64,000 nucleotides of DNA from Rhodoferax sp. (lineage in GTDB: Bacteria > Pseudomonadota > Gammaproteobacteria > Burkholderiales > Burkholderiaceae_C). Numbering within the stretch: position 1 is the first letter of the stretch; each line of letters opens with the position of its first letter. Of the stretch, positions 1-64,000 are shown in pieces. Where the stretch lies: NCBI RefSeq assembly GCF_023700745.1, contig NZ_JAMPYG010000005.1:62001-126000 (forward strand). The letters are read 5' to 3'. The translations under genes and the position numbers were made by a program. The notes under the pieces are model-generated. The model saw nothing but the letters and a program-made list of their open reading frames with translations, had not been told where the DNA came from and searched no databases.

Positions 1-1
1 G

Positions 2-268
2 GTAGTCACCCTGCATGCGCTGCGCAATGCCCTGATCCCGGTGATCACGGTGATTGGCTTGCAGGTCGGCGTGCTGTTCACCGGAGCGATCCTGACCGAG
101 ACCATTTTTTCCTGGCCCGGCGTGGGCAAGTGGATGATCGAAGCCATCGGCCGGCGTGACTACCCTGTGCTGCAAGGCGGCATGCTGTTGCTGGGCGGCA
201 TGGTCATGGTGGTTAACCTGCTGGTGGACGTGACCTACGGCATCATCAACCCACGTATCCGGCACTGA
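2..268 (+). CDS. dppB: Dipeptide ABC transporter permease DppB, C-terminal part (cut by window edge)
   Basis: This is the last ~88 residues of an inner-membrane permease of the peptide/nickel ABC importer family. The reading frame is open from base 2, so the start lies outside the window and an in-frame GTG at 41 is not the true start. The visible part holds the family motif ILTETIFSWPGVGKW, followed by a hydrophobic segment (GGMLLLGGMVMVVNLLVDVTY) and the usual C-terminal NPRIRH. It is followed 10 bases later by the partner permease, and the order B-C-D-F-A identifies a complete dpp-type operon. Substrate is inferred as di- or oligopeptides from the binding protein at the end of the operon. 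Confidence 0.9.
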   Translation, partial: VVTLHALRNALIPVITVIGLQVGVLFTGAILTETIFSWPGVGKWMIEAIGRRDYPVLQGGMLLLGGMVMVVNLLVDVTYGIINPRIRH

Positions 269-278
269 AGACCCCACC

Positions 279-1175
279 ATGACCACGCTTGCCGACACCC
301 CTGCCCTGATCGAGCCCCCGCACCGTTTGCGCGAATTCTGGGATTATTTCAGCACCAACAAAGGCGCTGTAGCGGGCCTGGTTATCGTGCTGCTGGTGCT
401 GCTGATGGCAGCGTTTGCGCCCTGGATTGCCCCTTACGCCCCCAATGACACCGACCCCAGCGTCTTCCTGACACCGCCGGCCTGGCAGACCGGTGGCTCC
501 AGTGCGCACTGGCTGGGCACCGACGCCATTGGCCGCGATATCTTGTCGCGCCTGATTCATGGCGCCCGCCTGTCCCTCGCCATTGGGCTGGCAGTGGTGG
601 CGCTGTCGGTGGTGCTGGGCACCGTGCTGGGCCTCACGGCGGGCTATTTCCGCGGCATCTTCGAGGTGGCGGTGATGCGCCTGATGGACATCATCCTGAC
701 CCTGCCCAGTCTGCTGCTGGCAATTGTGATCGTGGCCATTCTTGGCCCCGGACTGGTCAACGCCATGCTGGCCGTGGCCGTGGTGGTGCTGCCGCATTAC
801 GTGCGCATCACACGGGCCGCCGTCATCACCGAGATGAGCCGCGACTACGTCACCGCAGCCCGCATGAACGGAGCCGGCCATCTGCGCCTGATGTTCAACG
901 AAGTGCTGCCCAACTGCACCGCGCCGCTCATTGTGCAGGCGTCATTGGGCATTTCCTCGGCCATCCTGGACGCCGCCGCGCTGGGCTTTCTGGGCCTGGG
1001 TGCGCAGCCACCGTCGCCCGAGTGGGGCACCATGCTGGCCGATGCGCGCGAGTTTGTGTTGCGCGCCTGGTGGGTCGTGACCTTTCCCGGGCTCGCCATT
1101 TTGATCACCGTGCTGGCCTTCAACCTGCTGGGTGACGGTCTGCGAGACGCATTTGACCCCAAGCTCAAACGCTAA
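279..1175 (+). CDS. dppC: Dipeptide ABC transporter permease DppC
   Basis: A 298-residue inner-membrane permease that pairs with DppB to form the peptide channel. The N-terminal OppC-type segment (about residues 15-55) holds the first membrane helix, and the following loop carries the HWLGTDAIGRDILSRLIHGAR signature typical of this family. A cytoplasmic EAA-type loop (EMSRDYVTAARMNGAG, about residue 185-200) is the expected ATPase contact. About six membrane segments are visible. It starts 10 bases after dppB and is followed after 12 bases by the first ATPase gene, so the genes are surely cotranscribed. Confidence 0.93.
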   Translation: MTTLADTPALIEPPHRLREFWDYFSTNKGAVAGLVIVLLVLLMAAFAPWIAPYAPNDTDPSVFLTPPAWQTGGSSAHWLGTDAIGRDILSRLIHGARLSLAIGLAVVALSVVLGTVLGLTAGYFRGIFEVAVMRLMDIILTLPSLLLAIVIVAILGPGLVNAMLAVAVVVLPHYVRITRAAVITEMSRDYVTAARMNGAGHLRLMFNEVLPNCTAPLIVQASLGISSAILDAAALGFLGLGAQPPSPEWGTMLADAREFVLRAWWVVTFPGLAILITVLAFNLLGDGLRDAFDPKLKR

Positions 1176-1187
1176 CCAATACGTTTT

Positions 1188-2195
1188 ATGGCGCTCCTTG
1201 AAATAGAAAATCTCTCGGTCAAGTTTCCCTCCAAAACCGCCGTGATGCACGCCGTCGATGGGGTTTCCCTGTCGATCGAAGCAGGCGACGTGTTGGGCAT
1301 TGTGGGCGAATCGGGCTCGGGTAAAAGCGTCACCATGATGGCGCTGATGGGGCTGGTGTCTTTCCCCGGCGTGGTCACGGCCGACAAGCTGCGCTTTGAC
1401 GGCCATGACCTGCTCCAGCTCTCGGGCAGTGAACGCGCCAAGCTCACCGGCAAAGACGTGGCCATGATCTTCCAGGACCCGACCACCAGCCTGAACCCCT
1501 GCTTTACCGTGGGTTTCCAACTGGCAGAAACACTCAAGCTCCACTTGGGGCTGGACGGCAAAGCGGCGCGCAAACGCTCCATCGAGCTGCTGGAGCAAGT
1601 GGGCATCCCGGCGCCTGAAAGCCGCTTGAATGTGTTTCCGCACCAGATGTCGGGCGGCATGAACCAGCGCGTCATGATTGCCATGGCCATTTCCTGCAAT
1701 CCCAAGCTGCTGATTGCCGACGAGCCCACCACGGCGCTCGACGTCACCATCCAGGCGCAGATTCTGGACTTGCTGCGCACCCTGCAAAAAGAACGCAACA
1801 TGGCGCTGGTGCTGATCACCCACAACATGGGCGTGGTGTCCGAGATGGCGCAGCGCGTGGCCGTGATGTACGCCGGCCAGATCATGGAGACGCGCAGCGC
1901 CTACGATATTTTCGAGTCACCCCAGCACCCTTACACCGAGGCCCTTTTGGCCGCCATGCCCGAGCGCAGCGACGGCGCCAGCCGCCTGGCCACCATCCCC
2001 GGCATGGTGCCCGGCCTATATGACCGGCCTACCGGCTGCCTGTTTGCGCCGCGCTGCCTCTACGCCAACAACCATTGCCGCGCCGAGCGCCCTGCCCTGC
2101 GTGAATGGCAAAACGGCTGGGTGCGCTGCCATTACCCATTGGAACCTCTGTCTGACGCAGCGTTGTCGGCACCGCTGCAAGGGGCAGCCCTATGA
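1188..2195 (+). CDS. dppD: Dipeptide ABC transporter ATP-binding protein DppD
   Basis: A 335-residue ATPase that powers peptide import. Walker A is GESGSGKS (about residue 40), the ABC signature is SGGMNQR, and Walker B is [12 protein letters not shown]. The C-terminal oligopeptide-transporter extension includes a short Cys-containing segment ([14 protein letters not shown]) typical of DppD/OppD, thought in the family to bind a metal-sulfur centre. Its stop overlaps the start of the second ATPase gene by 4 bases, indicating translational coupling. Confidence 0.93.
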
Positions 2196-3205
2196 CCGAG
2201 ACCCTTCAAAACGTGATGCCAACGACCGAGCCCGTGGTGGTGGCGCGCGACCTGAAACAGGTCTACAAGATCAGCCGCGGGTTCATGCACCCGGCCGACC
2301 ACCTGCAAGCGGTCAGCGGCGTCTCGTTCACCGTGCAGGCGGGCAAAACGCTGGCCGTGGTGGGTGAGTCTGGCTGCGGCAAGTCGACCCTGGCACGCAT
2401 GGTGTCACTGATCGAAACACCGACTTCCGGCGAGTTGTCGCTGGGCGATGTCGACGTGGTCAAAGCCAGCCCGCAGCAGCGCCATGCCTTGCGCCGCACC
2501 GTACAACTGGTGTTCCAGAACCCTTTTGGCTCGCTCAACCCGCGCAAAAAAATCGGTGCCATTCTTGAGTCACCGCTGGAAATCAACACGGACCTGGATG
2601 CCAAATCGCGCACTGAGCAGGCCCGTGCCATGCTGGCGTTGGTGGGTTTGCGCCCTGAACACTATGACCGCTACCCGCACATGTTTTCAGGTGGCCAGCG
2701 CCAGCGCATCGCGATTGCGCGTGCACTCATGCTCAAGCCGGCCCTGATCGTGGCCGACGAACCAGTTTCGGCGCTCGACGTGTCCATTCAAGCCCAGGTG
2801 CTCAACCTGCTGGCCGACCTGCAACAAGAGCTCGGGCTGGCTTATTTGTTCATTTCGCACGACCTCGGCGTGGTCCGGCACATTGCCCATGATGTGCTGG
2901 TGATGTACCTCGGCCATGCCGTCGAGCAGGGCGAAAAGAAAACCATTTTTGCCCAGCCGCTGCATCCCTACACACAAGCCTTGCTGGCCTCAACACCCGG
3001 CATTGTCGGCACCGGCGCGGCGAAAAAACGCATCGTCCTCACTGGCGAACTGCCCTCCCCTTTGAGTCCGCCCAGTGGCTGCGTGTTCTCCACCCGCTGT
3101 CCGCACGTTGTAGCACAATGCCACAACGAACGGCCGCCATTGCGAGAGCTTGCCGGACGGCATGTGGCCTGCCATCTGGCTGAACAATTTGTCCAATCCG
3201 CTTAG
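2192..3205 (+). CDS. dppF: Dipeptide ABC transporter ATP-binding protein DppF
   Basis: The second ATPase (337 residues) of the peptide importer, forming a heterodimer with DppD. Walker [13 protein letters not shown] signature SGGQRQR and Walker [13 protein letters not shown] are intact. The C-terminal peptide-transporter extension has the conserved CVFSTRCPH motif. The N-terminal ~10 residues ([10 protein letters not shown]) look unstructured, so a start at the later ATG (base 2216) is possible, but the overlapping ATGA with dppD favours the chosen start. Confidence 0.93.
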
Positions 3206-3260
3206 TTCCTGATTCAACCACCCTGCTGCAGCGCAGCATCAACCTGTAGGAGTCCACAAG

Positions 3261-4886
3261 ATGACTGTTCTCAAATCAAACCACAAGTTTGCGCTCAAGC
3301 GCACGGCGCTGTGCGCCCTGGCGCTGCCTGCGCTGTTGGCCGTTGGTCAGGTCGGTGCCAAAACGCTGGTGTACTGCTCCGAAGGCAGCCCGGAGAATTT
3401 TGCCCCCAGCATCAACACCACCGGTACCTCGTTTGATGCCAGCGAACAAATTTACGACAACCTGGTCGATTTCGAGCGTGGTGGCACCAAGGTCGTTCCG
3501 GGTCTGGCCGAAAAGTGGGAAGTCTCCAAAGACGGCTTGGAATACACCTTTCACTTGCGCAAAGGCGTGAAGTGGCAATCCAACAAAAACTTCAAGCCCT
3601 CGCGCGACATGAACGCCGACGACATCCTGTTCATGTTCGAGCGCCAATGGAAGGAAAACGACCCCTACTTCAAGGTCACCAGTTCCAACCATGCCTACTT
3701 TGGCGACATGGGCATGCCCAAGCTGCTCAAGTCGGTCGACAAGGTTGACGAGTACACCGTCAAGATCGTGTTGAACGCCCCTGAGGCACCGTTCCTGTCG
3801 AACCTGGCCATGCAATATGCGGGTGTCCAGTCCAAGGAATACGCCATTGCCATGCTCAAGGCCGGTACCCCTGAAAAGCTGGACCAGGAACCCGTGGGCA
3901 CCGGCCCCTTCATGCTGGTGCAGTACCAGAAAGACGCCATCATCCGCTACAAGGCGTTCCCCCAGTACTGGGCGGGCAAGGCCAAGATTGACGACCTGAT
4001 CTTCTCGATCACACCCGATGCCTCGGTGCGCTGGGCCAAGCTGCAAAAAGGCGAGTGCCATGTCATGCCCTACCCCAACCCGGCTGACCTGCCCGCCATC
4101 CGCAAGGATGCCAATGTGGTGGTGATGGAGCAACCCGGCCTGAACATCGGCTACCTGGCCTACAACACCACCAAGAAACCGTTCGACGATGTGCGTGTGC
4201 GCAAGGCCGTCAACATGGCCATCAACAAGAAAGCCATTGTCGATGCCGTCTACCTGGGCACCGGCGTGCCGGCCACCAACCCGATTCCGCCAACGCAGTG
4301 GTCTTACAACAAGGCCATCAAGGACGACGCCTTCAACCCCGAAGAAGCCAAGAAATTGCTGGCTGCGGCCGGCCTGAAAGACGGCTTTGCCACCGACCTG
4401 TGGGCCATGCCGGTGCAGCGCCCCTACAACCCCAACGCCAAGCGCATTGCCGAGCTGATGCAGGCTGACCTGGCCAAGGTGGGTATTAAGGCCGAAATCA
4501 AGAGCTTTGAGTGGGGCGAGTACCGCAAGCGCATGCAGTCCGGTGAACACCAGATGGGCATGCTGGGCTGGACCGGCGACAACGGCGATCCGGACAACTT
4601 CCTGAACACGCTGCTGGGATGCAGTTCCGCCAAACAAAACGGCTCGAACGTGGCCAAATTCTGCTACCAGCCGTATGAGGACCTCATCCAAAAGGCCAAG
4701 GTGGTTTCCAACCCGGCTGAGCGCACCAAGCTCTACGAAAAAGCCCAGGTGATCTTCAAGGAACAAGCGCCCTGGTTCACCATTGCCCATGCGGTGCAGA
4801 TCAAACCGGTGCGCAAGGAAGTCATCGGCTTCAAGCTGAGCCCGTTTGGCCGTCACAGCTTCTATGGTGTGGACATGGCCAAGTAA
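3261..4886 (+). CDS. dppA: Periplasmic dipeptide-binding protein DppA
   Basis: A 541-residue extracytoplasmic binding protein (SBP family 5) that delivers peptides to DppBCDF. An N-terminal signal peptide has a basic start and a hydrophobic core (LCALALPALLAVG) with likely cleavage near VGAK. The mature start KTLVYCSEGSPENFAP is very close to enterobacterial DppA. A good ribosome site (AGGAG at 3248-3252) decides the start. Haem or 5-aminolevulinate import has been shown for DppA in other bacteria and is an alternative role. The gene ends the operon, with a strong hairpin terminator just after it; placing the binding protein last is the reverse of the E. coli order. Confidence 0.92.
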   Translation: MTVLKSNHKFALKRTALCALALPALLAVGQVGAKTLVYCSEGSPENFAPSINTTGTSFDASEQIYDNLVDFERGGTKVVPGLAEKWEVSKDGLEYTFHLRKGVKWQSNKNFKPSRDMNADDILFMFERQWKENDPYFKVTSSNHAYFGDMGMPKLLKSVDKVDEYTVKIVLNAPEAPFLSNLAMQYAGVQSKEYAIAMLKAGTPEKLDQEPVGTGPFMLVQYQKDAIIRYKAFPQYWAGKAKIDDLIFSITPDASVRWAKLQKGECHVMPYPNPADLPAIRKDANVVVMEQPGLNIGYLAYNTTKKPFDDVRVRKAVNMAINKKAIVDAVYLGTGVPATNPIPPTQWSYNKAIKDDAFNPEEAKKLLAAAGLKDGFATDLWAMPVQRPYNPNAKRIAELMQADLAKVGIKAEIKSFEWGEYRKRMQSGEHQMGMLGWTGDNGDPDNFLNTLLGCSSAKQNGSNVAKFCYQPYEDLIQKAKVVSNPAERTKLYEKAQVIFKEQAPWFTIAHAVQIKPVRKEVIGFKLSPFGRHSFYGVDMAK

Positions 4887-4902
4887 GCCTTTTCTGCTTG
4901 AT

Positions 4903-4930
4903 AAAAAAGCCGGCGCAAGCCGGCTTTTTT
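4903..4930. terminator. Bidirectional intrinsic terminator between dppA and an MFS gene
   Basis: A perfect GCCGGC/GCCGGC stem (4909-4914 with 4919-4924), loop GCAA, flanked by six A and six T. It can end transcription of dpp on the plus strand and of the convergent MFS gene on the minus strand. Confidence 0.9.
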
Positions 4931-5010
4931 ATAGCGCACCAGCGAACTGCCGCGCTGCTGCCTCTGTCTTTGTCTGAGAGACGGCACCTACCCCATCCAG
5001 GGCCACTGAC

Positions 5011-6228
5011 TCATGGCCTGGCGAGCGTACGCTGACCCACCCCCAGTGCCGCCACCACGCTGAGCGACAGCACCACAGCGGCCCCCAGCAGCGTAGCGCC
5101 ATACCAGCCGCGGTCCATGAAAACGCCAAAGATCAGCGGCGAAATAGCAAAGCCAGTGTCCAGACCCGAGTAGACCAGGCCATAAACCCGGCCAGTGGCG
5201 CCTTTGGGTGTGGCTTTCTTGATCATCATGTCACGCGACGGCCCGCCGATGCCAACCGCAAAACCGGTGGCAGCCAGCACCACCATGGTCAGTGTGGCGC
5301 CCAAAAGACCAGTCGCACACAGCGCCAGCAACAAAGCACCCGCTGCCATCGCCAGCGCCACCACCCGGTCGCTATGGCGCGATTTGGCGGCCACAAAACC
5401 ACCCACAAACATGCCCATGGCGCCGCACAGCATGTAGGCCGTGAGCGTCAGCGTGGCCGACTCGAAACTCACGCCATGCATGGCCTTGAGAATGGACACC
5501 GAAAAACTCTGTACCACCGCCAGCGTCATGGTGGAAAGCAAAAAGAAGGCAAAACACCACCACACCACCGGCAGCTTCATGAACGCCATACTGTGCTCGG
5601 CCGGCGTGTCTGCATGGTGCACCACGGCCTGTGTCCTGAGCTTGTCACGCTGCAGCCACATCAGCGCCAGCACGCCCACATAAAGCAGCGCAGCCACGAC
5701 ATAGGCCGTGCGCCAATTACTCACCGCGGTGAAGGTGGCAAAAAACACCGGCGCCGCCGCCCAGCCCAGATTGCCCGTGAGGCCATGGGCGCTGAAAGCG
5801 TGGCCCAGGCGCGGCGCCGACACGCGCTGGTTCAAAATGGTGAAGTCCACCGGGTGAAAGGTGGCATTGGCCAGGCCCGCCAGCGCCGCCACCATGAGCA
5901 AGCCGCTGTAGCCCGTCACTGTGGAGGCCAGCAACGCAGCCAGCGCGAACAGCGCCAGCGCAGCAAACAACATGGGCCGGGCGCCAACCTTGTCGACCAC
6001 AAAACCAGCCGATGCTTGGCCGATCCCCGACACCACAAAAAACACGCTCATGAGCGCACCCAATTGCGAAAAGCTGAGGCCAAATTCAGCCATGAACACC
6101 GGGAACAACGGCGGCAGCAACAAATGGCCGAAGTGCGAAGACGCGTGCGCCAGGCCCACCAGGCCAATGATGGTGGCGTCTTGCTTGAGCGGAACGGAAA
6201 TGGGTAAGGTTTGGGAAGCTGCGGTCAT
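5011..6228 (-). CDS. MFS transporter, fosmidomycin-resistance-like
   Basis: A 405-residue inner-membrane protein with about 12 hydrophobic segments, a major facilitator superfamily transporter. The N-terminus (GLAHASSHFGHLLLPPLFP) resembles the His/Pro-rich first helix of the fosmidomycin resistance (Fsr) group, and the loop GFVVDKVGARP matches the MFS loop 2-3 motif. The direction is probably efflux, but the substrate cannot be read from sequence. It stands alone between a terminator and clpB, 117 bases downstream of the clpB end, so it may be weakly cotranscribed with clpB or have its own promoter. Confidence 0.85.
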   Translation of the reverse strand: MTAASQTLPISVPLKQDATIIGLVGLAHASSHFGHLLLPPLFPVFMAEFGLSFSQLGALMSVFFVVSGIGQASAGFVVDKVGARPMLFAALALFALAALLASTVTGYSGLLMVAALAGLANATFHPVDFTILNQRVSAPRLGHAFSAHGLTGNLGWAAAPVFFATFTAVSNWRTAYVVAALLYVGVLALMWLQRDKLRTQAVVHHADTPAEHSMAFMKLPVVWWCFAFFLLSTMTLAVVQSFSVSILKAMHGVSFESATLTLTAYMLCGAMGMFVGGFVAAKSRHSDRVVALAMAAGALLLALCATGLLGATLTMVVLAATGFAVGIGGPSRDMMIKKATPKGATGRVYGLVYSGLDTGFAISPLIFGVFMDRGWYGATLLGAAVVLSLSVVAALGVGQRTLARP

Positions 6229-6345
6229 GCCGGGATGTTAGCGGGAAGATCCCGAAATGATCCGCAAAGGGTTTCTAAAAGGACATGCGGCGATGCATGG
6301 TGCAAGCATCATCAACTTCGCTCATGACAGCGCACGCAGCCCTCC

Positions 6346-8934
<2,589 letters not shown>

Positions 8935-8964
8935 GAGAGTTCCCTTGAGATTGGATTGTTCAGG

Positions 8965-8992
8965 AGATGAGGCCATAGTGACGGTTTTCAAG
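8965..8992 (-). promoter_or_regulatory. Predicted sigma-32 (heat-shock) promoter of clpB
   Basis: On the minus strand the sequence reads CTTGAA (8992-8987), a 14-base spacer, then CCTCATCT (8972-8965). This matches the heat-shock consensus CTTGAA-N13/15-CCCCATNT with one mismatch. The predicted start near 8957 leaves a leader of about 20 bases before the clpB ATG. The element lies across the proposed GTG start of hpnC on the other strand. Confidence 0.65.
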
Positions 8993-9928
8993 CCTGTGCC
9001 TGCTACAGTTGCCCTCCATCTTGCGCAAGAGCCGATCTCTGCGCCAACCCCTGTGAATACACCGCCCCCTAGCACCCACACCGTCAGCCCCCCGCTTGAC
9101 CACTACGAAAATTTTCCGGTGGCCTCCTGGCTGTGCCCGCCGCGCCTGCGCCCGGCCATTGCCGCCATCTACCACTTTGCCCGCACTGCCGACGACCTGG
9201 CGGACGAAGGTGATGCCGACGCTGCGCAAAGGCTGGACGCGCTGGCGCAGTACCGGGCTGACTTGCTGGCCATTGCCAGCGGCCAGGCCCACAGCGGTCA
9301 ATGGACGCAGGTGTTTGACCCCTTGCGCAAGATGCTGCAGGACTTTCAGCTGCCGGTGCCGCTGCTGGCCGACCTGCTCGACGCCTTTGCGCAGGACGTG
9401 CGTTACACCGCAACCCAGCGCCGTTACCGCGATGACGCCGAGCTGCTGGACTACTGCACGCGCTCGGCCAACCCGGTGGGCCGACTGCTGCTGCACCTGT
9501 ACGGCGTGACTGACGCGGCGTCACTGGCGCAAAGCGACCGGATTTGCAGTGCCTTGCAGCTCATCAATTTCTGGCAGGACGTGTCGGTGGACGTGGCGCG
9601 CGGGCGCTGGTACCCGTCACAGCAAGCCATGGCCGCGCATGGCGTGCTGGACGCCGACCTGCAAGCCGACAGTACTTCGGAGAATGCACGGCGCTTGATT
9701 GCCGCCTACGCCAACGCGGCCAAAGCCCTGATGCAAGCTGGCGCGCCGCTGGCCTGCCGCATCCCGGGCCGGGCGGGCTGGGAGTTGCGGCTGGTGGTGC
9801 AAGGCGGCCTGCGCATGCTGGACAAGATCGAGGCGCTGGACTTTGCCACCTGGCGTACCCGGCCCAAGCTGACGGTGTGGGATGCCCCACGGCTGGCGTG
9901 GCGCGCGGTGTGGATGCGCCAGCGATAA
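8978..9928 (+). CDS. hpnC: Squalene synthase component HpnC (hydroxysqualene synthase)
   Basis: A 316-residue trans-isoprenyl diphosphate synthase-like protein. In the HpnCDE route HpnC turns presqualene diphosphate into hydroxysqualene. The first Asp-rich site is TADDLADE and the second is NFWQDVSVD followed by ARGRWY. The N-terminal ~45 residues (Pro/Thr-rich) precede the conserved [10 protein letters not shown] start of the domain. The start is uncertain: GTG at 8978 has an AGGAG 11 bases upstream and is preferred; GTG at 9053 lacks a ribosome site, and an upstream start near 8909 would run into clpB. First gene of the squalene cluster. Confidence 0.9.
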
Positions 9929-9957
9929 ACCATCTTCACGCAACCAATCATTACTTC

Positions 9958-11457
9958 ATGAAACAACGCCTTCACAAGCCCCTGTCACAGGAAATCGAAC
10001 TCAAATTGTGGCTGCCAAACCCGGACCCATCGGCCCTGACCAGGCGGCTGGCGCGCACTTCCGTGCTGGCGCGTCGCAAGTCATCGCAGCAGTCCTTGCA
10101 CAATATTTACTTTGATACGCCGGATCAGCAATTGCGCCAGCAGCAAACGGCCTTGCGACTGCGCTGCATTGATCACGCGACGGGCCCCCAGTGGCTGCAG
10201 ACGCTCAAAACAGGCGACAGCACCTCCTCCGCCTTGAGCCGGCGTGGTGAATGGGAAACGTCTGTTGCGGGCGCCCGGCTGGAGCGCGATGCGCTTGATG
10301 CCACACCCTGGCCAGACCTTGACCCCGATGGCCGCCTGTTTGCATCCCTGGTGCCATGTTTTGCCACGATTTTTCAAAGAACCCTCTGGTGGGTACGCCG
10401 GCGCGATGGCAGTGTGGTCGAGGTGGCGCTGGATATCGGCTACATGGAAGCTGACGGCCGGCGTGCGCCCATTTGCGAACTGGAACTTGAACTGAAGTCT
10501 GGTCAGCCAGCCGCCTTGTTTGACGTCGCCCGTGACATTGCGGCCACGGTTGCCGTGCTTCCGGCCAGCCAGAGCAAGGCCGAGCGCGGTTTTCTGCTGG
10601 CACAGGGTGACTTGCATCAGCCGCTGGGCGCCCAGGCCCTCGACTTGCCTGTCAAACTGCCCAAAGTGGTGCTGGCCCACACGGTGTTGCGTGAAATGTT
10701 CACCCAATTCACCACCAACCTGAACGCGTTGCAAACGTCGGACGACCCCGAGCTGGCACACCAGGCCCGAATTGGCTGGCGGCGCTTCAAAAGCGGCCTG
10801 CAACTTTTCAGGAAAGTGCTGGCCGACACCCCGCCGCCTTCCCGGGAAGCGCTGCGCCCGCTGCTGTCGTGCCTGAGCGAACTGCGCAACCTGGATGTGG
10901 CCCTGACCGAGACGCTGCCACCACTGACAGCCGCTTATTCAATGGGAGACGGGCAACGCACCCAAGCATGGCAAGCCCTGATGCTGGCCCTGGCGCAAAC
11001 CACCGGAATCCAACGCAAAGCGGTTCGCTACGCACTGCATGAACCCACGGTTGGCGCCTGTTTGCTGACCATCACGCAGTGGCTGGAAAACCTGTCAGCC
11101 ACGGCAGAGAACCAGCGTGTTCGCCCAAATTCCCTGCGTCACTGGGCCAAGCACCGGGTCCGGCGATGGCGTGCCCAACTGGAACATGCGCAACAACACG
11201 CCAGCACCCCCGAGGATTGGCACCGCGTCCGGATACTCGCCAAACGTCTGCGCTACGGCACGCAAACCCTGGGCAACCTGTTGCCCAGCCGGCTTGCCAA
11301 GCAGTGTTCCCGGCAGGCCACCGAGCTGCAGACAAGCATCGGTGCCAGGCGTGACCTGTCGCAAGCGGCAGTGCTGGTAGCCCAGCTCGAGTTGAACCGT
11401 GGCATGGTGGAGTTTTTGCGCGGTGTGGCGGTAGGTGCCTCTCTTCCCGGCGCGTAA
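9958..11457 (+). CDS. CYTH and CHAD domain protein
   Basis: A 499-residue predicted cytoplasmic protein. The N-terminal CYTH domain (about residues 8-205) starts with the ExExK signature (E12, E14, K16), the metal/triphosphate-binding motif of inorganic triphosphatases and class IV adenylyl cyclases. The C-terminal CHAD domain (about 220-495) is an all-helical, His/Arg-rich module known to bind polyphosphate; basic helices such as HQARIGWRRFKSGLQLFRK fit this. The fusion is the same as E. coli YgiF, an inorganic triphosphatase. It sits between hpnC and hpnD, 29 bases after hpnC, so it is likely cotranscribed with squalene genes. The start follows the family N-terminus; the open frame extends further upstream but overlaps hpnC. 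Confidence 0.88.
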   Translation: MKQRLHKPLSQEIELKLWLPNPDPSALTRRLARTSVLARRKSSQQSLHNIYFDTPDQQLRQQQTALRLRCIDHATGPQWLQTLKTGDSTSSALSRRGEWETSVAGARLERDALDATPWPDLDPDGRLFASLVPCFATIFQRTLWWVRRRDGSVVEVALDIGYMEADGRRAPICELELELKSGQPAALFDVARDIAATVAVLPASQSKAERGFLLAQGDLHQPLGAQALDLPVKLPKVVLAHTVLREMFTQFTTNLNALQTSDDPELAHQARIGWRRFKSGLQLFRKVLADTPPPSREALRPLLSCLSELRNLDVALTETLPPLTAAYSMGDGQRTQAWQALMLALAQTTGIQRKAVRYALHEPTVGACLLTITQWLENLSATAENQRVRPNSLRHWAKHRVRRWRAQLEHAQQHASTPEDWHRVRILAKRLRYGTQTLGNLLPSRLAKQCSRQATELQTSIGARRDLSQAAVLVAQLELNRGMVEFLRGVAVGASLPGA

Positions 11458-11506
11458 TCAGTTGGCTCGTTCCTGATTAAACTCGGACGCAATTCTCAAA
11501 CTGCCC

Positions 11507-12346
11507 ATGACCCCCCAAGACTACGTCCAGCAAAAAGCCGCCGCCTCGGGCAGCAGCTTTTATTACGCTTTTTTGTTTTTGCCAGCGCCCAAGCGCGCCG
11601 CCATCACCGCTTTTTACGCCTTTTGCCGCGAAGTCGACGATGTGGTGGACGAGATGGTGGATCCCGGCGTGGCCGCCACCAAACTGCAATGGTGGCGCAC
11701 CGAGGTAGCACAGGCTTTTGCAGGCACGCCCAGCCACCCGGTACTGCAGGCACTGATGCCGCTGGCGGCCAGTTACCAGATTGAGCAGCGCCACTTGCAG
11801 GCCGTCATCGAGGGCTGCCAGATGGACCTGAACCAGACCCGCTACCTGGACTACGCAGGCCTGCAGAATTACTGCCATCTGGTGGCCGGCGTGGTGGGCG
11901 AGGTGGCAGCGCAGATTTTTGGCCAGACCGATTCCCAGACCACCCGGTACGCGCATACCCTGGGGCAGGCACTGCAACTCACCAACATCATTCGCGATGT
12001 CGGCGAAGACGCCCGGCGTGGCCGGATTTACCTGCCAGTCAACGACCTGAAACAGTTTGACGTCACCGCGCAGGAAATTCTGGACGGCAGCTACTCAGAC
12101 CGTTTTACCGCGCTGATGCGCTTTCAGGCCGAGCGCGCCCAGGGCTTGTATGACCAGGCGCTGGCGCTGCTGCCAGCCGCCGACTGCCGCGCGCAAAAAC
12201 CTGGCTTGATGATGGCCAGCATTTACCGCGCCTTGCTGGCAGAGATCGAGCGCGACAACTTTGCCGTGCTGCACCAGCGCATCAGCCTGACGCCCTTGCG
12301 CAAATTCTGGCTGGCCTGGAAAGTGCAGGCGCTGGGCCGCCTGTGA
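11507..12346 (+). CDS. hpnD: Presqualene diphosphate synthase HpnD
   Basis: A 279-residue enzyme that joins two farnesyl diphosphates into presqualene diphosphate, the first step of the HpnCDE route. The two Asp-rich metal sites are REVDDVVDE (about residues 42-50) and NIIRDVGEDARRGRIYLP (about 160-178). The N-terminus MTPQDYVQQKAAASGSSFYYAF is the HpnD family start. No clear ribosome site precedes the ATG. The stop overlaps the GTG start of hpnE by 4 bases, so the two are translationally coupled. Confidence 0.94.
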   Translation: MTPQDYVQQKAAASGSSFYYAFLFLPAPKRAAITAFYAFCREVDDVVDEMVDPGVAATKLQWWRTEVAQAFAGTPSHPVLQALMPLAASYQIEQRHLQAVIEGCQMDLNQTRYLDYAGLQNYCHLVAGVVGEVAAQIFGQTDSQTTRYAHTLGQALQLTNIIRDVGEDARRGRIYLPVNDLKQFDVTAQEILDGSYSDRFTALMRFQAERAQGLYDQALALLPAADCRAQKPGLMMASIYRALLAEIERDNFAVLHQRISLTPLRKFWLAWKVQALGRL

Positions 12347-13638
12347 AAGTTGCCATCGTCGGCGCCGGCTGGGCCGGTTTGACGGCAGCCGTCAAAGCCA
12401 CCGAGGCCGGCCACCACGTCACCCTGTTCGAAGCAGCCCATGCCATGGGTGGCCGTGCCAGAGCCTTGCCCGGCAACCCTGCCCGGGTCCTGCCGGACGG
12501 CACACCGATACCACTCGACAACGGCCAGCACATCTTGATCGGAGCCTACACCGAAACCCTGGCCTTGATGTGCCTGGTCGGCATCTCCCCCAAAGCCGCG
12601 CTGCTCGACGTGCCCATGACACTGCAGTTCCCAGATAGCCAGGGCCTGCAATTTACCGGCTGGCCGACACCACTGGATGCACTGGGCGGCATCCTGCAAG
12701 CGCAGGGCTGGTCGCTGGCCGACAAGTGGTCATTGCTGCGTGCTGCGCTGGGCTGGCAAGGCCAGGGCTTCCGTTGCGCTGAGACGCTTTCCGTGGCTGA
12801 CTTATGCCAGCGCCTGACGCCCAGAATCAGGGCCGAACTGATCGAGCCCCTGTGTGTCTCGGCACTCAACACCCCGCCCGGACAAGCCAGCGCCCAGGTG
12901 TTTTTGCGCGTCATGCATGACGCCCTTTTTGGTGTGCAGGGCGGCTCGCGCCTGCTGCTGCCCCGAGTCGACCTGGGCGCCCTGTTTCCTGACGCGGCAG
13001 CAAGCTGGCTGCTTGAACGTGGCGGCCTGCTGAGGCTGGGGCAGCGGGTTGCATCGCTGCAGGCACAAGGCCCGCAATGGCTGGTACAAGGTGAATTGTT
13101 TGACACGGTGATCCTCGCCACCGCGGCCTCCCAGGCAGCCCAGGTGCTGACGCAATCTGTGCTTCAAGTTCCGCAAGACAGCGTGGCAAACGTAACGGAC
13201 TGGATTCGTCTGACCCAGAGCCTGCGCCATGAAGCCATCGCCACGGTCTATGCCTGGGCCCCGCAAATTGCCCTGCCCCGGGCCATGCTGGCCTTGCGCA
13301 ACAACACGCAGCAGCCAGCCCAGTTTGTCTTCGATCGGGGTCAGCTGGGTGGCCCGGCAGGCTTGCTGGCTTTTGTGGTGAGCGCTGCCCAGGGTGGGCG
13401 TGCCACGCTGCAGGCACAGGTGCTGGCGCAGGCCCGGGCCCAGCTCGGCCTGGACTTGCAAGCGGTACAAACGGTCGTTGAAAAACGGGCCACCTTTGCC
13501 TGCACCCCGGCGCTGCAGCGGCCGCCACCCGCCATTGCGCCGGGCCTGCTGGCCTGTGGTGATTACCTGGCAGGCCCCTACCCCGCCACGCTGGAAGGTG
13601 CCGTGCGCAGTGGCTGCGCTGCGGCGGCGCTGCTGTGA
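12343..13638 (+). CDS. hpnE: Hydroxysqualene dehydroxylase HpnE
   Basis: A 431-residue flavin amine-oxidase-like enzyme which reduces hydroxysqualene to squalene, completing the three-step route. The N-terminal FAD-binding Rossmann motif is VGAGWAGLTAAV (residues 6-17) followed by an acidic strand end (LFEA). The C-terminal FAD-binding part includes LLACGDYLAGPYPATLEGAVRSG. It begins at GTG within a GTGA overlap with hpnD. Squalene is normally used for hopanoids, but no squalene-hopene cyclase lies in the window. Confidence 0.93.
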   Translation: MKVAIVGAGWAGLTAAVKATEAGHHVTLFEAAHAMGGRARALPGNPARVLPDGTPIPLDNGQHILIGAYTETLALMCLVGISPKAALLDVPMTLQFPDSQGLQFTGWPTPLDALGGILQAQGWSLADKWSLLRAALGWQGQGFRCAETLSVADLCQRLTPRIRAELIEPLCVSALNTPPGQASAQVFLRVMHDALFGVQGGSRLLLPRVDLGALFPDAAASWLLERGGLLRLGQRVASLQAQGPQWLVQGELFDTVILATAASQAAQVLTQSVLQVPQDSVANVTDWIRLTQSLRHEAIATVYAWAPQIALPRAMLALRNNTQQPAQFVFDRGQLGGPAGLLAFVVSAAQGGRATLQAQVLAQARAQLGLDLQAVQTVVEKRATFACTPALQRPPPAIAPGLLACGDYLAGPYPATLEGAVRSGCAAAALL

Positions 13639-13726
13639 CCCCTGCCGCTCCTGCAACCTGGCCATCATTGGAAAACAGACCCAATCCCCGTATGCGGTGT
13701 CAATCCGACTCAACGAAAATAGCAAG

Positions 13727-14833
13727 ATGAATCTTCTCACCTCCCCCTTCGCCAAAGAGCCGCCTTTTACCCACGGACAAAAGCCACGCACCGCCGTGCT
13801 TTACTGCAACCTGGGTACACCGGACTCGCCCGGTACCCCTGATGTGCGTCGCTTCCTGGGTGAGTTCCTGGGCGACCCGCGGGTGGTCGAAGTGCCCCGA
13901 CTGCTCTGGCTGCTGATCCTGCACGGCATCATCCTGCGCTTTCGACCGGCCAAATCAGGCGCCAAGTACGCCAGCATCTGGCTGCCCGAAGGTTCACCCC
14001 TGAAAATCTGGACCGAAAAGCAGGCCAAGATGCTGCAAGGCTGGCTGGCCCAGCGTGGCCACGACGTGCAGGTGCGCTACGCCATGCGTTATGGCAGCAC
14101 CTCGATTGCCTCGCAACTCGACCAGCTCAAGGCTGCGGGCACGACCCGCGTGCTGATCGTACCGGCTTATCCGCAGTATTCGGCCACCACCACGGCCAGC
14201 CTGTTCGATGCGGTTTATGACTGGGCCGGCAAGGTGCGCAACCTGCCTGAACTACGTTTCATCAACCACTACCATGACGACGCCCGCTACATCGCTGCCC
14301 TGGCAGGCCGGGTGCGACACCATTGGCAAGTGAACGGCCGCCCCGATGTGCTGTTGATGAGTTTTCACGGCGTGCCTGAGCGCACCCTGCATCTGGGCGA
14401 CCCCTACCACTGCGAATGCTTCAAGACGGCGCGGCTGCTGGCCGAGCAACTGGGCCTGTCCAAAGAACAATACAAAGTGAGTTTTCAGTCGCGCCTGGGC
14501 CGGGCCAAATGGTTGCAGCCCTACACCGAACCGACCCTGATTGCGATGGGCCAGGCCGGCGTCAAACGGGTCGACGTGCTGTGCCCGGCCTTCACCAGCG
14601 ACTGCCTGGAAACGCTGGAAGAAATCAACATGGAAGGACGCGAGGCGTTCCTGCATGCCGGCGGCCAGGAATTTCATTACATCCCCTGCCTCAACGACGA
14701 CCCCGCCTGGATCACCGCGCTGTGTGACATCACCCAGCAACACCTGCAGGGCTGGCCGACCCAGACCGCGCCAGACACGGCAACGCTGGACGCCGCCAGG
14801 GCGGCAGCACTGGCGCTGGGTGCAAGGCAATAA
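13727..14833 (+). CDS. hemH: Ferrochelatase HemH
   Basis: A 368-residue enzyme that inserts Fe2+ into protoporphyrin IX in the last step of haem synthesis. The catalytic His lies in LLMSFHGVPERTLHLGDPY, and the conserved Glu-containing segment is CPAFTSDCLETLEEI. The N-terminal YCNLGTPDSP motif is typical of the family. The start ATG at 13727 is preceded by the weak ribosome site AGCAAG; the open frame runs further upstream into hpnE but that part lacks family similarity. It follows hpnE by 88 bases on the same strand and may have its own promoter. Confidence 0.95.
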   Translation: MNLLTSPFAKEPPFTHGQKPRTAVLYCNLGTPDSPGTPDVRRFLGEFLGDPRVVEVPRLLWLLILHGIILRFRPAKSGAKYASIWLPEGSPLKIWTEKQAKMLQGWLAQRGHDVQVRYAMRYGSTSIASQLDQLKAAGTTRVLIVPAYPQYSATTTASLFDAVYDWAGKVRNLPELRFINHYHDDARYIAALAGRVRHHWQVNGRPDVLLMSFHGVPERTLHLGDPYHCECFKTARLLAEQLGLSKEQYKVSFQSRLGRAKWLQPYTEPTLIAMGQAGVKRVDVLCPAFTSDCLETLEEINMEGREAFLHAGGQEFHYIPCLNDDPAWITALCDITQQHLQGWPTQTAPDTATLDAARAAALALGARQ

Positions 14834-14874
14834 AGCCACGCCCTCAGTGACAGACAGCAACGCATATACTTTTC

Positions 14875-16026
14875 ATGTTTAATACAGCCTGGATCAAGCA
14901 TTCCAACATGAGCAAAACCTGCATGAATGACTCGACCCGCCCGACTTTGTTGATTGTGGACGACGCACCAGAGAACCTGTTTGTTCTGAGTGAATTATTG
15001 CAACCGCACTACCGGGTACTGGCCGCCAACAATGGCGAACGCGGTCTGCAGGTAGCCCGCAGCGCACCACGGCCCGATCTGATTTTGCTCGACGTGATGA
15101 TGCCGGGAATGAACGGTTACCAGGTGTTGCAGGCATTGCAGGCTGACGCACTCTGTGCCAATATCCCGGTCATTTTCCTGACCGCACTCGCCAGCCCGCG
15201 CGAGGAAGAGCGTGGCCTGAGCCTGGGTGCGGTGGACTACATCACCAAACCCATCACGCCGGCCATTGTGCTGGCCCGGGTGCGCACCCAGTTGCAGGCC
15301 AAGCAGGCACGCGACTGGCTCAAAGATCAAAATACTGCGCTGGAAGCAGAGGTAGCCCGGCGCATGGCCGAGAACGACCTGACCCAGCAGGTGAGCATCC
15401 GCGCGCTGGCGCATCTGGCCGAAACACGCGATCCCGAAACCGGCAAACACCTGGCACGCACCCAGGGCTACATGGCGTTGCTGGCTGACTTACTCAAAGG
15501 GCACCCCCGATTCCAGCACACCCTCTCGCCACGTTGCATCAGCCTGTTGACGCGCTCGGCCCCCATGCACGACATCGGCAAGGTGGGCATCCCCGACCAT
15601 ATTCTGAACAAACCCGGCAAGCTCACGGCGCCGGAATGGGCCATCATGCAAACCCACGCCAGACTGGGCAGCGATGCAATCGAACTGGCCGAACAAGACA
15701 TCGAAAGACCATTGGAGTTTCTGACCCTGGCCAAGGAAATTGCCCACTGGCACCATGAAAAATGGGACGGCACGGGCTACCCCGACCAACTGGCAGGCGA
15801 TGCCATTCCCGTCTCCGCCCGCCTGATGGCCATCGCCGATGTGTTCGACGCCCTGATCTCGGCGCGGGTGTACAAACCGGCGTTTTCCTTTGAGATGGCG
15901 CGGGAACTGATCGCCGAGCAGCGCGGCAAACATTTTGATCCCGATATGACAGATGCCTTTCTGAGTCATTTCGCCGCCTTTGTTGCCATTGCCATGCAAC
16001 ACCGGGACGACCAGGCCAGTGCCTGA
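14875..16026 (+). CDS. Response regulator with HD-GYP domain (c-di-GMP phosphodiesterase)
   Basis: A 383-residue two-domain response regulator. The receiver domain (about residues 20-140) has the phosphoacceptor Asp at D73 ([12 protein letters not shown]) and the Lys in TKPI. A short helical linker leads to an HD-GYP domain (about 165-370) with the HD pair H232-D233 ([14 protein letters not shown]) and the GTGYP motif in [12 protein letters not shown], so c-di-GMP hydrolysis is likely. The start could also be the ATG at 14908 or 14923, closer to the domain. It precedes a hybrid kinase gene by 29 bases, its probable partner. Confidence 0.9.
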
Positions 16027-16055
16027 ACCCGACCATCGGCGCCCTCCATCACACC

Positions 16056-19000
16056 ATGCGAGCGTCTCAACTCACGCCCAAACAGGTGGCGCAGAAAATC
16101 GCCCTGAGTTATGCCACCTTTGCCGCGTTATGGATCGTCTTTTCTGACCATGTCCTGGGCTGGCTGGTCACTGACCCGGCCGATATCGTCAGATTCAGCA
16201 CCTTCAAGGGGGGTGTCTTTGTACTGGTGACCACCACCTGGCTGTTTGTCTTGAGCCGGCGCTGGCTGCAAAAATCAACCCGGGCGTTGCTGCACGAACA
16301 ACACACCATCGCCCAGTTGGCCCGGCGCACGCAGACGCTGCTGGACCTGCCCGTTGCCGCCGAAACCATGGACGAGTCCAGCTTCATGCAACAGGGTCTG
16401 AACGCCGCCGAACAACTCACCGGCAGCCAGATTGGCTTTATCCACTTTGTCAACGAAGACCAGGAAAGCCTTGAAATGGCGACGTGGTCCGGTGGCTCGC
16501 TGACCCATTACGGCAGCGCTGCCTTTGACAGCCATTACCCCATCCATCAGGCCGGCATCTGGGCCGATGCGCTGCGCCAGCGGCGCGCGGTGGTGTTCAA
16601 CGACTACCCCCATGCCGGCGACCCATACGGCCTGCCCGAAGGACACGCCCCTTTGCACCGGCTGATCAGCGTGCCCGTGATGGAGGGTGGCCTGGTACGT
16701 ATGATGGTCAGTGTGGGCAACAAGCCAGCGCCCTACAGCGACACCGATACCGAAACGGTGCGTCTGGTCGCCGAGGCCATCTGGCGCATCGTGCGCCAAC
16801 GTCGCGCCGATACCGCTTTGCAACGTAGCGAAGCCCTTTACAAAACCATGTTTGACAACAATCCACTGCCGATGTGGGTTTACGAGTTGCAAACGCTGGC
16901 GTTTATGGCGGTGAACGACGCGGCAGTGGCGCACTATGGCTACAACCGCACAGAATTTCTGGCCATGACACTGCGTGACATTCGGCCAGCAGAAGATGTG
17001 CCGCGAATGCTTGACAACATTGCGCCGGACCGCAAAGCGGGTGAACACTGGCGGCACCGGCACAAAAACGGCGACATTCGACTGGTAGAAATTACCTCGA
17101 ACCCCCTCACTTTTATGGATCGTGCGGCAAAACTGGTACTTGCCTATGACATCACCGAGCGCGAAAAAACACTTGAACAATTGCGCAAGTTGTCACAGGC
17201 CGTGGCGCAAAGCCCCGAGAGCATCGTCATCACCAATCTGAATGCCGAAATTGAATACGTCAACGAGGCGTTTGAGCACATCACCGGTTATCTGGCGCAC
17301 GAAGTGATCGGTCAAAACCCGAAAATTTTGCAATCTGGCAAAACGCCCAAACGCACCTACGAGGATCTTTGGGCGGCCATGACACAAGGCCGCATGTGGA
17401 AAGGCGAGTTTTACAACAAGCGCAAGGACGGCAGCGAATACATTGAATTTGCCATCATCACCCCGCTGCGCCAGGAAGATGGCCGTATCAGCCACTATGT
17501 GGCGGTCAAGGAGGACATCACCGAAAAGAAACACATCGGCATCGAGCTTGACGGCTACCGCCATCACCTCGAAGATCTGGTCGCGCAGCGGACCCAGGAA
17601 CTCACCGCAGCACACCAGGAAGCGAACGCGGCGAACCAGGCCAAAAGTGCCTTTCTGGCCAACATGAGCCATGAAATCCGCACCCCCATGAACGCCATCA
17701 TGGGTTTGAACCACCTGCTGCGCAGCGACTGCGCCAGCCCGGCACAACTGGACAAACTCAACAAAATCGACAGCGCCTGCCGCCATCTGTTGAACATCAT
17801 CAACGATGTGCTGGACATTTCCAAAATTGAAGCCGGAAAAATCACGCTGGAGCAGCAACTGTTCCAGATCACCGAGGTGGTCGGCAACGTGCAAACCCTG
17901 ATTGAACCCGACGCACTGGCCAAAGGTTTGAACTTGCAGATCGGCGGAGACGCCTTGGCACTGTGGGTGCAGGCCGACGCCACCCGGCTGCGTCAGGCGC
18001 TGCTCAACCTGGCCAGCAATGCGATCAAGTTCACCCCCAAAGGGGGCGTCAGCATCGACGTCTCCAAAGTGGAACAGCAAGGTGAACAAGCCACCTTGCG
18101 CTTTCAAGTGAATGACACCGGCATTGGCATGGATGAAGAGACCATGCAGCGGCTGTTCAGGAATTTCGAGCAGGGTGACGCCTCCACCACCCGGCGCTAT
18201 GGGGGTACCGGTTTGGGGCTGGCCATCACCCGCAGCCTGGCGCAACTCATGGGGGGTGACGCCGGAGCGAGCAGCGTGCCGGGCCAGGGCAGCACGTTCT
18301 GGTTCACCGCCAGGGTCACACTCAGCCACAGTCCGCAGCACCTGCTCCCGCAGCCACTGACCACGGATTCCGGGCAACAACTGCTGGCCCGGCACCGCGG
18401 TCAGCGTGTGTTAGTGGTCGATGACAACCGCTTGAACCTGGAGGTGGCACAAGAGCTGCTCAGCCACGTCGGCCTGCAGGTGCGCACCGCCAGCGATGGT
18501 CAGCAGGCGCTGGCACAGGTCTGCGAATCAGATGAAACCTATGACCTGGTCCTGATGGACCTGCAAATGCCGCTGATGGACGGTTTTCAGGCCACCCGTG
18601 CCCTGCGCGCCTTGCCCCAGTGGCAAAACCTGCCCATCATTGCCTTGTCGGGCAGCGCCTTTGCGCCCGACCGGTTGGCCGCCCGCGAGGCGGGCATGAA
18701 CGACTTCATCAGCAAGCCGATCGAGCCTGAAACCCTGTACACGACCCTGCTGACCTGGCTGCCAGGCCCCGGCAGTGGCAGCACCGACACGACCGGTGAT
18801 GGCGCATCTGTCAAACTGCCTCCAGAGGTTCAGAACCCGCCAGTCATGCCCGATGCGGGTCTGATGCAACAGGTGTTGACGCAGCTTGAAGACTTGCTGC
18901 GCCACAGCGATGCAGCGGCCTTGCACCTGTTCCAGCAACACAACAAGGAACTGGCGCTGGTACTGGGCGAAGACTTCAGCCCGCTGGCAAGCCAATTGCA

Positions 19001-19064
19001 GCAATTCGCTTTTGACGAAGCCTGTCAAACCCTGCGGCAAAGAGGCCGATCAGGCCCGACTTGA
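16056..19064 (+). CDS. Hybrid sensor histidine kinase (GAF-PAS-PAS-HisKA-HATPase-REC)
   Basis: A 1002-residue membrane-anchored hybrid kinase. Two membrane helices (about residues 12-35 and 50-71) are separated by only a short loop, so sensing is probably cytoplasmic. A GAF-like domain (about 90-255, with [15 protein letters not shown]) is followed by two PAS domains (about 262-375 and 380-500), the second with its PAC motif. The phospho-His is H539 ([13 protein letters not shown]). The HATPase has DTGIGMDEE and [10 protein letters not shown]. The receiver Asp is D835 ([11 protein letters not shown]). The last ~85 residues are helical but show no clear phosphotransfer His. It likely drives the adjacent HD-GYP regulator. 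The signal is unknown. Confidence 0.92.
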
Positions 19065-19101
19065 TGTTACAACTCACAGGTTTCAAATTTCCCATCACTT
19101 T

Positions 19102-20325
19102 ATGCCACTCACGCCACCTGACACTCTGCCCGAACAATCGCCCAGCCACCTTCAATGGCAGGAGAACGGGCTGCCATGCAGTGCCCGCTGGCGCTCGGAA
19201 CGCGGCCTGATGCCAGCGCAACGCGTGCTGCTGGCCGATGACACCATACCGGCTGACAGCGCCTTCCGAGCCGCCTGCGAAGGCACTGCCCTGCTCTGGC
19301 GCGGCGACTTTCAAAACGCACGCCACCTGCTGCAGGCCATGGCCCGCCGGGCTGATCAGGTGTCACCCGGCAAACGCCAAAAAATGACGCAACCCGCGAC
19401 TTTGCTTGATGCCCTGAACCAGCATCGCCAGGCGCAGGCGCGGCGCGCCCGCCTGCTCGGCATGCTGCTGATCGAGGTGAATGCCGACTACAGCATCAGC
19501 TTGCGCCGGGCCCCGGACACCAAGGAGGCATTGACCGAAGCCTGGGGTGCACCCGACCTGGACGGTGCCAAATCGGTGGTGTCACTGCGCGAGCTGCTGG
19601 GCATTCGCAGCGCCCATGAATGGCAACGCGTCGGGGTGGAAATCCCGGCGCTTGGGACACCGCCGCACAACCGCATTCACCCGCATTACGGCGTTTTTTC
19701 ACCAGTTCGGGGGGAATACCTCCAGTTGGTGGCCACCGCCCATTTGCCCAAGCCGCCCAAGGGCCAAAACCAGCTCACCGCCTTCGACATCGGCACCGGC
19801 ACCGGGGTACTGGCCGCCGTGCTGGCACGCCGTGGTGTGGGCCAGATTGTGGCCACCGACACCGACCCGCGTGCGCTGGCCTGTGCCCGCAGCAACATCG
19901 CGCAACTCGGACTGGAACAACAGGTGAGCGTGGTCCAGGCTGACCTGTTTCCCGCTGGGCTGGCCTCTTTGATAGTCTGCAACCCACCCTGGCTGCCGCT
20001 GCGACCGGGATCGCCGCTGGAGCGCGCGGTGTACGATGAAGAGGGGCGCATGTTGCTTGGTTTTCTGCAGGGCTTGTGCGCCCACCTGGCGGCCAAGGGT
20101 GAGGCTTGGCTGATTTTGTCGAATCTGGCCGAACTGCTGGGCCTGCGCACCCGTGACGAATTGCTGGCCGAGTTTGAGCGCAATGGCTTGCGCGTAGTAA
20201 GCCGTATCGACGCCAAGCCGCTGCACCCCAAAGCCAGCGATGCCAGTGACCCACTGCACCAGGCGCGCGCCAAAGAGGTCACCTCGCTGTGGCGACTGGC
20301 GGCCCTGCCGGTAGCCACAGCCTGA
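19102..20325 (+). CDS. Class I SAM-dependent methyltransferase with N-terminal extension
   Basis: A 407-residue protein. The C-terminal half is a Rossmann methyltransferase: motif I FDIGTGTGVLAAVLARRG (about residues 227-244), acidic motif II ATDTDPRA, and the NPPW motif (ICNPPWLPL) found in enzymes that methylate amides or nitrogen of proteins and nucleic acids (PrmC/PrmB/RlmF-like). The first ~190 residues have no motif I recognise. It lies 37 bases after the hybrid kinase gene on the same strand and may be its operon partner, but function may be unrelated housekeeping modification. The start is set by the ATG at 19102; the open frame runs back into the kinase gene. Confidence 0.8.
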   Translation: MPLTPPDTLPEQSPSHLQWQENGLPCSARWRSERGLMPAQRVLLADDTIPADSAFRAACEGTALLWRGDFQNARHLLQAMARRADQVSPGKRQKMTQPATLLDALNQHRQAQARRARLLGMLLIEVNADYSISLRRAPDTKEALTEAWGAPDLDGAKSVVSLRELLGIRSAHEWQRVGVEIPALGTPPHNRIHPHYGVFSPVRGEYLQLVATAHLPKPPKGQNQLTAFDIGTGTGVLAAVLARRGVGQIVATDTDPRALACARSNIAQLGLEQQVSVVQADLFPAGLASLIVCNPPWLPLRPGSPLERAVYDEEGRMLLGFLQGLCAHLAAKGEAWLILSNLAELLGLRTRDELLAEFERNGLRVVSRIDAKPLHPKASDASDPLHQARAKEVTSLWRLAALPVATA

Positions 20326-20404
20326 GGCCACCCGCATGAAGCTGCTCTTGATCAAGGATGACGTTGCACTGCACGCATGGTGGGCGACCGGGTGCAGGTC
20401 TTGG

Positions 20405-22408
20405 TCAGAATAAAAGTCCGGCTGGCATCCGCAGTCCCAGTACCTTGTCCATCAACAGCTGGAAACTGCCCACAATGAGCAAGGCCGTCACGGCATACAG
20501 GACCAGTTCACGGACACTGGGCCGCTCAAACGATGCGATTGCAGTCAGAACCCCAAAGGCCACCAGACTGGTGACAAAAAAGCCAATGGAAGGCAGTAAC
20601 AACGCCCAGAGCGCCATCGCCACGATCAGTGCCAAACGCCTCGGCGTCGACGGCTTGACCTCGTCAGGTACTTCGGTTTTCCTGGGCGCCTTTGGTCGCC
20701 CCACCTGAAAAGCAAACAGCATCACCGACAGCAAAACCAATGCCGCTGACAAGGTGCCGGGGAAAACCGATCCCATCGACGACATGTCTTTGGTCTGCAC
20801 ATAGGCCATCACACCCATAACCACAAACAGCACGCCAAAAAGCATGGCGGGAACGTCCCGGTACTTTGCCTGCACCGCAGACTTCACCACAGTGTCGGTG
20901 GCCTCAACCACGCCGGCTTTGCGACGGCGGCTGAACAAACCGGCAAGCAAGGGGTAAAACAGCGTCAGCAAGGAAAACGCAATGATGCCCATGCTGATCG
21001 GTCGTCCGAAAAACATGGCTGCGAGCGAATTGGTGGCGTTGCCAATCATGTAGGACTGCACGAACCCCTGCTCGGCGATTTGCCCCAGCACCAGCCCCAG
21101 CACAATGGGCGACGGTGCGAAGCCGTAGCGCTGCAGTACCCAAGCCAGCACGCCCAGCACAAACATCATCTGCATGTCGTGCGCATTGCTGTGGATGGCA
21201 AAGCTGCCCAAAATGGTCAGAAAAGCCACCGTGGGAACCAGCAGAGACTTGGGAATGCGGACAATGGATTTGTAGGCGTAACGGCCCAGCAGCAAACCCA
21301 CCGGCAGCATCAGGATGGTGGCAATCAGCAAGCCGAACATGAAGGTGTAGACCACATCACCTTGTTCATTGAACAGGCTGGGGCCAATCTTGAGACCCTG
21401 CACCAGCAGCGCGCCCAGAATGATGGCGTCGGGTGGCGTACCAGGAATACCCAGCACCAGGGTTGGAATAAAACCGCCACCCACCGTCGCATTATTGGAA
21501 GATTCGGTCGCAAGGACACCGTTCGGCTCACCCCTGCCAAAGCGTTCCGGGTGTTTTGACGCACGACGCGCCTCGGAGTAAGCGATCAGGCCGGCAATGG
21601 AGCCACCCGCCCCGGGCAGGATGCCGACGACTGTGCCAATCAACGAGCTCCGGATCATGTTGAACTTGCTTGACCAACTGATGCGTAGCGCCTCGGGCAA
21701 GCGGTAACCTCGTGTGTCCTCCAGCACCGACAGGTGCGGTGCCCTGGTGGCGACCAGATCAATCACAACAGGGACGCAATACAAGCCGATCAAAGCCGAA
21801 GTGATGTCAATACCGCCCAGCAATATCTGGGAATCCATCGTGTAGCGCACATCACCGCCAACCACGGCCACGCCAATGGTGGACATCAGCAGGCCCAGAC
21901 AGGCGCCGATCAGACCCTTGACGGTGTTGCCCACCGAGAGCGCCGAAATCAGGGTCAGCCCGAAGATCGCCAGCCAGAAATACTCGGTCGGACCAAAAGC
22001 CAGCGCCACATTGGCCAGCGGAGGTGCCAGCAGAATCAGCGTCAGCGCGCCAACGAGGCCACCAAACACCGAGGCTATCGTGGCCAGTGTGACCGCCAGA
22101 CCGCCATCCCCCCGCTTGGCCATCGGGTAACCATCAAAGGTGGTGGCGATCGACGAGGGCGTGCCCGGGGTATTGACCAGAATGGCAGCAAAGGCACCGC
22201 CGTAGATGGCCCCGGTGTAGATCGCCCCCAGGGCGATCAAGCCCGATGCCGGCGCCATGGCGAAGGTAAATGGCACCAGAATGGCCACGGCCATGGTCGC
22301 CGACAGGCCCGGCAAGGCCCCGATGATGGTGCCCAGCGTCACCCCGGCCAATGCCAATACCAAATTGAAGAGCGTCAGGGCATCGATCAGGTAGCTGAGG
22401 ATTTCCAT
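20405..22408 (-). CDS. Tripartite tricarboxylate transporter membrane protein, TctA-TctB fusion
   Basis: A 667-residue inner-membrane protein. Residues ~1-495 are the large TctA permease, with the Gly-rich family motifs GTIIGALPGLSATMAVAILVP near the N-terminus and GILPGAGGSIAGLIAY in the middle. Residues ~510-667 are a four-helix TctB small subunit, normally a separate gene; here the two are one polypeptide. With the binding protein encoded just upstream it forms a secondary importer of carboxylates. The neighbouring tartrate enzymes point to tartrate (or D-malate) as substrate. It ends a minus-strand operon ttuC-tctC-tctAB and converges with the methyltransferase gene, 79 bases away. Confidence 0.9.
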   Translation of the reverse strand: MEILSYLIDALTLFNLVLALAGVTLGTIIGALPGLSATMAVAILVPFTFAMAPASGLIALGAIYTGAIYGGAFAAILVNTPGTPSSIATTFDGYPMAKRGDGGLAVTLATIASVFGGLVGALTLILLAPPLANVALAFGPTEYFWLAIFGLTLISALSVGNTVKGLIGACLGLLMSTIGVAVVGGDVRYTMDSQILLGGIDITSALIGLYCVPVVIDLVATRAPHLSVLEDTRGYRLPEALRISWSSKFNMIRSSLIGTVVGILPGAGGSIAGLIAYSEARRASKHPERFGRGEPNGVLATESSNNATVGGGFIPTLVLGIPGTPPDAIILGALLVQGLKIGPSLFNEQGDVVYTFMFGLLIATILMLPVGLLLGRYAYKSIVRIPKSLLVPTVAFLTILGSFAIHSNAHDMQMMFVLGVLAWVLQRYGFAPSPIVLGLVLGQIAEQGFVQSYMIGNATNSLAAMFFGRPISMGIIAFSLLTLFYPLLAGLFSRRRKAGVVEATDTVVKSAVQAKYRDVPAMLFGVLFVVMGVMAYVQTKDMSSMGSVFPGTLSAALVLLSVMLFAFQVGRPKAPRKTEVPDEVKPSTPRRLALIVAMALWALLLPSIGFFVTSLVAFGVLTAIASFERPSVRELVLYAVTALLIVGSFQLLMDKVLGLRMPAGLLF

Positions 22409-22426
22409 GGCAGCGTCTCTCTTCGA

Positions 22427-23407
22427 TTACTGCTTTTTGATGCCGAGTTTTTCAGCCAGCGCAGCGTATTCCTTTTTCTTCTCGGTCATGAACTTGGGCA
22501 TGTCCTTGTAGGTGATGTCGGTCAGAACAAAGCCGCCGTCTTCCATTTTCTTTTTGAATGTGGGTTCGGCATTGATGCTGCTGATGATGTCGGACACCTT
22601 TTGGCGCACCGCCTCAGGCGTTGACTTGGGCACCGACAGGCCACGGTAAGCACCGCCGACCAGGTCAAAACCCAGCTCACGGAAAGTGGGCACATCCGGG
22701 AAGGCGGGCATGCGCTTCTCTGACGCAACAGCCAGCATGCGCATCTTGTCGGCATGGGCAATGGCAGAAGGGGCGTAATTGAAGCCGGCGACGGTTTGCT
22801 TGCCCAGAATGGCCGTGACGGCCGGGCCGGTGCCACTGAACGGAATGTAGGTGGTCTTGATGCCGGCAAGTTCATCAAAGCGCACCTGCGCCAGGTTGTT
22901 CGACGAGTTCGAACCGGAGCCGCTGAAAGTCACCATGCCGGGTGATTTTTTGGCATAGTCGATCAAGTCTTTGAGCGTCTTGAACTGGCTGTCCTTGTGC
23001 ACAAAAATGGCGTCGGGCGTGTAGTGAAAGTAGTGCACCGGCGTCAGGTCATCTGTTTTGTAACCGACGTCTTTTTGCATCGGCTGCAGCACGGTGTGTG
23101 GCAGGTTGATGCCCATGATGGTGTAGCCGTCGCCCGGCATGGTGTTGAGCTGCGACCAGGCCTGCGCACCACCAGCACCTGCCACGTACTGAATGACGAT
23201 ATCAACACCGGCAATTTGCTTGAAGACCGACTGCTGGAATCGTGCCGAAATATCAGACTCACCACCCGCGTTGAAGGGAAGAATGTAGTTGATCGACTTG
23301 CTGGGGTAACTCTGAGCGGCAGCGCCTGTGGCGTAGACCAGGCTGACGGCCAGGGTGCTGCCGAGCAAGGCGGTTGAGAGCAGTTTTTGAATGTTGAATT
23401 TGCGCAT
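22427..23407 (-). CDS. Tripartite tricarboxylate transporter binding protein (TctC/Bug family)
   Basis: A 326-residue periplasmic substrate-binding protein. The signal peptide (about residues 1-31) has basic residues and a hydrophobic core and probably ends at AAAQS. The mature start YPSKSINYILPFNAGGESD is the Bug-family ligand-binding loop. The start ATG has a GGAG ribosome site; the frame continues upstream into the dehydrogenase gene but is not coding there. Eighteen bases separate it from the TctA-TctB gene. The ligand is inferred to be tartrate from the enzymes around it. Confidence 0.92.
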   Translation of the reverse strand: MRKFNIQKLLSTALLGSTLAVSLVYATGAAAQSYPSKSINYILPFNAGGESDISARFQQSVFKQIAGVDIVIQYVAGAGGAQAWSQLNTMPGDGYTIMGINLPHTVLQPMQKDVGYKTDDLTPVHYFHYTPDAIFVHKDSQFKTLKDLIDYAKKSPGMVTFSGSGSNSSNNLAQVRFDELAGIKTTYIPFSGTGPAVTAILGKQTVAGFNYAPSAIAHADKMRMLAVASEKRMPAFPDVPTFRELGFDLVGGAYRGLSVPKSTPEAVRQKVSDIISSINAEPTFKKKMEDGGFVLTDITYKDMPKFMTEKKKEYAALAEKLGIKKQ

Positions 23408-23504
23408 GGTTGTCTCCAGTTCTATGAATTTCGAAAAAGTCTGACTCAAACGGTTAGTGGGGGAAAGAATGCAGTCGGTCGTCCAGTGGGCTGTCTCCTT
23501 TGCT

Positions 23505-24593
23505 TCAAGCGGGCTGGCGCTGTGATTGGGCTGCCAGCATGTCACACACGGCCTGCGTAACCTGAGCCGTGGTGGCCTTGCCGCCCAGGTCGCCCGTGTG
23601 CAGGGCCGGGTTGGCCGTGACCTGCTTGATGGCCTGCATGAGGCGTTGGGCAGCAGCGCGTTCACCCAGGTGCTCCAGCAACATCACACAGCTCCAGAAG
23701 GTGCCGACCGGATTGGCCAGGCCCTTGCCCATGATATCGAAGGCCGAGCCGTGGATCGGTTCGAACATCGACGGATAACGGCGCTCGGGGTCGATATTGC
23801 CCGTGGGGGCAATGCCCAGGCTGCCCGCCAGGGCAGCCGCCAGATCACTGAGGATGTCGGCGTGCAGGTTGGTGGCGACCAGCGTATCGAGGGTGGCGGG
23901 ACGGTTCACCATGCGCGCGGTGGCCGCATCCACCAGCTCCTTGTCCCAGCGCACATCGGGAAACTCTTTGGCAACCTGGACCGCAATCTCGTCCCACATC
24001 ACCATGGCATGGCGTTGCGCGTTCGACTTGGTCACCACGGTCAGCAACTTGCGCGGGCGGGACTGCGCCAGCCTGAAGGCAAAACGCATGATGCGCTCGA
24101 CCCCCGCGCGGGTCATCATCGACACATCGGTGGCGGCTTCGATCGGTTGGCCCTGGTGCACCCGCCCGCCGACACCCGAATACTCGCCTTCGGAGTTCTC
24201 GCGCACGATCACCCAGTCCAGGTCTTCGGCTTTGCAGCGTTTCAACGGGCCATCAATGCCGGGCAGGATGCGGGTGGGCCGCACGTTGGCATACTGGTCA
24301 AAACCCTGGCAAATCTTGAGGCGCAAGCCCCACAAGGTGATGTGGTCGGGAATGTGCGGGTCGCCCGCCGAGCCAAACAGGATGGCATCCTTGTGGCGCA
24401 ACGCATCCAGGCCATGGGCCGGCATCATTTCGCCGTGCGCGCGATACCAGTCGCCGCCCCAGCCGAAATGCTCGAAGTCAAACCTGAAGGTGCTGCCTGA
24501 ACCGGCCAGCGCTTCCAGCACGGTCTGGCCAGCAGGCACCACTTCCTTGCCAATGCCGTCACCGGGAATACAGGCAATCTTGTAGGTCTTCAT
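23505..24593 (-). CDS. ttuC: Tartrate dehydrogenase family protein (beta-decarboxylating), paralogue 1
   Basis: A 362-residue NAD-dependent enzyme of the isocitrate/isopropylmalate/tartrate dehydrogenase family. Visible active-site motifs: NVRPTR, the phosphate-loop-like RENSEGEYSGVGG, the catalytic Lys in VTKSNAQRHAMVMWDE, and the metal Asp cluster ATNLHADILSDLAAAL. Tartrate dehydrogenases oxidise L- or meso-tartrate and decarboxylate D-malate, so more than one reaction is possible. The start MKTYKIACIPGDGIGKEV has AGGAG upstream. It heads an operon with the Tct transporter and has a LysR-type operator and promoter at 24629-24696. It is clearly diverged from the second copy at 27875. Confidence 0.85.
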   Translation of the reverse strand: MKTYKIACIPGDGIGKEVVPAGQTVLEALAGSGSTFRFDFEHFGWGGDWYRAHGEMMPAHGLDALRHKDAILFGSAGDPHIPDHITLWGLRLKICQGFDQYANVRPTRILPGIDGPLKRCKAEDLDWVIVRENSEGEYSGVGGRVHQGQPIEAATDVSMMTRAGVERIMRFAFRLAQSRPRKLLTVVTKSNAQRHAMVMWDEIAVQVAKEFPDVRWDKELVDAATARMVNRPATLDTLVATNLHADILSDLAAALAGSLGIAPTGNIDPERRYPSMFEPIHGSAFDIMGKGLANPVGTFWSCVMLLEHLGERAAAQRLMQAIKQVTANPALHTGDLGGKATTAQVTQAVCDMLAAQSQRQPA

Positions 24594-24628
24594 GAAGTCT
24601 CCTGTTGATTCATATGAGGTACAGGTCA

Positions 24629-24696
24629 AATATACCCACTGCTCATTTTTATGGATCAGATTAAAGTGACATCATTGTTTACTTTGAATTAACAAT
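24629..24696 (-). promoter_or_regulatory. Operator/promoter A of the ttuC-tctC-tctAB operon (LysR-type box)
   Basis: Reading on the minus strand: an inverted repeat ATTGTT-N11-AACAAT at 24696-24674, then a conserved stretch to 24648, then a candidate -10 TATATT at 24634-24629. The box centre lies about 63 bases before the expected transcription start, the classical position for a LysR recognition site. The stretch 24648-24696 matches 27774-27822 (opposite orientation in the window, same orientation relative to the downstream gene) at 45 of 49 positions. It sits 4 bases past the tarD stop codon. Confidence 0.75.
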
Positions 24697-24700
24697 TTCA

Positions 24701-25867
24701 TCAGACCGAGAGCGCTTGCATGTGCGCGTAGAGATCGGCCTTGGCCTCAAAGCCGATGCCGGGCAGATCAGGCAGGGTCACATGGCCATCAAGCACCTTG
24801 ACGCCATCCGGGAAACCGCCAAAAGGCTGGAACAGGTCGGGGTAAGACTCGTTGCCACCCAGGCCCAGACCGGCAGCGATGTTCAGCGACATCTGGTGAC
24901 CGCCGTGCGGGATGCAGCGGCTGGCAGACCAGCCGTGCTCCTTCAGCATGTCCAGCGTGCGCAGGTATTCAACCAGACCGTAGCTCAGAGCGCAGTCAAA
25001 CTGCAGCCAGTCCCGGTCCGGGCGCATGCCGCCGTAACGGATCAGGTTGCGTGCGTCCTGCATCGAGAACAGGTTTTCGCCCGTGGCCATCGGATTTTTG
25101 TAGTAACTGCGCAGCGTGGCCTGGAGCTCGAAGTCAAGCGGGTCGCCCGCTTCCTCGTACCAGAACAGATCGTATTGCGACAGCGCCTTGGCGTACCGGA
25201 TGGCGGTGTCCAGGTCGAAGCGGCCATTGGCATCCACACACAGCCTCTGGCCGTCCTGCAACACGCTCAGAATCGCGTCGATGCGGCGCAGGTCTTCGTC
25301 CAGCGACGCCCCGCCGATCTTCTTCTTGACCACGGTGTAGCCGCGGTCGATGTAGCTGCGCATCTCATCTTTCAGCTTGCCGTGGTCCTGGCCAGGGTAG
25401 TAGTAGCCACCGGCAGCATAAACAAAGATTTTGCGGTTCGGTTTGCCGTCGCCATAACGGTCGGCCAGCAACTGGAACAGCGGTTTGCCCGCGATCTTGG
25501 CCACCGCGTCCCACACCGCCATGTCGATGGTGCCGATGGCGACCGAGCGTTCACCGTGGCCACCGGGCTTTTCGTTGGTGAACATGGTGTCCCAGATCTT
25601 GTGCGGGTCAAGATTGTTGCCGCTGTCATCCATCAGCGCCTCGGGGCTGGCTTCCAGGATGCGCGGAATGAAGCGCTCCCGCATCAGTTTGCCCTGGCCA
25701 TAACGACCGTTGGAATTGAAACCATAGCCCACCACCGGTTTGCCATCACGGATCACGTCGGTGATCACGGCCACCAGACTCAGCGTCATCTTGCTGAAGT
25801 CGATGTAGGCGTTGCGGATGGGGGAACTGATCGGCAGGGTGATCTCTCTGATGTCGGTGATTTTCAT
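24701..25867 (-). CDS. tarD: D-tartrate dehydratase (enolase superfamily)
   Basis: A 388-residue member of the mandelate racemase subgroup of the enolase superfamily. It removes water from D-tartrate to give oxaloacetate. The sequence is extremely close, as I recall it, to the characterised Bradyrhizobium D-tartrate dehydratase, sharing PISSPIRNAYIDF, GYGFNSNGRYGQG and CIPHGGHQMSLNIAAGLGLG. The capping domain is residues 1-125. The barrel carries the Lys of VVKKKIGG (K183), metal ligands D212, E238 and E264, and the catalytic H321. Start ATG has GGAG upstream. It is divergent from a LysR gene, its likely regulator. Confidence 0.93.
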   Translation of the reverse strand: MKITDIREITLPISSPIRNAYIDFSKMTLSLVAVITDVIRDGKPVVGYGFNSNGRYGQGKLMRERFIPRILEASPEALMDDSGNNLDPHKIWDTMFTNEKPGGHGERSVAIGTIDMAVWDAVAKIAGKPLFQLLADRYGDGKPNRKIFVYAAGGYYYPGQDHGKLKDEMRSYIDRGYTVVKKKIGGASLDEDLRRIDAILSVLQDGQRLCVDANGRFDLDTAIRYAKALSQYDLFWYEEAGDPLDFELQATLRSYYKNPMATGENLFSMQDARNLIRYGGMRPDRDWLQFDCALSYGLVEYLRTLDMLKEHGWSASRCIPHGGHQMSLNIAAGLGLGGNESYPDLFQPFGGFPDGVKVLDGHVTLPDLPGIGFEAKADLYAHMQALSV

Positions 25868-25942
25868 GAAGGCTCCGTGGATGGGAACGCTATGATCGCC
25901 AGAACCCTTCGATTTGACCAATGCTGTTTTTCTTCTCTTCAA

Positions 25943-25955
25943 TGCTTTCAAAGCA
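25943..25955. promoter_or_regulatory. Perfect 13-bp palindrome before the LysR start
   Basis: TGCTTT-C-AAAGCA lies 6 bases before the ATG at 25962, inside the 94-base tarD/LysR intergenic region. It could be an operator for the divergent pair or a small mRNA hairpin. No other strong regulatory motif is seen in this gap. Confidence 0.35.
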
Positions 25956-25961
25956 CCGGGC

Positions 25962-26903
25962 ATGAACCTCTCGTGGCTTGACGACTTTCTGGCGCTGGCC
26001 GCAACCGGCAACTTCTCGCGCGCCGCAGAGGACCGCCACATGACGCAGCCTGCGTTCGGCCGTCGTGTACGGGCGCTGGAAGAGTGGCTTGGAACCGAAC
26101 TTTTTGACCGGAGTTCACAACCTGTGCGGCTGACAGCGACGGGCGAGTGGTTTCACCGCGTGGCCCATGACCTCCTGGCGCAGGTGGCGCGCGTTCCCGG
26201 AGAAGCGCGTGCCGTTGCCGAAGCCAGTTCAAATCGCCTCCGGTTTGCAGCCACACATGCTTTGTCGTTCACCTTCATGCCCGGCTGGTTGCGCAGTCTT
26301 GAAGCGCACACGACGGGGGCAAGGATACAGCTGGAGTCCGACATGCTGCAACGCTGCGAGGCACTGATTGCGCAGGGCAAGGTGCAATTCGTCGTCTGCC
26401 ATGTGCATGCGCAGGCGCCGGGACGATTGCATGCAGAGGCTTACCCGTCGGTGCAAATCGGCAGTGACATGCTGATTCCTGTGTCCGCAGCGGGTACCAA
26501 CGGACGGCCGCTTCACCTGCTGGAGTCGGGGGCTTCTCCGGTGTCGCTGCTGACCTACAGTACCGAGTCCGGACTCGGGCGGATATTGCATGAGACCCGT
26601 CACAGTGCCCTGGAGAAAATTGCCAGGCAAACTCCTTTTACCGCCCATCTTGCATCGGTGTTGAAGACCATGGTGCTCGACGGGCGTGGCATCGCCTGGT
26701 TACCCAAAAGTCTCATTGCCGACGATCTGGCTGCCAGCCGGCTGGTGCCGGCGGCCTCCGATGCCTGGTTTGTCGATCTGGAAATCAGGCTTTACCGTGA
26801 TCGCGCATCCATGGGACAGGCTGCCGAAGCGCTTTGGCAAGTGGTGCGCCAAACTGGCTATTCCGTTCCCGGGGAAGTCGTGGCAAAGGCCTCACCGAGG
26901 TAG
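25962..26903 (+). CDS. LysR family regulator, likely of tarD
   Basis: A 313-residue LysR transcription factor. The N-terminal winged helix (MNLSWLDDFLALAATGNFSRAAEDRHMTQPAFGRRVRALEEWLG) is intact; the rest is a periplasmic-binding-like effector domain. An upstream TTG at 25914 would extend the protein by 16 residues, but LysR proteins start close to this helix, so ATG 25962 is chosen. It is divergent from tarD and converges with the second LysR gene, overlapping it by 46 bases at the 3' ends, an unusual antisense overlap. D-tartrate or a related acid is the inferred effector. Confidence 0.87.
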   Translation: MNLSWLDDFLALAATGNFSRAAEDRHMTQPAFGRRVRALEEWLGTELFDRSSQPVRLTATGEWFHRVAHDLLAQVARVPGEARAVAEASSNRLRFAATHALSFTFMPGWLRSLEAHTTGARIQLESDMLQRCEALIAQGKVQFVVCHVHAQAPGRLHAEAYPSVQIGSDMLIPVSAAGTNGRPLHLLESGASPVSLLTYSTESGLGRILHETRHSALEKIARQTPFTAHLASVLKTMVLDGRGIAWLPKSLIADDLAASRLVPAASDAWFVDLEIRLYRDRASMGQAAEALWQVVRQTGYSVPGEVVAKASPR

Positions 26904-27775
26904 CTGACAAATGCCTTGACGCGGGTCGCCGTCTGGAGCCGCTGGGGGTAAATGGCGTAGATATCGGCAGACGGTGTCTGCCAGTTTTCGAGTACCCGCT
27001 TGAGGCGCCCGCTGTGCAGGTGTTTGGCAATGTCCCATTCCGACCGCATCAAAATACCGTGACCATCCAGCGCCCAGTTCAGGGCCGTTTCGCCATCGTT
27101 GCTGCTGAGCGTTCCCCGCACCTTGATGGTTTGGCTTTGCTGGCCGGAACTCAGGTGCCAAATGCCATAGGCCTCGTCACCTTGACGAATGCCAATGCAG
27201 TCATGCTGCGCCAGTTCAGATGGATTGCGCGGTGTCCCGCGTTGGGCCAGATAAGCCGGTGACGCGCATAAAAGCCGGCGATTGTTGGCAATTCGCTTGG
27301 CAATGACCCGCGCATCGGGGGGCTCGCCAAAGCGGATGCAAACATCAAAAGCATCGACGGTCAACGCTGGCGGGTTGACCGTCAGTTGCAACTGCACCTG
27401 AACTTCAGGGTAACGTTTGACAAAACGAGAGATCAGCGGCGAAATGTGATTGCGACCAAAGCCCAGCGTCGCGTTCACGCGCAACAAGCCCTTGGGCGCG
27501 GCGATGGCGCTGCCGATGAGCTGTTCCATGTCGTCGATCTCGACCAGTATCCGGCGGGCATGCTCCAGGTACAACTCGCCCTCGGCGGTGAGGCTGACCC
27601 GCCGGGTCGTGCGGTTCAGCAGCTGCGCGCCGAGCCGGGCCTCCATCTGGTTCAAGCGCTTGCTCACCGCCGGCGTCGTGATGTTAAGCTCTCGTGCCGC
27701 CGCCGAGAAGCTGCCAAGCCGCGCCAGCAAGCTGAAGAAAGCCATCTCGGATGGCGCTGTGGTAGGTGATGACAT
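26858..27775 (-). CDS. LysR family regulator, TtuA-like (tartrate utilisation)
   Basis: A 305-residue LysR factor. The helix-turn-helix is in FFSLLARLGSFSAAARELNITTPAVSKRLNQMEARLG; the rest is the effector domain with VDAFDVCIRFGEPPD. It is divergent from ttuC paralogue 2 with 99 bases between. Its start codon lies inside a LysR-type box (27774-27796), so binding there could repress its own gene while activating the dehydrogenase gene. The same box precedes the other ttuC operon, making this factor the best candidate for controlling both. Its 3' end overlaps the convergent LysR gene by 46 bases. Confidence 0.88.
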   Translation of the reverse strand: MSSPTTAPSEMAFFSLLARLGSFSAAARELNITTPAVSKRLNQMEARLGAQLLNRTTRRVSLTAEGELYLEHARRILVEIDDMEQLIGSAIAAPKGLLRVNATLGFGRNHISPLISRFVKRYPEVQVQLQLTVNPPALTVDAFDVCIRFGEPPDARVIAKRIANNRRLLCASPAYLAQRGTPRNPSELAQHDCIGIRQGDEAYGIWHLSSGQQSQTIKVRGTLSSNDGETALNWALDGHGILMRSEWDIAKHLHSGRLKRVLENWQTPSADIYAIYPQRLQTATRVKAFVSYLGEAFATTSPGTE

Positions 27776-27841
27776 TGTTGATTCAAAGTAAACAATGCTG
27801 TCACTTTAACTTGATCCATAAACCGTAGCAATGGGTAAATT
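27774..27841 (+). promoter_or_regulatory. Operator/promoter B of ttuC paralogue 2 (LysR-type box)
   Basis: Inverted repeat ATTGTT-N11-AACAAT at 27774-27796, followed by a stretch conserved with operator A and a candidate -10 TAAATT at 27836-27841. The box centre is about 63 bases before the expected start. Distances from the box to the start codon of ttuC are nearly the same in both copies (52 and 54 bases after the 49-bp repeat). The box overlaps the start codon of the divergent LysR gene. Confidence 0.78.
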
Positions 27842-27874
27842 ACGGTTCGATCTCACAACCTTTCAGGAAACTTC

Positions 27875-28957
27875 ATGAAGACCTACAAAATTGCTTGCAT
27901 CGCCGGTGACGGCATTGGCAAGGAAGTCATGCCCGAGGGCCTGCGTGCCTTGCAAGCGGCCGACCAGCGCTTCAAACTGGGGCTGGAATTTACCCATTTC
28001 AACTGGGCTCACTGCGACTATTACCTGGCGCACGGCAAGATGATGCCTGACGACTGGAAGCAGCAGCTGTCCGGTTTCGACGCCATTTATTTCGGTGCGG
28101 TCGGCTGGCCCGCCACGGTGCCCGACCATGTCTCGCTGTGGGGCTCGCTGCTGAAGTTCCGGCGCGAATTTGACCAGTACATCAACCTGCGCCCGGTGCG
28201 ACTCTTTGAAGGCGTACCCTGCCCACTGGCGGGTCGCAAAGCCGGCGACATCGACTACTTGGTGGTGCGCGAGAACACCGAGGGTGAGTACACCTCGCTG
28301 GGCGGCATCATGTACGAGGGTACCGAGCGCGAAATCGTCATCCAGGAGTCGGTCTATTCGCGCCACGGCGCAGACCGGCTGCTGAAATATGCCTTTGAGC
28401 TGGCCCAGAGCCGCCCACGCAAGCACCTCACGCTGGCCACCAAATCCAACGGCATCGCCATCAGCATGCCCTGGTGGAACAGCCGTGCCGATGCGGTGGG
28501 TAGCGGCTACCCCGAAGTGACCGTGGACAAGCAGCACATCGACATCCTGAGCGCACGCTTCGTGTTGCAGCCCGGCCGCTTTGACGTGGTGGCGGCCACC
28601 AACCTGTTTGGCGACATCCTGTCGGACCTGGGGCCGGCCACCACCGGCACCATCGGCCTGGCACCGTCAGCCAACCTCAACCCGGAGCGTGTGTTTCCGT
28701 CGCTGTTCGAACCCGTGCATGGCTCGGCACCCGACATCTACGGCAAGAACATTGCCAACCCGGTGGCCATGATCTGGTCCGGCGCGCTGATGCTGGACTT
28801 TCTGGGCGCTGGGCAAGGCGTGATGCGCGAGGCGCACGACGCCATCGTCCAGGCGATCGAGACTGTCTTGAAACAGGGTCCACGCACGCCTGACCTGGGT
28901 GGGGATGCTTCAACGACGGCAATGGGTGAGGCCCTGGCGGCGCAAATTGCCCGTTGA
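27875..28957 (+). CDS. ttuC: Tartrate dehydrogenase/decarboxylase, D-malate dehydrogenase family, paralogue 2
   Basis: A 360-residue NAD-dependent beta-decarboxylating dehydrogenase. It shares the start MKTYKIACI-GDGIGKEV with paralogue 1 but is closer to the classical Pseudomonas tartrate dehydrogenase: YINLRPVRLF, RENTEGEYTSLGG, TKSNGIAISMPWWNSR and ATNLFGDILSDLGPATTGTIGLAPSANLNP-type segments. Expected reactions are oxidation of L- or meso-tartrate and oxidative decarboxylation of D-malate or meso-tartrate (to glycerate). Single-gene unit behind operator B, closed by a terminator at 28977-29004. Confidence 0.9.
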   Translation: MKTYKIACIAGDGIGKEVMPEGLRALQAADQRFKLGLEFTHFNWAHCDYYLAHGKMMPDDWKQQLSGFDAIYFGAVGWPATVPDHVSLWGSLLKFRREFDQYINLRPVRLFEGVPCPLAGRKAGDIDYLVVRENTEGEYTSLGGIMYEGTEREIVIQESVYSRHGADRLLKYAFELAQSRPRKHLTLATKSNGIAISMPWWNSRADAVGSGYPEVTVDKQHIDILSARFVLQPGRFDVVAATNLFGDILSDLGPATTGTIGLAPSANLNPERVFPSLFEPVHGSAPDIYGKNIANPVAMIWSGALMLDFLGAGQGVMREAHDAIVQAIETVLKQGPRTPDLGGDASTTAMGEALAAQIAR

Positions 28958-28976
28958 CCGCCATATTGACCGGCAC

Positions 28977-29004
28977 AAAAAAACCACCCTCGGGTGGTTT
29001 TTTT
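28977..29004. terminator. Bidirectional terminator between ttuC-2 and sodB
   Basis: Stem ACCACC (28983-28988), loop CTCG, stem GGTGGT (28993-28998), flanked by seven A and seven T. It can serve both the plus-strand dehydrogenase gene and the convergent minus-strand sodB. Confidence 0.9.
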
Positions 29005-29024
29005 GCTTTCAAGGCTTATGCCGC

Positions 29025-29606
29025 TCAGGCAAAGTTGGCTTCGGCAAAGCGCCAGTTCACCAGATTGCCCAGGAAGGTTTCCACATACTTGGGGCGCAGG
29101 TTGCGGTAGTCGATGTAGTAGGCGTGCTCCCACACGTCAACGGTCAGCAGGGCTTTGTCGGCCGTGGTCAGCGGGGTGCCGGCGGCACCCATGTTGACGA
29201 TGTCGACCGAACCGTCAGGCTTTTTCACCAGCCAGGTCCAGCCGGAGCCAAAGTTGCCCACGGCGCTCTTGACGAAGGCTTCCTTGAACGCGGCGTAAGA
29301 ACCCCACTTGGCAGTGATGGCTGCTGCCAGGGCACCGGTAGGTTCACCGCCGCCGTTGGGGGTCATGCAGTTCCAGAAGAAGGTGTGGTTCCAGATCTGG
29401 GCGGCGTTGTTGTAAATGCCGGCGCTGGATTTTTTGACGATGGACTCAAGGTCCATGCTTTCAAATTCGGTGCCCTTTTGCAGGTTGTTGAGGTTGACCA
29501 CATAAGCGTTGTGGTGCTTGCCATAGTGGTACTCCAGGGTTTCCTGTGAGTAATGGGGTGCCAGGGCATCCATCGCAAAAGGCAGGGCGGGCAAAGTGTG
29601 TTCCAT
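29025..29606 (-). CDS. sodB: Superoxide dismutase, Fe type
   Basis: A 193-residue cytoplasmic superoxide dismutase. Metal ligands are visible as His in [13 protein letters not shown] (first helix), His in [10 protein letters not shown], and Asp and His in [13 protein letters not shown]. The sequence [16 protein letters not shown] and the length are typical of the iron enzyme. The start [10 protein letters not shown] has a GAGGA ribosome site; an upstream ATG at 29630 is rejected. Single gene between a terminator and xseA. Confidence 0.95.
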
Positions 29607-29662
29607 GTGATCCTCGGTATTGAGTTGCAAAAATGAAATTGTAAAAACTTTCAGTGTCTAGC

Positions 29663-30940
29663 TTACACGACTCTCAAATCAACCGTGCCGTCAACAAGGG
29701 TAGCCTTGACAGCCATACCCGGCGCGGTCTGCCGGCAACTGGCAAGGGTGTTGCCCTGATCATCTGACAGCATGGCGTAACCGCGTGCCAATACCAGATG
29801 CGGGTCCAGCAGATTCAGCCGCAGGCTGGAGCGCTCCAGCCGCTGCGCTTGCTGTTGCCAGGCGCGCTGCAGGGCGGTCGGCAATTGGGCTGCGATACGC
29901 TGCTGATGCTGCTCTTTTTGCTGCAAAAAATGCCGTGCCGCACTTTGCAGGCCATGGGCGCTGGCCGCCAGCCGCAGGCGCTGGCTGGCCAGATGCCCGG
30001 ACGGGCGACCCAGGCGCGCCACGGCCCGGTCCAGCCGCTGGCCCTGCCGGTCAAGCTGGCGCAGTACCGCATCACCCAGGCGCCGCTGTGCCAGGTCCAG
30101 CGCGCCCAGCCAGGCCTCGCGCGGTTGAGCCACCAGCTCGGCGGCAGCGGTGGGTGTGGGGGCGCGCAAGTCTGCACAGAAGTCGGCAATGGTGAAGTCG
30201 GTCTCGTGGCCGACGCCACAAATGATCGGCACCGGGCTTTGCACGATCAACCGGGCCAGCGCTTCATCATTGAAAGCCCACAGGTCTTCCAGGGCGCCAC
30301 CGCCACGCACCAGCAAGATCACGTCAATCGGAACACGCTTCAATTGGTATAACTGTGTCAGCGCGGCCATCAACTCGGCCGGGGCATTGGCGCCCTGCAC
30401 CGAGGCCGGCGCCAGCACCACCGGAATGTGCGGCACGCGCCTCTGCAAGGCGGTGACCACATCGTGCAGCGCCGCAGCCCCAAGCGAAGTCACCAGGCCG
30501 ATGGCCCGCGGCATCACCGGCAGCGCCCGCTTGCGTGCGGGGTCAAACAAGCCCTGCGCTTCCAGCCGGTCCTTGAGCTTGAGAAACTCCTCAAACAAAC
30601 TGCCCTGGCCGGCGCGGCACATGCCTTCCACGATCAATTGCAGGTCACCGCGCGGCTCATAGACACCCAGGCGCCCCTGCACTTCCACCAATTCGCCATC
30701 ACGCGGCGCAAAGTCCAGGCTGCCAGCCGCACGCTTGAACATGGCGCAACGCAACTGCCCGGAAGCATCCTTGAGCGAAAAATAGCAATGACCGCTGGCC
30801 GCGCGTGAAAACCCGGACAACTCACCGCGCACGGTCACCGGATTGAAGCGCGCCTGCAGCGCATCGGCAATGGCACGGCACAGCGCGCCGACCGACCAGA
30901 CGGTGCCGGAAACCGGCTGAAAAGACGCCGCCGGGCTCAT
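29663..30940 (-). CDS. xseA: Exodeoxyribonuclease VII large subunit
   Basis: A 425-residue subunit of the single-strand exonuclease that trims DNA ends in repair. An N-terminal OB-fold (VRGELSGFSRAASGHCYFSLKD, about residues 38-60) is followed by the catalytic domain with VLVRGGGALEDLWAFNDE and PIICGVGHETDFTIADFCADLRAPTPTAAAE. The C-terminal helical coiled-coil region (about 280-400) is Arg/Gln/Leu-rich. It begins a minus-strand unit; the small subunit xseB is not nearby, which is common in this group. Confidence 0.95.
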   Translation of the reverse strand: MSPAASFQPVSGTVWSVGALCRAIADALQARFNPVTVRGELSGFSRAASGHCYFSLKDASGQLRCAMFKRAAGSLDFAPRDGELVEVQGRLGVYEPRGDLQLIVEGMCRAGQGSLFEEFLKLKDRLEAQGLFDPARKRALPVMPRAIGLVTSLGAAALHDVVTALQRRVPHIPVVLAPASVQGANAPAELMAALTQLYQLKRVPIDVILLVRGGGALEDLWAFNDEALARLIVQSPVPIICGVGHETDFTIADFCADLRAPTPTAAAELVAQPREAWLGALDLAQRRLGDAVLRQLDRQGQRLDRAVARLGRPSGHLASQRLRLAASAHGLQSAARHFLQQKEQHQQRIAAQLPTALQRAWQQQAQRLERSSLRLNLLDPHLVLARGYAMLSDDQGNTLASCRQTAPGMAVKATLVDGTVDLRVV

Positions 30941-31284
30941 GCCAAACCACCTGCCGCTAGCAATGCGATAGCTAATTGCCCACAGTTGCGCGCTTTGCCC
31001 GAAAACTTAAAAAAGCTAGCAGCTATTTGTGATTCCTCGTAATAAATCATTGATTTCATTAAGTTTTTTACTGATTAATTTGTCATCAAAGTAACACAAA
31101 CCAAGCGCAGAGCCATTTAGAGACGTTTATCAGGGTATTTACTCACAAAGTTATCCACAGAAATTGTGAGCTATTCACAAGGACGCCTGAAAAAATTGAT
31201 CCAGCTCATGCAAACCCTGAAAACGGGCCACACTTTTGACCACATGGGCGATTTGACCATGCACTCAAAATCATGGCGGGATTC
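30941..31284. other. 344-base intergenic region with a DnaA box; no gene seen
   Basis: The stretch upstream of xseA is AT-rich at 31020-31140, and a promoter for xseA probably lies in this half. It holds a perfect DnaA box TTATCCACA at 31151-31159 and a small inverted arrangement of GCTAGC and AGCTA motifs at 30956-31025. A short open frame from 31166 overlaps the cyclase gene and has no family features, so it is not called. Confidence 0.5.
31151..31159 (+). promoter_or_regulatory. Perfect DnaA box
   Basis: TTATCCACA matches the high-affinity DnaA site exactly. It is a single box, flanked by TCACAAAG and GAAATTGTGA, so it is not an origin; it might titrate DnaA or regulate xseA. Confidence 0.5.
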
Positions 31285-32823
31285 TCACAGCTTGGGCAGC
31301 ACCTCGGCCACAGCGCAGGTGGCAATGTCCATGAGTTTGGCATGTCGCGGTTCGTTGCTCGACAACAGTGAGGTCACCTGGGCGTAGGAGTTGTTGACAA
31401 ACACCTTGCCCTCGGGCGTGTCCCGCTCCACGCCGTAGCGGATTTTTGAGCGTTCGGTGTTGGACAGTTTGCTGATCAATCCCTTGGTAGCCCAGATCTT
31501 GCCAAAACGTGCCAGATCAGACAAGCGTCCGCAAATATTGATGGTTTCACCCAGCACCACCAATTCAAAGTTGGTATTGGTCTTGAATGTGCCGAGCCAT
31601 TCCTCACCCTCGCTCAAACCGATATTCATGTACAACTGGTTGGTCCAGCCCTTGCGTACCTTCCAGTCATGGCTGATGCCCTGCATGGTTTCGCGCACCT
31701 TGTTGGCACACAGCACGGCGTTCATCAGGTAATTGCGGTCGGGCTGCGGAAAGAAGTAATAGACCATGCCGTCGCCCGTGTGCTTGCCATAGGCGCCGTA
31801 ATACTCCCGGAAGATCGGATCGAGCGTGGACCAGATCTGGTTGATCAGCTGAAAGTAATCCTCGGGCGGCAACTCGGAACAAATACGCACCGAGTTTTGC
31901 AGGTCGGCCACCATCACCGCCAGCGGGGTCAACACCGGCAGACGCTGGCTCAGCAAACTGCGGATGAAGGTGTCGCGCCGTGATATCGATTTCAACAGCT
32001 GATCCACGTCCTGCTTGTCGGGCACATAGACAATCAACACACCTTCGCGAAACCCCAGGGCCAGGACCTGGCAGGGACCGACGTCAGGATCAGGATGCAT
32101 CAGCCCAACAATGTGCTGGATCCGGTTGTCGGGCTCGGGACATTGGTCGTAACAGGTCATCAGCCAGTGCCGCTGCGCATCAGGCAGGTCGCCCAGATTC
32201 TGGCTGAAGGTCTGGCGCGGCAAACGGCTTTTGATCAGGCCCAGATGGGCATTGAACAGGTTGGACTGCTCCGGCGCGGGCAGATCGGCCGCCCAGTCAA
32301 GCAGGGTCGGCACGATCGAACGATCGACGGCGCGCTCCGGGATCTGGTTGCCGGCAAAGAATTCTTTCTGGGCCAGCGCGTTGAGCCAGATCAGCTGAAA
32401 CTCGAAGTTGACCATGTAGGCGGCATAGGGAATGTTTTCCACCGAGACCTGGACAGACTCACTGGCCTGGACAGTGGCGCTGCGTTTTTCAACCATCGGG
32501 GGCTTGTCAGCCGGTGCGCTGGCGACTGGCGATGGCAGTTGTTGCCGTGGCGGCGGTGGTGCCGTCTGCGTGGCGGGTTCGGGCGCATCGGCCAGCTGGT
32601 GCCTGATGTCATCCATGCTGGCACCCTCGCGCTTGAGTTGCTGGATCTGCCGGATGCGTTCCAGCGCCCAATCCGGGAAATAGCCCAGCGTGGTGGGCGC
32701 CTCGCCAGGCGCCGCCGCTTGCCGACGCACCTCGGGCCGGGGCAGCAACCCGACCGCAATGTAGTTATTGAGGGTGGCACGCGAGATACCAGTTCCTTCA
32801 AGCAGCGCAACGCTAGTTAACAT
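31285..32823 (-). CDS. MerR-type HTH fused to a class III adenylate/guanylate cyclase-like domain
   Basis: A 512-residue protein with an unusual layout. Residues ~1-78 look like a MerR winged helix (LLEGTGISRATLNNYIAVGLLPRPEV, then FPDWALERIRQIQQLKREG). A Pro/Ala/Gln-rich linker (80-125) leads to a PAS-like domain (about 128-275, with YMVNFEFQLIWLNALAQ). Residues ~300-480 match the class III nucleotide cyclase fold: metal Asp candidates D307 (VADLQNS) and D351 (HTGDGM), K347, and the transition-state pair N429 and R433 in ETINICGRL. E426 occupies the position often held by Asp. Start ATG 32823 is chosen over a TTG at 32859. Function as a DNA-binding cyclase is inferred, not shown. Confidence 0.78.
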   Translation of the reverse strand: MLTSVALLEGTGISRATLNNYIAVGLLPRPEVRRQAAAPGEAPTTLGYFPDWALERIRQIQQLKREGASMDDIRHQLADAPEPATQTAPPPPRQQLPSPVASAPADKPPMVEKRSATVQASESVQVSVENIPYAAYMVNFEFQLIWLNALAQKEFFAGNQIPERAVDRSIVPTLLDWAADLPAPEQSNLFNAHLGLIKSRLPRQTFSQNLGDLPDAQRHWLMTCYDQCPEPDNRIQHIVGLMHPDPDVGPCQVLALGFREGVLIVYVPDKQDVDQLLKSISRRDTFIRSLLSQRLPVLTPLAVMVADLQNSVRICSELPPEDYFQLINQIWSTLDPIFREYYGAYGKHTGDGMVYYFFPQPDRNYLMNAVLCANKVRETMQGISHDWKVRKGWTNQLYMNIGLSEGEEWLGTFKTNTNFELVVLGETINICGRLSDLARFGKIWATKGLISKLSNTERSKIRYGVERDTPEGKVFVNNSYAQVTSLLSSNEPRHAKLMDIATCAVAEVLPKL

Positions 32824-32846
32824 GAGATGGCTCACTGTTTCTTTAT

Positions 32847-32963
32847 TAGACAATTGCAACTATACAGATAGACAGATGAAATGCAAGTGTCCAACATAGA
32901 CAGTTATTATTTAGACAGTTACTGTTGTCAAGATGCATCAGTTGTCTAATTCATACAGCTGTA
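32847..32963. promoter_or_regulatory. Repeated TAGACA motif array and palindrome upstream of the cyclase gene
   Basis: TAGACA occurs at 32847-32852, 32869-32874, 32897-32902 and 32912-32917, the last two as identical TAGACAGTTA decamers 15 bases apart. An inverted copy TGTCTA is at 32943-32948, and a perfect palindrome TACAGCTGTA at 32954-32963. The array starts 23 bases before the ATG of the MerR-cyclase gene, so autoregulation through its own HTH is plausible. Confidence 0.5.
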
Positions 32964-32993
32964 CAAATCAATGGCGATTGAACCGGCAGTGCT

Positions 32994-33117
32994 AATTTGT
33001 AGGAGGCCCACCGCCGGACCGATAGCTGCTGGAATGCCATAGCGGCGGGGGCGCCGCTCCTACAGGGCGCCTGGTAATTTGTAGGAGGCCCGTCCTCAGG
33101 CCGATGGCTTTCTGCCT
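32994..33117. repeat. REP-like palindromic intergenic repeat, two units
   Basis: A 16-base unit beginning AATTTGTAGGAGG occurs at 32994-33009 and again at 33076-33091. Between them the inverted arm GCGCCGCTCCTACA (33051-33064) pairs with TGTAGGAG. The same TGTAGGAG/CTCCTACA palindrome design recurs at 50368-50434. Similar elements are scattered through genomes of related bacteria. Confidence 0.6.
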
Positions 33118-34994
33118 CAGGCGCGCGGCCGGAAAGCCCTCAGCTGGTCTTCAGGCATGGCATCCAGCACCTCGCAGGCGTAGTCATAACCCTGCTTGGT
33201 GATGCTGTCAAAGCGCTGCCACTGCAACATGCCCACGCGCTCCAGCGGCGGGCTGAAGTAGAGGTCGGTCAGCCTGCGTGATTCGCCCTGGCGCGAGTTG
33301 CTGTACATGATATTGACATTGAGCAGATAAGCCATGAACGAGGGCAGCTTGTAGCGGCGCTGCTGGCGCGGGCGCAGGCGATCGCGCAACAGCGCCCAGG
33401 TGCCCGGTACTTCTTCAAACGTCACGGGCTTGGGCTTGCGCACGCCCAGGTCCATGCCGATCACCTTGCCAACGCCGCGCCGCTTGCGCATGATGCTGAC
33501 GGGGAAGTTGTTGAAGGTGCCACCGTCAAACAGCAGGTCACCTGCAACCGGGACCGGCGGGAACGCACCGGGGATGGCGGTGCTGGCCAGAAGCGACTGG
33601 GTCAGCGGCCCCTCGCTGATCACCTGCTCGCAGGCCTTGGTGTAGTTGCTGGCCACGCAAAAGTAGTTTTTCCAGGTGTCTTCAATGTCCGCCGGGTGAC
33701 CGAAGATCTGCTCCAGCGCCACCTGCAGAATGCGGCGCATGCGGCGTCCGCGAATCAGCGAAATCAGCGGCAGCAGGTTGAAGTCGCCGGTGGGTTTGTC
33801 GGCAAAGGCCGCGCGCGCAATGGGCATCACGCTGGCCAGCGGCTGGTCTGAGGCGACCATGGCCGCCATGATGGCGCCAATGCTGGTGCCGCCGACAAAA
33901 TCCACCACCAGGCCGCGCTCCAGCAAGGCCTGGTAAAGCCCCAGGTGCGCCAGCCCCTTGGCGCCACCACCGGCAAGCACCAGGCCCACCGCGGTCCGGC
34001 TCTGAATGCGCGCCAGCCGCGCCATGTCACTGTCGAGTGCCGGCCGCACGTGCACATGGTCGGCAACAGGCCGGCGCGCCAGCCATTGCCGGGTGCCACT
34101 GGGGCAGCGCACGTCAGCCGCGTGCAGCAGCACCAGGATTTGGGCCGCATCACTCTGCCCGCCCCGCTGCATCAGGCAGGCGGCCTCTGAAGCATGCAGC
34201 ACGGGGGGCTGGCTGGCGTCGGCCAGCAGCAGGATCTCGTCGCTGTGGCGGCTGCAGCGTTGGGTCCAGGCGCTGGCATCGGCATCGCCCACCAGCAGCA
34301 CAAAATCGTGCGCCAATTCCAGTTGGTCCAGGTACTGGGCGATGCGGCGGTTGGCGGCGTTGTCGGCGTTGTCGGCGTTGTCGGTGACGGCAGTGTGCGT
34401 CAGACCAGACTGCTGCAGGGCCGTATCGACACTGGCGGCATCGACCAGGCAGACCTTGCCCATGCGGCCCAACTGGACAGCCAAACGTCGTGCGAAGTCG
34501 GCGCCGTCCACCCCTGCCGTGACGGGCAGCAGCGCCATGACCAGCGGCGGCGGCACTGCCGTGCGCGGGCTGGTACTGGTGAGCCGCTTGATCATCTGGC
34601 GGGTCAGCGCAATCGACATCTGCGCGCTGCTGGCCAGCAAGCTGGCAAACTCGGACTTGGCCAGGCGCACCAGCACCGAGTTGCGAATGGCCACCACCGT
34701 GGCCGTCCGCGGCTCGTCGGTGTACAGGCTCATTTCACCAATCACCTCGCCCCGCCCCATCTCGCGCACCATGTGTTCAGCGCCGTCGTCGCCCAGCACC
34801 GAGGCCCGCAGGCGTCCGCTGATCGACAGGTACATGGCGTCGCCTTGTTCGCCCTGGCGCATCAAAGTGTCGCCAGCGGCCAGTTCAACCCACTCAAGGT
34901 GGCGCCGCAAAAGCTGCAGGGCCTCGGCATCGACCTCGCCGAGCATGCGTTGCAAATGGTGGATGAGCACCTGCTCGGGGTAGTCGGTCGGCAT
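33117..34994 (-). CDS. Patatin-like phospholipase with N-terminal cyclic-nucleotide-binding domain (NTE-like)
   Basis: A 625-residue protein laid out like neuropathy-target-esterase homologues. A cNMP-binding domain (about residues 12-140) has the phosphate-binding cassette GEMSLYTDEPRTATV, with E87 and R96 in place. A middle domain (about 150-325) has no catalytic motif I recognise. The patatin domain (about 335-525) has the oxyanion loop GGGAKG (342-347), nucleophile S371 in GTSIG, and the catalytic Asp D490 in DGG. It should hydrolyse lysophospholipids or other acyl esters, perhaps under cyclic-nucleotide control. It begins 31 bases after the CoA-transferase gene and carries a 9-bp tandem repeat encoding Asp-Asn-Ala units. 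Confidence 0.88.
   Translation of the reverse strand: MPTDYPEQVLIHHLQRMLGEVDAEALQLLRRHLEWVELAAGDTLMRQGEQGDAMYLSISGRLRASVLGDDGAEHMVREMGRGEVIGEMSLYTDEPRTATVVAIRNSVLVRLAKSEFASLLASSAQMSIALTRQMIKRLTSTSPRTAVPPPLVMALLPVTAGVDGADFARRLAVQLGRMGKVCLVDAASVDTALQQSGLTHTAVTDNADNADNAANRRIAQYLDQLELAHDFVLLVGDADASAWTQRCSRHSDEILLLADASQPPVLHASEAACLMQRGGQSDAAQILVLLHAADVRCPSGTRQWLARRPVADHVHVRPALDSDMARLARIQSRTAVGLVLAGGGAKGLAHLGLYQALLERGLVVDFVGGTSIGAIMAAMVASDQPLASVMPIARAAFADKPTGDFNLLPLISLIRGRRMRRILQVALEQIFGHPADIEDTWKNYFCVASNYTKACEQVISEGPLTQSLLASTAIPGAFPPVPVAGDLLFDGGTFNNFPVSIMRKRRGVGKVIGMDLGVRKPKPVTFEEVPGTWALLRDRLRPRQQRRYKLPSFMAYLLNVNIMYSNSRQGESRRLTDLYFSPPLERVGMLQWQRFDSITKQGYDYACEVLDAMPEDQLRAFRPRA
34351..34386. repeat. 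9-bp tandem repeat inside the patatin gene
   Basis: Four units of TTGNCGGNG (TTGGCGGCG, two TTGTCGGCG, TTGTCGGTG) in frame, coding for DNADNADNAAN around residues 205-214 of the middle domain. Gain or loss of units keeps the frame and would change a linker length. Confidence 0.85.
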
Positions 34995-35025
34995 AGGAAT
35001 CCAGTCAAGGTTTGGGGGAAACGCC

Positions 35026-36966
35026 TTAGAACAAGGTGGTCACGCGCACGGTGTCCATGGTGGGTTCGGTACTGACCTGCAGCGAACCATTGCGGGCCAG
35101 CCGGATCATCTTGTCGTTGTCGGGTAGGATTTCGGCGAGGAAACCGCGCACACCGCGCGCCTTGGCGTGGCGAACCATGCACGCCTGCAGGCTGGACCCC
35201 AGGCCGCAGCCCTGCCAGTCCGGGTGCACCATGAAGGCGGTTTCCGCGAGGTTGGTGGACGGGTCGACAAAATAACAGCCCTGGGCCACGATCTGCGCGT
35301 TTTCGCGGCTACCGATGGCCGCGACAAACGCCACCTCGGACTCAAAATTGAGGTTGCACAGGCGCTGCACCTCTTTAGCAGACAGGCCACGCACCTTGCG
35401 GAAAAAGCGGGTGTAGACGTCCTGCTCGGGCAAGCAATGAAACAGCGCGCGAATCGCCTCCCCGTCCGACGAGGTGGCCGGACGCAGCAACACCTGCCTT
35501 TTGTCGCGCAGCAGCACGCCCTGCTCTTCTTCCACCGGATAGGCCCGCATGTTGTGCAGGGTTTGCCCCGGCGGCAGGTAGCCCAGCGCCTGGGCCTGCG
35601 CGAACAGCTCGGCCCGGAACCGGGGATGCGCCACTTCAATCAGCGCCACCGCGCGTTCGCGGATGGACTTGCCAAACAGGTAGGCAATACCGAATTCGGT
35701 GATCACGTAGTGCACCGCCGTACGCGGCAGGCTGGCGCCCTCCCCTGGCTGCAGCATGGCCCGGATGCGCGAGGTTTCGCCATCGTCTTCGGTCGAGGTC
35801 AGACAAATGATGGGCTTGCCGCCTTCGGACAAGGAAGCCCCTTCGAGAAATTCCATCTGGGCGGCCATGCCGCTGTAGTAATCGCCCTGCAGCTGATCCA
35901 CGCACACCTGTCCGGTGAGGTCGATGGCGAAGGCCTGGGTAACCGACACCATGCGGTGCTGCGCGGCAATGGTGGCGCTGTGGCAAACCGCCTCGATCGG
36001 CTGGAACGAAAACAGCGGGTTGCGGTCGATCAGGTCATACAGCCGGCGCGAACCCATGGCAAAGCTGGTCACGATCTTGCCGACCTGGCGGCTTTTGCGC
36101 TTGCCGGTCAGGATGCCGCGCTCCAGCAGCGGAATGATGGCGTCGGTCACCACGTCGGAGTGGATGCCGAGGTCCTTGCGGTCGGCGAGGTATTTGAGCG
36201 CTTCGTTGGTGATGCGGCCGAGCCCGATTTGCAGCGTGGAGCCGTCTTCGATGATGCCGCTGATGTAGCGCGCAATCTGCTCCATGGCCTGCTCGGACGC
36301 CGGCGGATGCACAAACTCGACGACCGGGGTGTCGACCAGCACCAGATGGTGGATCTGGCTGATATGCAGGGTCGAGTCACCCATGGAACGCGGCATGGCC
36401 GGGTTCACTTCGGCAATCACCAGCCGGGCCCTGGCCACGGCAGCGGGGATCACATCCACCGAAATGCCCAGGCTGACATAACCGAACTCGTCGGGCAAGG
36501 ACACCTGGATCAGCGCGACATCGACCGCAATACGGCCAATCGCCATCAGGCCCGGCACCCGGGCAATCGACATCGGCACATACTCGGCCAGCCCCTGCCT
36601 GACGGCAGCGCGCATGTCCTGGCCGACAAAAAAAGTACGGTGCCGGTAGTGGGAGGTGCATTGGCCCTGCGCATCGTGCGGCACCGCATGGTCGGTCAGG
36701 AAGTGCACCAGCTCCACGTCCGAGGGCCGCGGTTTGCAGGCTTCCAGCGCCGCCACCAGCGCACGCGGTGTGGCGCAGGCGGTGCCCACAAACACATGAT
36801 CGCCATCACGCACCTGCAACAGCGCCTGCCCGGCGCTGGTGAGCTTGTCAGCATGTGCTTGCAGGGTGTCCGGCAAGTCGGGTTGTGCCACTTGCGCCGG
36901 CCCACCCAGACGGGCACGCAAACCCTTGCCCAGGCGGGACATGAGACTGTCAGCAGGTTGATCCAT
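35026..36966 (-). CDS. Acetyl-CoA hydrolase/CoA-transferase family protein fused to a GNAT acetyltransferase domain
   Basis: A 646-residue fusion. Residues ~45-470 form a two-part family I CoA-transferase/acetyl-CoA hydrolase (FGYVSLGISVDVIPAAV, LQIGLGRITNEAL, VHYVITEFGIAYLFGKSIRERA). Residues ~490-640 are a GNAT domain (VLLRPATSSDGEAIRALF, and the acetyl-CoA loop QGCGLGSSL). At the position where I expect the catalytic Glu (family motif G-I-H-[ST]-E) this protein has Asp, D271 in GIHSDVVTD. The activity may therefore be altered or lost, or the family may use Asp. It lies between the acyl-CoA ligase and the patatin genes in a tight minus-strand row. Confidence 0.85.
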   Translation of the reverse strand: MDQPADSLMSRLGKGLRARLGGPAQVAQPDLPDTLQAHADKLTSAGQALLQVRDGDHVFVGTACATPRALVAALEACKPRPSDVELVHFLTDHAVPHDAQGQCTSHYRHRTFFVGQDMRAAVRQGLAEYVPMSIARVPGLMAIGRIAVDVALIQVSLPDEFGYVSLGISVDVIPAAVARARLVIAEVNPAMPRSMGDSTLHISQIHHLVLVDTPVVEFVHPPASEQAMEQIARYISGIIEDGSTLQIGLGRITNEALKYLADRKDLGIHSDVVTDAIIPLLERGILTGKRKSRQVGKIVTSFAMGSRRLYDLIDRNPLFSFQPIEAVCHSATIAAQHRMVSVTQAFAIDLTGQVCVDQLQGDYYSGMAAQMEFLEGASLSEGGKPIICLTSTEDDGETSRIRAMLQPGEGASLPRTAVHYVITEFGIAYLFGKSIRERAVALIEVAHPRFRAELFAQAQALGYLPPGQTLHNMRAYPVEEEQGVLLRDKRQVLLRPATSSDGEAIRALFHCLPEQDVYTRFFRKVRGLSAKEVQRLCNLNFESEVAFVAAIGSRENAQIVAQGCYFVDPSTNLAETAFMVHPDWQGCGLGSSLQACMVRHAKARGVRGFLAEILPDNDKMIRLARNGSLQVSTEPTMDTVRVTTLF

Positions 36967-37065
36967 GGAACATATTGGATAGGCACCCTGGCAAATGGGC
37001 TGCAGTTAAAACGGGGGTTGTCTGACCACTGTATCGAATCATCTTACCTGATCCAGGTCAAACAA

Positions 37066-38751
37066 TCATTGCCAGATCACCGGCTGACCGGAGTCTTCCC
37101 AGCGGGTGTAATTGGCTGAATAGATGTCTTCGATACGGTTTCTCTTCACCTTGAAGGTGGGCGTCACAATGTCGTTCTCGATGGTCCACGCGGTGCTGGC
37201 GACCACCAGGCACTGGAGCTGTTCATGCGGGTCGAGGCTGGCATTGATGGTTTTCAGGTGTTGCCCCAGCGCTGCTTCGACCAGGCCGCGCTTGGCGGGG
37301 TCTGCGGCACGCGCCACCGCTTCGGCATTGAGCATCACAATGCCCAGCGGCTGCCCCAGATTGGCCCCGGTCACCACACAGGCCTCCACCAATTCGTGCA
37401 TCACCAGCTTGTCTTCGATGGGCGCGGGCGCCACGTATTTACCCTTGCTGGTTTTGAACAGATCCTTGACGCGCCCGGTGATGTGCAAGTTACCCTGCGC
37501 ATCGATGTGACCCTTGTCACCGGTGTGCAGCCAGCCGTCGGCGGTAAAAGCTTCACGGGTCAGTTCAGGCTCTTTGTAGTAGCCTTGCATCACGGCCGGG
37601 CTGCGCATCTGAATCTCGCCGGTGGCCGCGTCAATGCGAACATCCACACCGGCATAAGGTGGGCCGACGGTGCCTTCCTGATTTTGGCCAAGCAGCGTGA
37701 GGTTGGAGACCGCCAGGTTTTCGGTCATGCCATAACCTTCGTTGATGGGCAGGCCCAGCTTGCGGTACCAGGCCAGCAACGGCACCGGCATAGGCGCGGC
37801 ACCGCCGGCGGCAAAGCGGCATTGGTCCAGCCCCAGCGCTTTTTTCACCTTGCGGCGTACCAGGCCGCCAATGAGCGGGATGGCCAGCAGCCGGTTGAGC
37901 TTGGCGGGTGGTAATTTGTGGTGCACGCCCTGCTGGAACTTGACCCAAAGCCGTGGCACCGAAAAGAAAATGGTCGGCCGCGCACGCTGCAGATCCTTGG
38001 CAAAGGTGTCGAGCGATTCGGCAAAGAAAACATGCATGCCGGTGGCCAGCCAGCCATGCTCAACCAGCGCGCGCTCGACCACATGGGCCAGGGGCAGATA
38101 GGACAGCATGCGGTCTTCCTGCGTCATCTTCACACTGTCGACACCGCGACCGATGGCCCAGGCGAAATTGCCAAAACTGTGCATCACGCCTTTGGGTTGG
38201 CCCGTGGTGCCCGAGGTGTAGATCAGCGTGGCAAGTTCATCAGCATCGCGCACCACCTCACCGTTGAGAGGGGTGTTACGGGCGATGATGGCATCCCAGC
38301 CCTCAAAACGCCTGATGGCATCTGCCGGCGAAAGTGGGTAGCTGATGCAGGGCATGTCGGCAGGCAAGCCAGGCATCATGCGCTCCCAGTCATCGAGTTT
38401 GCCGACAAAACAGGCCTGTGCTTCGCTGTGCGACAAAATATGCCGCACCGTGCCATGTGCCAACGTGGGGTACAGGGGTACCGACACGTAGCCGGCCATC
38501 CAGATCGCCAGATCGCTCATCAACCACCAGGCACAGTTCTTGGACAGAATGGCTACCTTTGAGCCTGGCGCCCAGCCCTGGGCCTGAAGGTGGGTTGCCA
38601 TGCGCCGGACTTCATCGCCCACTTGAGCCCAGGTGAAGTCCCGGATGACACCGCCGCCCATCGGCTGGGTCAACGCAATCCGATCAGGTGCCGTCCTTTC
38701 CCAAAAATACAGGCGTTGCAAAGCCAGCAAATCAGATGAAACCGGGTTCAT
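37066..38751 (-). CDS. AMP-forming long-chain acyl-CoA synthetase
   Basis: A 561-residue ANL-family ligase that activates a carboxylic acid as acyl-AMP and then acyl-CoA. The AMP-binding signature is LIYTSGTTGQPKGVMHSFGN; other core motifs are INEGYGMTEN and GWLHTGDKGHIDAQGNLHITGRVKD, with the C-terminal lid beginning after LFKTSKGKYVAPAPIEDKL. The sequence resembles FadD15-type bacterial long-chain ligases. The start MNPVSSDLLALQR is chosen; an upstream ATG at 38844 adds a segment without family similarity. It is the first gene of the minus-strand row leading to the CoA-transferase-GNAT and patatin genes, 99 bases before the former. Confidence 0.9.
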   Translation of the reverse strand: MNPVSSDLLALQRLYFWERTAPDRIALTQPMGGGVIRDFTWAQVGDEVRRMATHLQAQGWAPGSKVAILSKNCAWWLMSDLAIWMAGYVSVPLYPTLAHGTVRHILSHSEAQACFVGKLDDWERMMPGLPADMPCISYPLSPADAIRRFEGWDAIIARNTPLNGEVVRDADELATLIYTSGTTGQPKGVMHSFGNFAWAIGRGVDSVKMTQEDRMLSYLPLAHVVERALVEHGWLATGMHVFFAESLDTFAKDLQRARPTIFFSVPRLWVKFQQGVHHKLPPAKLNRLLAIPLIGGLVRRKVKKALGLDQCRFAAGGAAPMPVPLLAWYRKLGLPINEGYGMTENLAVSNLTLLGQNQEGTVGPPYAGVDVRIDAATGEIQMRSPAVMQGYYKEPELTREAFTADGWLHTGDKGHIDAQGNLHITGRVKDLFKTSKGKYVAPAPIEDKLVMHELVEACVVTGANLGQPLGIVMLNAEAVARAADPAKRGLVEAALGQHLKTINASLDPHEQLQCLVVASTAWTIENDIVTPTFKVKRNRIEDIYSANYTRWEDSGQPVIWQ

Positions 38752-38861
38752 GGTCGTTGTCTCCGTCGCGGTTGGTGTTGCGCTCCCAATGGAGTTCACT
38801 GCGCCCAGTATAGGCAGACCACCTTGATTTGTGAACCCTCCCAACCGTCAAAACCGCCCTA

Positions 38862-38961
38862 CTACCCTTGCAGGGTTTTCTGAAAGAATGCCAGTGTGCG
38901 CTGCCAGGCCAATTTGGCACTGGCGGCATCAAGTTCGGGCAGGCGCCTACGGCAAAATTTT
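38862..38961 (-). pseudogene. C-terminal remnant of a dienelactone hydrolase family gene
   Basis: On the minus strand, codons ending at the TAG at 38862-38864 read LPELDAASAKLAWQRTLAFF then QKTLQG and stop, which is the typical C-terminal helix of dienelactone hydrolase family proteins. Upstream of it the frame passes a run of G and T and meets a stop near 38977, and no upstream domain is found. It is therefore a decayed tail, about 30 codons. The rest of the 271-base gap (38752-39022) shows nothing clear. Confidence 0.5.
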
Positions 38962-39022
38962 GCGCCCCCGCCAAAAAACCGCGCCGGTCAATGGCGCCAT
39001 GAACGCAGGCATCAAACAGGAT

Positions 39023-39340
39023 TCACACACCCCAAACGACATCCTTGCCCACCTGCGCGCTGGTTCTAAGTAAATCGATGAAGGGCGCTGCACGTTGACG
39101 CAACATGATGCTGTCGCCTTCGACTTCAATTTGAAGGCCAGGGTTGGCACGACGACGGGCTTCAACCTCCTCGTGAAGCACAATGGCTGATTCCAGTGCG
39201 GCAATGGCGGCAGGAATCTGGGCCACGGTAATGATGCCCTGCGCTGAGGGCTCTTTGCCAATAATGGTGAGCATTTGCTCCCCATTGGACTGGAGCATGA
39301 TGACGTCTGCGGCAGCTTGGGACTTGAATTTATAGATCAT
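39023..39340 (-). CDS. DUF1840 family protein
   Basis: A 105-residue small protein beginning MIYKFKSQAAADVIMLQSNG, the DUF1840 family start found widely in Betaproteobacteria. The middle (IGKEPSAQGIITVAQIPAAIAALESAI) and the end (RAAPFIDLLRTSAQVGKDVVWGV) also fit. No catalytic motif, signal peptide or membrane segment is visible, and function is unknown in the family. It is a single gene in front of the pilA region. Confidence 0.85.
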   Translation of the reverse strand: MIYKFKSQAAADVIMLQSNGEQMLTIIGKEPSAQGIITVAQIPAAIAALESAIVLHEEVEARRRANPGLQIEVEGDSIMLRQRAAPFIDLLRTSAQVGKDVVWGV

Positions 39341-39518
39341 GATGATCGCTCCAAAAGTTGATTTGTGTGAACCCTGCTATTCATTATGTTACGCAGGTTA
39401 GACCACGTTGGCGGCTTCTTGATTGATAAAAATCAGTGCCACTGCCGTGCGCCACTTCCGCAGCCCTGCCCGGTGCAGGCGGCAGCGCGGTCTACGCTAC
39501 CGCGAAGCCGATCGATGC

Positions 39519-39580
39519 GACAAAAATGTCAGATTCAGCAGAAATGCGTCAGCGCAGTTGACAAAAATGATCAGATCCAG
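39519..39580 (+). promoter_or_regulatory. Direct repeat upstream of the pilA promoter, candidate PilR/NtrC-type activator sites
   Basis: GACAAAAATG followed by TCAGAT and CAG occurs at 39519-39538 and, with one inserted base and one change, at 39560-39580. The copies are 41 bases apart, close to four helical turns, and lie 55-115 bases before the -24/-12 promoter, where activators of sigma-54 bind. Confidence 0.5.
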
Positions 39581-39634
39581 ATGTTTGGATCGATCAAATT
39601 CATCTAAAAACTTCAATTATTGATAACAAAGCAC

Positions 39635-39650
39635 TTGGCACAATAACTGC
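39635..39650 (+). promoter_or_regulatory. Sigma-54 promoter of pilA
   Basis: TTGGCACAATAACTGC fits the -24/-12 consensus TTGGCACR-N4-TTGC with a single mismatch and correct GG-to-GC spacing (39637 and 39649). The transcription start is expected near 39662, with a 36-base leader to the pilA ATG. Type IV pilin genes are classically sigma-54/PilR-dependent. Confidence 0.8.
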
Positions 39651-39697
39651 TTTAATTGCTGTCTCGTTCCGTTGTTTCATTTTTTAAGGAGTTCCTC

Positions 39698-40153
39698 ATG
39701 AAACGTTCCATGCGTACAGTACAAAAGGGTTTTACCCTGATCGAGTTGATGATCGTTGTGGCGATCATTGGTATTCTGGCTGCCGTGGCGCTGCCGGCTT
39801 ATCAGGATTACACGGTGAAGTCCAAAGTCTCCGAGGCTGTGAGCTTGTCTTCGCCGGCACGGACGTCTTTGGGTGTTGCCTGCAGTGAAGCCACATTGGC
39901 CTCCGGTATTACTCATGCGTCATTAGGTCTGCCTGATGCAGCGGACATTAAAGGAAAATACACAAAGCAAGTACTCGCTGCGGCTACATCAGCTTCTGAA
40001 GCGACGGTGACCATTCAAATGTTAGCTATTGGTAGCGCGATAACTGACGGACAAGACATTGTTTATAAGGGAACTTGTGGTGTGGCGGGTATGACTTGGG
40101 AGATTGACGCAGGAGCTTCTGAAGTAGCCGACAAGTACCTGCCCAAGGTTTGA
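39698..40153 (+). CDS. pilA: Type IV major pilin PilA
   Basis: A 151-residue type IVa pilin. The leader [11 protein letters not shown] is cut before the F of [20 protein letters not shown], which holds the conserved Glu at position 5 of the mature protein. The body has the [16 protein letters not shown] segment of beta- and gammaproteobacterial pilins. Two Cys (VACSEATL and KGTCGVAG) can form the C-terminal disulfide loop. The start has an AAGGAG site at 39686-39691; an upstream ATG at 39656 lies before the expected transcription start and is rejected. A terminator follows and then a gene for a pilin glycosyltransferase. Confidence 0.96.
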
Positions 40154-40230
40154 TGCGATTGACTGAAGCCTGATTTGATTCCCCACTGCTGACTTCCTTG
40201 TGTGGGGTCAGTGTAGAGAATTCCGACATA

Positions 40231-40258
40231 AGGCACCCCTTTGAGGGTGCCTTTTTTT
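40231..40258 (+). terminator. Intrinsic terminator after pilA
   Basis: Stem AGGCACCC (40231-40238), loop CTTTGA, stem GGGTGCCT (40245-40252), followed by seven T. It should limit read-through from the strong pilin promoter into the downstream glycosyltransferase gene. Confidence 0.92.
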
Positions 40259-40289
40259 GTGCGTCAATACTTAAGAATGGCTTGAGCTG

Positions 40290-42059
40290 ATGAAAACCGA
40301 TAAGCCGATCATGTCATCTTTTTGGCTGGTTGCATGGTCATGCACGCTAGCCCTGGGCTGGTTACTCCCAAACCATTATCACCCTTGGTTATCTTTTCAT
40401 TCTGACGCATGGGTCGCGCTGTCGGCGTCATTGGCTTCGTTCGCTGTCATTTGGCGTGCACGTCAACCTCTTGCATGGCATCGCATCACCATCCTGGTTG
40501 CGCTGCTGCTGTGTCTGATCTGGCTACAACATTTTCTCGGCCTGATACCCATCATGGGGAGCGCCTGGATATCGTCGGCATATTTGATTGGCCTATTGCT
40601 GGCGATGCTGACGAGTGCGCATTGGGAAGCACGTTCCCCAGCCCAGCTTGGTGATGGGCTGTTCCTGGCGATTGGCATCGCCGCCTTGGTGTCGGTGAGT
40701 TTGCAGATGCAACAAATGTTGCAATTGGTGGGTCTCACCTCGGTGTCGTCGCTCGGGCCGCAACTCCAGCAATCTCTGCAACTCGATGGACTGGGCCTCT
40801 GGATCATGGGCAGTAACACAGATCGCCCACACGCCAACCTGGGCCAGCCCAATCAGTTAGCCACCTTGTTGTTATGGGGGGTGCTGGCTGCCGCATGGGG
40901 CCTTATAAGAAAACGCATCGGCGGCACGATCGCGCTGCTCATGATGCTATTTCTTTTGTTGGGTATCGCTTTGACCAGCTCGCGCACCGCCTGGGTTGGG
41001 GTGGCTTTGTTGGTTGGAGCGGCGTGGTGGTGGCGACAGTTGTGGCGCAACGCACGCTGGCCCTGGGTCGCCACGGGCTTGGGCTTGTATTTTGTCGTTT
41101 GTGTTGTGGGCGTGAACTGGATGCGCCAAATATGGCTGGGCACGTCACAGATGGATATTGACCATTTGATTCGGCTCAGTGGTGAAATTCGTCCACTTGC
41201 GTGGTCGATTTTTCTGGATGCGGCCTGGCAGCGGCCATGGTTCGGCTACGGCTGGAACCAGACTGCGCTGGCGCAAATGGCAGTGGCAAGTGAGCATCCA
41301 CCGTTGCATGTTGTGTTTACTTATGGGCACAACCTGTTTCTTGATCTGGTGCTGTGGTGCGGCGTTCCGCTGGGTTTGCTGATATCGGCTTCGCTGATCG
41401 GGTGGTTCTGGAAACGGCTTCGCGCGATTCAGAGCGCGGAAAATGCCGTGCTTTGGCTTGTTTTACTGGTCGTGGCTAACCACGCCATGTTCGAGTTGCC
41501 TTTGTACTATGCCTATTTTTTGCTGCCCGCCGGTTTGGTGATGGGGTCGTTGCATACGCGACTGGGTGTGTCGCCCATTGTGTCGATGGGACGCAGGGCT
41601 TTTCTGGCACTGTGGTTTGCAATGACGACACTTTTGGCACTCATCATTCGTGATTACACCCGTGTCGAGCCAAGCTATCAGACCCTGCGTCTGGAGTGGT
41701 CGCGCATCAAAATGACCTTGCCGGTAGGGCCGCCAGACGTATTGCTCTTGACCCAGTGGCATGACTACATCAAGTATGCAAGGATCGAACCCACAGCGGG
41801 TTTGAGTGCTGCAGAATTGAATTGGATGCGCAACGTCACAGGCTTGTACCCCAACCCCATTCTCATGCACAAATTTGCAATCACTTTGGCGCTGAACCAA
41901 CGTCCCGATGAAGCCCGGTTATGGCTGAAAACGCTGTGCAAGGTGGCACCTGACTCCGAATGTCTTATTGCAGAGAAGTTATGGGCCAGACAGTCTTTAA
42001 AGTATCCCGAAATCGCCGCAATTCCCTGGCCAATCAAGAAAACCGATCTCGCCCCTTAA
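40290..42059 (+). CDS. PglL/TfpO-type O-oligosaccharyltransferase (Wzy_C family)
   Basis: A 589-residue inner-membrane protein with about 12 hydrophobic helices. It should transfer lipid-linked glycan to Ser/Thr of pilin in the periplasm. The large-loop motif RPHANLGQPNQLATLLLWG is the PglL_A signature, and the Wzy_C core includes TSSRTAWVGVALL, WFGYGWNQTA and the conserved His in YGHNLFLDLVLWCGVP. A soluble C-terminal part (about 480-589) follows. Its place directly behind pilA supports pilin as acceptor, as for the pilO/tfpO gene next to pilA in Pseudomonas. Base composition is a little lower in GC than its neighbours. A role in O-antigen ligation is the alternative. Confidence 0.88.
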   Translation: MKTDKPIMSSFWLVAWSCTLALGWLLPNHYHPWLSFHSDAWVALSASLASFAVIWRARQPLAWHRITILVALLLCLIWLQHFLGLIPIMGSAWISSAYLIGLLLAMLTSAHWEARSPAQLGDGLFLAIGIAALVSVSLQMQQMLQLVGLTSVSSLGPQLQQSLQLDGLGLWIMGSNTDRPHANLGQPNQLATLLLWGVLAAAWGLIRKRIGGTIALLMMLFLLLGIALTSSRTAWVGVALLVGAAWWWRQLWRNARWPWVATGLGLYFVVCVVGVNWMRQIWLGTSQMDIDHLIRLSGEIRPLAWSIFLDAAWQRPWFGYGWNQTALAQMAVASEHPPLHVVFTYGHNLFLDLVLWCGVPLGLLISASLIGWFWKRLRAIQSAENAVLWLVLLVVANHAMFELPLYYAYFLLPAGLVMGSLHTRLGVSPIVSMGRRAFLALWFAMTTLLALIIRDYTRVEPSYQTLRLEWSRIKMTLPVGPPDVLLLTQWHDYIKYARIEPTAGLSAAELNWMRNVTGLYPNPILMHKFAITLALNQRPDEARLWLKTLCKVAPDSECLIAEKLWARQSLKYPEIAAIPWPIKKTDLAP

Positions 42060-42113
42060 CTCCCCGTGCACGAGCCATGCGCAATCTCCGTGGCCGAGGG
42101 TCTCGTCAGCCAA

Positions 42114-42656
42114 TTAATAGGAAGTCGCTGACCGCGCCGCCTGATCGTAGCGCCCTGAAATGATGCGCAGCAGTTCAGAGAATTCACCAAGCTGGCGGTT
42201 TTCCTCTGCTGTTCCGGAAAAGCCCGGCATGAGGCACGCCTCCCGCACTTCCCGGTAGCGCATGCACAACGCGGCACCCGCCTCGGTGGTGGAGAAGAAC
42301 ACCTCTTTGCCCTTCTTCTGGCTGCGCACATAGCCTGCATTCACCAGCTTCTTGAGCGAGTAAGACACCACATGCGTGTCTTCAATATTCAGCACGAAGC
42401 AAATATCCGCCAGGCGCTTTTCCATGCCGCGGTGGTTGGTGTGGTGCAGTACCAGCACATCGATGCTCGCCATGTCCTTCACCCCTGCGGCGCCCATGCA
42501 GCGGGTGATCCACCGGTTGAACGCATGGGTGGCAATGATGAGTCCAAACTCGAATTCGGATAGTTCTGGCGACTTTTCAGACACCAAATGCGCAGACGTC
42601 ACGATCCGTTGCGGACCGCTGGTCTTCACAGGATCGGAGGAGGATTTTTGCATCAT
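42114..42656 (-). CDS. Winged-helix (MarR-like, COG5631) regulator of the 5-oxoproline cluster
   Basis: A 180-residue predicted transcription factor with a central winged helix (IDVLVLHHTNHRGMEKRLADICFVLNIEDTHVVSYSLKKLVNAGYV, then SQKKGKEVFFSTTEAG). It matches the COG5631 group of MarR-like regulators as I recall it. Two ATG codons in a row (42656 and 42653) are possible starts; an AGGAGG motif upstream on this strand is absent. It is divergent from the TRAP transporter genes, and near-identical inverted motifs lie at its start codon and 86 bases away, so it likely represses or senses for this cluster. Confidence 0.82.
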   Translation of the reverse strand: MMQKSSSDPVKTSGPQRIVTSAHLVSEKSPELSEFEFGLIIATHAFNRWITRCMGAAGVKDMASIDVLVLHHTNHRGMEKRLADICFVLNIEDTHVVSYSLKKLVNAGYVRSQKKGKEVFFSTTEAGAALCMRYREVREACLMPGFSGTAEENRQLGEFSELLRIISGRYDQAARSATSY

Positions 42657-42749
42657 TGTTTACATCAGTTCTTGAAAAACATACCATGGAAGGGCTATCG
42701 GACCGTTATTTCATGATAACAACATTGGCAATTCGGGTAAACGATGATG
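42651..42749. promoter_or_regulatory. Inverted operator pair in the divergent regulator/TRAP promoter region
   Basis: CATCATTGTTTAC at 42651-42663 and its inverted copy GTAAACGATGATG at 42737-42749 match at 12 of 13 positions. The first overlaps the regulator start codon and the second lies about 100 bases before dctP. The arrangement fits a dimeric repressor binding both sites or looping between them. The remaining bases to 42850 are AT-rich and contain TTGTTAACA. Confidence 0.6.
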
Positions 42750-42850
42750 TCATAACGTAGATAAATTGTTAACATTTTGCTGTTGTAAATGATTTAGCAA
42801 CGCAAACTGGCTTCTCTTGGTCGCCTTTTCTTTTCTTCAAGGAGTACACC

Positions 42851-43831
42851 ATGGTCTATGTCAAACAGTGGGCAGCAGCAGGGATGACGGCAGCCCTTTT
42901 ATCTCTCGCCAACCCGGTAATGGCCCAACAGAAGTGGGACATGCCCACTGGCTACCCGGCATCCAACTTTCACACCGAAAACATTCAACAGTTTGCAAAA
43001 GACGTTGATCAGGCGACTGCAGGCAAACTGAAGATCACGGTGCACGATGGCGGCTCGCTCTTCAAGGCCAACGAAATCAAGCGTGCCGTACAAGGCGGGC
43101 AGGCACAGCTGGGCGAAATCATCATTTCCGGCTACTCCAACGAGAACCCGTTATTTGGTCTGGACTCGATTCCTTTCCTCGCCACCAGCTATGCTGAGGC
43201 CCAAAAACTCTGGAAAGTCTCACAGGCACCGACAGAGGCTGCTCTGGCCAAGCAGGGCATGAAAGTGCTGTATGCGGTGGCATGGCCGCCCCAGGGCATT
43301 TTCAGCGCCAAACCAATTCAGTCCACCGCAGATCTCAAAGGCGTGAAATGGCGTGCCTACAACCCGAATACCAGCCGCATCGCACAACTCGTGGGCGCAC
43401 AGCCGGTCACCGTGCAAGCGGCAGAGTTGACACAAGCCTTGGCCACGGGCGCGGTCACCACCTTCATGACATCGGGTGCCACCGGTTACGACAGCAAGGT
43501 GTGGGAGCAGGTCAAGTACTACTACGACGTGAGCGCGTGGTTGCCCAAAAACCTCGTGCTGGTGTCGCAAAAAGCATTTGACAGCCTGGATCAACCCACC
43601 AAAGCCGCTTTGACCAAGGCAGCCGAGGCGGCGGAAGCGCGTGGCTGGAAAGTCAGTGCCGAGAAAAACACCTGGTACCTGGAACAACTGCGCAAGAACG
43701 GCATGACGGTCGATGCAGGCAGCCCGGCACTGCGTGCCGAACTCAAGAAGATTGGCGAAACCATGGTGGCGGACTGGGTGAAGCAGACCGGTAGCGATGG
43801 CCAGGCCATCATCGACGCCTTCCGCAAGTGA
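42851..43831 (+). CDS. TRAP transporter substrate-binding protein (DctP family)
   Basis: A 326-residue periplasmic binding protein. The signal peptide (WAAAGMTAALLSLANPVMAQ) is followed by the mature start QKWDMPTGYPASNFHTENIQQFAKDV. The conserved Arg of DctP proteins that contacts a carboxylate is in KGVKWRAYNPN. The start ATG has AAGGAG upstream. It is first in a row with DctQ, DctM and pxpBCA, so 5-oxoproline (pyroglutamate) or a related acid is the inferred ligand. A GC-rich hairpin follows the gene. Confidence 0.9.
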   Translation: MVYVKQWAAAGMTAALLSLANPVMAQQKWDMPTGYPASNFHTENIQQFAKDVDQATAGKLKITVHDGGSLFKANEIKRAVQGGQAQLGEIIISGYSNENPLFGLDSIPFLATSYAEAQKLWKVSQAPTEAALAKQGMKVLYAVAWPPQGIFSAKPIQSTADLKGVKWRAYNPNTSRIAQLVGAQPVTVQAAELTQALATGAVTTFMTSGATGYDSKVWEQVKYYYDVSAWLPKNLVLVSQKAFDSLDQPTKAALTKAAEAAEARGWKVSAEKNTWYLEQLRKNGMTVDAGSPALRAELKKIGETMVADWVKQTGSDGQAIIDAFRK

Positions 43832-43852
43832 TCGCCTCAAGCCGATGAATAC

Positions 43853-43868
43853 GCCCCCATTCGGGGGC
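43853..43868 (+). other. Strong stem-loop between dctP and dctQ
   Basis: GCCCCC-ATTC-GGGGGC, with no T run after it. It is probably an mRNA 3'-end stabiliser or partial attenuator that raises binding-protein levels over the membrane subunits, as is common after binding-protein genes in transport operons. Confidence 0.65.
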
Positions 43869-43890
43869 AAGCTACTTTGAAAGGAAAGCC

Positions 43891-44409
43891 ATGCGCCAAT
43901 TTTTGGATCGCGTTTTCAACGCTGTGGGATACCTCGCCGGGATATTCATGGTGGGTACCCTGTTGGCCGTCTTGACCAGCATTGCGGGCCGCCTGGTCCC
44001 TGCCCTGGATCTCCCCGGCGCCGATGCTTACGCCGGGTACTGCATGGCCTGCTCTGCCTTTCTCGCGCTGGCGCCCACATTGCGCCGCGGCGAACACATC
44101 CGTGTCACCTTATTGCTCAACCTGTTGCCGCATACCCCCCGGAAAACCCTGGACATCCTGTGCCATGTCGTCGCCATTGGCATTGCTGGGGCGCTGGCGT
44201 GGTACTCCGTCCGGCTGGTGGCGCAGTCGCGTGAGTTTTTTGATATCTCCACGGGTCTGGATGCCACACCTTTGTGGATTCCCCAACTCGGCATGGCCTT
44301 GGGCACCTCGCTGCTGGTGTTGGCCTTTGCAGGCGATCTGATCCTTTTATTGCGCGGCGAAGCATTGCGCGACGAATCTTCTGATAACGAACCCGTGCGC
44401 GTGGAATAA
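43891..44409 (+). CDS. TRAP transporter small membrane subunit (DctQ family)
   Basis: A 172-residue protein with four hydrophobic segments (about residues 15-37, 50-70, 90-112, 130-155) as in DctQ. The conserved segment FLALAPTLRRGEHIRVTLLLNLLP is the family signature. It acts with the large subunit in a Na+-coupled importer. The start has GAAAGG upstream. Ten bases separate it from the large-subunit gene. Confidence 0.9.
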   Translation: MRQFLDRVFNAVGYLAGIFMVGTLLAVLTSIAGRLVPALDLPGADAYAGYCMACSAFLALAPTLRRGEHIRVTLLLNLLPHTPRKTLDILCHVVAIGIAGALAWYSVRLVAQSREFFDISTGLDATPLWIPQLGMALGTSLLVLAFAGDLILLLRGEALRDESSDNEPVRVE

Positions 44410-44418
44410 GGACACATC

Positions 44419-45717
44419 ATGGATTTAACAATTACCGCATTGCTGATTGCAGCACTCTTCCTCATGCTCGGTAGCGGAGTTTGGGTTGGTCTGGCGCTGA
44501 CCGGCGTCGCGTGGATTGGCATGGAATTGTTCACCAGCCGGGCCGTGGGCGATGCCATGGCGGTGACGATCTGGGGATCTTCGTCGTCATGGACCCTGAC
44601 CGCCCTACCCCTCTTCATCTGGATGGGCGAAATTCTGTTCCGTACCAAACTGTCAGAAGACATGTTCAAGGGTCTGGCGCCCTGGCTGGAGCGTTTGCCC
44701 GGTCGTCTGCTGCACACCAACATCATTGGCTGCACCATTTTTGCGGCCGTGTCCGGCTCCTCTGCTGCCACCTGCGCCACCATCGGCAAGATGACCCTGC
44801 CCGAGTTGGCCAAGCGTGGCTACCCAGAGCACATGGCACTGGGCACGCTGGCTGGGGCTGGCACCCTGGGCCTGATGATCCCGCCCTCCATCATCATGAT
44901 CGTCTACGGTGTGGCGGCCAACGTGTCGATCGCCCAGCTGTTCATCGCCGGCGTGATGCCGGGCCTGCTGCTGGCCAGCCTGTTCATGGGCTACACCATG
45001 GTGTGGGCATTGCTGAATCCAGGAAAAATCCCACCGGCTGGCCCCGCCATGTCCTTCGTTGCCAAGCTCAAGGAATCGCGCAATCTGTTGCCGGTGGTGG
45101 CGCTGATTGGTGCCGTACTGGGCTCCGTCTACAGCGGTATTGCCACGGCCACCGAGTCGGCGGCGCTGGGTGTGGTCGGCGCGCTGATCATTGCCGCGGT
45201 GCAAGGCGAGTTGCGCTGGCGCCAGTTCCGCGACAGCCTGCTGGGCGCCACGCGCTTGTACTGCATGATTGCGCTGATCCTGGCCGGTGCCGCCTTTCTG
45301 ACCCTGTCCATGGGTTACATGGGCTTGCCACGCCAATTGGCCGGGTGGATCAGCGGGCTGGGCTTGTCGCAGTTTCAGTTGATCGCTGCCTTGATGGTCT
45401 TTTTCATAGTGCTGGGCTGCTTCCTGGATGGCATCTCGATCGTGGTGCTCACCATGGGCGTGCTGTTACCCACCATCGAAAAGGCCGGCATTGACCTCGT
45501 TTGGTTCGGGATTTTTGTGGTGATGGTGGTGGAAATGGCTCAGATCACGCCGCCGGTGGGCTTCAACCTGTTCGTGCTGCAAGGCATGACCAAAAAGGAA
45601 ATCACCTACCTCGCCAGGCATGCGATGCCGATGTTTTTGCTGATGGTGTTTGCGGTACTGCTCATCTATTTTGTTCCCGGCATCGTCACCTGGATGCCGG
45701 CCCAGATGGCGGGGTGA
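44419..45717 (+). CDS. TRAP transporter large permease (DctM family)
   Basis: A 432-residue inner-membrane transporter with about 12 membrane segments. DctM motifs are visible: AVSGSSAATCATIGKMTLPELAKRGY, AGTLGLMIPPSIIMIVYGV and EMAQITPPVGFNLFVLQG. It carries the ligand delivered by the binding protein encoded upstream, driven by a Na+ gradient. It is followed after 3 bases by pxpB, so transport and catabolism are surely coexpressed. Confidence 0.95.
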   Translation: MDLTITALLIAALFLMLGSGVWVGLALTGVAWIGMELFTSRAVGDAMAVTIWGSSSSWTLTALPLFIWMGEILFRTKLSEDMFKGLAPWLERLPGRLLHTNIIGCTIFAAVSGSSAATCATIGKMTLPELAKRGYPEHMALGTLAGAGTLGLMIPPSIIMIVYGVAANVSIAQLFIAGVMPGLLLASLFMGYTMVWALLNPGKIPPAGPAMSFVAKLKESRNLLPVVALIGAVLGSVYSGIATATESAALGVVGALIIAAVQGELRWRQFRDSLLGATRLYCMIALILAGAAFLTLSMGYMGLPRQLAGWISGLGLSQFQLIAALMVFFIVLGCFLDGISIVVLTMGVLLPTIEKAGIDLVWFGIFVVMVVEMAQITPPVGFNLFVLQGMTKKEITYLARHAMPMFLLMVFAVLLIYFVPGIVTWMPAQMAG

Positions 45718-45720
45718 TCC

Positions 45721-46497
45721 ATGGAGACTCTGAACCAACAGGTGCCGCGTTTGCTGGCACTGGGTGATGGTGCGTGGACACTGGAGTTCGGCAACGAGAT
45801 CAGCGCATCCATCAATGCGCGTGTGACCGGCCTGGCTGATCGAGTCAACCGGGTGCGCCATGAACTGCCCTTGCTCGCCAGCGTCACCGACGTGGTGCCC
45901 ACTTACCGCTCACTCACCGTGCATTTCGACCCCAGTGATTCGCACGCCGATGAATTGGGCGCATGGCTACTGGCCTTGGGACGCGCCGGCCACACGGACG
46001 AACGCAAAGGCCGGCAGTGGTGCCTTCCGGTCTGCTTTGACGAAGACTTTGCACCTGATCTGCCGACCCTGGCGGCCGCCAAAGAACTGACCGCAGACCA
46101 GGTGATAGAACGTCTCCTGGCAGCAGAGTTCCGGGTCTACCTGATCGGCTTCTTGCCGGGCTTTCCCTACATGGGTGGCTTGCCTGCCGAGTTGTCCATG
46201 CCCCGCCTGGCCAGCCCGCGGCAACGGGTGCCCAAGAACTCGCTCGCCGTGGCCGGAGAAATGTGCTCTGTTTATCCGTGGGAAAGCCCCGGTGGCTGGA
46301 ACCTGTTGGGACGAACCCCGGTGCAATTGTTTGACCTCCAGCATGCCGAGCAACCGGCCATGCTGGCGGCGGGCGACCGGGTTCGCTGGTACGCCATACA
46401 GCGCGATGAATACGAACGTCTGCTGGCACTGAGCCAGAGCAGTGGTTTGCCGCGTGAGACCTTTCTGCAGCAGGAGGACGTGACATGCCAGGCATGA
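45721..46497 (+). CDS. pxpB: 5-oxoprolinase subunit PxpB (KipI family)
   Basis: A 258-residue subunit of the ATP-dependent 5-oxoprolinase that opens 5-oxoproline to glutamate. The cyclophilin-like KipI/carboxyltransferase subdomain is visible from LIGFLPGFPYMGGLPAELSMPRLASPRQRVP and ENSLAVAGEMCSVYP-like segments (actual KNSLAVAGEMCSVYPWESPGGWNLLG). The gene overlaps pxpC by 13 bases. A family relation to urea carboxylase/allophanate hydrolase subunit 1 exists, but the trio B-C-A indicates 5-oxoprolinase. Confidence 0.93.
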   Translation: METLNQQVPRLLALGDGAWTLEFGNEISASINARVTGLADRVNRVRHELPLLASVTDVVPTYRSLTVHFDPSDSHADELGAWLLALGRAGHTDERKGRQWCLPVCFDEDFAPDLPTLAAAKELTADQVIERLLAAEFRVYLIGFLPGFPYMGGLPAELSMPRLASPRQRVPKNSLAVAGEMCSVYPWESPGGWNLLGRTPVQLFDLQHAEQPAMLAAGDRVRWYAIQRDEYERLLALSQSSGLPRETFLQQEDVTCQA

Positions 46498-47522
46498 TCG
46501 AAGTGCTGCAACCCGGCTTTGGCACCACCATCCAGGACCGTGGCCGACTCGGCCACCGCCACCAAGGCATCCCGCAGTCGGGCTGGCTTGATGGTCCGCT
46601 GGCGCAGGCTGCCAATGCCCTGGTCGGCAACAGCAGCGGTGATGCGGTGCTGGAGCTTCGTGGCCAGGGGACACAGCTGCGTGTCAAAGCAGGCCCCGTG
46701 CGGGTGGCACTGGCTGGAAGCATCAAGGCGCAATGTCTGCGCGCAGACGGTCAGAGCGTGCCACTGCCCGCGTGGCAGAGCATCACTTTGCAAACGGGTG
46801 ACCACCTGCAACTTGGCGCTGCCGAAAGTGGTTGTGCTTATTTGGCCGTATCGGGGGGGTGTCTGTTGCCGATGCAAATGGGCAGCCGATCCAGCTACTG
46901 GCGCGCTGGCCTGGCCGGCATATTGGGACGCGCGTTGCAACCTGGCGACATGCTGCCCTGCAACACCTGGACAGCGCCAGAACCCAAAGAGTGGCGCACG
47001 CCCGGCGCATGGTTGCCCGCCGGCGGCCCTATTCGCGTGCTGCTGGGGCCCCAGCAGGACCATTTCCAGGACCGTGCGATCGAGGCATTTCTCAACAATG
47101 CGTGGGAGGCCACCGCCGAACAAGACCGCATGGGTTTGCGGCTGCGCGGAACAGCCCTGGCCCATCGCTCGCCTTCGGCGGCAGACATTGTTTCCGACGC
47201 TGTCACCCCCGGTGCCATCCAGGTACCTGCGAATGGGCAGCCGATTGTGTTGCTGGCAGACAGCCAGACCGTCGGTGGTTATCCAAAAATCGCCACCGTC
47301 ATCACGGCCGATCTGCCGCGACTGGCGCACCTGAAACCCGGCACACGCCTGCAATTCGAGGCGGTGAGCAGCGCACAGGCACGGCAAGCACTGCAAGACC
47401 AAAAAACCGGCTGGATGCAATGGCTGGCAAGCCGGGAAACCTTTTTGCCGGCTGGCTTCATCGACGAGACTGCGCTTTACAACAACAACTTGATCAGCGG
47501 CGTTTTGCACGCTGAATGGTGA
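46485..47522 (+). CDS. pxpC: 5-oxoprolinase subunit PxpC (KipA family)
   Basis: A 345-residue biotin-independent carboxyltransferase-like subunit that works with PxpB. The N-terminal motif MIEVLQPGFGTTIQDRGRLGHRHQGIPQSG and the later GAIQVPANGQPIVLLADSQTVGGYPKIATV are the family hallmarks. The start overlaps pxpB by 13 bases, a sign of translational coupling. Confidence 0.93.
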   Translation: MPGMIEVLQPGFGTTIQDRGRLGHRHQGIPQSGWLDGPLAQAANALVGNSSGDAVLELRGQGTQLRVKAGPVRVALAGSIKAQCLRADGQSVPLPAWQSITLQTGDHLQLGAAESGCAYLAVSGGCLLPMQMGSRSSYWRAGLAGILGRALQPGDMLPCNTWTAPEPKEWRTPGAWLPAGGPIRVLLGPQQDHFQDRAIEAFLNNAWEATAEQDRMGLRLRGTALAHRSPSAADIVSDAVTPGAIQVPANGQPIVLLADSQTVGGYPKIATVITADLPRLAHLKPGTRLQFEAVSSAQARQALQDQKTGWMQWLASRETFLPAGFIDETALYNNNLISGVLHAEW

Positions 47523-47536
47523 ACCGGGATATTGAG

Positions 47537-48310
47537 ATGACAACTTCTTTCATCAACCTCAACGCTGACCTGGGCGAGGGATTCGGTGCCTGGCAGATGG
47601 GCGACGATGGCGCCCTGCTGGGAATCATCAACAGTGCCAATGTGGCTTGTGGTTTCCATGCCGGTGACCCCGCCATCATGCGCGACACGGTACGCCAGGC
47701 TTTTGCCCAAGGCGTGAGCGTCGGCGCGCACCCCTCGTTTCCAGACCTGCAGGGCTTCGGACGACGCGCCATGCAAATGTCACCCAAAGACCTTGAAGCC
47801 AACATCCTCTACCAGGTCGGCGCGCTGCAAGCCATGGCGGCGGCAGAGGGCGGGCGGGTCACCCACGTCAAGCCCCATGGTGCCCTGAACAACATCGCCT
47901 GCGTCGATGTGGCCGTGGCAGAAAGCGTGGTGCGCGCAGTGCAAAGCCTGAACCAAGGACTCATTCTTCTGGCACCCGCACATTCCGCGCTGGTCCGGGC
48001 TGCCGAGGCCGCAGGCCTGCCGGTGCGCTACGAGGTGTTTGCCGACCGCGCTTACCTGGACGATGGCCAGTTGATGCCTCGCTCGCGCCCAGGTGCCGTG
48101 CTGCACGATGCTCAGGCCTGTGTGGCACATGTGCTTCGCATGCTGCGCGAAAAAGCGATTGTGACGGCCACGGGTGGCTTCTTGCCCACCCGGATTGACA
48201 GCATTTGTGTGCACGGTGACGGACCGGATGCGGTACACACTGCCCGCCTGATTCGCCAGGCTCTGGCGTCAGAGGGCTACACGCTGGTTCCACTTGATCG
48301 CCTGACGTGA
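47537..48310 (+). CDS. pxpA: 5-oxoprolinase subunit PxpA (LamB/YcsF family)
   Basis: A 257-residue barrel-fold subunit thought to bind 5-oxoproline in the PxpABC complex. The start INLNADLGEGFGAWQMGDD and the motif SANVACGFHAGDPAIM are typical of YcsF/PxpA. THVKPHGALNN and EVFADRAYLDDGQLMPRSRPGA are also family segments. The start ATG 47537 fits the family; an earlier ATG at 47516 overlaps the pxpC stop. Last gene of the cluster; no T-rich terminator follows. Confidence 0.94.
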   Translation: MTTSFINLNADLGEGFGAWQMGDDGALLGIINSANVACGFHAGDPAIMRDTVRQAFAQGVSVGAHPSFPDLQGFGRRAMQMSPKDLEANILYQVGALQAMAAAEGGRVTHVKPHGALNNIACVDVAVAESVVRAVQSLNQGLILLAPAHSALVRAAEAAGLPVRYEVFADRAYLDDGQLMPRSRPGAVLHDAQACVAHVLRMLREKAIVTATGGFLPTRIDSICVHGDGPDAVHTARLIRQALASEGYTLVPLDRLT

Positions 48311-48411
48311 CCGTTGAAACCTGACCCAGCAGATTCCTCAGTCACCGCCCGCCTGACAATTTGCGCCAGAATCGCCAGTGATAGCTTACGCACATCCCCC
48401 ACCCCCACAGC

Positions 48412-48443
48412 AAAAAGCCCGAACCGGTGAGGGCTCGGGCTTT
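48412..48443 (-). terminator. Terminator of the aceE-aceF-lpdA operon
   Basis: Stem AAAGCCCGA (48414-48422) pairs with TCGGGCTTT (48435-48443), loop of 12 bases. On the minus strand the second arm ends in a T5 run, 24 bases after the lpdA stop. Read on the plus strand it may also end the pxp operon weakly. Confidence 0.8.
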
Positions 48444-48466
48444 GCGGGGTAGCGAAGACACTTGCT

Positions 48467-50311
48467 CTACTTGCGTGCCGGCGGCACATCCGTGCAACTG
48501 CCGTGCGCAATCTCGGCCGCCATGCCGATGCTCTCGCCCAGCGTCGGGTGCGGGTGGATCGTCTTGCCGATGTCCACCGCGTCAGCGCCCATTTCAATGG
48601 CCAGCGCAATCTCGCCGATCATGTCACCCGCGTGGGTACCGACCATGCCACCGCCCAGGATCTTGCCGTGGCCATGCGCTTCGGGGGAGTCATCAAACAG
48701 CAGCTTGGTGACGCCTTCGTCGCGGCCATTGGCAATGGCACGCCCCGAGGCATTCCACGGGAACAGGCCCTTCTTGACCTTGATGCCCTGCGCCTTGGCC
48801 TGGTCTTCGGTGAGGCCGACCCAGGCCACTTCGGGGTCGGTGTAGGCCACGCTTGGAATCACGCGGGCGTTGAAAGCGGCAGCTGCCAGTTCCTTGTTGC
48901 CCTGCAGTTCACCGGCAATCACTTCGGCCGCCACATGCGCTTCGTGAACGGCCTTGTGCGCCAGCATGGGCTGGCCGACGATGTCACCGATGGCGAAGAT
49001 ATGCGGCACGTTGGTGCGCATCTGGATGTCGACGTTGATGAAGCCGCGGTCGGTCACGGCCACGCCGGCCTTGTCGGCGGCGATCTTCTTGCCATTGGGC
49101 GTGCGGCCCACGGCTTGCAGCACCAGGTCGTAGACCTGCGGTGCGGGGGCGGTGCCGCCCTCCTCCGCAGGCGCAAACGTCACCTCGATGCCTTCAGGCA
49201 AAGCGCGTGCCGACACCGTCTTGGTCTTGAGCATGATGTTGTCGAAGCGCTTGGCGTTCATCTTCTGCCAGATCTTGACCAGGTCGCGGTCGGCGCCCTG
49301 CATCAGGCCGTCGAGCATTTCAACCACGTCCAGGCGCGCGCCGAGCGTGCTGTAGACCGTGCCCATTTCCAGGCCGATGATGCCGCCGCCCAGGATCAGC
49401 ATGCGCTTGGGCACTTCCTTGAGCGCCAAAGCGCCAGTGCTGTCCACCACGCGCGGATCGTCAGGCATGAAGGGCAGGCGCACGGCCTGGCTGCCGGCGG
49501 CGATGATGGCTTTCTTGAACGCGATGGTTTGGGTTTTACCGGTTTTCTCTTGTGAGCTTCCCGTGGTTTCCTCGACCTGCACATGGTTGGCTCCCACAAA
49601 GGCGCCGTAGCCGCGCACGATGGTGACCTTGCGCATCTTGGCCATGGCGGCGAGGCCACCGGTCAGCTTGCTGATGACCTTTTCCTTGTGGCCGCGTAGC
49701 GTGTCCACATTGACCTTGGGCGCACCAAAGTCAACGCCAAGCGCCGCCATGTGGCTTACTTCGTCGATCACGGCGGCCACATGCAGCAACGCCTTGCTTG
49801 GGATGCAACCCACATTGAGGCAAACGCCACCCAGCGTGGTGTAGCGCTCAACCAAGATGACCTTGAGCCCCAGGTCGGCAGCGCGGAACGCGGCTGAATA
49901 CCCCCCCGGGCCGGCGCCGAGCACCAGCAAGTCGCAGTCGAGGTCGGCACTGCCAGCAAAACTGGCCGCCGTGGGCGCGTTGACGGGAACGGCAGCGGGT
50001 GCCGCTGCTTGTGGTGCGGCTGGCGCGGCGGCCGGTGCAGGCGCGGCCTGGCTTGTCGGCACCGCAGCGGCGTCAGAGGACTCCAGCACCAGCAGCAGCG
50101 AGCCTTCGGAAACCTTGTCGCCCAGTGCCACTTTGAGTTCCTTGACCACGCCGGCGTGGCTGCAGGGGATTTCCATGGACGCCTTGTCGGACTCCACGGT
50201 GATCAGGCTTTGCTCGGCCTTGACGGTGTCGCCGGGCTTGACCAGCAGTTCAATGACGGTGACTTCAGCGAAGTCGCCAATGTCGGGGACCTTGATGTCG
50301 ATGAGTGCCAT
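48467..50311 (-). CDS. lpdA: Dihydrolipoyl dehydrogenase with N-terminal lipoyl domain (E3 of pyruvate dehydrogenase)
   Basis: A 614-residue flavoenzyme that reoxidises the lipoyl groups of AceF with NAD+. The N-terminal lipoyl domain (residues 1-80) has the lipoylated Lys K43 in ESDKASM. An Ala/Pro-rich linker (about 85-125) leads to the FAD motif [12 protein letters not shown], the redox disulfide in [12 protein letters not shown], the NAD motif [11 protein letters not shown], and the C-terminal active-site His in [12 protein letters not shown] lipoyl-E3 fusion is usual in Burkholderiales. The start [12 protein letters not shown] is chosen over an ATG four codons upstream. Its lipoyl domain shares a 39-base exact stretch with aceF. 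Confidence 0.95.
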
Positions 50312-50367
50312 GTTGGTTTCCAATAAATGAGATTGAAGGTTCGCCGAAAAAAAAGCTCTCTTGACTT

Positions 50368-50434
50368 CGTAGGAGTCGCGCCCTCGCGACGAAGGCTGTT
50401 TTGAATACCTTCGCGGCGGGGCGCCACTCCTACA
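50368..50434. repeat. REP-like palindrome between aceF and lpdA
   Basis: GTAGGAG (50369-50375) and CTCCTAC (50427-50433) bound an imperfect palindrome with GAAGG/CCTTC and GCGCC inner arms. It has the same TGTAGGAG design as the element at 32994-33117. Within the operon mRNA it would fold into a stable hairpin. Confidence 0.65.
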
Positions 50435-50448
50435 GGTGCGTCAGCCTT

Positions 50449-52101
50449 TTAGAGCAGCACGCGACGGAAATCCCCCAGGATCTGGCCCAGGTACACGTTA
50501 AAACGGGCCGCAGCAGCACCGTCGATCACGCGGTGATCCCAGGTCAGGCTGAGCGGCAGCATCAGGCGCGGCTGGAAGGCCTTGCCGTCCCACACCGGCT
50601 CAATGGTGGAGCGGCAGACGCCCAGAATGGCGACCTCGGGCGCATTGATGATGGGCGTGAAATAACGCCCGCCAATGCCACCGAGGCTGCTGATGGTGAA
50701 GCTGGCACCCGACATTTCGGCCGGACTCAGTTTGCCGTCACGCGCCTTCTTGGCGAGTTCACCCATCTCGGTGCTGATCTGGAAAATGCCTTTTTTGTCG
50801 GCATCCTTGATCACCGGCACCATCAGGCCGTTGGGCGTGTCGGCGGCGAAACCGATGTGGAAATACTGCTTGTAGATCAGCGCATCGCCGTCCAGGCTGC
50901 TGTTGAACTCGGGGTATTTCTTGAGCGCGGCGACGCAGGCCTTGATCAGGAATGCGAGCATGGTGACCTTGACGCCGCTCTTCTCGTTTTCCTTGTTGGT
51001 GGAAACGCGGAACGCCTCCAGGTCGGTGATGTCGCAGTCGTCATGGTTGGTGACGGCCGGGATCATGATGGCGTTGCGCAGCAGGTTGGCACCGCTGATC
51101 TTCTTGATGCGCGACATTTCCTTGCGCTCTACCGGGCCGAACTTGGTGAAGTCGACTTTGGGCCACGGGATCAGGCCGAGCTCGGAGCCCCCACCGCCGG
51201 CGGCTGGCTTGGCCGCCTGCTGGGCCGAAATGGCCAGGGTTTGCACCGCACCGCTCATGACCGAGCGGGTGAAGGCCTGCACGTCGGCGTCGGTGATGCG
51301 GCCCTTCAGGCCACTGCCCTTGACTTCGTTCAGCGGCACGCCCAGCTGGCGGGCGAACTTGCGCACCGAGGGTGAGGCATGCGGCAGACCGAGTGCCGGC
51401 GTCGCGGTGGGAACGTGGGCCGGTGCGGCCACTGCGGCTGGAACAGCAGCAGCTTGGGCCGGTGCCGCTGCAACCACTGCCGGGGCGGCAGGTGCAGATG
51501 CAGATGCCACGGCAGCAGTGGGAGCCGTTCCCTCCAGAATCGCCAGCAGGTCGCCAATATTGACCTTGTCGCCCATCTTGACCTTGAGGTCCTTGATGAC
51601 ACCGGCTGCGCTCGAAGGGATTTCCATCGAGGCCTTGTCCGACTCGACGGTGATCAGGCTTTGCTCAAGTCTGACGCTGTCACCCGCCTTGACCATGATC
51701 TCGATCACGGTCACGTCCTTGAAGTCGCCAATGTCGGGCACGCGCACCTCGACCGGGCCGCTCGCCACAGCGGGTGCTGCGGCAGCGGGTGCCGGCGCTG
51801 CGGCTGGAGGTGCCACTGCGGCGGGTGCTGCTGGCGCAGACACTGCCGGTGCGGGCGCTTCGCCGGCCACTTCGAGCATCAGTATGAGTGAGCCCTTTTT
51901 CACCTTGTCGCCCAAAGCGACCTTGAGTTCCTTGACCACGCCGGCGTGGCTTGACGGGATTTCCATGGAAGCCTTGTCGGACTCCACGGTGATCAGGCTT
52001 TGCTCGGCCCGGACAGCGTCGCCGGGTTTGACCATCAATTCAATAACGGCTACTTCATCAAAGTCCCCAATGTCCGGGACTGTCACTTCTATGGTTGCCA
52101 T
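50449..52101 (-). CDS. aceF: Dihydrolipoyllysine acetyltransferase (E2 of pyruvate dehydrogenase)
   Basis: A 550-residue E2 core subunit. Two lipoyl domains (about residues 1-78 and 115-195), each with the Lys in [12 protein letters not shown], are joined by Ala/Pro-rich linkers. A peripheral-subunit-binding domain follows (SPSVRKFARQLGVPLNEVKGSG), then the acetyltransferase core ending in SLTWDHRVIDGAAAARF, with the catalytic His and Asp. The start MATIEVTVPDIG has GGAGACA upstream. It is between aceE and lpdA, separated by hairpin-forming repeats on both sides. Confidence 0.96.
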   Translation of the reverse strand: MATIEVTVPDIGDFDEVAVIELMVKPGDAVRAEQSLITVESDKASMEIPSSHAGVVKELKVALGDKVKKGSLILMLEVAGEAPAPAVSAPAAPAAVAPPAAAPAPAAAAPAVASGPVEVRVPDIGDFKDVTVIEIMVKAGDSVRLEQSLITVESDKASMEIPSSAAGVIKDLKVKMGDKVNIGDLLAILEGTAPTAAVASASAPAAPAVVAAAPAQAAAVPAAVAAPAHVPTATPALGLPHASPSVRKFARQLGVPLNEVKGSGLKGRITDADVQAFTRSVMSGAVQTLAISAQQAAKPAAGGGGSELGLIPWPKVDFTKFGPVERKEMSRIKKISGANLLRNAIMIPAVTNHDDCDITDLEAFRVSTNKENEKSGVKVTMLAFLIKACVAALKKYPEFNSSLDGDALIYKQYFHIGFAADTPNGLMVPVIKDADKKGIFQISTEMGELAKKARDGKLSPAEMSGASFTISSLGGIGGRYFTPIINAPEVAILGVCRSTIEPVWDGKAFQPRLMLPLSLTWDHRVIDGAAAARFNVYLGQILGDFRRVLL

Positions 52102-52123
52102 GTTGGTGTCTCCAAATGTGTTT

Positions 52124-52197
52124 TTGCCACTGCGAGCGCAGCGCGGCAGTCCAGGGTTTCATGGATTGCCGCGTCGCTGCACGCCTCGCAATGACGG
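52124..52197. repeat. Long inverted repeat between aceE and aceF
   Basis: Arms GCGCGGCAGTCCA (52141-52153) and TGGATTGCCGCG (52162-52173) pair with an 8-base loop, and outer arms CACTGCGAG (52129-52137) and CTCGCAATG (52185-52193) extend the hairpin. It resembles the GTCATTGCGAGGNG...GCGGCAATCCA repeats scattered in many proteobacterial genomes. It fills most of the 99-base intergenic gap. Confidence 0.7.
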
Positions 52198-52200
52198 TGG

Positions 52201-54912
52201 TTACGCGTAAAGTGGATTGACCTTGTCGGTATTGATGCCGTATTTGGCAATGGCCTCGGCCACTTTGGCGACTGGCAGCTTGCCGTCTTCGCTGAGCGCC
52301 TTGAGAGCCGCAACCACAATGTAGTGGCGGTTGATCTCGAAGTGTTCGCGCAACTTGGAGCGGAAGTCACTGCGGCCGTAACCGTCGGTGCCCAGCACCT
52401 TGTAAGTGCGATCCTTGGGAATGAAAGAACGGATCTGCTCGGCATAGGACTTCATGTAGTCGGTCGATGCGACCACCGGGCCGTCATGACCGGCAAGTTG
52501 CTGCGCCACAAACGACACTTTCGGCTCGGCTGTGGGGTGCAGCAGGTTGTCGCGTTCGCAGGCCTGGCCGTCGCGCGCCAGCTCGTTGAAGCTGGGGCAG
52601 CTCCAGACATCGGCAGACACGCCCCAGTCCTGGGCCAGCAGTTGCTGTGCAAAAAAGCTCTCGCGCAGGATGGTGCCCGAACCCAGCAACTGGACGCGCG
52701 GTCCGCTGGCCCCCGCATCCCCGGGCCTGCTCAGGTACATGCCCTTGATGATCTGTTCTTCGGTGCCCGGGGTGAGGCCGGGCATGGCGTAGTTCTCGTT
52801 GAGCAGGGTGATGTAGTAATACACGTTCTCCTGCTTCTCGACCATGCGCTTGAGGCCATGGTGCAGGATCACGCCGACTTCATGCGCGAAGGTCGGGTCG
52901 TAGCTGACGCAATTCGGAATGGTGCCGGCCAGAATGTGGCTGTGGCCGTCTTCGTGCTGCAAACCTTCGCCATTGAGCGTGGTGCGCCCGCTGGTGCCGC
53001 CCAGCAAAAAGCCGCGTGCCTGCATGTCGCCCGCAGCCCAGGCCAGGTCGCCAATGCGCTGGAAGCCGAACATCGAGTAGTACACATAAAAAGGCACCAT
53101 GATGCGGTTGCTGGTGGAGTAGCTGGTGGCAGCAGCAATCCAGCTGGCCATGCCACCCGCCTCGTTGATGCCTTCCTGCAGCACCTGGCCCTTGACATCT
53201 TCCTTGTAATACATGACCTGGTCTTTGTCGACCGGGGTGTATTGCTGGCCATCGGGGTTGTAGATGCCAATCTGACGAAACAGCCCTTCCATGCCGAAGG
53301 TACGGCCTTCGTCAACCAGGATCGGCACCACACGCGGGCCCAAAGCCTGGTCGCGCAGCAGCTGCGTCAGAAAGCGCACATAGGCCTGCGTGGTGGAGAT
53401 CTCGCGGCCTTCAGCGGTCGGCTCGATCACACTCTTGAACACTTCGAGGGCCGGCACGGTAAAGTGCTCGTCGGCCTTGGTGCGGCGGTGCGGCAGGTAA
53501 CCGCCCAGGGCCTTGCGGCGCTCGTGCAGGTATTTCATTTCCGGCGTGTCGTCAGCCGGCTTGTAGAACGGAATGTCGGCAATCTGGCTGTCGGGGATCG
53601 GGATGTTGAAACGGTCACGGAAAATCTTGATGTCTTCGTCGGTGAGCTTCTTGGTCTGGTGCACGTTGTTTTTGCCCTCGCCGCTCTTGCCCATGCCAAA
53701 ACCCTTGACGGTCTTGATCAGCAGCACGCTCGGCTGGCCCTTGTGATTCACCGCAGCGTGGTAGGCGGCGTAGACCTTTTGCGGGTCGTGGCCACCGCGG
53801 CGCAGGTTCCAGATGTCGTCGTCGCTCATCTTGGCCACCATCTCCAGCGTCTTCGGGTCACGGCCAAAGAAATGCTTGCGCACATAGGCGCCGTCGTTGG
53901 ACTTGAAGGTCTGGTAGTCGCCGTCAAGCGTGTCCATCATGACCTTGCGCAGGGCGCCGTCCTTGTCGCGCGCCAGCAGCGGGTCCCAGTTGCTGCCCCA
54001 CAGCAGCTTGATCACGTTCCAGCCGGCACCGCGGAAGGTGCCTTCGAGTTCCTGGATGATCTTGCCGTTGCCGCGCACCGGGCCGTCCAGGCGCTGCAGG
54101 TTGCAGTTGATGACAAACACCAGGTTGTCGAGTTTCTCGCGGGCCGCCAGACCAATCGCGCCAAGACTCTCCACCTCGTCCATTTCGCCGTCACCGCAGA
54201 ACACCCAGACCTTGCGGTTCTCGGTGTTGGCAATGCCGCGGGCGTGCAAATACTTGAGGAACCGTGCCTGGTAAATCGCCATCAGCGGGCCCAGACCCAT
54301 GGACACGGTGGGAAACTGCCAGAACTCGGGCATGAGCTTGGGGTGCGGGTAGCTCGACAAACCCTTGCCAGCGGTTTCCTGGCGGAAATGCAGCAACTGC
54401 TCTTCGGTCAGGCGGCCTTCCATGTAGGCCCGGGCGTAGACACCGGGCGCCACATGGCCCTGGATGTAGAGGCAGTCGCCGCCATGGTTTTCCGATTCTG
54501 CGTGCCAGAAATGGTTGAAGCCAGCGCCAAACATATGGGCCAGCGAAGCGAATGAGCCAATGTGACCACCCAGGTCGCCACCGTCCTCAGGGTGATGGCG
54601 ATTGGCCTTGACGACCATGGCCATGGCGTTCCAGCGCATGTAGGCACGCAGGCGTTCTTCGATTTCGATGTTGCCGGGGCAGCGCTCTTCCTGGTCGGTC
54701 TCGATGGTGTTGACATAGCCGGTGTTGGCCGAGAACGGCATGTCGATGCTGCTTTGACGTGCATGCTCCAGCAGCTGCTCCAGCAGGAAGTGCGCGCGCT
54801 CGGGGCCTTCACTCTCAATGACGGCGCTCAAGGCGTCCATCCATTCGCGGGTTTCCTGGCTGTCGGCATCCGGTGCGGAAATACCTACTCGGCTCTCGGG
54901 TATGACTGACAT
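52201..54912 (-). CDS. aceE: Pyruvate dehydrogenase E1 component (homodimeric)
   Basis: A 903-residue thiamine-diphosphate enzyme that decarboxylates pyruvate and acetylates the lipoyl groups of AceF. The ThDP-binding motif is FCGDGEMDEVESLGAIGLAAREKLDNLVFVINCNLQ-like (GDG...N), near residues 225-260. The N-terminus (PESRVGISAPDADSQETREWMDALSAVIESEG) and the AMYKE-less length of ~900 residues are typical of the E. coli-type homodimeric E1. The start has GGAGACA upstream. It heads the operon and is divergent from a PAS kinase gene with 160 bases between. Confidence 0.96.
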   Translation of the reverse strand: MSVIPESRVGISAPDADSQETREWMDALSAVIESEGPERAHFLLEQLLEHARQSSIDMPFSANTGYVNTIETDQEERCPGNIEIEERLRAYMRWNAMAMVVKANRHHPEDGGDLGGHIGSFASLAHMFGAGFNHFWHAESENHGGDCLYIQGHVAPGVYARAYMEGRLTEEQLLHFRQETAGKGLSSYPHPKLMPEFWQFPTVSMGLGPLMAIYQARFLKYLHARGIANTENRKVWVFCGDGEMDEVESLGAIGLAAREKLDNLVFVINCNLQRLDGPVRGNGKIIQELEGTFRGAGWNVIKLLWGSNWDPLLARDKDGALRKVMMDTLDGDYQTFKSNDGAYVRKHFFGRDPKTLEMVAKMSDDDIWNLRRGGHDPQKVYAAYHAAVNHKGQPSVLLIKTVKGFGMGKSGEGKNNVHQTKKLTDEDIKIFRDRFNIPIPDSQIADIPFYKPADDTPEMKYLHERRKALGGYLPHRRTKADEHFTVPALEVFKSVIEPTAEGREISTTQAYVRFLTQLLRDQALGPRVVPILVDEGRTFGMEGLFRQIGIYNPDGQQYTPVDKDQVMYYKEDVKGQVLQEGINEAGGMASWIAAATSYSTSNRIMVPFYVYYSMFGFQRIGDLAWAAGDMQARGFLLGGTSGRTTLNGEGLQHEDGHSHILAGTIPNCVSYDPTFAHEVGVILHHGLKRMVEKQENVYYYITLLNENYAMPGLTPGTEEQIIKGMYLSRPGDAGASGPRVQLLGSGTILRESFFAQQLLAQDWGVSADVWSCPSFNELARDGQACERDNLLHPTAEPKVSFVAQQLAGHDGPVVASTDYMKSYAEQIRSFIPKDRTYKVLGTDGYGRSDFRSKLREHFEINRHYIVVAALKALSEDGKLPVAKVAEAIAKYGINTDKVNPLYA

Positions 54913-55012
54913 GTGTTGTCTCCTGTATTGTTCGGCCCATCAATGGTAGTGGAATTTGCCATTTTGGGGATTGTTTAAATTCTAGCGGGATTTTTCAAAA
55001 ATTTCAAATCGT

Positions 55013-55032
55013 GTATTGTGTTTTTACAATAC
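55013..55032. promoter_or_regulatory. Inverted repeat in the aceE/PAS-kinase divergent promoter region
   Basis: GTATTGT (55013-55019), a 6-base spacer GTTTTT, then ACAATAC (55026-55032), a perfect seven-base dyad. It lies 40 bases before the kinase ATG and 100 bases before aceE in an AT-rich stretch, and is a plausible operator for either gene. Confidence 0.45.
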
Positions 55033-55072
55033 GAAATAAATAAAAGCGATCACACACACCTACACTTGCCCA

Positions 55073-57622
55073 ATGTTTCCGTCAAAACAATTTCTGCCCA
55101 CTGCGATGCAAGCAAGCCCCTTGCCGCGCCTGAAAACCTGGTGGTCTCGCCTGACACCCCAGCGCCAGGATCGTTTTGCCATGCTTGCTCCGCTGGCGGC
55201 GGTAGTCCTTTTTCTGGTCGCCATCCTGTCCGCCTTTGCCTACCTGCGACTCGAAGAAATCTCACGCGAACGCGAGGCCATCAGCCGCGACGTGGAATAC
55301 ACGCAACAACGTCTGCGCCTGCGCCTGCTCGAACAACAGGAGCAGTTAGGACGCTTTGCCCGTGAAGTGGCCAGCCGTGAAATCAGCCACAAGGACTTCG
55401 TGAGCCGGGCCGAGGCCCTGGTCAACCTTTATCCCGAATTGCATGGACTGACCTGGAGTGACGAGCGGCGCCGGATACGGGTGGGCTACCACTCGGCCCA
55501 TCTGCCAACACCAGCACAAAAGACAGATGAAACAGCCAATGGCAGTGCGCAAGCCGTCGACAACTTTGCGCTGACGCGCGAGTGGCTGATACCCATCTAT
55601 TCCAAACCGCAGGTCAGACCCGGACTGGACAGCACACTGGAACTGCACTTGCCACTGATAGAGAAGGCCAAATTCAAAGGTACCTTGATGGCGCTTTATT
55701 CGGTGGATGCCATGTTCCGCTATGGCATACCAAACGAAATCAATGCCAAATATGCCATCTCGCTGCAAGATGAACAAGGCAAATTATTGGCCGGCACCAT
55801 CATGTCCGAGGGCAAGCTCAAACGCAAATTATTACCCTGGGCCAGTCCCATCAACACCTATGACATGCCGGTTTCCCCCATTGGCAATGGCTTGATCATC
55901 CGGGGCCAGGCCTACCGGACATCACTCGGCGTGATTGGCAGCGGCCTGTTCTGGCTGGTGATGGTGCTCAGCGCCATCACGGCCTGGCTGCTGTTGGCCA
56001 ACTGGAGCCATACCCGCAGGCGCATTCGTGCACAAGACGCACTGGTACAGGAAACCGCCTTTCGCCGCGCCATGGAGAACTCGATCCTTACCGGCATGCG
56101 TGCCATGGATCTGCAGGGACGCATCACCTACGTCAACGCCGCTTTTTGCCAGATGACGGGCTGGAGCGAAGCTGACCTGGTGGGCAAAACCGCGCCATTT
56201 CCGTACTGGCCCGATGGCGATTTTGATATGCTGAAGCAACGGCTGAACGAAGAACTTGCGGGCGATGTTTCACCCAGCGGCATCCAGTTTCGCGTCAAAC
56301 GCAAAAATGGTGATCTCTTTGATGCCCGGCTCTACGTGTCACCCCTGATCGATGCCTTTGGCCAACAAACCGGCTGGATGACCTCCATGACCGACATCAC
56401 TGAACCGACCCGGGTGCGTGAACAGTTGGCAGCCTCACACGAACGGTTTACCACGGTGCTGGAAGCGCTGGACGCGTCCATTTCGGTTGCCCCCCTGGGC
56501 AGCAACGAGATCCTGTTTGCCAACAAACTCTATCGCCAATGGTTTGGCACCCAGACCGGGGGACACCTTCAACTGGTGGCCGAAGCCGGCGTGCCCCCTC
56601 CTTTGACCAGCGATGAAACCCTTGACACGGTGGATGCCTATGCCGGTTTACCCACCGATCAACTGGCTGAAAAAGAGGCCGAAAGCACCGAGATTTACCT
56701 GGGCAGCCTGGGGCTCTGGCTCGAAGTGCGCACCCGTTACCTGAGTTGGGTCGATGGTCGGCTGGCGCAAATGGTGATTGCCACCGACATCACCGCCCGG
56801 CGCAATGCCGAAGAACAAGCCCAGGTGCAAGCCGAGCGCGCGCAGAACGCCAGCCGCTTGATCACCATGGGCGAAATGGCCTCCAGCGTTGCCCATGAAC
56901 TCAACCAGCCGCTGACAGCCATCAACAACTATTGCAATGGCATGGTGTCGCGCATCAGGAGCCATCAGATCAGTCAGGATGAGTTGCTCGGCGCGCTTGA
57001 AAAAACGGCCAAGCAGGCGCACCGCGCGGGCCAGATCATCCATCGCATCCGCTCCTTTGTGAAACGAAGCGAACCCAACCGCACCATTTCCAACGTGGAG
57101 ACCATGGTCGCGGAGGCCGTGGAGCTGGCAGAAATTGAGCTGCGCCGGCGCAATGTCAAACTCAATCAATACCTGGTAACCAAGCTGCCCAACCTGCTGG
57201 TGGACCCGATTTTGATTGAACAGGTGCTGCTCAATCTGCTGAAAAATGCCGCCGAGTCGGTGGATGCCGCACAGCGACCCACGGAGCAACGTATTGTCAA
57301 ACTCAGGGTGGCGCAAACCTACGTCAATGACAAACCGGTGGTTGAGTTCATGGTGATCGACTCAGGCGCAGGCATCGCCCCTGACGCGATGGAGCGCCTG
57401 TACGAGGCGTTTTATTCGACCAAGGCCGATGGCATGGGCATTGGCCTGTCTTTGTGCCGCTCCATTGTCGAGTCGCACCTGGGCAGAATGAAAGCCGAGA
57501 ACCTCTACAATGGGGAAGTCGTAACAGGTTGTTGCTTCACCTTCTGGATCCCGATAGCCGAGCCCCAGCCGACAGCGCCCACAAAGCGTACCGTTCAACC
57601 CACATTGCTGATATCACCATGA
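55073..57622 (+). CDS. Membrane PAS sensor histidine kinase (FixL/DctS-like)
   Basis: An 849-residue sensor kinase. A first membrane helix (about residues 38-60, LAPLAAVVLFLVAILSAFAYL) and a second (about 285-305) bracket a ~225-residue extracytoplasmic sensor domain. Cytoplasmic PAS domains follow (about 330-450 and 460-580). The phospho-His is H608 in MASSVAHELNQPLTAINNY, the HATPase carries DSGAGIAPDAMERL and GMGIGLSLCRSIVESH. The layout matches DctS/FixL-type kinases that pair with LuxR-type regulators. Its stop overlaps the regulator start by 4 bases. The ligand is unknown; position beside aceE suggests a carbon metabolite such as a carboxylic acid. An alternative start is the ATG at 55106. 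Confidence 0.92.
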   Translation: MFPSKQFLPTAMQASPLPRLKTWWSRLTPQRQDRFAMLAPLAAVVLFLVAILSAFAYLRLEEISREREAISRDVEYTQQRLRLRLLEQQEQLGRFAREVASREISHKDFVSRAEALVNLYPELHGLTWSDERRRIRVGYHSAHLPTPAQKTDETANGSAQAVDNFALTREWLIPIYSKPQVRPGLDSTLELHLPLIEKAKFKGTLMALYSVDAMFRYGIPNEINAKYAISLQDEQGKLLAGTIMSEGKLKRKLLPWASPINTYDMPVSPIGNGLIIRGQAYRTSLGVIGSGLFWLVMVLSAITAWLLLANWSHTRRRIRAQDALVQETAFRRAMENSILTGMRAMDLQGRITYVNAAFCQMTGWSEADLVGKTAPFPYWPDGDFDMLKQRLNEELAGDVSPSGIQFRVKRKNGDLFDARLYVSPLIDAFGQQTGWMTSMTDITEPTRVREQLAASHERFTTVLEALDASISVAPLGSNEILFANKLYRQWFGTQTGGHLQLVAEAGVPPPLTSDETLDTVDAYAGLPTDQLAEKEAESTEIYLGSLGLWLEVRTRYLSWVDGRLAQMVIATDITARRNAEEQAQVQAERAQNASRLITMGEMASSVAHELNQPLTAINNYCNGMVSRIRSHQISQDELLGALEKTAKQAHRAGQIIHRIRSFVKRSEPNRTISNVETMVAEAVELAEIELRRRNVKLNQYLVTKLPNLLVDPILIEQVLLNLLKNAAESVDAAQRPTEQRIVKLRVAQTYVNDKPVVEFMVIDSGAGIAPDAMERLYEAFYSTKADGMGIGLSLCRSIVESHLGRMKAENLYNGEVVTGCCFTFWIPIAEPQPTAPTKRTVQPTLLISP

Positions 57623-58245
57623 GTTTGATTCCCAAAAAAGGCACGGTTTACGTCATTGATGATGATGAAGCGGTGCGCGATTCCCTGCAATGGATGCTCG
57701 AAGGCAAAGACTACCGCGTACGCTGCTTTGACTCCGCAGAATCTTTTCTGAGCCGTTTTGATGCGCGCGAGGTGGCCTGCCTGATTGTTGACATCCGCAT
57801 GGGCGGCATGACCGGTCTGGAGCTGCAAAACCGGCTGCTGGAAAGCAGTTCGCCGCTGCCACTGGCGTTCATCACCGGCCACGGCGACGTGCCCATGGCG
57901 GTTGATTCCATGAAAAAAGGCGCCATGGACTTTATCCAGAAACCCTTTAACGAAGAACAACTGGTGCCTCTGGTGGAGCGCATGCTGGAGCAGGCCAAGG
58001 AATCATTTTCCGAATTTCAAAACGCACTCAATCGTGACGCCCTGATGGCGCGCCTGACACTGCGCGAATCGCAGGTACTCGAGCGCATCGTGGCGGGCCG
58101 GCTGAACAAACAGATTGCCGACGACCTTGGCATCAGCATCAAGACGGTGGAGGCGCACCGCGCCAACATCATGGAAAAACTCAGCGCCAACACGGTGGCC
58201 GATCTGCTCAAAATTGCACTGGGGCCCAATGCCGTCAAGGCCTGA
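57619..58245 (+). CDS. FixJ-type response regulator (receiver plus LuxR HTH)
   Basis: A 208-residue response regulator. The receiver domain (about residues 8-125) has D58 as phosphoacceptor (LIVDIRMGGMTG), the acid pair in VIDDDEAVRD and the Lys in QKPF. The LuxR HTH (about 140-205) is LTLRESQVLERIVAGRLNKQIADDLGISIKTVEAHRANIMEKL. It is translationally coupled to the PAS kinase gene (ATGA overlap), so the two form a two-component system. A terminator follows at 58276. Confidence 0.95.
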   Translation: MSLIPKKGTVYVIDDDEAVRDSLQWMLEGKDYRVRCFDSAESFLSRFDAREVACLIVDIRMGGMTGLELQNRLLESSSPLPLAFITGHGDVPMAVDSMKKGAMDFIQKPFNEEQLVPLVERMLEQAKESFSEFQNALNRDALMARLTLRESQVLERIVAGRLNKQIADDLGISIKTVEAHRANIMEKLSANTVADLLKIALGPNAVKA

Positions 58246-58275
58246 GCACCGGATCATTTTTGCAAAACCCCACAC

Positions 58276-58307
58276 GCCCGCCCCATCCGGACCAGCGGGC
58301 TTTTTTT
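58276..58307 (+). terminator. Terminator after the PAS kinase/FixJ operon
   Basis: Stem GCCCGC (58276-58281) with GCGGGC (58295-58300), loop of 13 bases, followed by seven T. It separates the two-component operon from folD. Confidence 0.85.
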
Positions 58308-58321
58308 ATGGATGAATTGAC

Positions 58322-59191
58322 ATGACCACTCCCGCCCAAGGCGCCCACATCATCGATGGTGTAGCGCTCTCCAAAAAGCTGCGCACCGACGTCACCGCCC
58401 GGACCCAGGCCCTCAAGGCGCGCGGCGTCACACCCGGCCTGGCGGTCATCCTGGTGGGTGACAACCCGGCCAGCGAGGTCTATGTGCGCAACAAGGTCAA
58501 GGGCTGTGAAGACTGCGGCTTTCATTCGGTGCTGGAAAAGTACGATGCCAGCATGCTTGAGTCCGAACTGCTGGCGCGCATTGCGGCGCTCAACGCCGAC
58601 CCTGCCATTCACGGCATCCTGGTGCAGTTGCCGGTGCCCAAACACATCGACGCCAGCAAGGTCATCGAAGCCATTTCGCCGCTCAAAGACGTCGACGGCT
58701 TTCACGTGGCCAGCGCTGGTGCCCTGATGACCGGCATGCCCGGTTTCTGGCCCTGCACGCCCTACGGCTGCATGAAGATGCTGGAGTCCATCAACTACGA
58801 CCTGCGTGGCAAACACGCGGTGGTGATTGGCCGCTCCAACATCGTCGGCAAACCCATGGCCTTGATGCTGTTGCAAAAAAATGCCACGGTCACCATTTGC
58901 CACAGCGCCACGCCCGACCTCAAGGCCTTCACGCTGCAGGCCGACGTGATCGTGGCCGCCGTGGGCAAGCGCAATGTGCTCACCAAAGACATGGTCAAGC
59001 CCGGTGCCGTGGTGCTGGACGTCGGCATGAACCGCAACGAAGCCGGCAAGCTCTGCGGCGACGTCGATTTTGACGGTGTGCGCCAGGTCGCCAGCGCCAT
59101 TACCCCGGTGCCAGGCGGGGTTGGCCCGATGACCATTACCATGTTGCTGATGAACACCCTTGAAGCTGCTGAAAGAACCGCAAACCAATAA
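58322..59191 (+). CDS. folD: Methylenetetrahydrofolate dehydrogenase/cyclohydrolase FolD
   Basis: A 289-residue bifunctional enzyme interconverting 5,10-methylene- and 10-formyl-tetrahydrofolate with NADP+. The catalytic Lys lies in [14 protein letters not shown], the substrate motif is [10 protein letters not shown], the nucleotide loop is [17 protein letters not shown], and the C-terminal motif is [19 protein letters not shown]. Single gene between terminator and prlC; start ATG directly after the terminator tail, with weak ribosome site. Confidence 0.96.
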
Positions 59192-59251
59192 CCTTGCGGG
59201 ACAGACCGCAGTACACGAAGTGAACCAGCTCTGTCCTCAACCATTTAAAGC

Positions 59252-61306
59252 ATGAACAATCCCCTGCTCTCTTTTGAAGGTCTTCCGCACTTTGACCAGA
59301 TTGGCCCGGAGCACGTCGAGCCCGCGATTGAGCAACTGCTTGAGCAAGCCAACACCGCACTGGAGACGGTCACGGCACCAGACTTCGCGCCCAGCTGGTC
59401 TGGTATTGCCGTGGTGCTGGATGTCGCCACCGAGCACTTGTCGCGTGCCTGGGGCAGCGTCAGCCACCTCAACAGTGTGGCCGACACGCCCGAATTGCGT
59501 GCCGCCTACAACGCCGCCCTGCCCAAGGTCACCGAGTTCTACACGCGCCTGGGCGCAGACGAACGGCTGTACGCCAAGTACCGCGCCATCAACCCGGAAG
59601 CCCTCAACAGCGAACAGCGCCAGGCGCTCAAAAATGCGCTGCGCAACTTTGTGCTGGGCGGTGCCGACCTGCAGGGCGCTGACCGCGAGCGCTTTGCAGC
59701 CATTGCCGAACGCCAGGCTTTCCTGGGCCAGAAGTTCAGCGAAAACGCCCTCGATGCCACCGACGCCTTTGCCTATTACGCGACGGAGGCCGAGCTTGAT
59801 GGCTTGCCCGACGACGTCAAGCAAACCGCCCGCAACGCCGCCCAGGCCGACGGCAAGGAAGGCTACAAGCTCACCCTGAAAATGCCGTGCTACCTGCCGG
59901 TGATGCAGTTTGCCAGCAGCAGCGCGCTGCGCCAGACGCTGTACCGTGCCTATGTCACCCGCGCCTCCGACCAGGCCGGCACCGACCTGAGTCAGTTCGA
60001 CAACACCGACATCATCAACGAGCTGCTGGCGCTGCGCCTGGAGGAAGCCAAATTGTTGGGTTACCCCAATTTCGGCACGCTGTCGGTGGTGCCCAAAATG
60101 GCCGACTCACCCGAGCAGGTGGTGACGTTTCTGCGCGACCTGGCCCAGCGCGCCCGCCCCTTTGCCGAGCAGGACCTGGCCGACCTGCGCCGCTTTGCAA
60201 AAGCGCAACTGGGTCTGCCTGATCCGCAAGCCTGGGACTGGCCTTTTATCAGCGAAAAGCTCAAGGAAGCGCGTTACGCCTTCAACGAGCAGGAAGTCAA
60301 ACAGTACTTCCCGCTGCCGCGCGTGCTGGCCGGCCTGTTCAACATTGTGCAAACCCTGTTCGAAGTGTCCATCCGCGAGGACCACGCGCCGGTGTGGCAT
60401 GAGTCGGTGCGCTTTTTCCGCATCGAGCGCGCGAACACGCAAGGCACGCCTGAGCTGGTGGGCCAGTTTTACCTGGACCCGCAGGCGCGCAACGGCAAGC
60501 GCGGCGGTGCCTGGATGGACGATGTGCGTGCCCGTTGGCTGCGCCCCGACACACAGCAATTGCAAACACCGGTGGCGCATCTGGTGTGCAACTTTGCCAG
60601 TGGCGTCAACGGCAAGCCGGCCTTGCTGACCCACGACGACGTCACCACCCTGTTCCACGAATTCGGCCACGGCCTGCACCACCTGCTGACCCAGGTCAAC
60701 GAGCGTGACGTCTCGGGCATCAGCGGTGTCGAGTGGGACGCCGTGGAACTGCCGAGCCAGTTCATGGAAAACTTCTGCTGGGAATGGGACGTCATCAAGA
60801 ACATGAGCGCCCATGTCGATACCGATGCGCCGCTGCCGCGCGCGCTGTTCGACAAGATGCTGGCTGCCAAAAATTACCAAAGCGGCATGCAGACGCTGCG
60901 GCAAATCGAGTTTTCGCTGTTTGACATGCTGCTGCACACGTCGCACGACCCGGCGCACGACATCATGCCGCTGCTGCAACAGGTGCGCCAGGAAGTGGCC
61001 GTGCTGCTGCCTCCCGCCTGGTCCCGCACCGCGCACACCTTCAGCCATATTTTTGCCGGTGGCTATGCCGCTGGTTATTACAGCTACAAATGGGCCGAAG
61101 TGCTCAGCAGCGACGCCTACGCGGCCTTTGAAGAAACCATGGGGCCGGACGGCCAGCCCAATGTGCAAACCGGGCAAAAATACCGCCAGGCCATTCTGGA
61201 AGCCGGCGGCAGTCGCCCGGCCATCGCGTCATTCAAGGCATTTCGTGGCCGCGAACCCACCCTGGATGCGCTGCTACGTCACCAGGGGATGACGCCAACT
61301 GCTTAA
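59252..61306 (+). CDS. prlC: Oligopeptidase A (M3 family)
   Basis: A 684-residue cytoplasmic zinc metallopeptidase that degrades short peptides, including cleaved signal peptides. The zinc motif HEFGH is at residues 469-473 (TTLFHEFGHGLHHLL) with the third ligand Glu downstream in FMENFCWEWDV. The C-terminal HIFAGGYAAGYYSYKWAEVLSSD is the substrate-binding Tyr/Gly loop of M3 peptidases. The length matches E. coli PrlC (680). The next gene begins 12 bases later and is probably cotranscribed. Confidence 0.96.
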   Translation: MNNPLLSFEGLPHFDQIGPEHVEPAIEQLLEQANTALETVTAPDFAPSWSGIAVVLDVATEHLSRAWGSVSHLNSVADTPELRAAYNAALPKVTEFYTRLGADERLYAKYRAINPEALNSEQRQALKNALRNFVLGGADLQGADRERFAAIAERQAFLGQKFSENALDATDAFAYYATEAELDGLPDDVKQTARNAAQADGKEGYKLTLKMPCYLPVMQFASSSALRQTLYRAYVTRASDQAGTDLSQFDNTDIINELLALRLEEAKLLGYPNFGTLSVVPKMADSPEQVVTFLRDLAQRARPFAEQDLADLRRFAKAQLGLPDPQAWDWPFISEKLKEARYAFNEQEVKQYFPLPRVLAGLFNIVQTLFEVSIREDHAPVWHESVRFFRIERANTQGTPELVGQFYLDPQARNGKRGGAWMDDVRARWLRPDTQQLQTPVAHLVCNFASGVNGKPALLTHDDVTTLFHEFGHGLHHLLTQVNERDVSGISGVEWDAVELPSQFMENFCWEWDVIKNMSAHVDTDAPLPRALFDKMLAAKNYQSGMQTLRQIEFSLFDMLLHTSHDPAHDIMPLLQQVRQEVAVLLPPAWSRTAHTFSHIFAGGYAAGYYSYKWAEVLSSDAYAAFEETMGPDGQPNVQTGQKYRQAILEAGGSRPAIASFKAFRGREPTLDALLRHQGMTPTA

Positions 61307-61318
61307 GGAGCGACCAAG

Positions 61319-62011
61319 ATGCAAACACCTGTTTCTGCCGATCACATTGCTGGCCTGAACGCATCCCCGGTGCCACGCTGGCTGCTGGCCTGGGTCTGTG
61401 GCTGCATCGTGTTGGGGTCGGGTCAGCTGCAGGCGCAAACCATTTACCGCATCGTCGGACCCGATGGCCAGGTGACGTTTTCGGACATCCCAGGCGCCTC
61501 ATCTGCCAGTAAATTGAGCCCCCTCGACAACACCACGGCAGCCGCCGCCCCGCTTGGCGCAGCGCTGCCCTTCGAGTTGCGCCAGGTGGTTGGCAAATAT
61601 CCAGTCACGCTTTACACCAGCAGCAATTGCGCACCTTGCGAGAGCGGGCGCAGCCTGCTGACATCAAGAGGTGTGCCATTTGCAGAAAAAACCATCAACT
61701 CGGTGCAGGATGCCGAGGCTTTGCAGAAGTTGAGCGGCAGCAACTCACTGCCATTTTTGACGGTTGGGGCACAGCATGTGGCGGGGTTTTCAGCCTCGGA
61801 ATGGACCCAGTACCTGAACGCTGCGGGTTACCCTGAAAACAGCAGCTTGCCAGCCAACTACCGCACGCCCCCGGCGACGCCCATGGTCACGACAGAAAAG
61901 CCCGGTGTTCCAAGCCCTGCGGCGAGCGCGGCAGCACCGGCAGCCCCGACGCTGCCGCCCGCCACAGACCGCAAAGCCAGCCCCGGCAACCCGGCTGGCA
62001 TCCAGTTTTAA
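61319..62011 (+). CDS. Exported DUF4124 plus glutaredoxin-like protein
   Basis: A 230-residue protein with an N-terminal hydrophobic export signal (about residues 20-39, LLAWVCGCIVLGSGQLQAQ). A short DUF4124-type beta segment follows (IYRIVGPDGQVTFSDIPGAS, about 41-60). Residues ~92-165 form a glutaredoxin-like domain with the redox motif C104-A-P-C107 (SSNCAPCESGRSLL) and the cis-Pro in SLPFLTVG. The C-terminal ~55 residues are Pro/Ala-rich. A periplasmic thiol reductase role is inferred; the partner is unknown. It is 12 bases after prlC. Confidence 0.85.
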   Translation: MQTPVSADHIAGLNASPVPRWLLAWVCGCIVLGSGQLQAQTIYRIVGPDGQVTFSDIPGASSASKLSPLDNTTAAAAPLGAALPFELRQVVGKYPVTLYTSSNCAPCESGRSLLTSRGVPFAEKTINSVQDAEALQKLSGSNSLPFLTVGAQHVAGFSASEWTQYLNAAGYPENSSLPANYRTPPATPMVTTEKPGVPSPAASAAAPAAPTLPPATDRKASPGNPAGIQF

Positions 62012-62022
62012 CCCGTGCCGGG

Positions 62023-63267
62023 TCAGACCGGCAGCGCGATCTGGTGGTCCACGCTGAACTGGTAGTCCTTGAAGATGTGCTCTGCACTGAGCGTCTGATA
62101 CGTGCCATCCGCATTGCGGCGGGTGGTGTCCTTGAGACGGTAGGTGTAATGGCCGCAGGTCCAGAGCTTGAAGTTGCGCATCTGCGTGCACAGGCAGGTT
62201 TTGTCCATGACCGAGATGTTTTTGCCATCGGGATGCAGCGCCAGCTCCCGGTTGTAGGATGTGATGTAGGCGCAGTTGCCATTGGCATCAAGCAGATAGC
62301 CATACGACTCGCAGCCGGGCCGGATGCCGTCGCCAATGGCTGGGGAACTTTTGAGCATGCGCATCGGGTAGCCGGTGGGTGAAATGGTGTTGACCTCGAT
62401 GTCATCCTCGTTGGCCCGGTAGTAATCCTGTTTGACATCGGCCGGCAGACCGCATTCGTTGGCCACGGTAAAACGCGTGGCGACCTGCACCGCCGCGGAA
62501 CCAGATTCAAGAAACGACACGGCATCGCTGCCGGTAAAAATACCGCCTGCAGCGATCACGGGGATATTGAGCTGCTCGTCTTTCACATACTGGATGACCT
62601 CGGCGATGATGGTCGCCAGGTCGTATTGCGCCCAGTCCAGTCCAAAACCCAGGTGGCCACCGGCCAGTGGACCTTCCACAATCACAAAATCAGGCAGGCG
62701 ATTGAGTCGCGCGTTCTTGCGCAAGAACAACTGCAGCGCACGCACGCTGGAGACGATGATGCCGAGCTTGGCATCGCGAAAACGCGGGTGGTCGGCAATC
62801 AGGCCAAACGAGCCCAGATGCAGACCCGCGCTCATGGTGATGCCGTCAATGCCGGCATCCAGCGCCGAGGCCATGCGCACTTGCAGTGTCTCACGCGGGC
62901 CGTTCATGGTGAGCTTTTCCATGCAGTTGACAAAAATCAGGCCATCGCCCTTTTTGGCCTCCATGGTGGCGCCCACATGGCGGCGCGTCGCTTCGGCCAG
63001 CACATCCAGGTCGAACTTGACGCCCGATTTGTCCAGGTTGTTGATGTTGTATTTGTACAGCTTGGTCTTGTCCTTGACAAAACTGGTGTCAAAACGCCGG
63101 TCCGACACATCATTGACCATGGCATCCGAGATGTGGCCAATGCCGCCGAGCCGTGCTGCTTCCAGCGCCAGTTCAGCCGTAGAGATGTCCACACCCATGC
63201 CGCCGACCATGATCGGAACATACTCTTTCTGGCCGAACTTCAGGCGAAAATCATCAACACGTTTCAT
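62023..63267 (-). CDS. Nitronate monooxygenase-like flavoprotein
   Basis: A 414-residue FMN enzyme of the nitronate monooxygenase/2-nitropropane dioxygenase family. The barrel motifs include IMVGGMGVDISTAELALEAA at the N-terminus, the catalytic-type His in EGPLAGGHLGFGLDW, and the phosphate loop VIAAGGIFTGSDAVSFLESGSAAVQ. The last ~90 residues (with Cys in GCESYG and TCLCTQMRNFKLWTCGHY) are an unusual Cys-rich tail not needed for the barrel. An enoyl reductase (FabK-like) activity is an alternative. It converges on the glutaredoxin-like gene with 11 bases between. Confidence 0.85.
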   Translation of the reverse strand: MKRVDDFRLKFGQKEYVPIMVGGMGVDISTAELALEAARLGGIGHISDAMVNDVSDRRFDTSFVKDKTKLYKYNINNLDKSGVKFDLDVLAEATRRHVGATMEAKKGDGLIFVNCMEKLTMNGPRETLQVRMASALDAGIDGITMSAGLHLGSFGLIADHPRFRDAKLGIIVSSVRALQLFLRKNARLNRLPDFVIVEGPLAGGHLGFGLDWAQYDLATIIAEVIQYVKDEQLNIPVIAAGGIFTGSDAVSFLESGSAAVQVATRFTVANECGLPADVKQDYYRANEDDIEVNTISPTGYPMRMLKSSPAIGDGIRPGCESYGYLLDANGNCAYITSYNRELALHPDGKNISVMDKTCLCTQMRNFKLWTCGHYTYRLKDTTRRNADGTYQTLSAEHIFKDYQFSVDHQIALPV

Positions 63268-63530
63268 GAAAATCCTTGAGCGAAAAAATCGCTTCGAGAG
63301 ACTCCGTCAGACACATCCTGCAGGCTGTCCAACGGCAAAAAATGGCAAGATGCAATGATCTTGCAGGTCCGCAATTCTAACCATCCCACCCTGCGACAAC
63401 CAGCACACCCTGTTTACCCATGATGGCCCCACGTGCTTCACAATAGACGCTCATCAAGACCGTCTCATGACTAGCGGCCCACACGGCTGCAGCCCAGGCA
63501 ATCACCCATTTTTTTGTTTTCCCTGACACC

Positions 63531-64000
63531 ATGGCCACCTTACCCAAGACACCGCAAGTCCTCAAGGGCGTGCACATCCTGAGCCTGAGCCTCAATCTGC
63601 CCGGCCCGGCCGCGCTACTGCGGCTCAAACACATGGGCGCCAGCTGCGCCAAACTCGAACCGCCGGCCCTGGCCAATGCGCCCGGCAGCGTCACGGGCGA
63701 CCCGATGAGCGCCTACAACCGCACGGCATATGACGCCTTGCACTCAGGTATTGATGTCCGGAGCGTCAACCTCAAAACAGAAGCCGGTCAAAAAGTGCTG
63801 CAGCGCGAGCTGGCCAAAGCCGACGTGTTGCTGACCTCGTTTCGCCCCAGCGCCTTGAAAAAATTGGGAGTGGACTGGGCGACGCTACACCAGGACCATC
63901 CGGCGCTGTCGCTGGTAATGATCGTCGGCGCACCAGGTGCCGAGGCCGAAGCACCTGGCCACGACCTCACTTACCAGGCTGGAAACGGCCTCGTCACCGG
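63531..64000 (+). CDS. CaiB/BaiF family CoA transferase, N-terminal part (cut by window edge)
   Basis: The first 156 codons of a class III CoA-transferase or alpha-methylacyl-CoA racemase. The start MATLPKTPQVLKGVHILSLS leads to LNLPGPAALLRLKHMGASCAKLEPP, the family N-terminal CoA-binding motif. ADVLLTSFRPSALKKLGVDW and PGHDLTYQAGNGLVTG contain the conserved Asp of this family (HDLTY). The start ATG is preceded by no strong ribosome site. The open frame runs to the window end, so length and exact activity cannot be judged. The 263-base gap before it (63268-63530) shows no gene. Confidence 0.88.
   Translation, partial: MATLPKTPQVLKGVHILSLSLNLPGPAALLRLKHMGASCAKLEPPALANAPGSVTGDPMSAYNRTAYDALHSGIDVRSVNLKTEAGQKVLQRELAKADVLLTSFRPSALKKLGVDWATLHQDHPALSLVMIVGAPGAEAEAPGHDLTYQAGNGLVT

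Follow-up and report, generated by a model that had tools for sequence, protein, structure and literature searches.

Class III nucleotide cyclases carry two metal-binding Asp residues and a transition-state Asn and Arg. Their canonical ATP base-specificity pair is Lys with Asp or Thr. The typical MerR operator is a single palindrome within a long -35/-10 spacer. In Pycsar, a dedicated PycC cyclase stands beside a TIR or TM effector with a cNMP domain.

Human NTE (PNPLA6) is described with three cNMP domains (PMC9025805, PMC9319352). For human NTE, PMC9319352 states that there is no evidence of cAMP binding to these domains, and it describes the esterase activity in vitro as unaffected by cAMP. 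Mycobacterial Pat (Rv0998, MSMEG_5458) is activated by cAMP through a fused cNMP domain, according to the accessible part of PMC5861322. Of the LitR/CarH group of MerR-type regulators, PmlR2 binds TGTACA-N12-TGTACA (PMC9758184, text available in part).

We analyzed a window of 64,000 nt from Rhodoferax sp. (GCF_023700745.1, contig NZ_JAMPYG010000005.1, positions 62,001 to 126,000 of the forward strand). It contains a gene (PAT) for an NTE-type patatin, a relative of the human lipase NTE of nerve disease, beside a cyclase gene (CYC). Several other genera encode related lipases close to signal-making enzymes of other kinds, and this pattern suggests that an NTE-like bacterial lipase may really be switched by a cyclic-nucleotide signal.

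Organization of the locus

ACS, CoAT-GNAT, PAT, and CYC form a single minus-strand row (Table 1). The initial annotation had described this row, and Pfam confirmed the claimed domains in all four genes. CYC contains MerR_1 and Guanylate_cyc. PAT contains cNMP_binding, NTE_Ploop, and Patatin. CoAT-GNAT contains AcetylCoA_hydro, AcetylCoA_hyd_C, and GNAT, and ACS contains AMP-binding. The CYC reading frame (31285 to 32859) opens with TTG, and the tabulated start is the ATG that aligns across the family. The ACS start first annotated, 38751, is an ATG inside a longer TTG frame.

The gap between PAT and the CYC ATG is 293 nt and contains the repeat pair and the five TGTCTA/TAGACA sites, whereas CoAT-PAT (31 nt) and ACS-CoAT (99 nt) are tightly spaced. 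The row therefore probably comprises two transcription units. As part of the explanation we prefer, ACS, CoAT-GNAT, and PAT would be one operon-like unit in the lineage of the window.

Table 1. Positions of the features in the window
Feature	Position	Strand	Description
CYC	31285..32823	-	MerR-type HTH (residues 1-78), PAS-like domain (~120-293), class III nucleotide cyclase (~297-470)
CYC promoter region	32845..32950	-	Five exact TGTCTA/TAGACA sites; putative CYC operator
Repeat pair	32990..33109	none	In the PAT-CYC gap; two 38-nt copies that are 79% alike and have inverted-repeat arms
PAT	33117..34994	-	NTE-type patatin; N-terminal cNMP-binding domain (E87, R96), P-loop-like domain, Ser371/Asp490
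CoAT-GNAT	35026..36966	-	4-Hydroxybutyrate CoA-transferase-like domain (Asp271) and C-terminal Pat-like GNAT
ACS	37066..38844	-	AMP-forming acyl-CoA ligase; frame opens with TTG, in-frame ATG at 38751

Cyclases near PAT in other genera

PAT orthologs (at least 46% identity) were present in 19 of the 119 other genera of the family. A class III cyclase domain was encoded within 5.3 kb of PAT at 8 of 23 loci; the corresponding counts were 1 in 40 control regions and 0 in 11 paralog loci (Fisher p = 8.6e-4, counting genera that are not independent events). The region was cyclase-free at 15 of the 23 loci; two of these misses, G091 and G118, have a cyclase at a distance of 8.2 kb or beyond the end of the contig. 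The 23 loci represent 22 genomes, with two loci in G011, and a contig end truncates some of them (L052 spans 9 kb). Control regions were chosen by offset; many are on cyclase-bearing contigs, and one (L208) is just 2.7 kb long. In high-GC genomes, spurious antisense ORFs marred the clustering of ORFs near PAT, and this clustering was left out of the counts.

Three of the eight cyclases (G034, G077, and G007) have a divergent domain, and Pfam reported none in the two that were scanned. Divergent cyclases were found mostly with a query from one PAT locus (L042), which also gave the single control match, and the cyclase HMM was rebuilt with matches from the searched regions. Omitting the divergent type left 5 of 23 PAT loci versus 0 of 40 control regions. 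Against genome-wide PF00211 counts, 4 of 19 PAT loci had a cyclase within 3 kb where 0.147 were expected (P = 1.8e-5), with distance cutoffs set after the data were seen and observed counts entered by hand. The association was first noticed in 19 loci; among four loci read later, it was present at one.

The cyclases differ in architecture and include MerR-PAS, REC, CHASE2 with FecR genes, AAA-TPR, and NB-ARC-TPR types. Placing the seven architecture labels on the PAT tree takes 9 changes. For the CHASE2 type, whose occurrences are scattered, 3 changes are needed, 2 of them forced by well-supported branches. The linkage of PAT and cyclases therefore probably arose more than once. Further cNMP-domain genes were found at 7 of 23 PAT loci, in one case as a fragment of 34 residues, versus 0 of 40 controls and 3 of 11 paralog loci. 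The seeds of the profile used were PAT domains plus genes from L050, L052, L237, and L044, which are four of the seven loci that it then matched. The genes at PAT loci include a SulP-STAS-cNMP gene and a CRP-like regulator.

A predicted maker and a predicted reader of the signal had been annotated as neighbors. As CYC with PAT, this pairing belongs to one clade. It does recur as PAT with class III cyclases of other kinds, at the frequency given above, and is thus a pattern of PAT.

We tentatively favor, at just under even confidence, the reading that PAT is a cyclic-nucleotide-responsive phospholipase wired by different lineages to different local class III cyclases. A sensor-cyclase would make a product that we infer to be a cyclic mononucleotide. 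On binding to PAT at its intact cNMP domain, the nucleotide would switch the Ser/Asp lipase, so that a cyclase-set signal may gate lipid hydrolysis. CYC may supply this signal to PAT.

A broader reading seems to us rather unlikely as a whole. It holds that bacterial NTE-type patatins are genuine cNMP-gated phospholipases that serve as a plug-in output, with varied sensor-cyclases and cNMP outputs on a PAT/CoAT-GNAT core and a self-controlling DNA-binding cyclase as the Rhodoferax-like input. If it is true, the architectures listed above would be the cyclase inputs, and a SulP transporter and a CRP-like regulator would be further cNMP outputs. The DNA-binding cyclase would control its own gene, and signal synthesis and transcription would therefore be coupled in one protein.

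Conservation of the gene set

The initial annotation had proposed counting the co-occurrence of the four genes in relatives. The exact set was confined to one lineage: as a whole it was absent from the 119 other genera, the other genomes in the order sample, and the 72 CYC loci outside the Rhodoferax-like clade. The set was therefore rejected as a conserved module. ACS was present at E ≤ 1e-150 in 46 of the 119 other genera. It was in none of these 46 nearer than ~150 kb to PAT on the same contig (coordinates compared by hand), and it was likewise rejected as a member of such a module.

Among the best 80 of 287 CYC relatives, PAT was near CYC at 7 of 8 Rhodoferax-like loci and at 0 of 72 other loci. 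None of these 72 had a PAT or CoAT match above 100 bits within the available stretch. A full-length CYC relative was found in 1 of the 119 other genera, in a genome with no PAT match at E ≤ 1e-60. In the order sample of 399 genomes, scanned with three candidates scored per genome, CYC (E ≤ 1e-20) was found in 12 and PAT (E ≤ 1e-120) in 6. Only the genome of the window itself had both.

These counts lend support to the alternative that the gene order is an accident. CYC would then be a stand-alone autoregulated gene near xseA, PAT and CoAT-GNAT would lie between ACS and CYC with no functional tie, and PAT would read the global cAMP pool. The gene xseA is within ~2.1 kb of CYC in all 8 Rhodoferax-like loci, and PAT and CoAT come and go; one clade member (L082) has ACS-CYC-xseA with neither. 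The promoter region of CYC is also separate. We give this alternative serious weight, if clearly less than an even chance; the enrichment of cyclases at PAT loci elsewhere argues against it.

The cNMP domain of PAT

Like NTE/PNPLA6-type phospholipases, PAT has cNMP-binding, P-loop-like, and patatin domains in one chain. The P-loop-like domain matched PF24179 (E 2.1e-24). In the lipase dyad, Ser371 is present in 29 of 30 rows and Asp490 in 30 of 30. PAT differs from human NTE in having one cNMP domain and from NTE/PNPLA6 in its recurrent cyclase neighbors.

The domain could bind no cyclic nucleotide and act instead in localization or autoinhibition, roles that have been suggested in animal NTE; the human NTE observations in PMC9319352 support this view. 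We consider it quite unlikely for PAT. In the cNMP cassette, E87 and R96, first annotated as intact, are invariant in 30 of 30 rows. Among the best matches to the domain by sequence are cGMP- and cAMP-dependent kinases and members of the CRP family, and PAT has cyclase neighbors. The available text of PMC9025805 also cites cell work in which raised cAMP led to higher NTE levels and activity. Bacterial PAT is short, has a single intact cNMP domain, and recurs beside cyclases, so the question of cyclic-nucleotide binding is testable in vitro.

CYC and its upstream repeats

CYC and its 287 relatives belong to a separate betaproteobacterial MerR-PAS-cyclase family; the best 80 relatives were read. 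A literature search turned up no description of this family among the papers listed, and the terms HTH, MerR, and helix-turn-helix are absent from the accessible text of PMC2447327. Genome contigs were scanned with the peptide ISRA[TA]L[NQ][NS]Y, and the conservation of the matched helix is partly by construction because the same peptide was used. All but one of the 81 members matched MerR_1 at E ≤ 0.5 (window, E 5.8e-05). The middle of CYC is a PAS-like domain that the initial annotation lacked; PAS domains make up most of the 50 matches listed, which include no MmyB and nothing at E ≤ 0.001. An MmyB-like ligand domain was rejected; Pfam matches to it, at E ≤ 0.5, were weak and came from 21 of the 81 members.

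CYC has the fold and catalytic residues of CyaB (3r5g), Cya2 (2w01), and CyaC (1wc1). Unlike them, it has a MerR HTH and a PAS-like domain ahead of the cyclase, and Val at the second specificity position. Counted from the ATG, Asp307, Lys347, Asp351, Asn429, and Arg433 are unchanged in all 81 rows (the best 80 of 287 relatives plus the window itself), which bears out the annotated metal and transition-state residues (D307, D351, N429, and R433). The second specificity position is Val in 35 rows, Ala in 26, Thr in 18, and Ile in 2. No conserved neighbor beyond lineage synteny was seen at CYC loci. At some loci of the family, EAL-GGDEF, GAF-HD, and other cyclases adjoin CYC.

The exact TGTCTA/TAGACA sites before CYC in the window are at 32847, 32869, 32897, 32912, and 32943. 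Across the same 81 loci, 190 upstream sites were observed versus 2.3 expected (~80-fold), at 74 loci. A PWM built from these same regions scored at least one site in 80 of 81. CYC shares a MerR HTH and short repeated sites with LitR/CarH. It differs in having no B12 domain and in having sites of variable number, spacing, and orientation. The sites are nonpalindromic, and the single palindromic operator in a long -35/-10 spacer was not found.

Exact TGTCTA pairs 3 to 30 nt apart occur in the home genome at CYC only. From the stop of PAT to the start of ACS there is no exact TGTCTA/TAGACA, and one match with 2 mismatches at 38843-38853 is within chance numbers. In the genomes of 13 relatives, 13 of 32 direct-repeat matches were at CYC, in 9 of the 13 genomes (hand-assigned from contig coordinates). 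A wider regulon was rejected, since the 19 non-CYC matches did not exceed the 40 of a reversed-pattern control.

CYC looks self-regulated, since it has its own promoter region with a repeat so strongly enriched across the family. As a separate one-component protein with a DNA-binding domain, a sensor, and a cyclase, it would bind these repeats and control its own synthesis. The family may thus offer a cyclase that directly regulates its own gene.

The upstream enrichment also fits a CYC that is chiefly a transcription factor, with a cyclase-like domain that senses a nucleotide rather than makes a signal. Two relatives (L003 and L075) have lost catalytic residues, and L003 still has the HTH and the upstream repeats. 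We find this improbable, given the invariance of the five residues and, in the home genome, the absence of closely spaced exact TGTCTA pairs anywhere but at CYC.

A Pycsar-like anti-phage pair, in which a cyclase acts with a cNMP-gated membrane-damaging effector (PMC9117128, accessible in part), is very unlikely: PADLOC did relate the PAT cNMP domain to PycTIR/TIR effectors (E about 1e-15) and CYC to PycC (1.4e-9), but these matches are partial and of domains common to ordinary signaling proteins, the output is a lipase, the cyclases beside PAT are multidomain sensor types of several kinds, and PAT is spread over the 19 genera and was found in no plasmid record at E ≤ 1e-60.

CoAT-GNAT

The initial annotation had CoAT-GNAT moving freed acyl groups. 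It is probably no normal transferase. The Glu at the HTEM position, which we take to be the catalytic residue of 4-hydroxybutyrate CoA-transferase, is replaced by Asp271 in 9 of 9 sequences; the solved relatives 9vag and 3eh7, the two alignments shown, have Glu. The acetyl-CoA loop motif of GNAT enzymes is QxxGxG, and the loop is intact here (WQGxGLG in 9 of 9). CoAT-GNAT also matches PDB entries 4nxy (named acyl-CoA synthetase) and 9isq (named protein acetyltransferase). Because the catalytic Glu is replaced throughout, its sequence marks it as probably a Pat-like acetyltransferase.

The mycobacterial Pat model NF058543 matched PAT through its cNMP part and CoAT-GNAT through its GNAT part, both below the family cutoff. 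Here the two parts lie in two adjacent proteins, with the GNAT fused to a CoA-transferase-like domain. In the preferred reading, CoAT-GNAT would sense CoA esters with its catalytically altered transferase domain and may acetylate targets such as acyl-CoA ligases. It lies beside PAT in 6 of the 7 other genomes with CoAT, in two arrangements, and the window has a third.

Linkage of the four genes

The initial annotation proposed a cyclic-nucleotide-controlled lipid turnover module encoded by four genes on the minus strand. The row is present with those genes: an acyl-CoA ligase (ACS), a CoA-transferase-like domain fused to a GNAT domain (CoAT-GNAT), an NTE-type patatin with an N-terminal cNMP-binding domain (PAT), and a MerR-HTH/PAS-like/class III cyclase protein (CYC). 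The ACS-CoAT and CoAT-PAT gaps are close at 99 and 31 nt. PAT and CYC are 293 nt apart, and this gap carries five exact TGTCTA/TAGACA sites as well as a pair of repeats. A promoter-like match before the ACS ATG (38835-38807) is weak, with 3 such matches in the region vs 2.3 in shuffles.

Genes of the minus-strand row, in window positions
Gene	Position	Strand	Remark
ACS	37066-38844	-	acyl-CoA ligase
CoAT-GNAT	35026-36966	-	
PAT	33117-34994	-	
CYC	31285-32823	-	from ATG start; a TTG ORF reaches 32859

The family sample contained 120 genomes, each of another genus. Full-length CYC was found in the home genome and in just one further genome, G097 (35%), which has no PAT match at E<=1e-60. PAT was present at E<=1e-60 in 26 of the 120, its own included, and at >=46% identity in 19 other genera. 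CoAT-GNAT was retrieved from 7 other genomes and adjoins PAT in 6 of them; the seventh, G050, has no PAT match. The pair is divergent in G091 and G118, and PAT comes first in G034, G077, G007, and G011. Of the 19 other genera that carry PAT, 6 have CoAT-GNAT beside it, and we take it to be a frequent partner. ACS was found in 46 other genomes of this sample and was near PAT in none of them. The order sample (399 genomes) contained CYC in 12 and PAT in 6, with both together in the home genome only.

We also read the surroundings of 80 CYC loci from named genomes (the best 80 of 287 relatives; with the window they give the 81 rows used below). In all eight Rhodoferax-like loci CYC has xseA no more than about 2.1 kb away, and seven carry PAT. 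The PAT-CYC distance is within about 340 nt in five (L076, L077, L079, L080, and L083), about 1 kb in L081, and about 7.7 kb in L078; PAT was not found in L082. The other 72 of 72 loci have no PAT or CoAT match above 100 bits within the examined stretch, an absence bounded by contig ends since some stretches are short. By the counts in these three samples, this cyclase is unlinked to the patatin in relatives outside the Rhodoferax-like clade, the outcome that the initial annotation had named as refuting its module. It is plausible that CYC, as a putative partner, serves PAT within that clade. Rival readings are that the gene order is accidental or that cyclase and PAT form a defence pair.

Cyclases near PAT in other genera

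PAT orthologues from other genera were read at 23 loci in 22 genomes, with about 8.5 kb per side, or less near contig ends. Class III cyclase domains occur at 8 of the 23, all within 5.3 kb, vs 1/40 controls and 0/11 paralogue PAT loci. With the divergent cyclase type excluded, the counts are 5/23 vs 0/40. G030 encodes a REC-cyclase whose domain starts some 300 nt upstream of PAT. G114, G041, and G384 encode a CHASE2-cyclase with a FecR gene, and G011 encodes two AAA_16-TPR cyclases. In G034, G077, and G007 the cyclase is of the divergent type and comes with NB-ARC and TPR; Pfam was run on G034 and G077.

Against genome-wide counts, PF00211 lies within 3 kb of PAT at 4 of 19 loci (0.147 expected; P=1.8e-5) and within 8.5 kb at 6 (0.339 expected; P=1.6e-6). 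A cyclase was present at one of the four PAT loci read once the pattern had been noticed. In the PAT tree, MerR-PAS forms a single clade; 2 changes are required for the NB-ARC group and 3 for CHASE2. This speaks for repeated origins of the cyclase-PAT linkage, though many forks are weak. At L054, L056, and L238, a FecR gene and a CHASE2-cyclase gene accompany PATs that do not cluster together in the tree, as though this module had joined PAT repeatedly or had moved.

Extra cNMP-domain genes occur at 7/23 PAT loci (at L057 as a fragment of 34 residues), 0/40 controls, and 3/11 paralogue loci; the seeds of the search profile included genes from four of those seven PAT loci. The extra genes include SulP-STAS-cNMP transporters (G091, G118, and G499) and a CRP-like regulator (G077). 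In G091, another cNMP-domain gene lies directly downstream of PAT (L050, 5151-7046, minus strand), besides the SulP-cNMP gene. In the one literature library searched, none of the titles listed on patatins with a cyclase or cNMP describes a PAT-cyclase arrangement.

Conserved residues and domains

The cNMP-binding cassette of PAT is intact, as first annotated: E87 and R96 are invariant in 30/30 aligned rows. Ser371 is present in 29/30 and Asp490 in 30/30. A rival reading makes this domain non-binding. For human NTE, passages of PMC9319352 report no evidence that cAMP is bound, and esterase activity in vitro was unaffected by it; passages of PMC9025805 cite cell work in which cAMP-raising treatment raised NTE levels and activity. 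In our reading, PAT would be a real cyclic-nucleotide reader that lineages join to different cyclases.

CYC is predicted to contain a MerR HTH, a PAS-like domain, and a cyclase. The mean pLDDT was 81.7 for the whole protein and 82.7 for the middle domain, and PAS matches were weak. CYC could alternatively be a pure transcription factor. D307, K347, D351, N429, and R433 are invariant in 81/81 rows, which bears out the annotated metal and transition-state residues (D307, D351, N429, and R433). The second specificity position is V35/A26/T18/I2. In the same library, no title among the matches listed for MerR-cyclase fusions describes a CYC-type arrangement.

CoAT has Asp271 (9/9), whereas two solved 4-hydroxybutyrate CoA-transferases with alignments shown have Glu. 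The GNAT loop is intact. We infer a Pat-like acetyltransferase whose transferase domain would be dead or weakened.

Several CYC relatives are altered. L003 and L075 have lost the metal and transition-state residues; an intact paralogue, L066, is present as well in the genome that holds L075 (G378). The open frames of L070 and L072 lack the first 50 residues, HTH helix included, and that of L071 contains two stops. EAL-GGDEF or GGDEF proteins lie <3 kb from CYC in several relatives (L088, L101, L136, L141, and others; counted without a background control); in L129, L136, and L147 they follow CYC directly, 18 nt downstream. The CYC family also occurs in two MAG records that bear the name Bordetella parapertussis (L100 and L119). 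The genes around it there match MAGs labelled Betaproteobacteria (L092 and L097), so the Bordetella titles may be misassigned.

Repeats upstream of CYC

TGTCTA/TAGACA occurs 190 times within 220 nt upstream of the 81 CYC genes vs 2.3 expected from the remainder of the same loci. At least one is present in 74/81. The PWM AACTGTCTAAATA has at least one site in 80/81 upstream regions and at least two in 70/81, with spacing and orientation not fixed. In the home genome (a 3.21-Mb assembly, 94.6% complete), CYC is the only place with exact TGTCTA pairs at a spacing of 3-30 nt; these comprise 3 direct, 1 inverted place, and 0 of the other orientation. L003 (35% identical to CYC, cyclase domain degenerate) retains the HTH and such repeats. 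The simplest reading is that CYC binds its own promoter as a putative self-regulated cyclase. In L089, L093, L110, L149, and L155, site pairs of this type also fall within the coding part of CYC, some 75-230 nt past the start.

The repeat pair at 32990-33109 is made up of two 38-nt units that are 79% alike and have a 19-nt inverted repeat. A copy of CCTGTAGGAGCGGC with one mismatch lies at 50423-50436. The 38-nt units may represent a small repeat dispersed between genes. On the plus strand at about 39698-42059, a type IV pilin-like gene (KGFTLIELM start, by eye) is followed by an O-antigen-ligase/PglL-type protein (Pfam PglL_A, Wzy_C, and Wzy_C_2), a possible pilin glycosylation pair.
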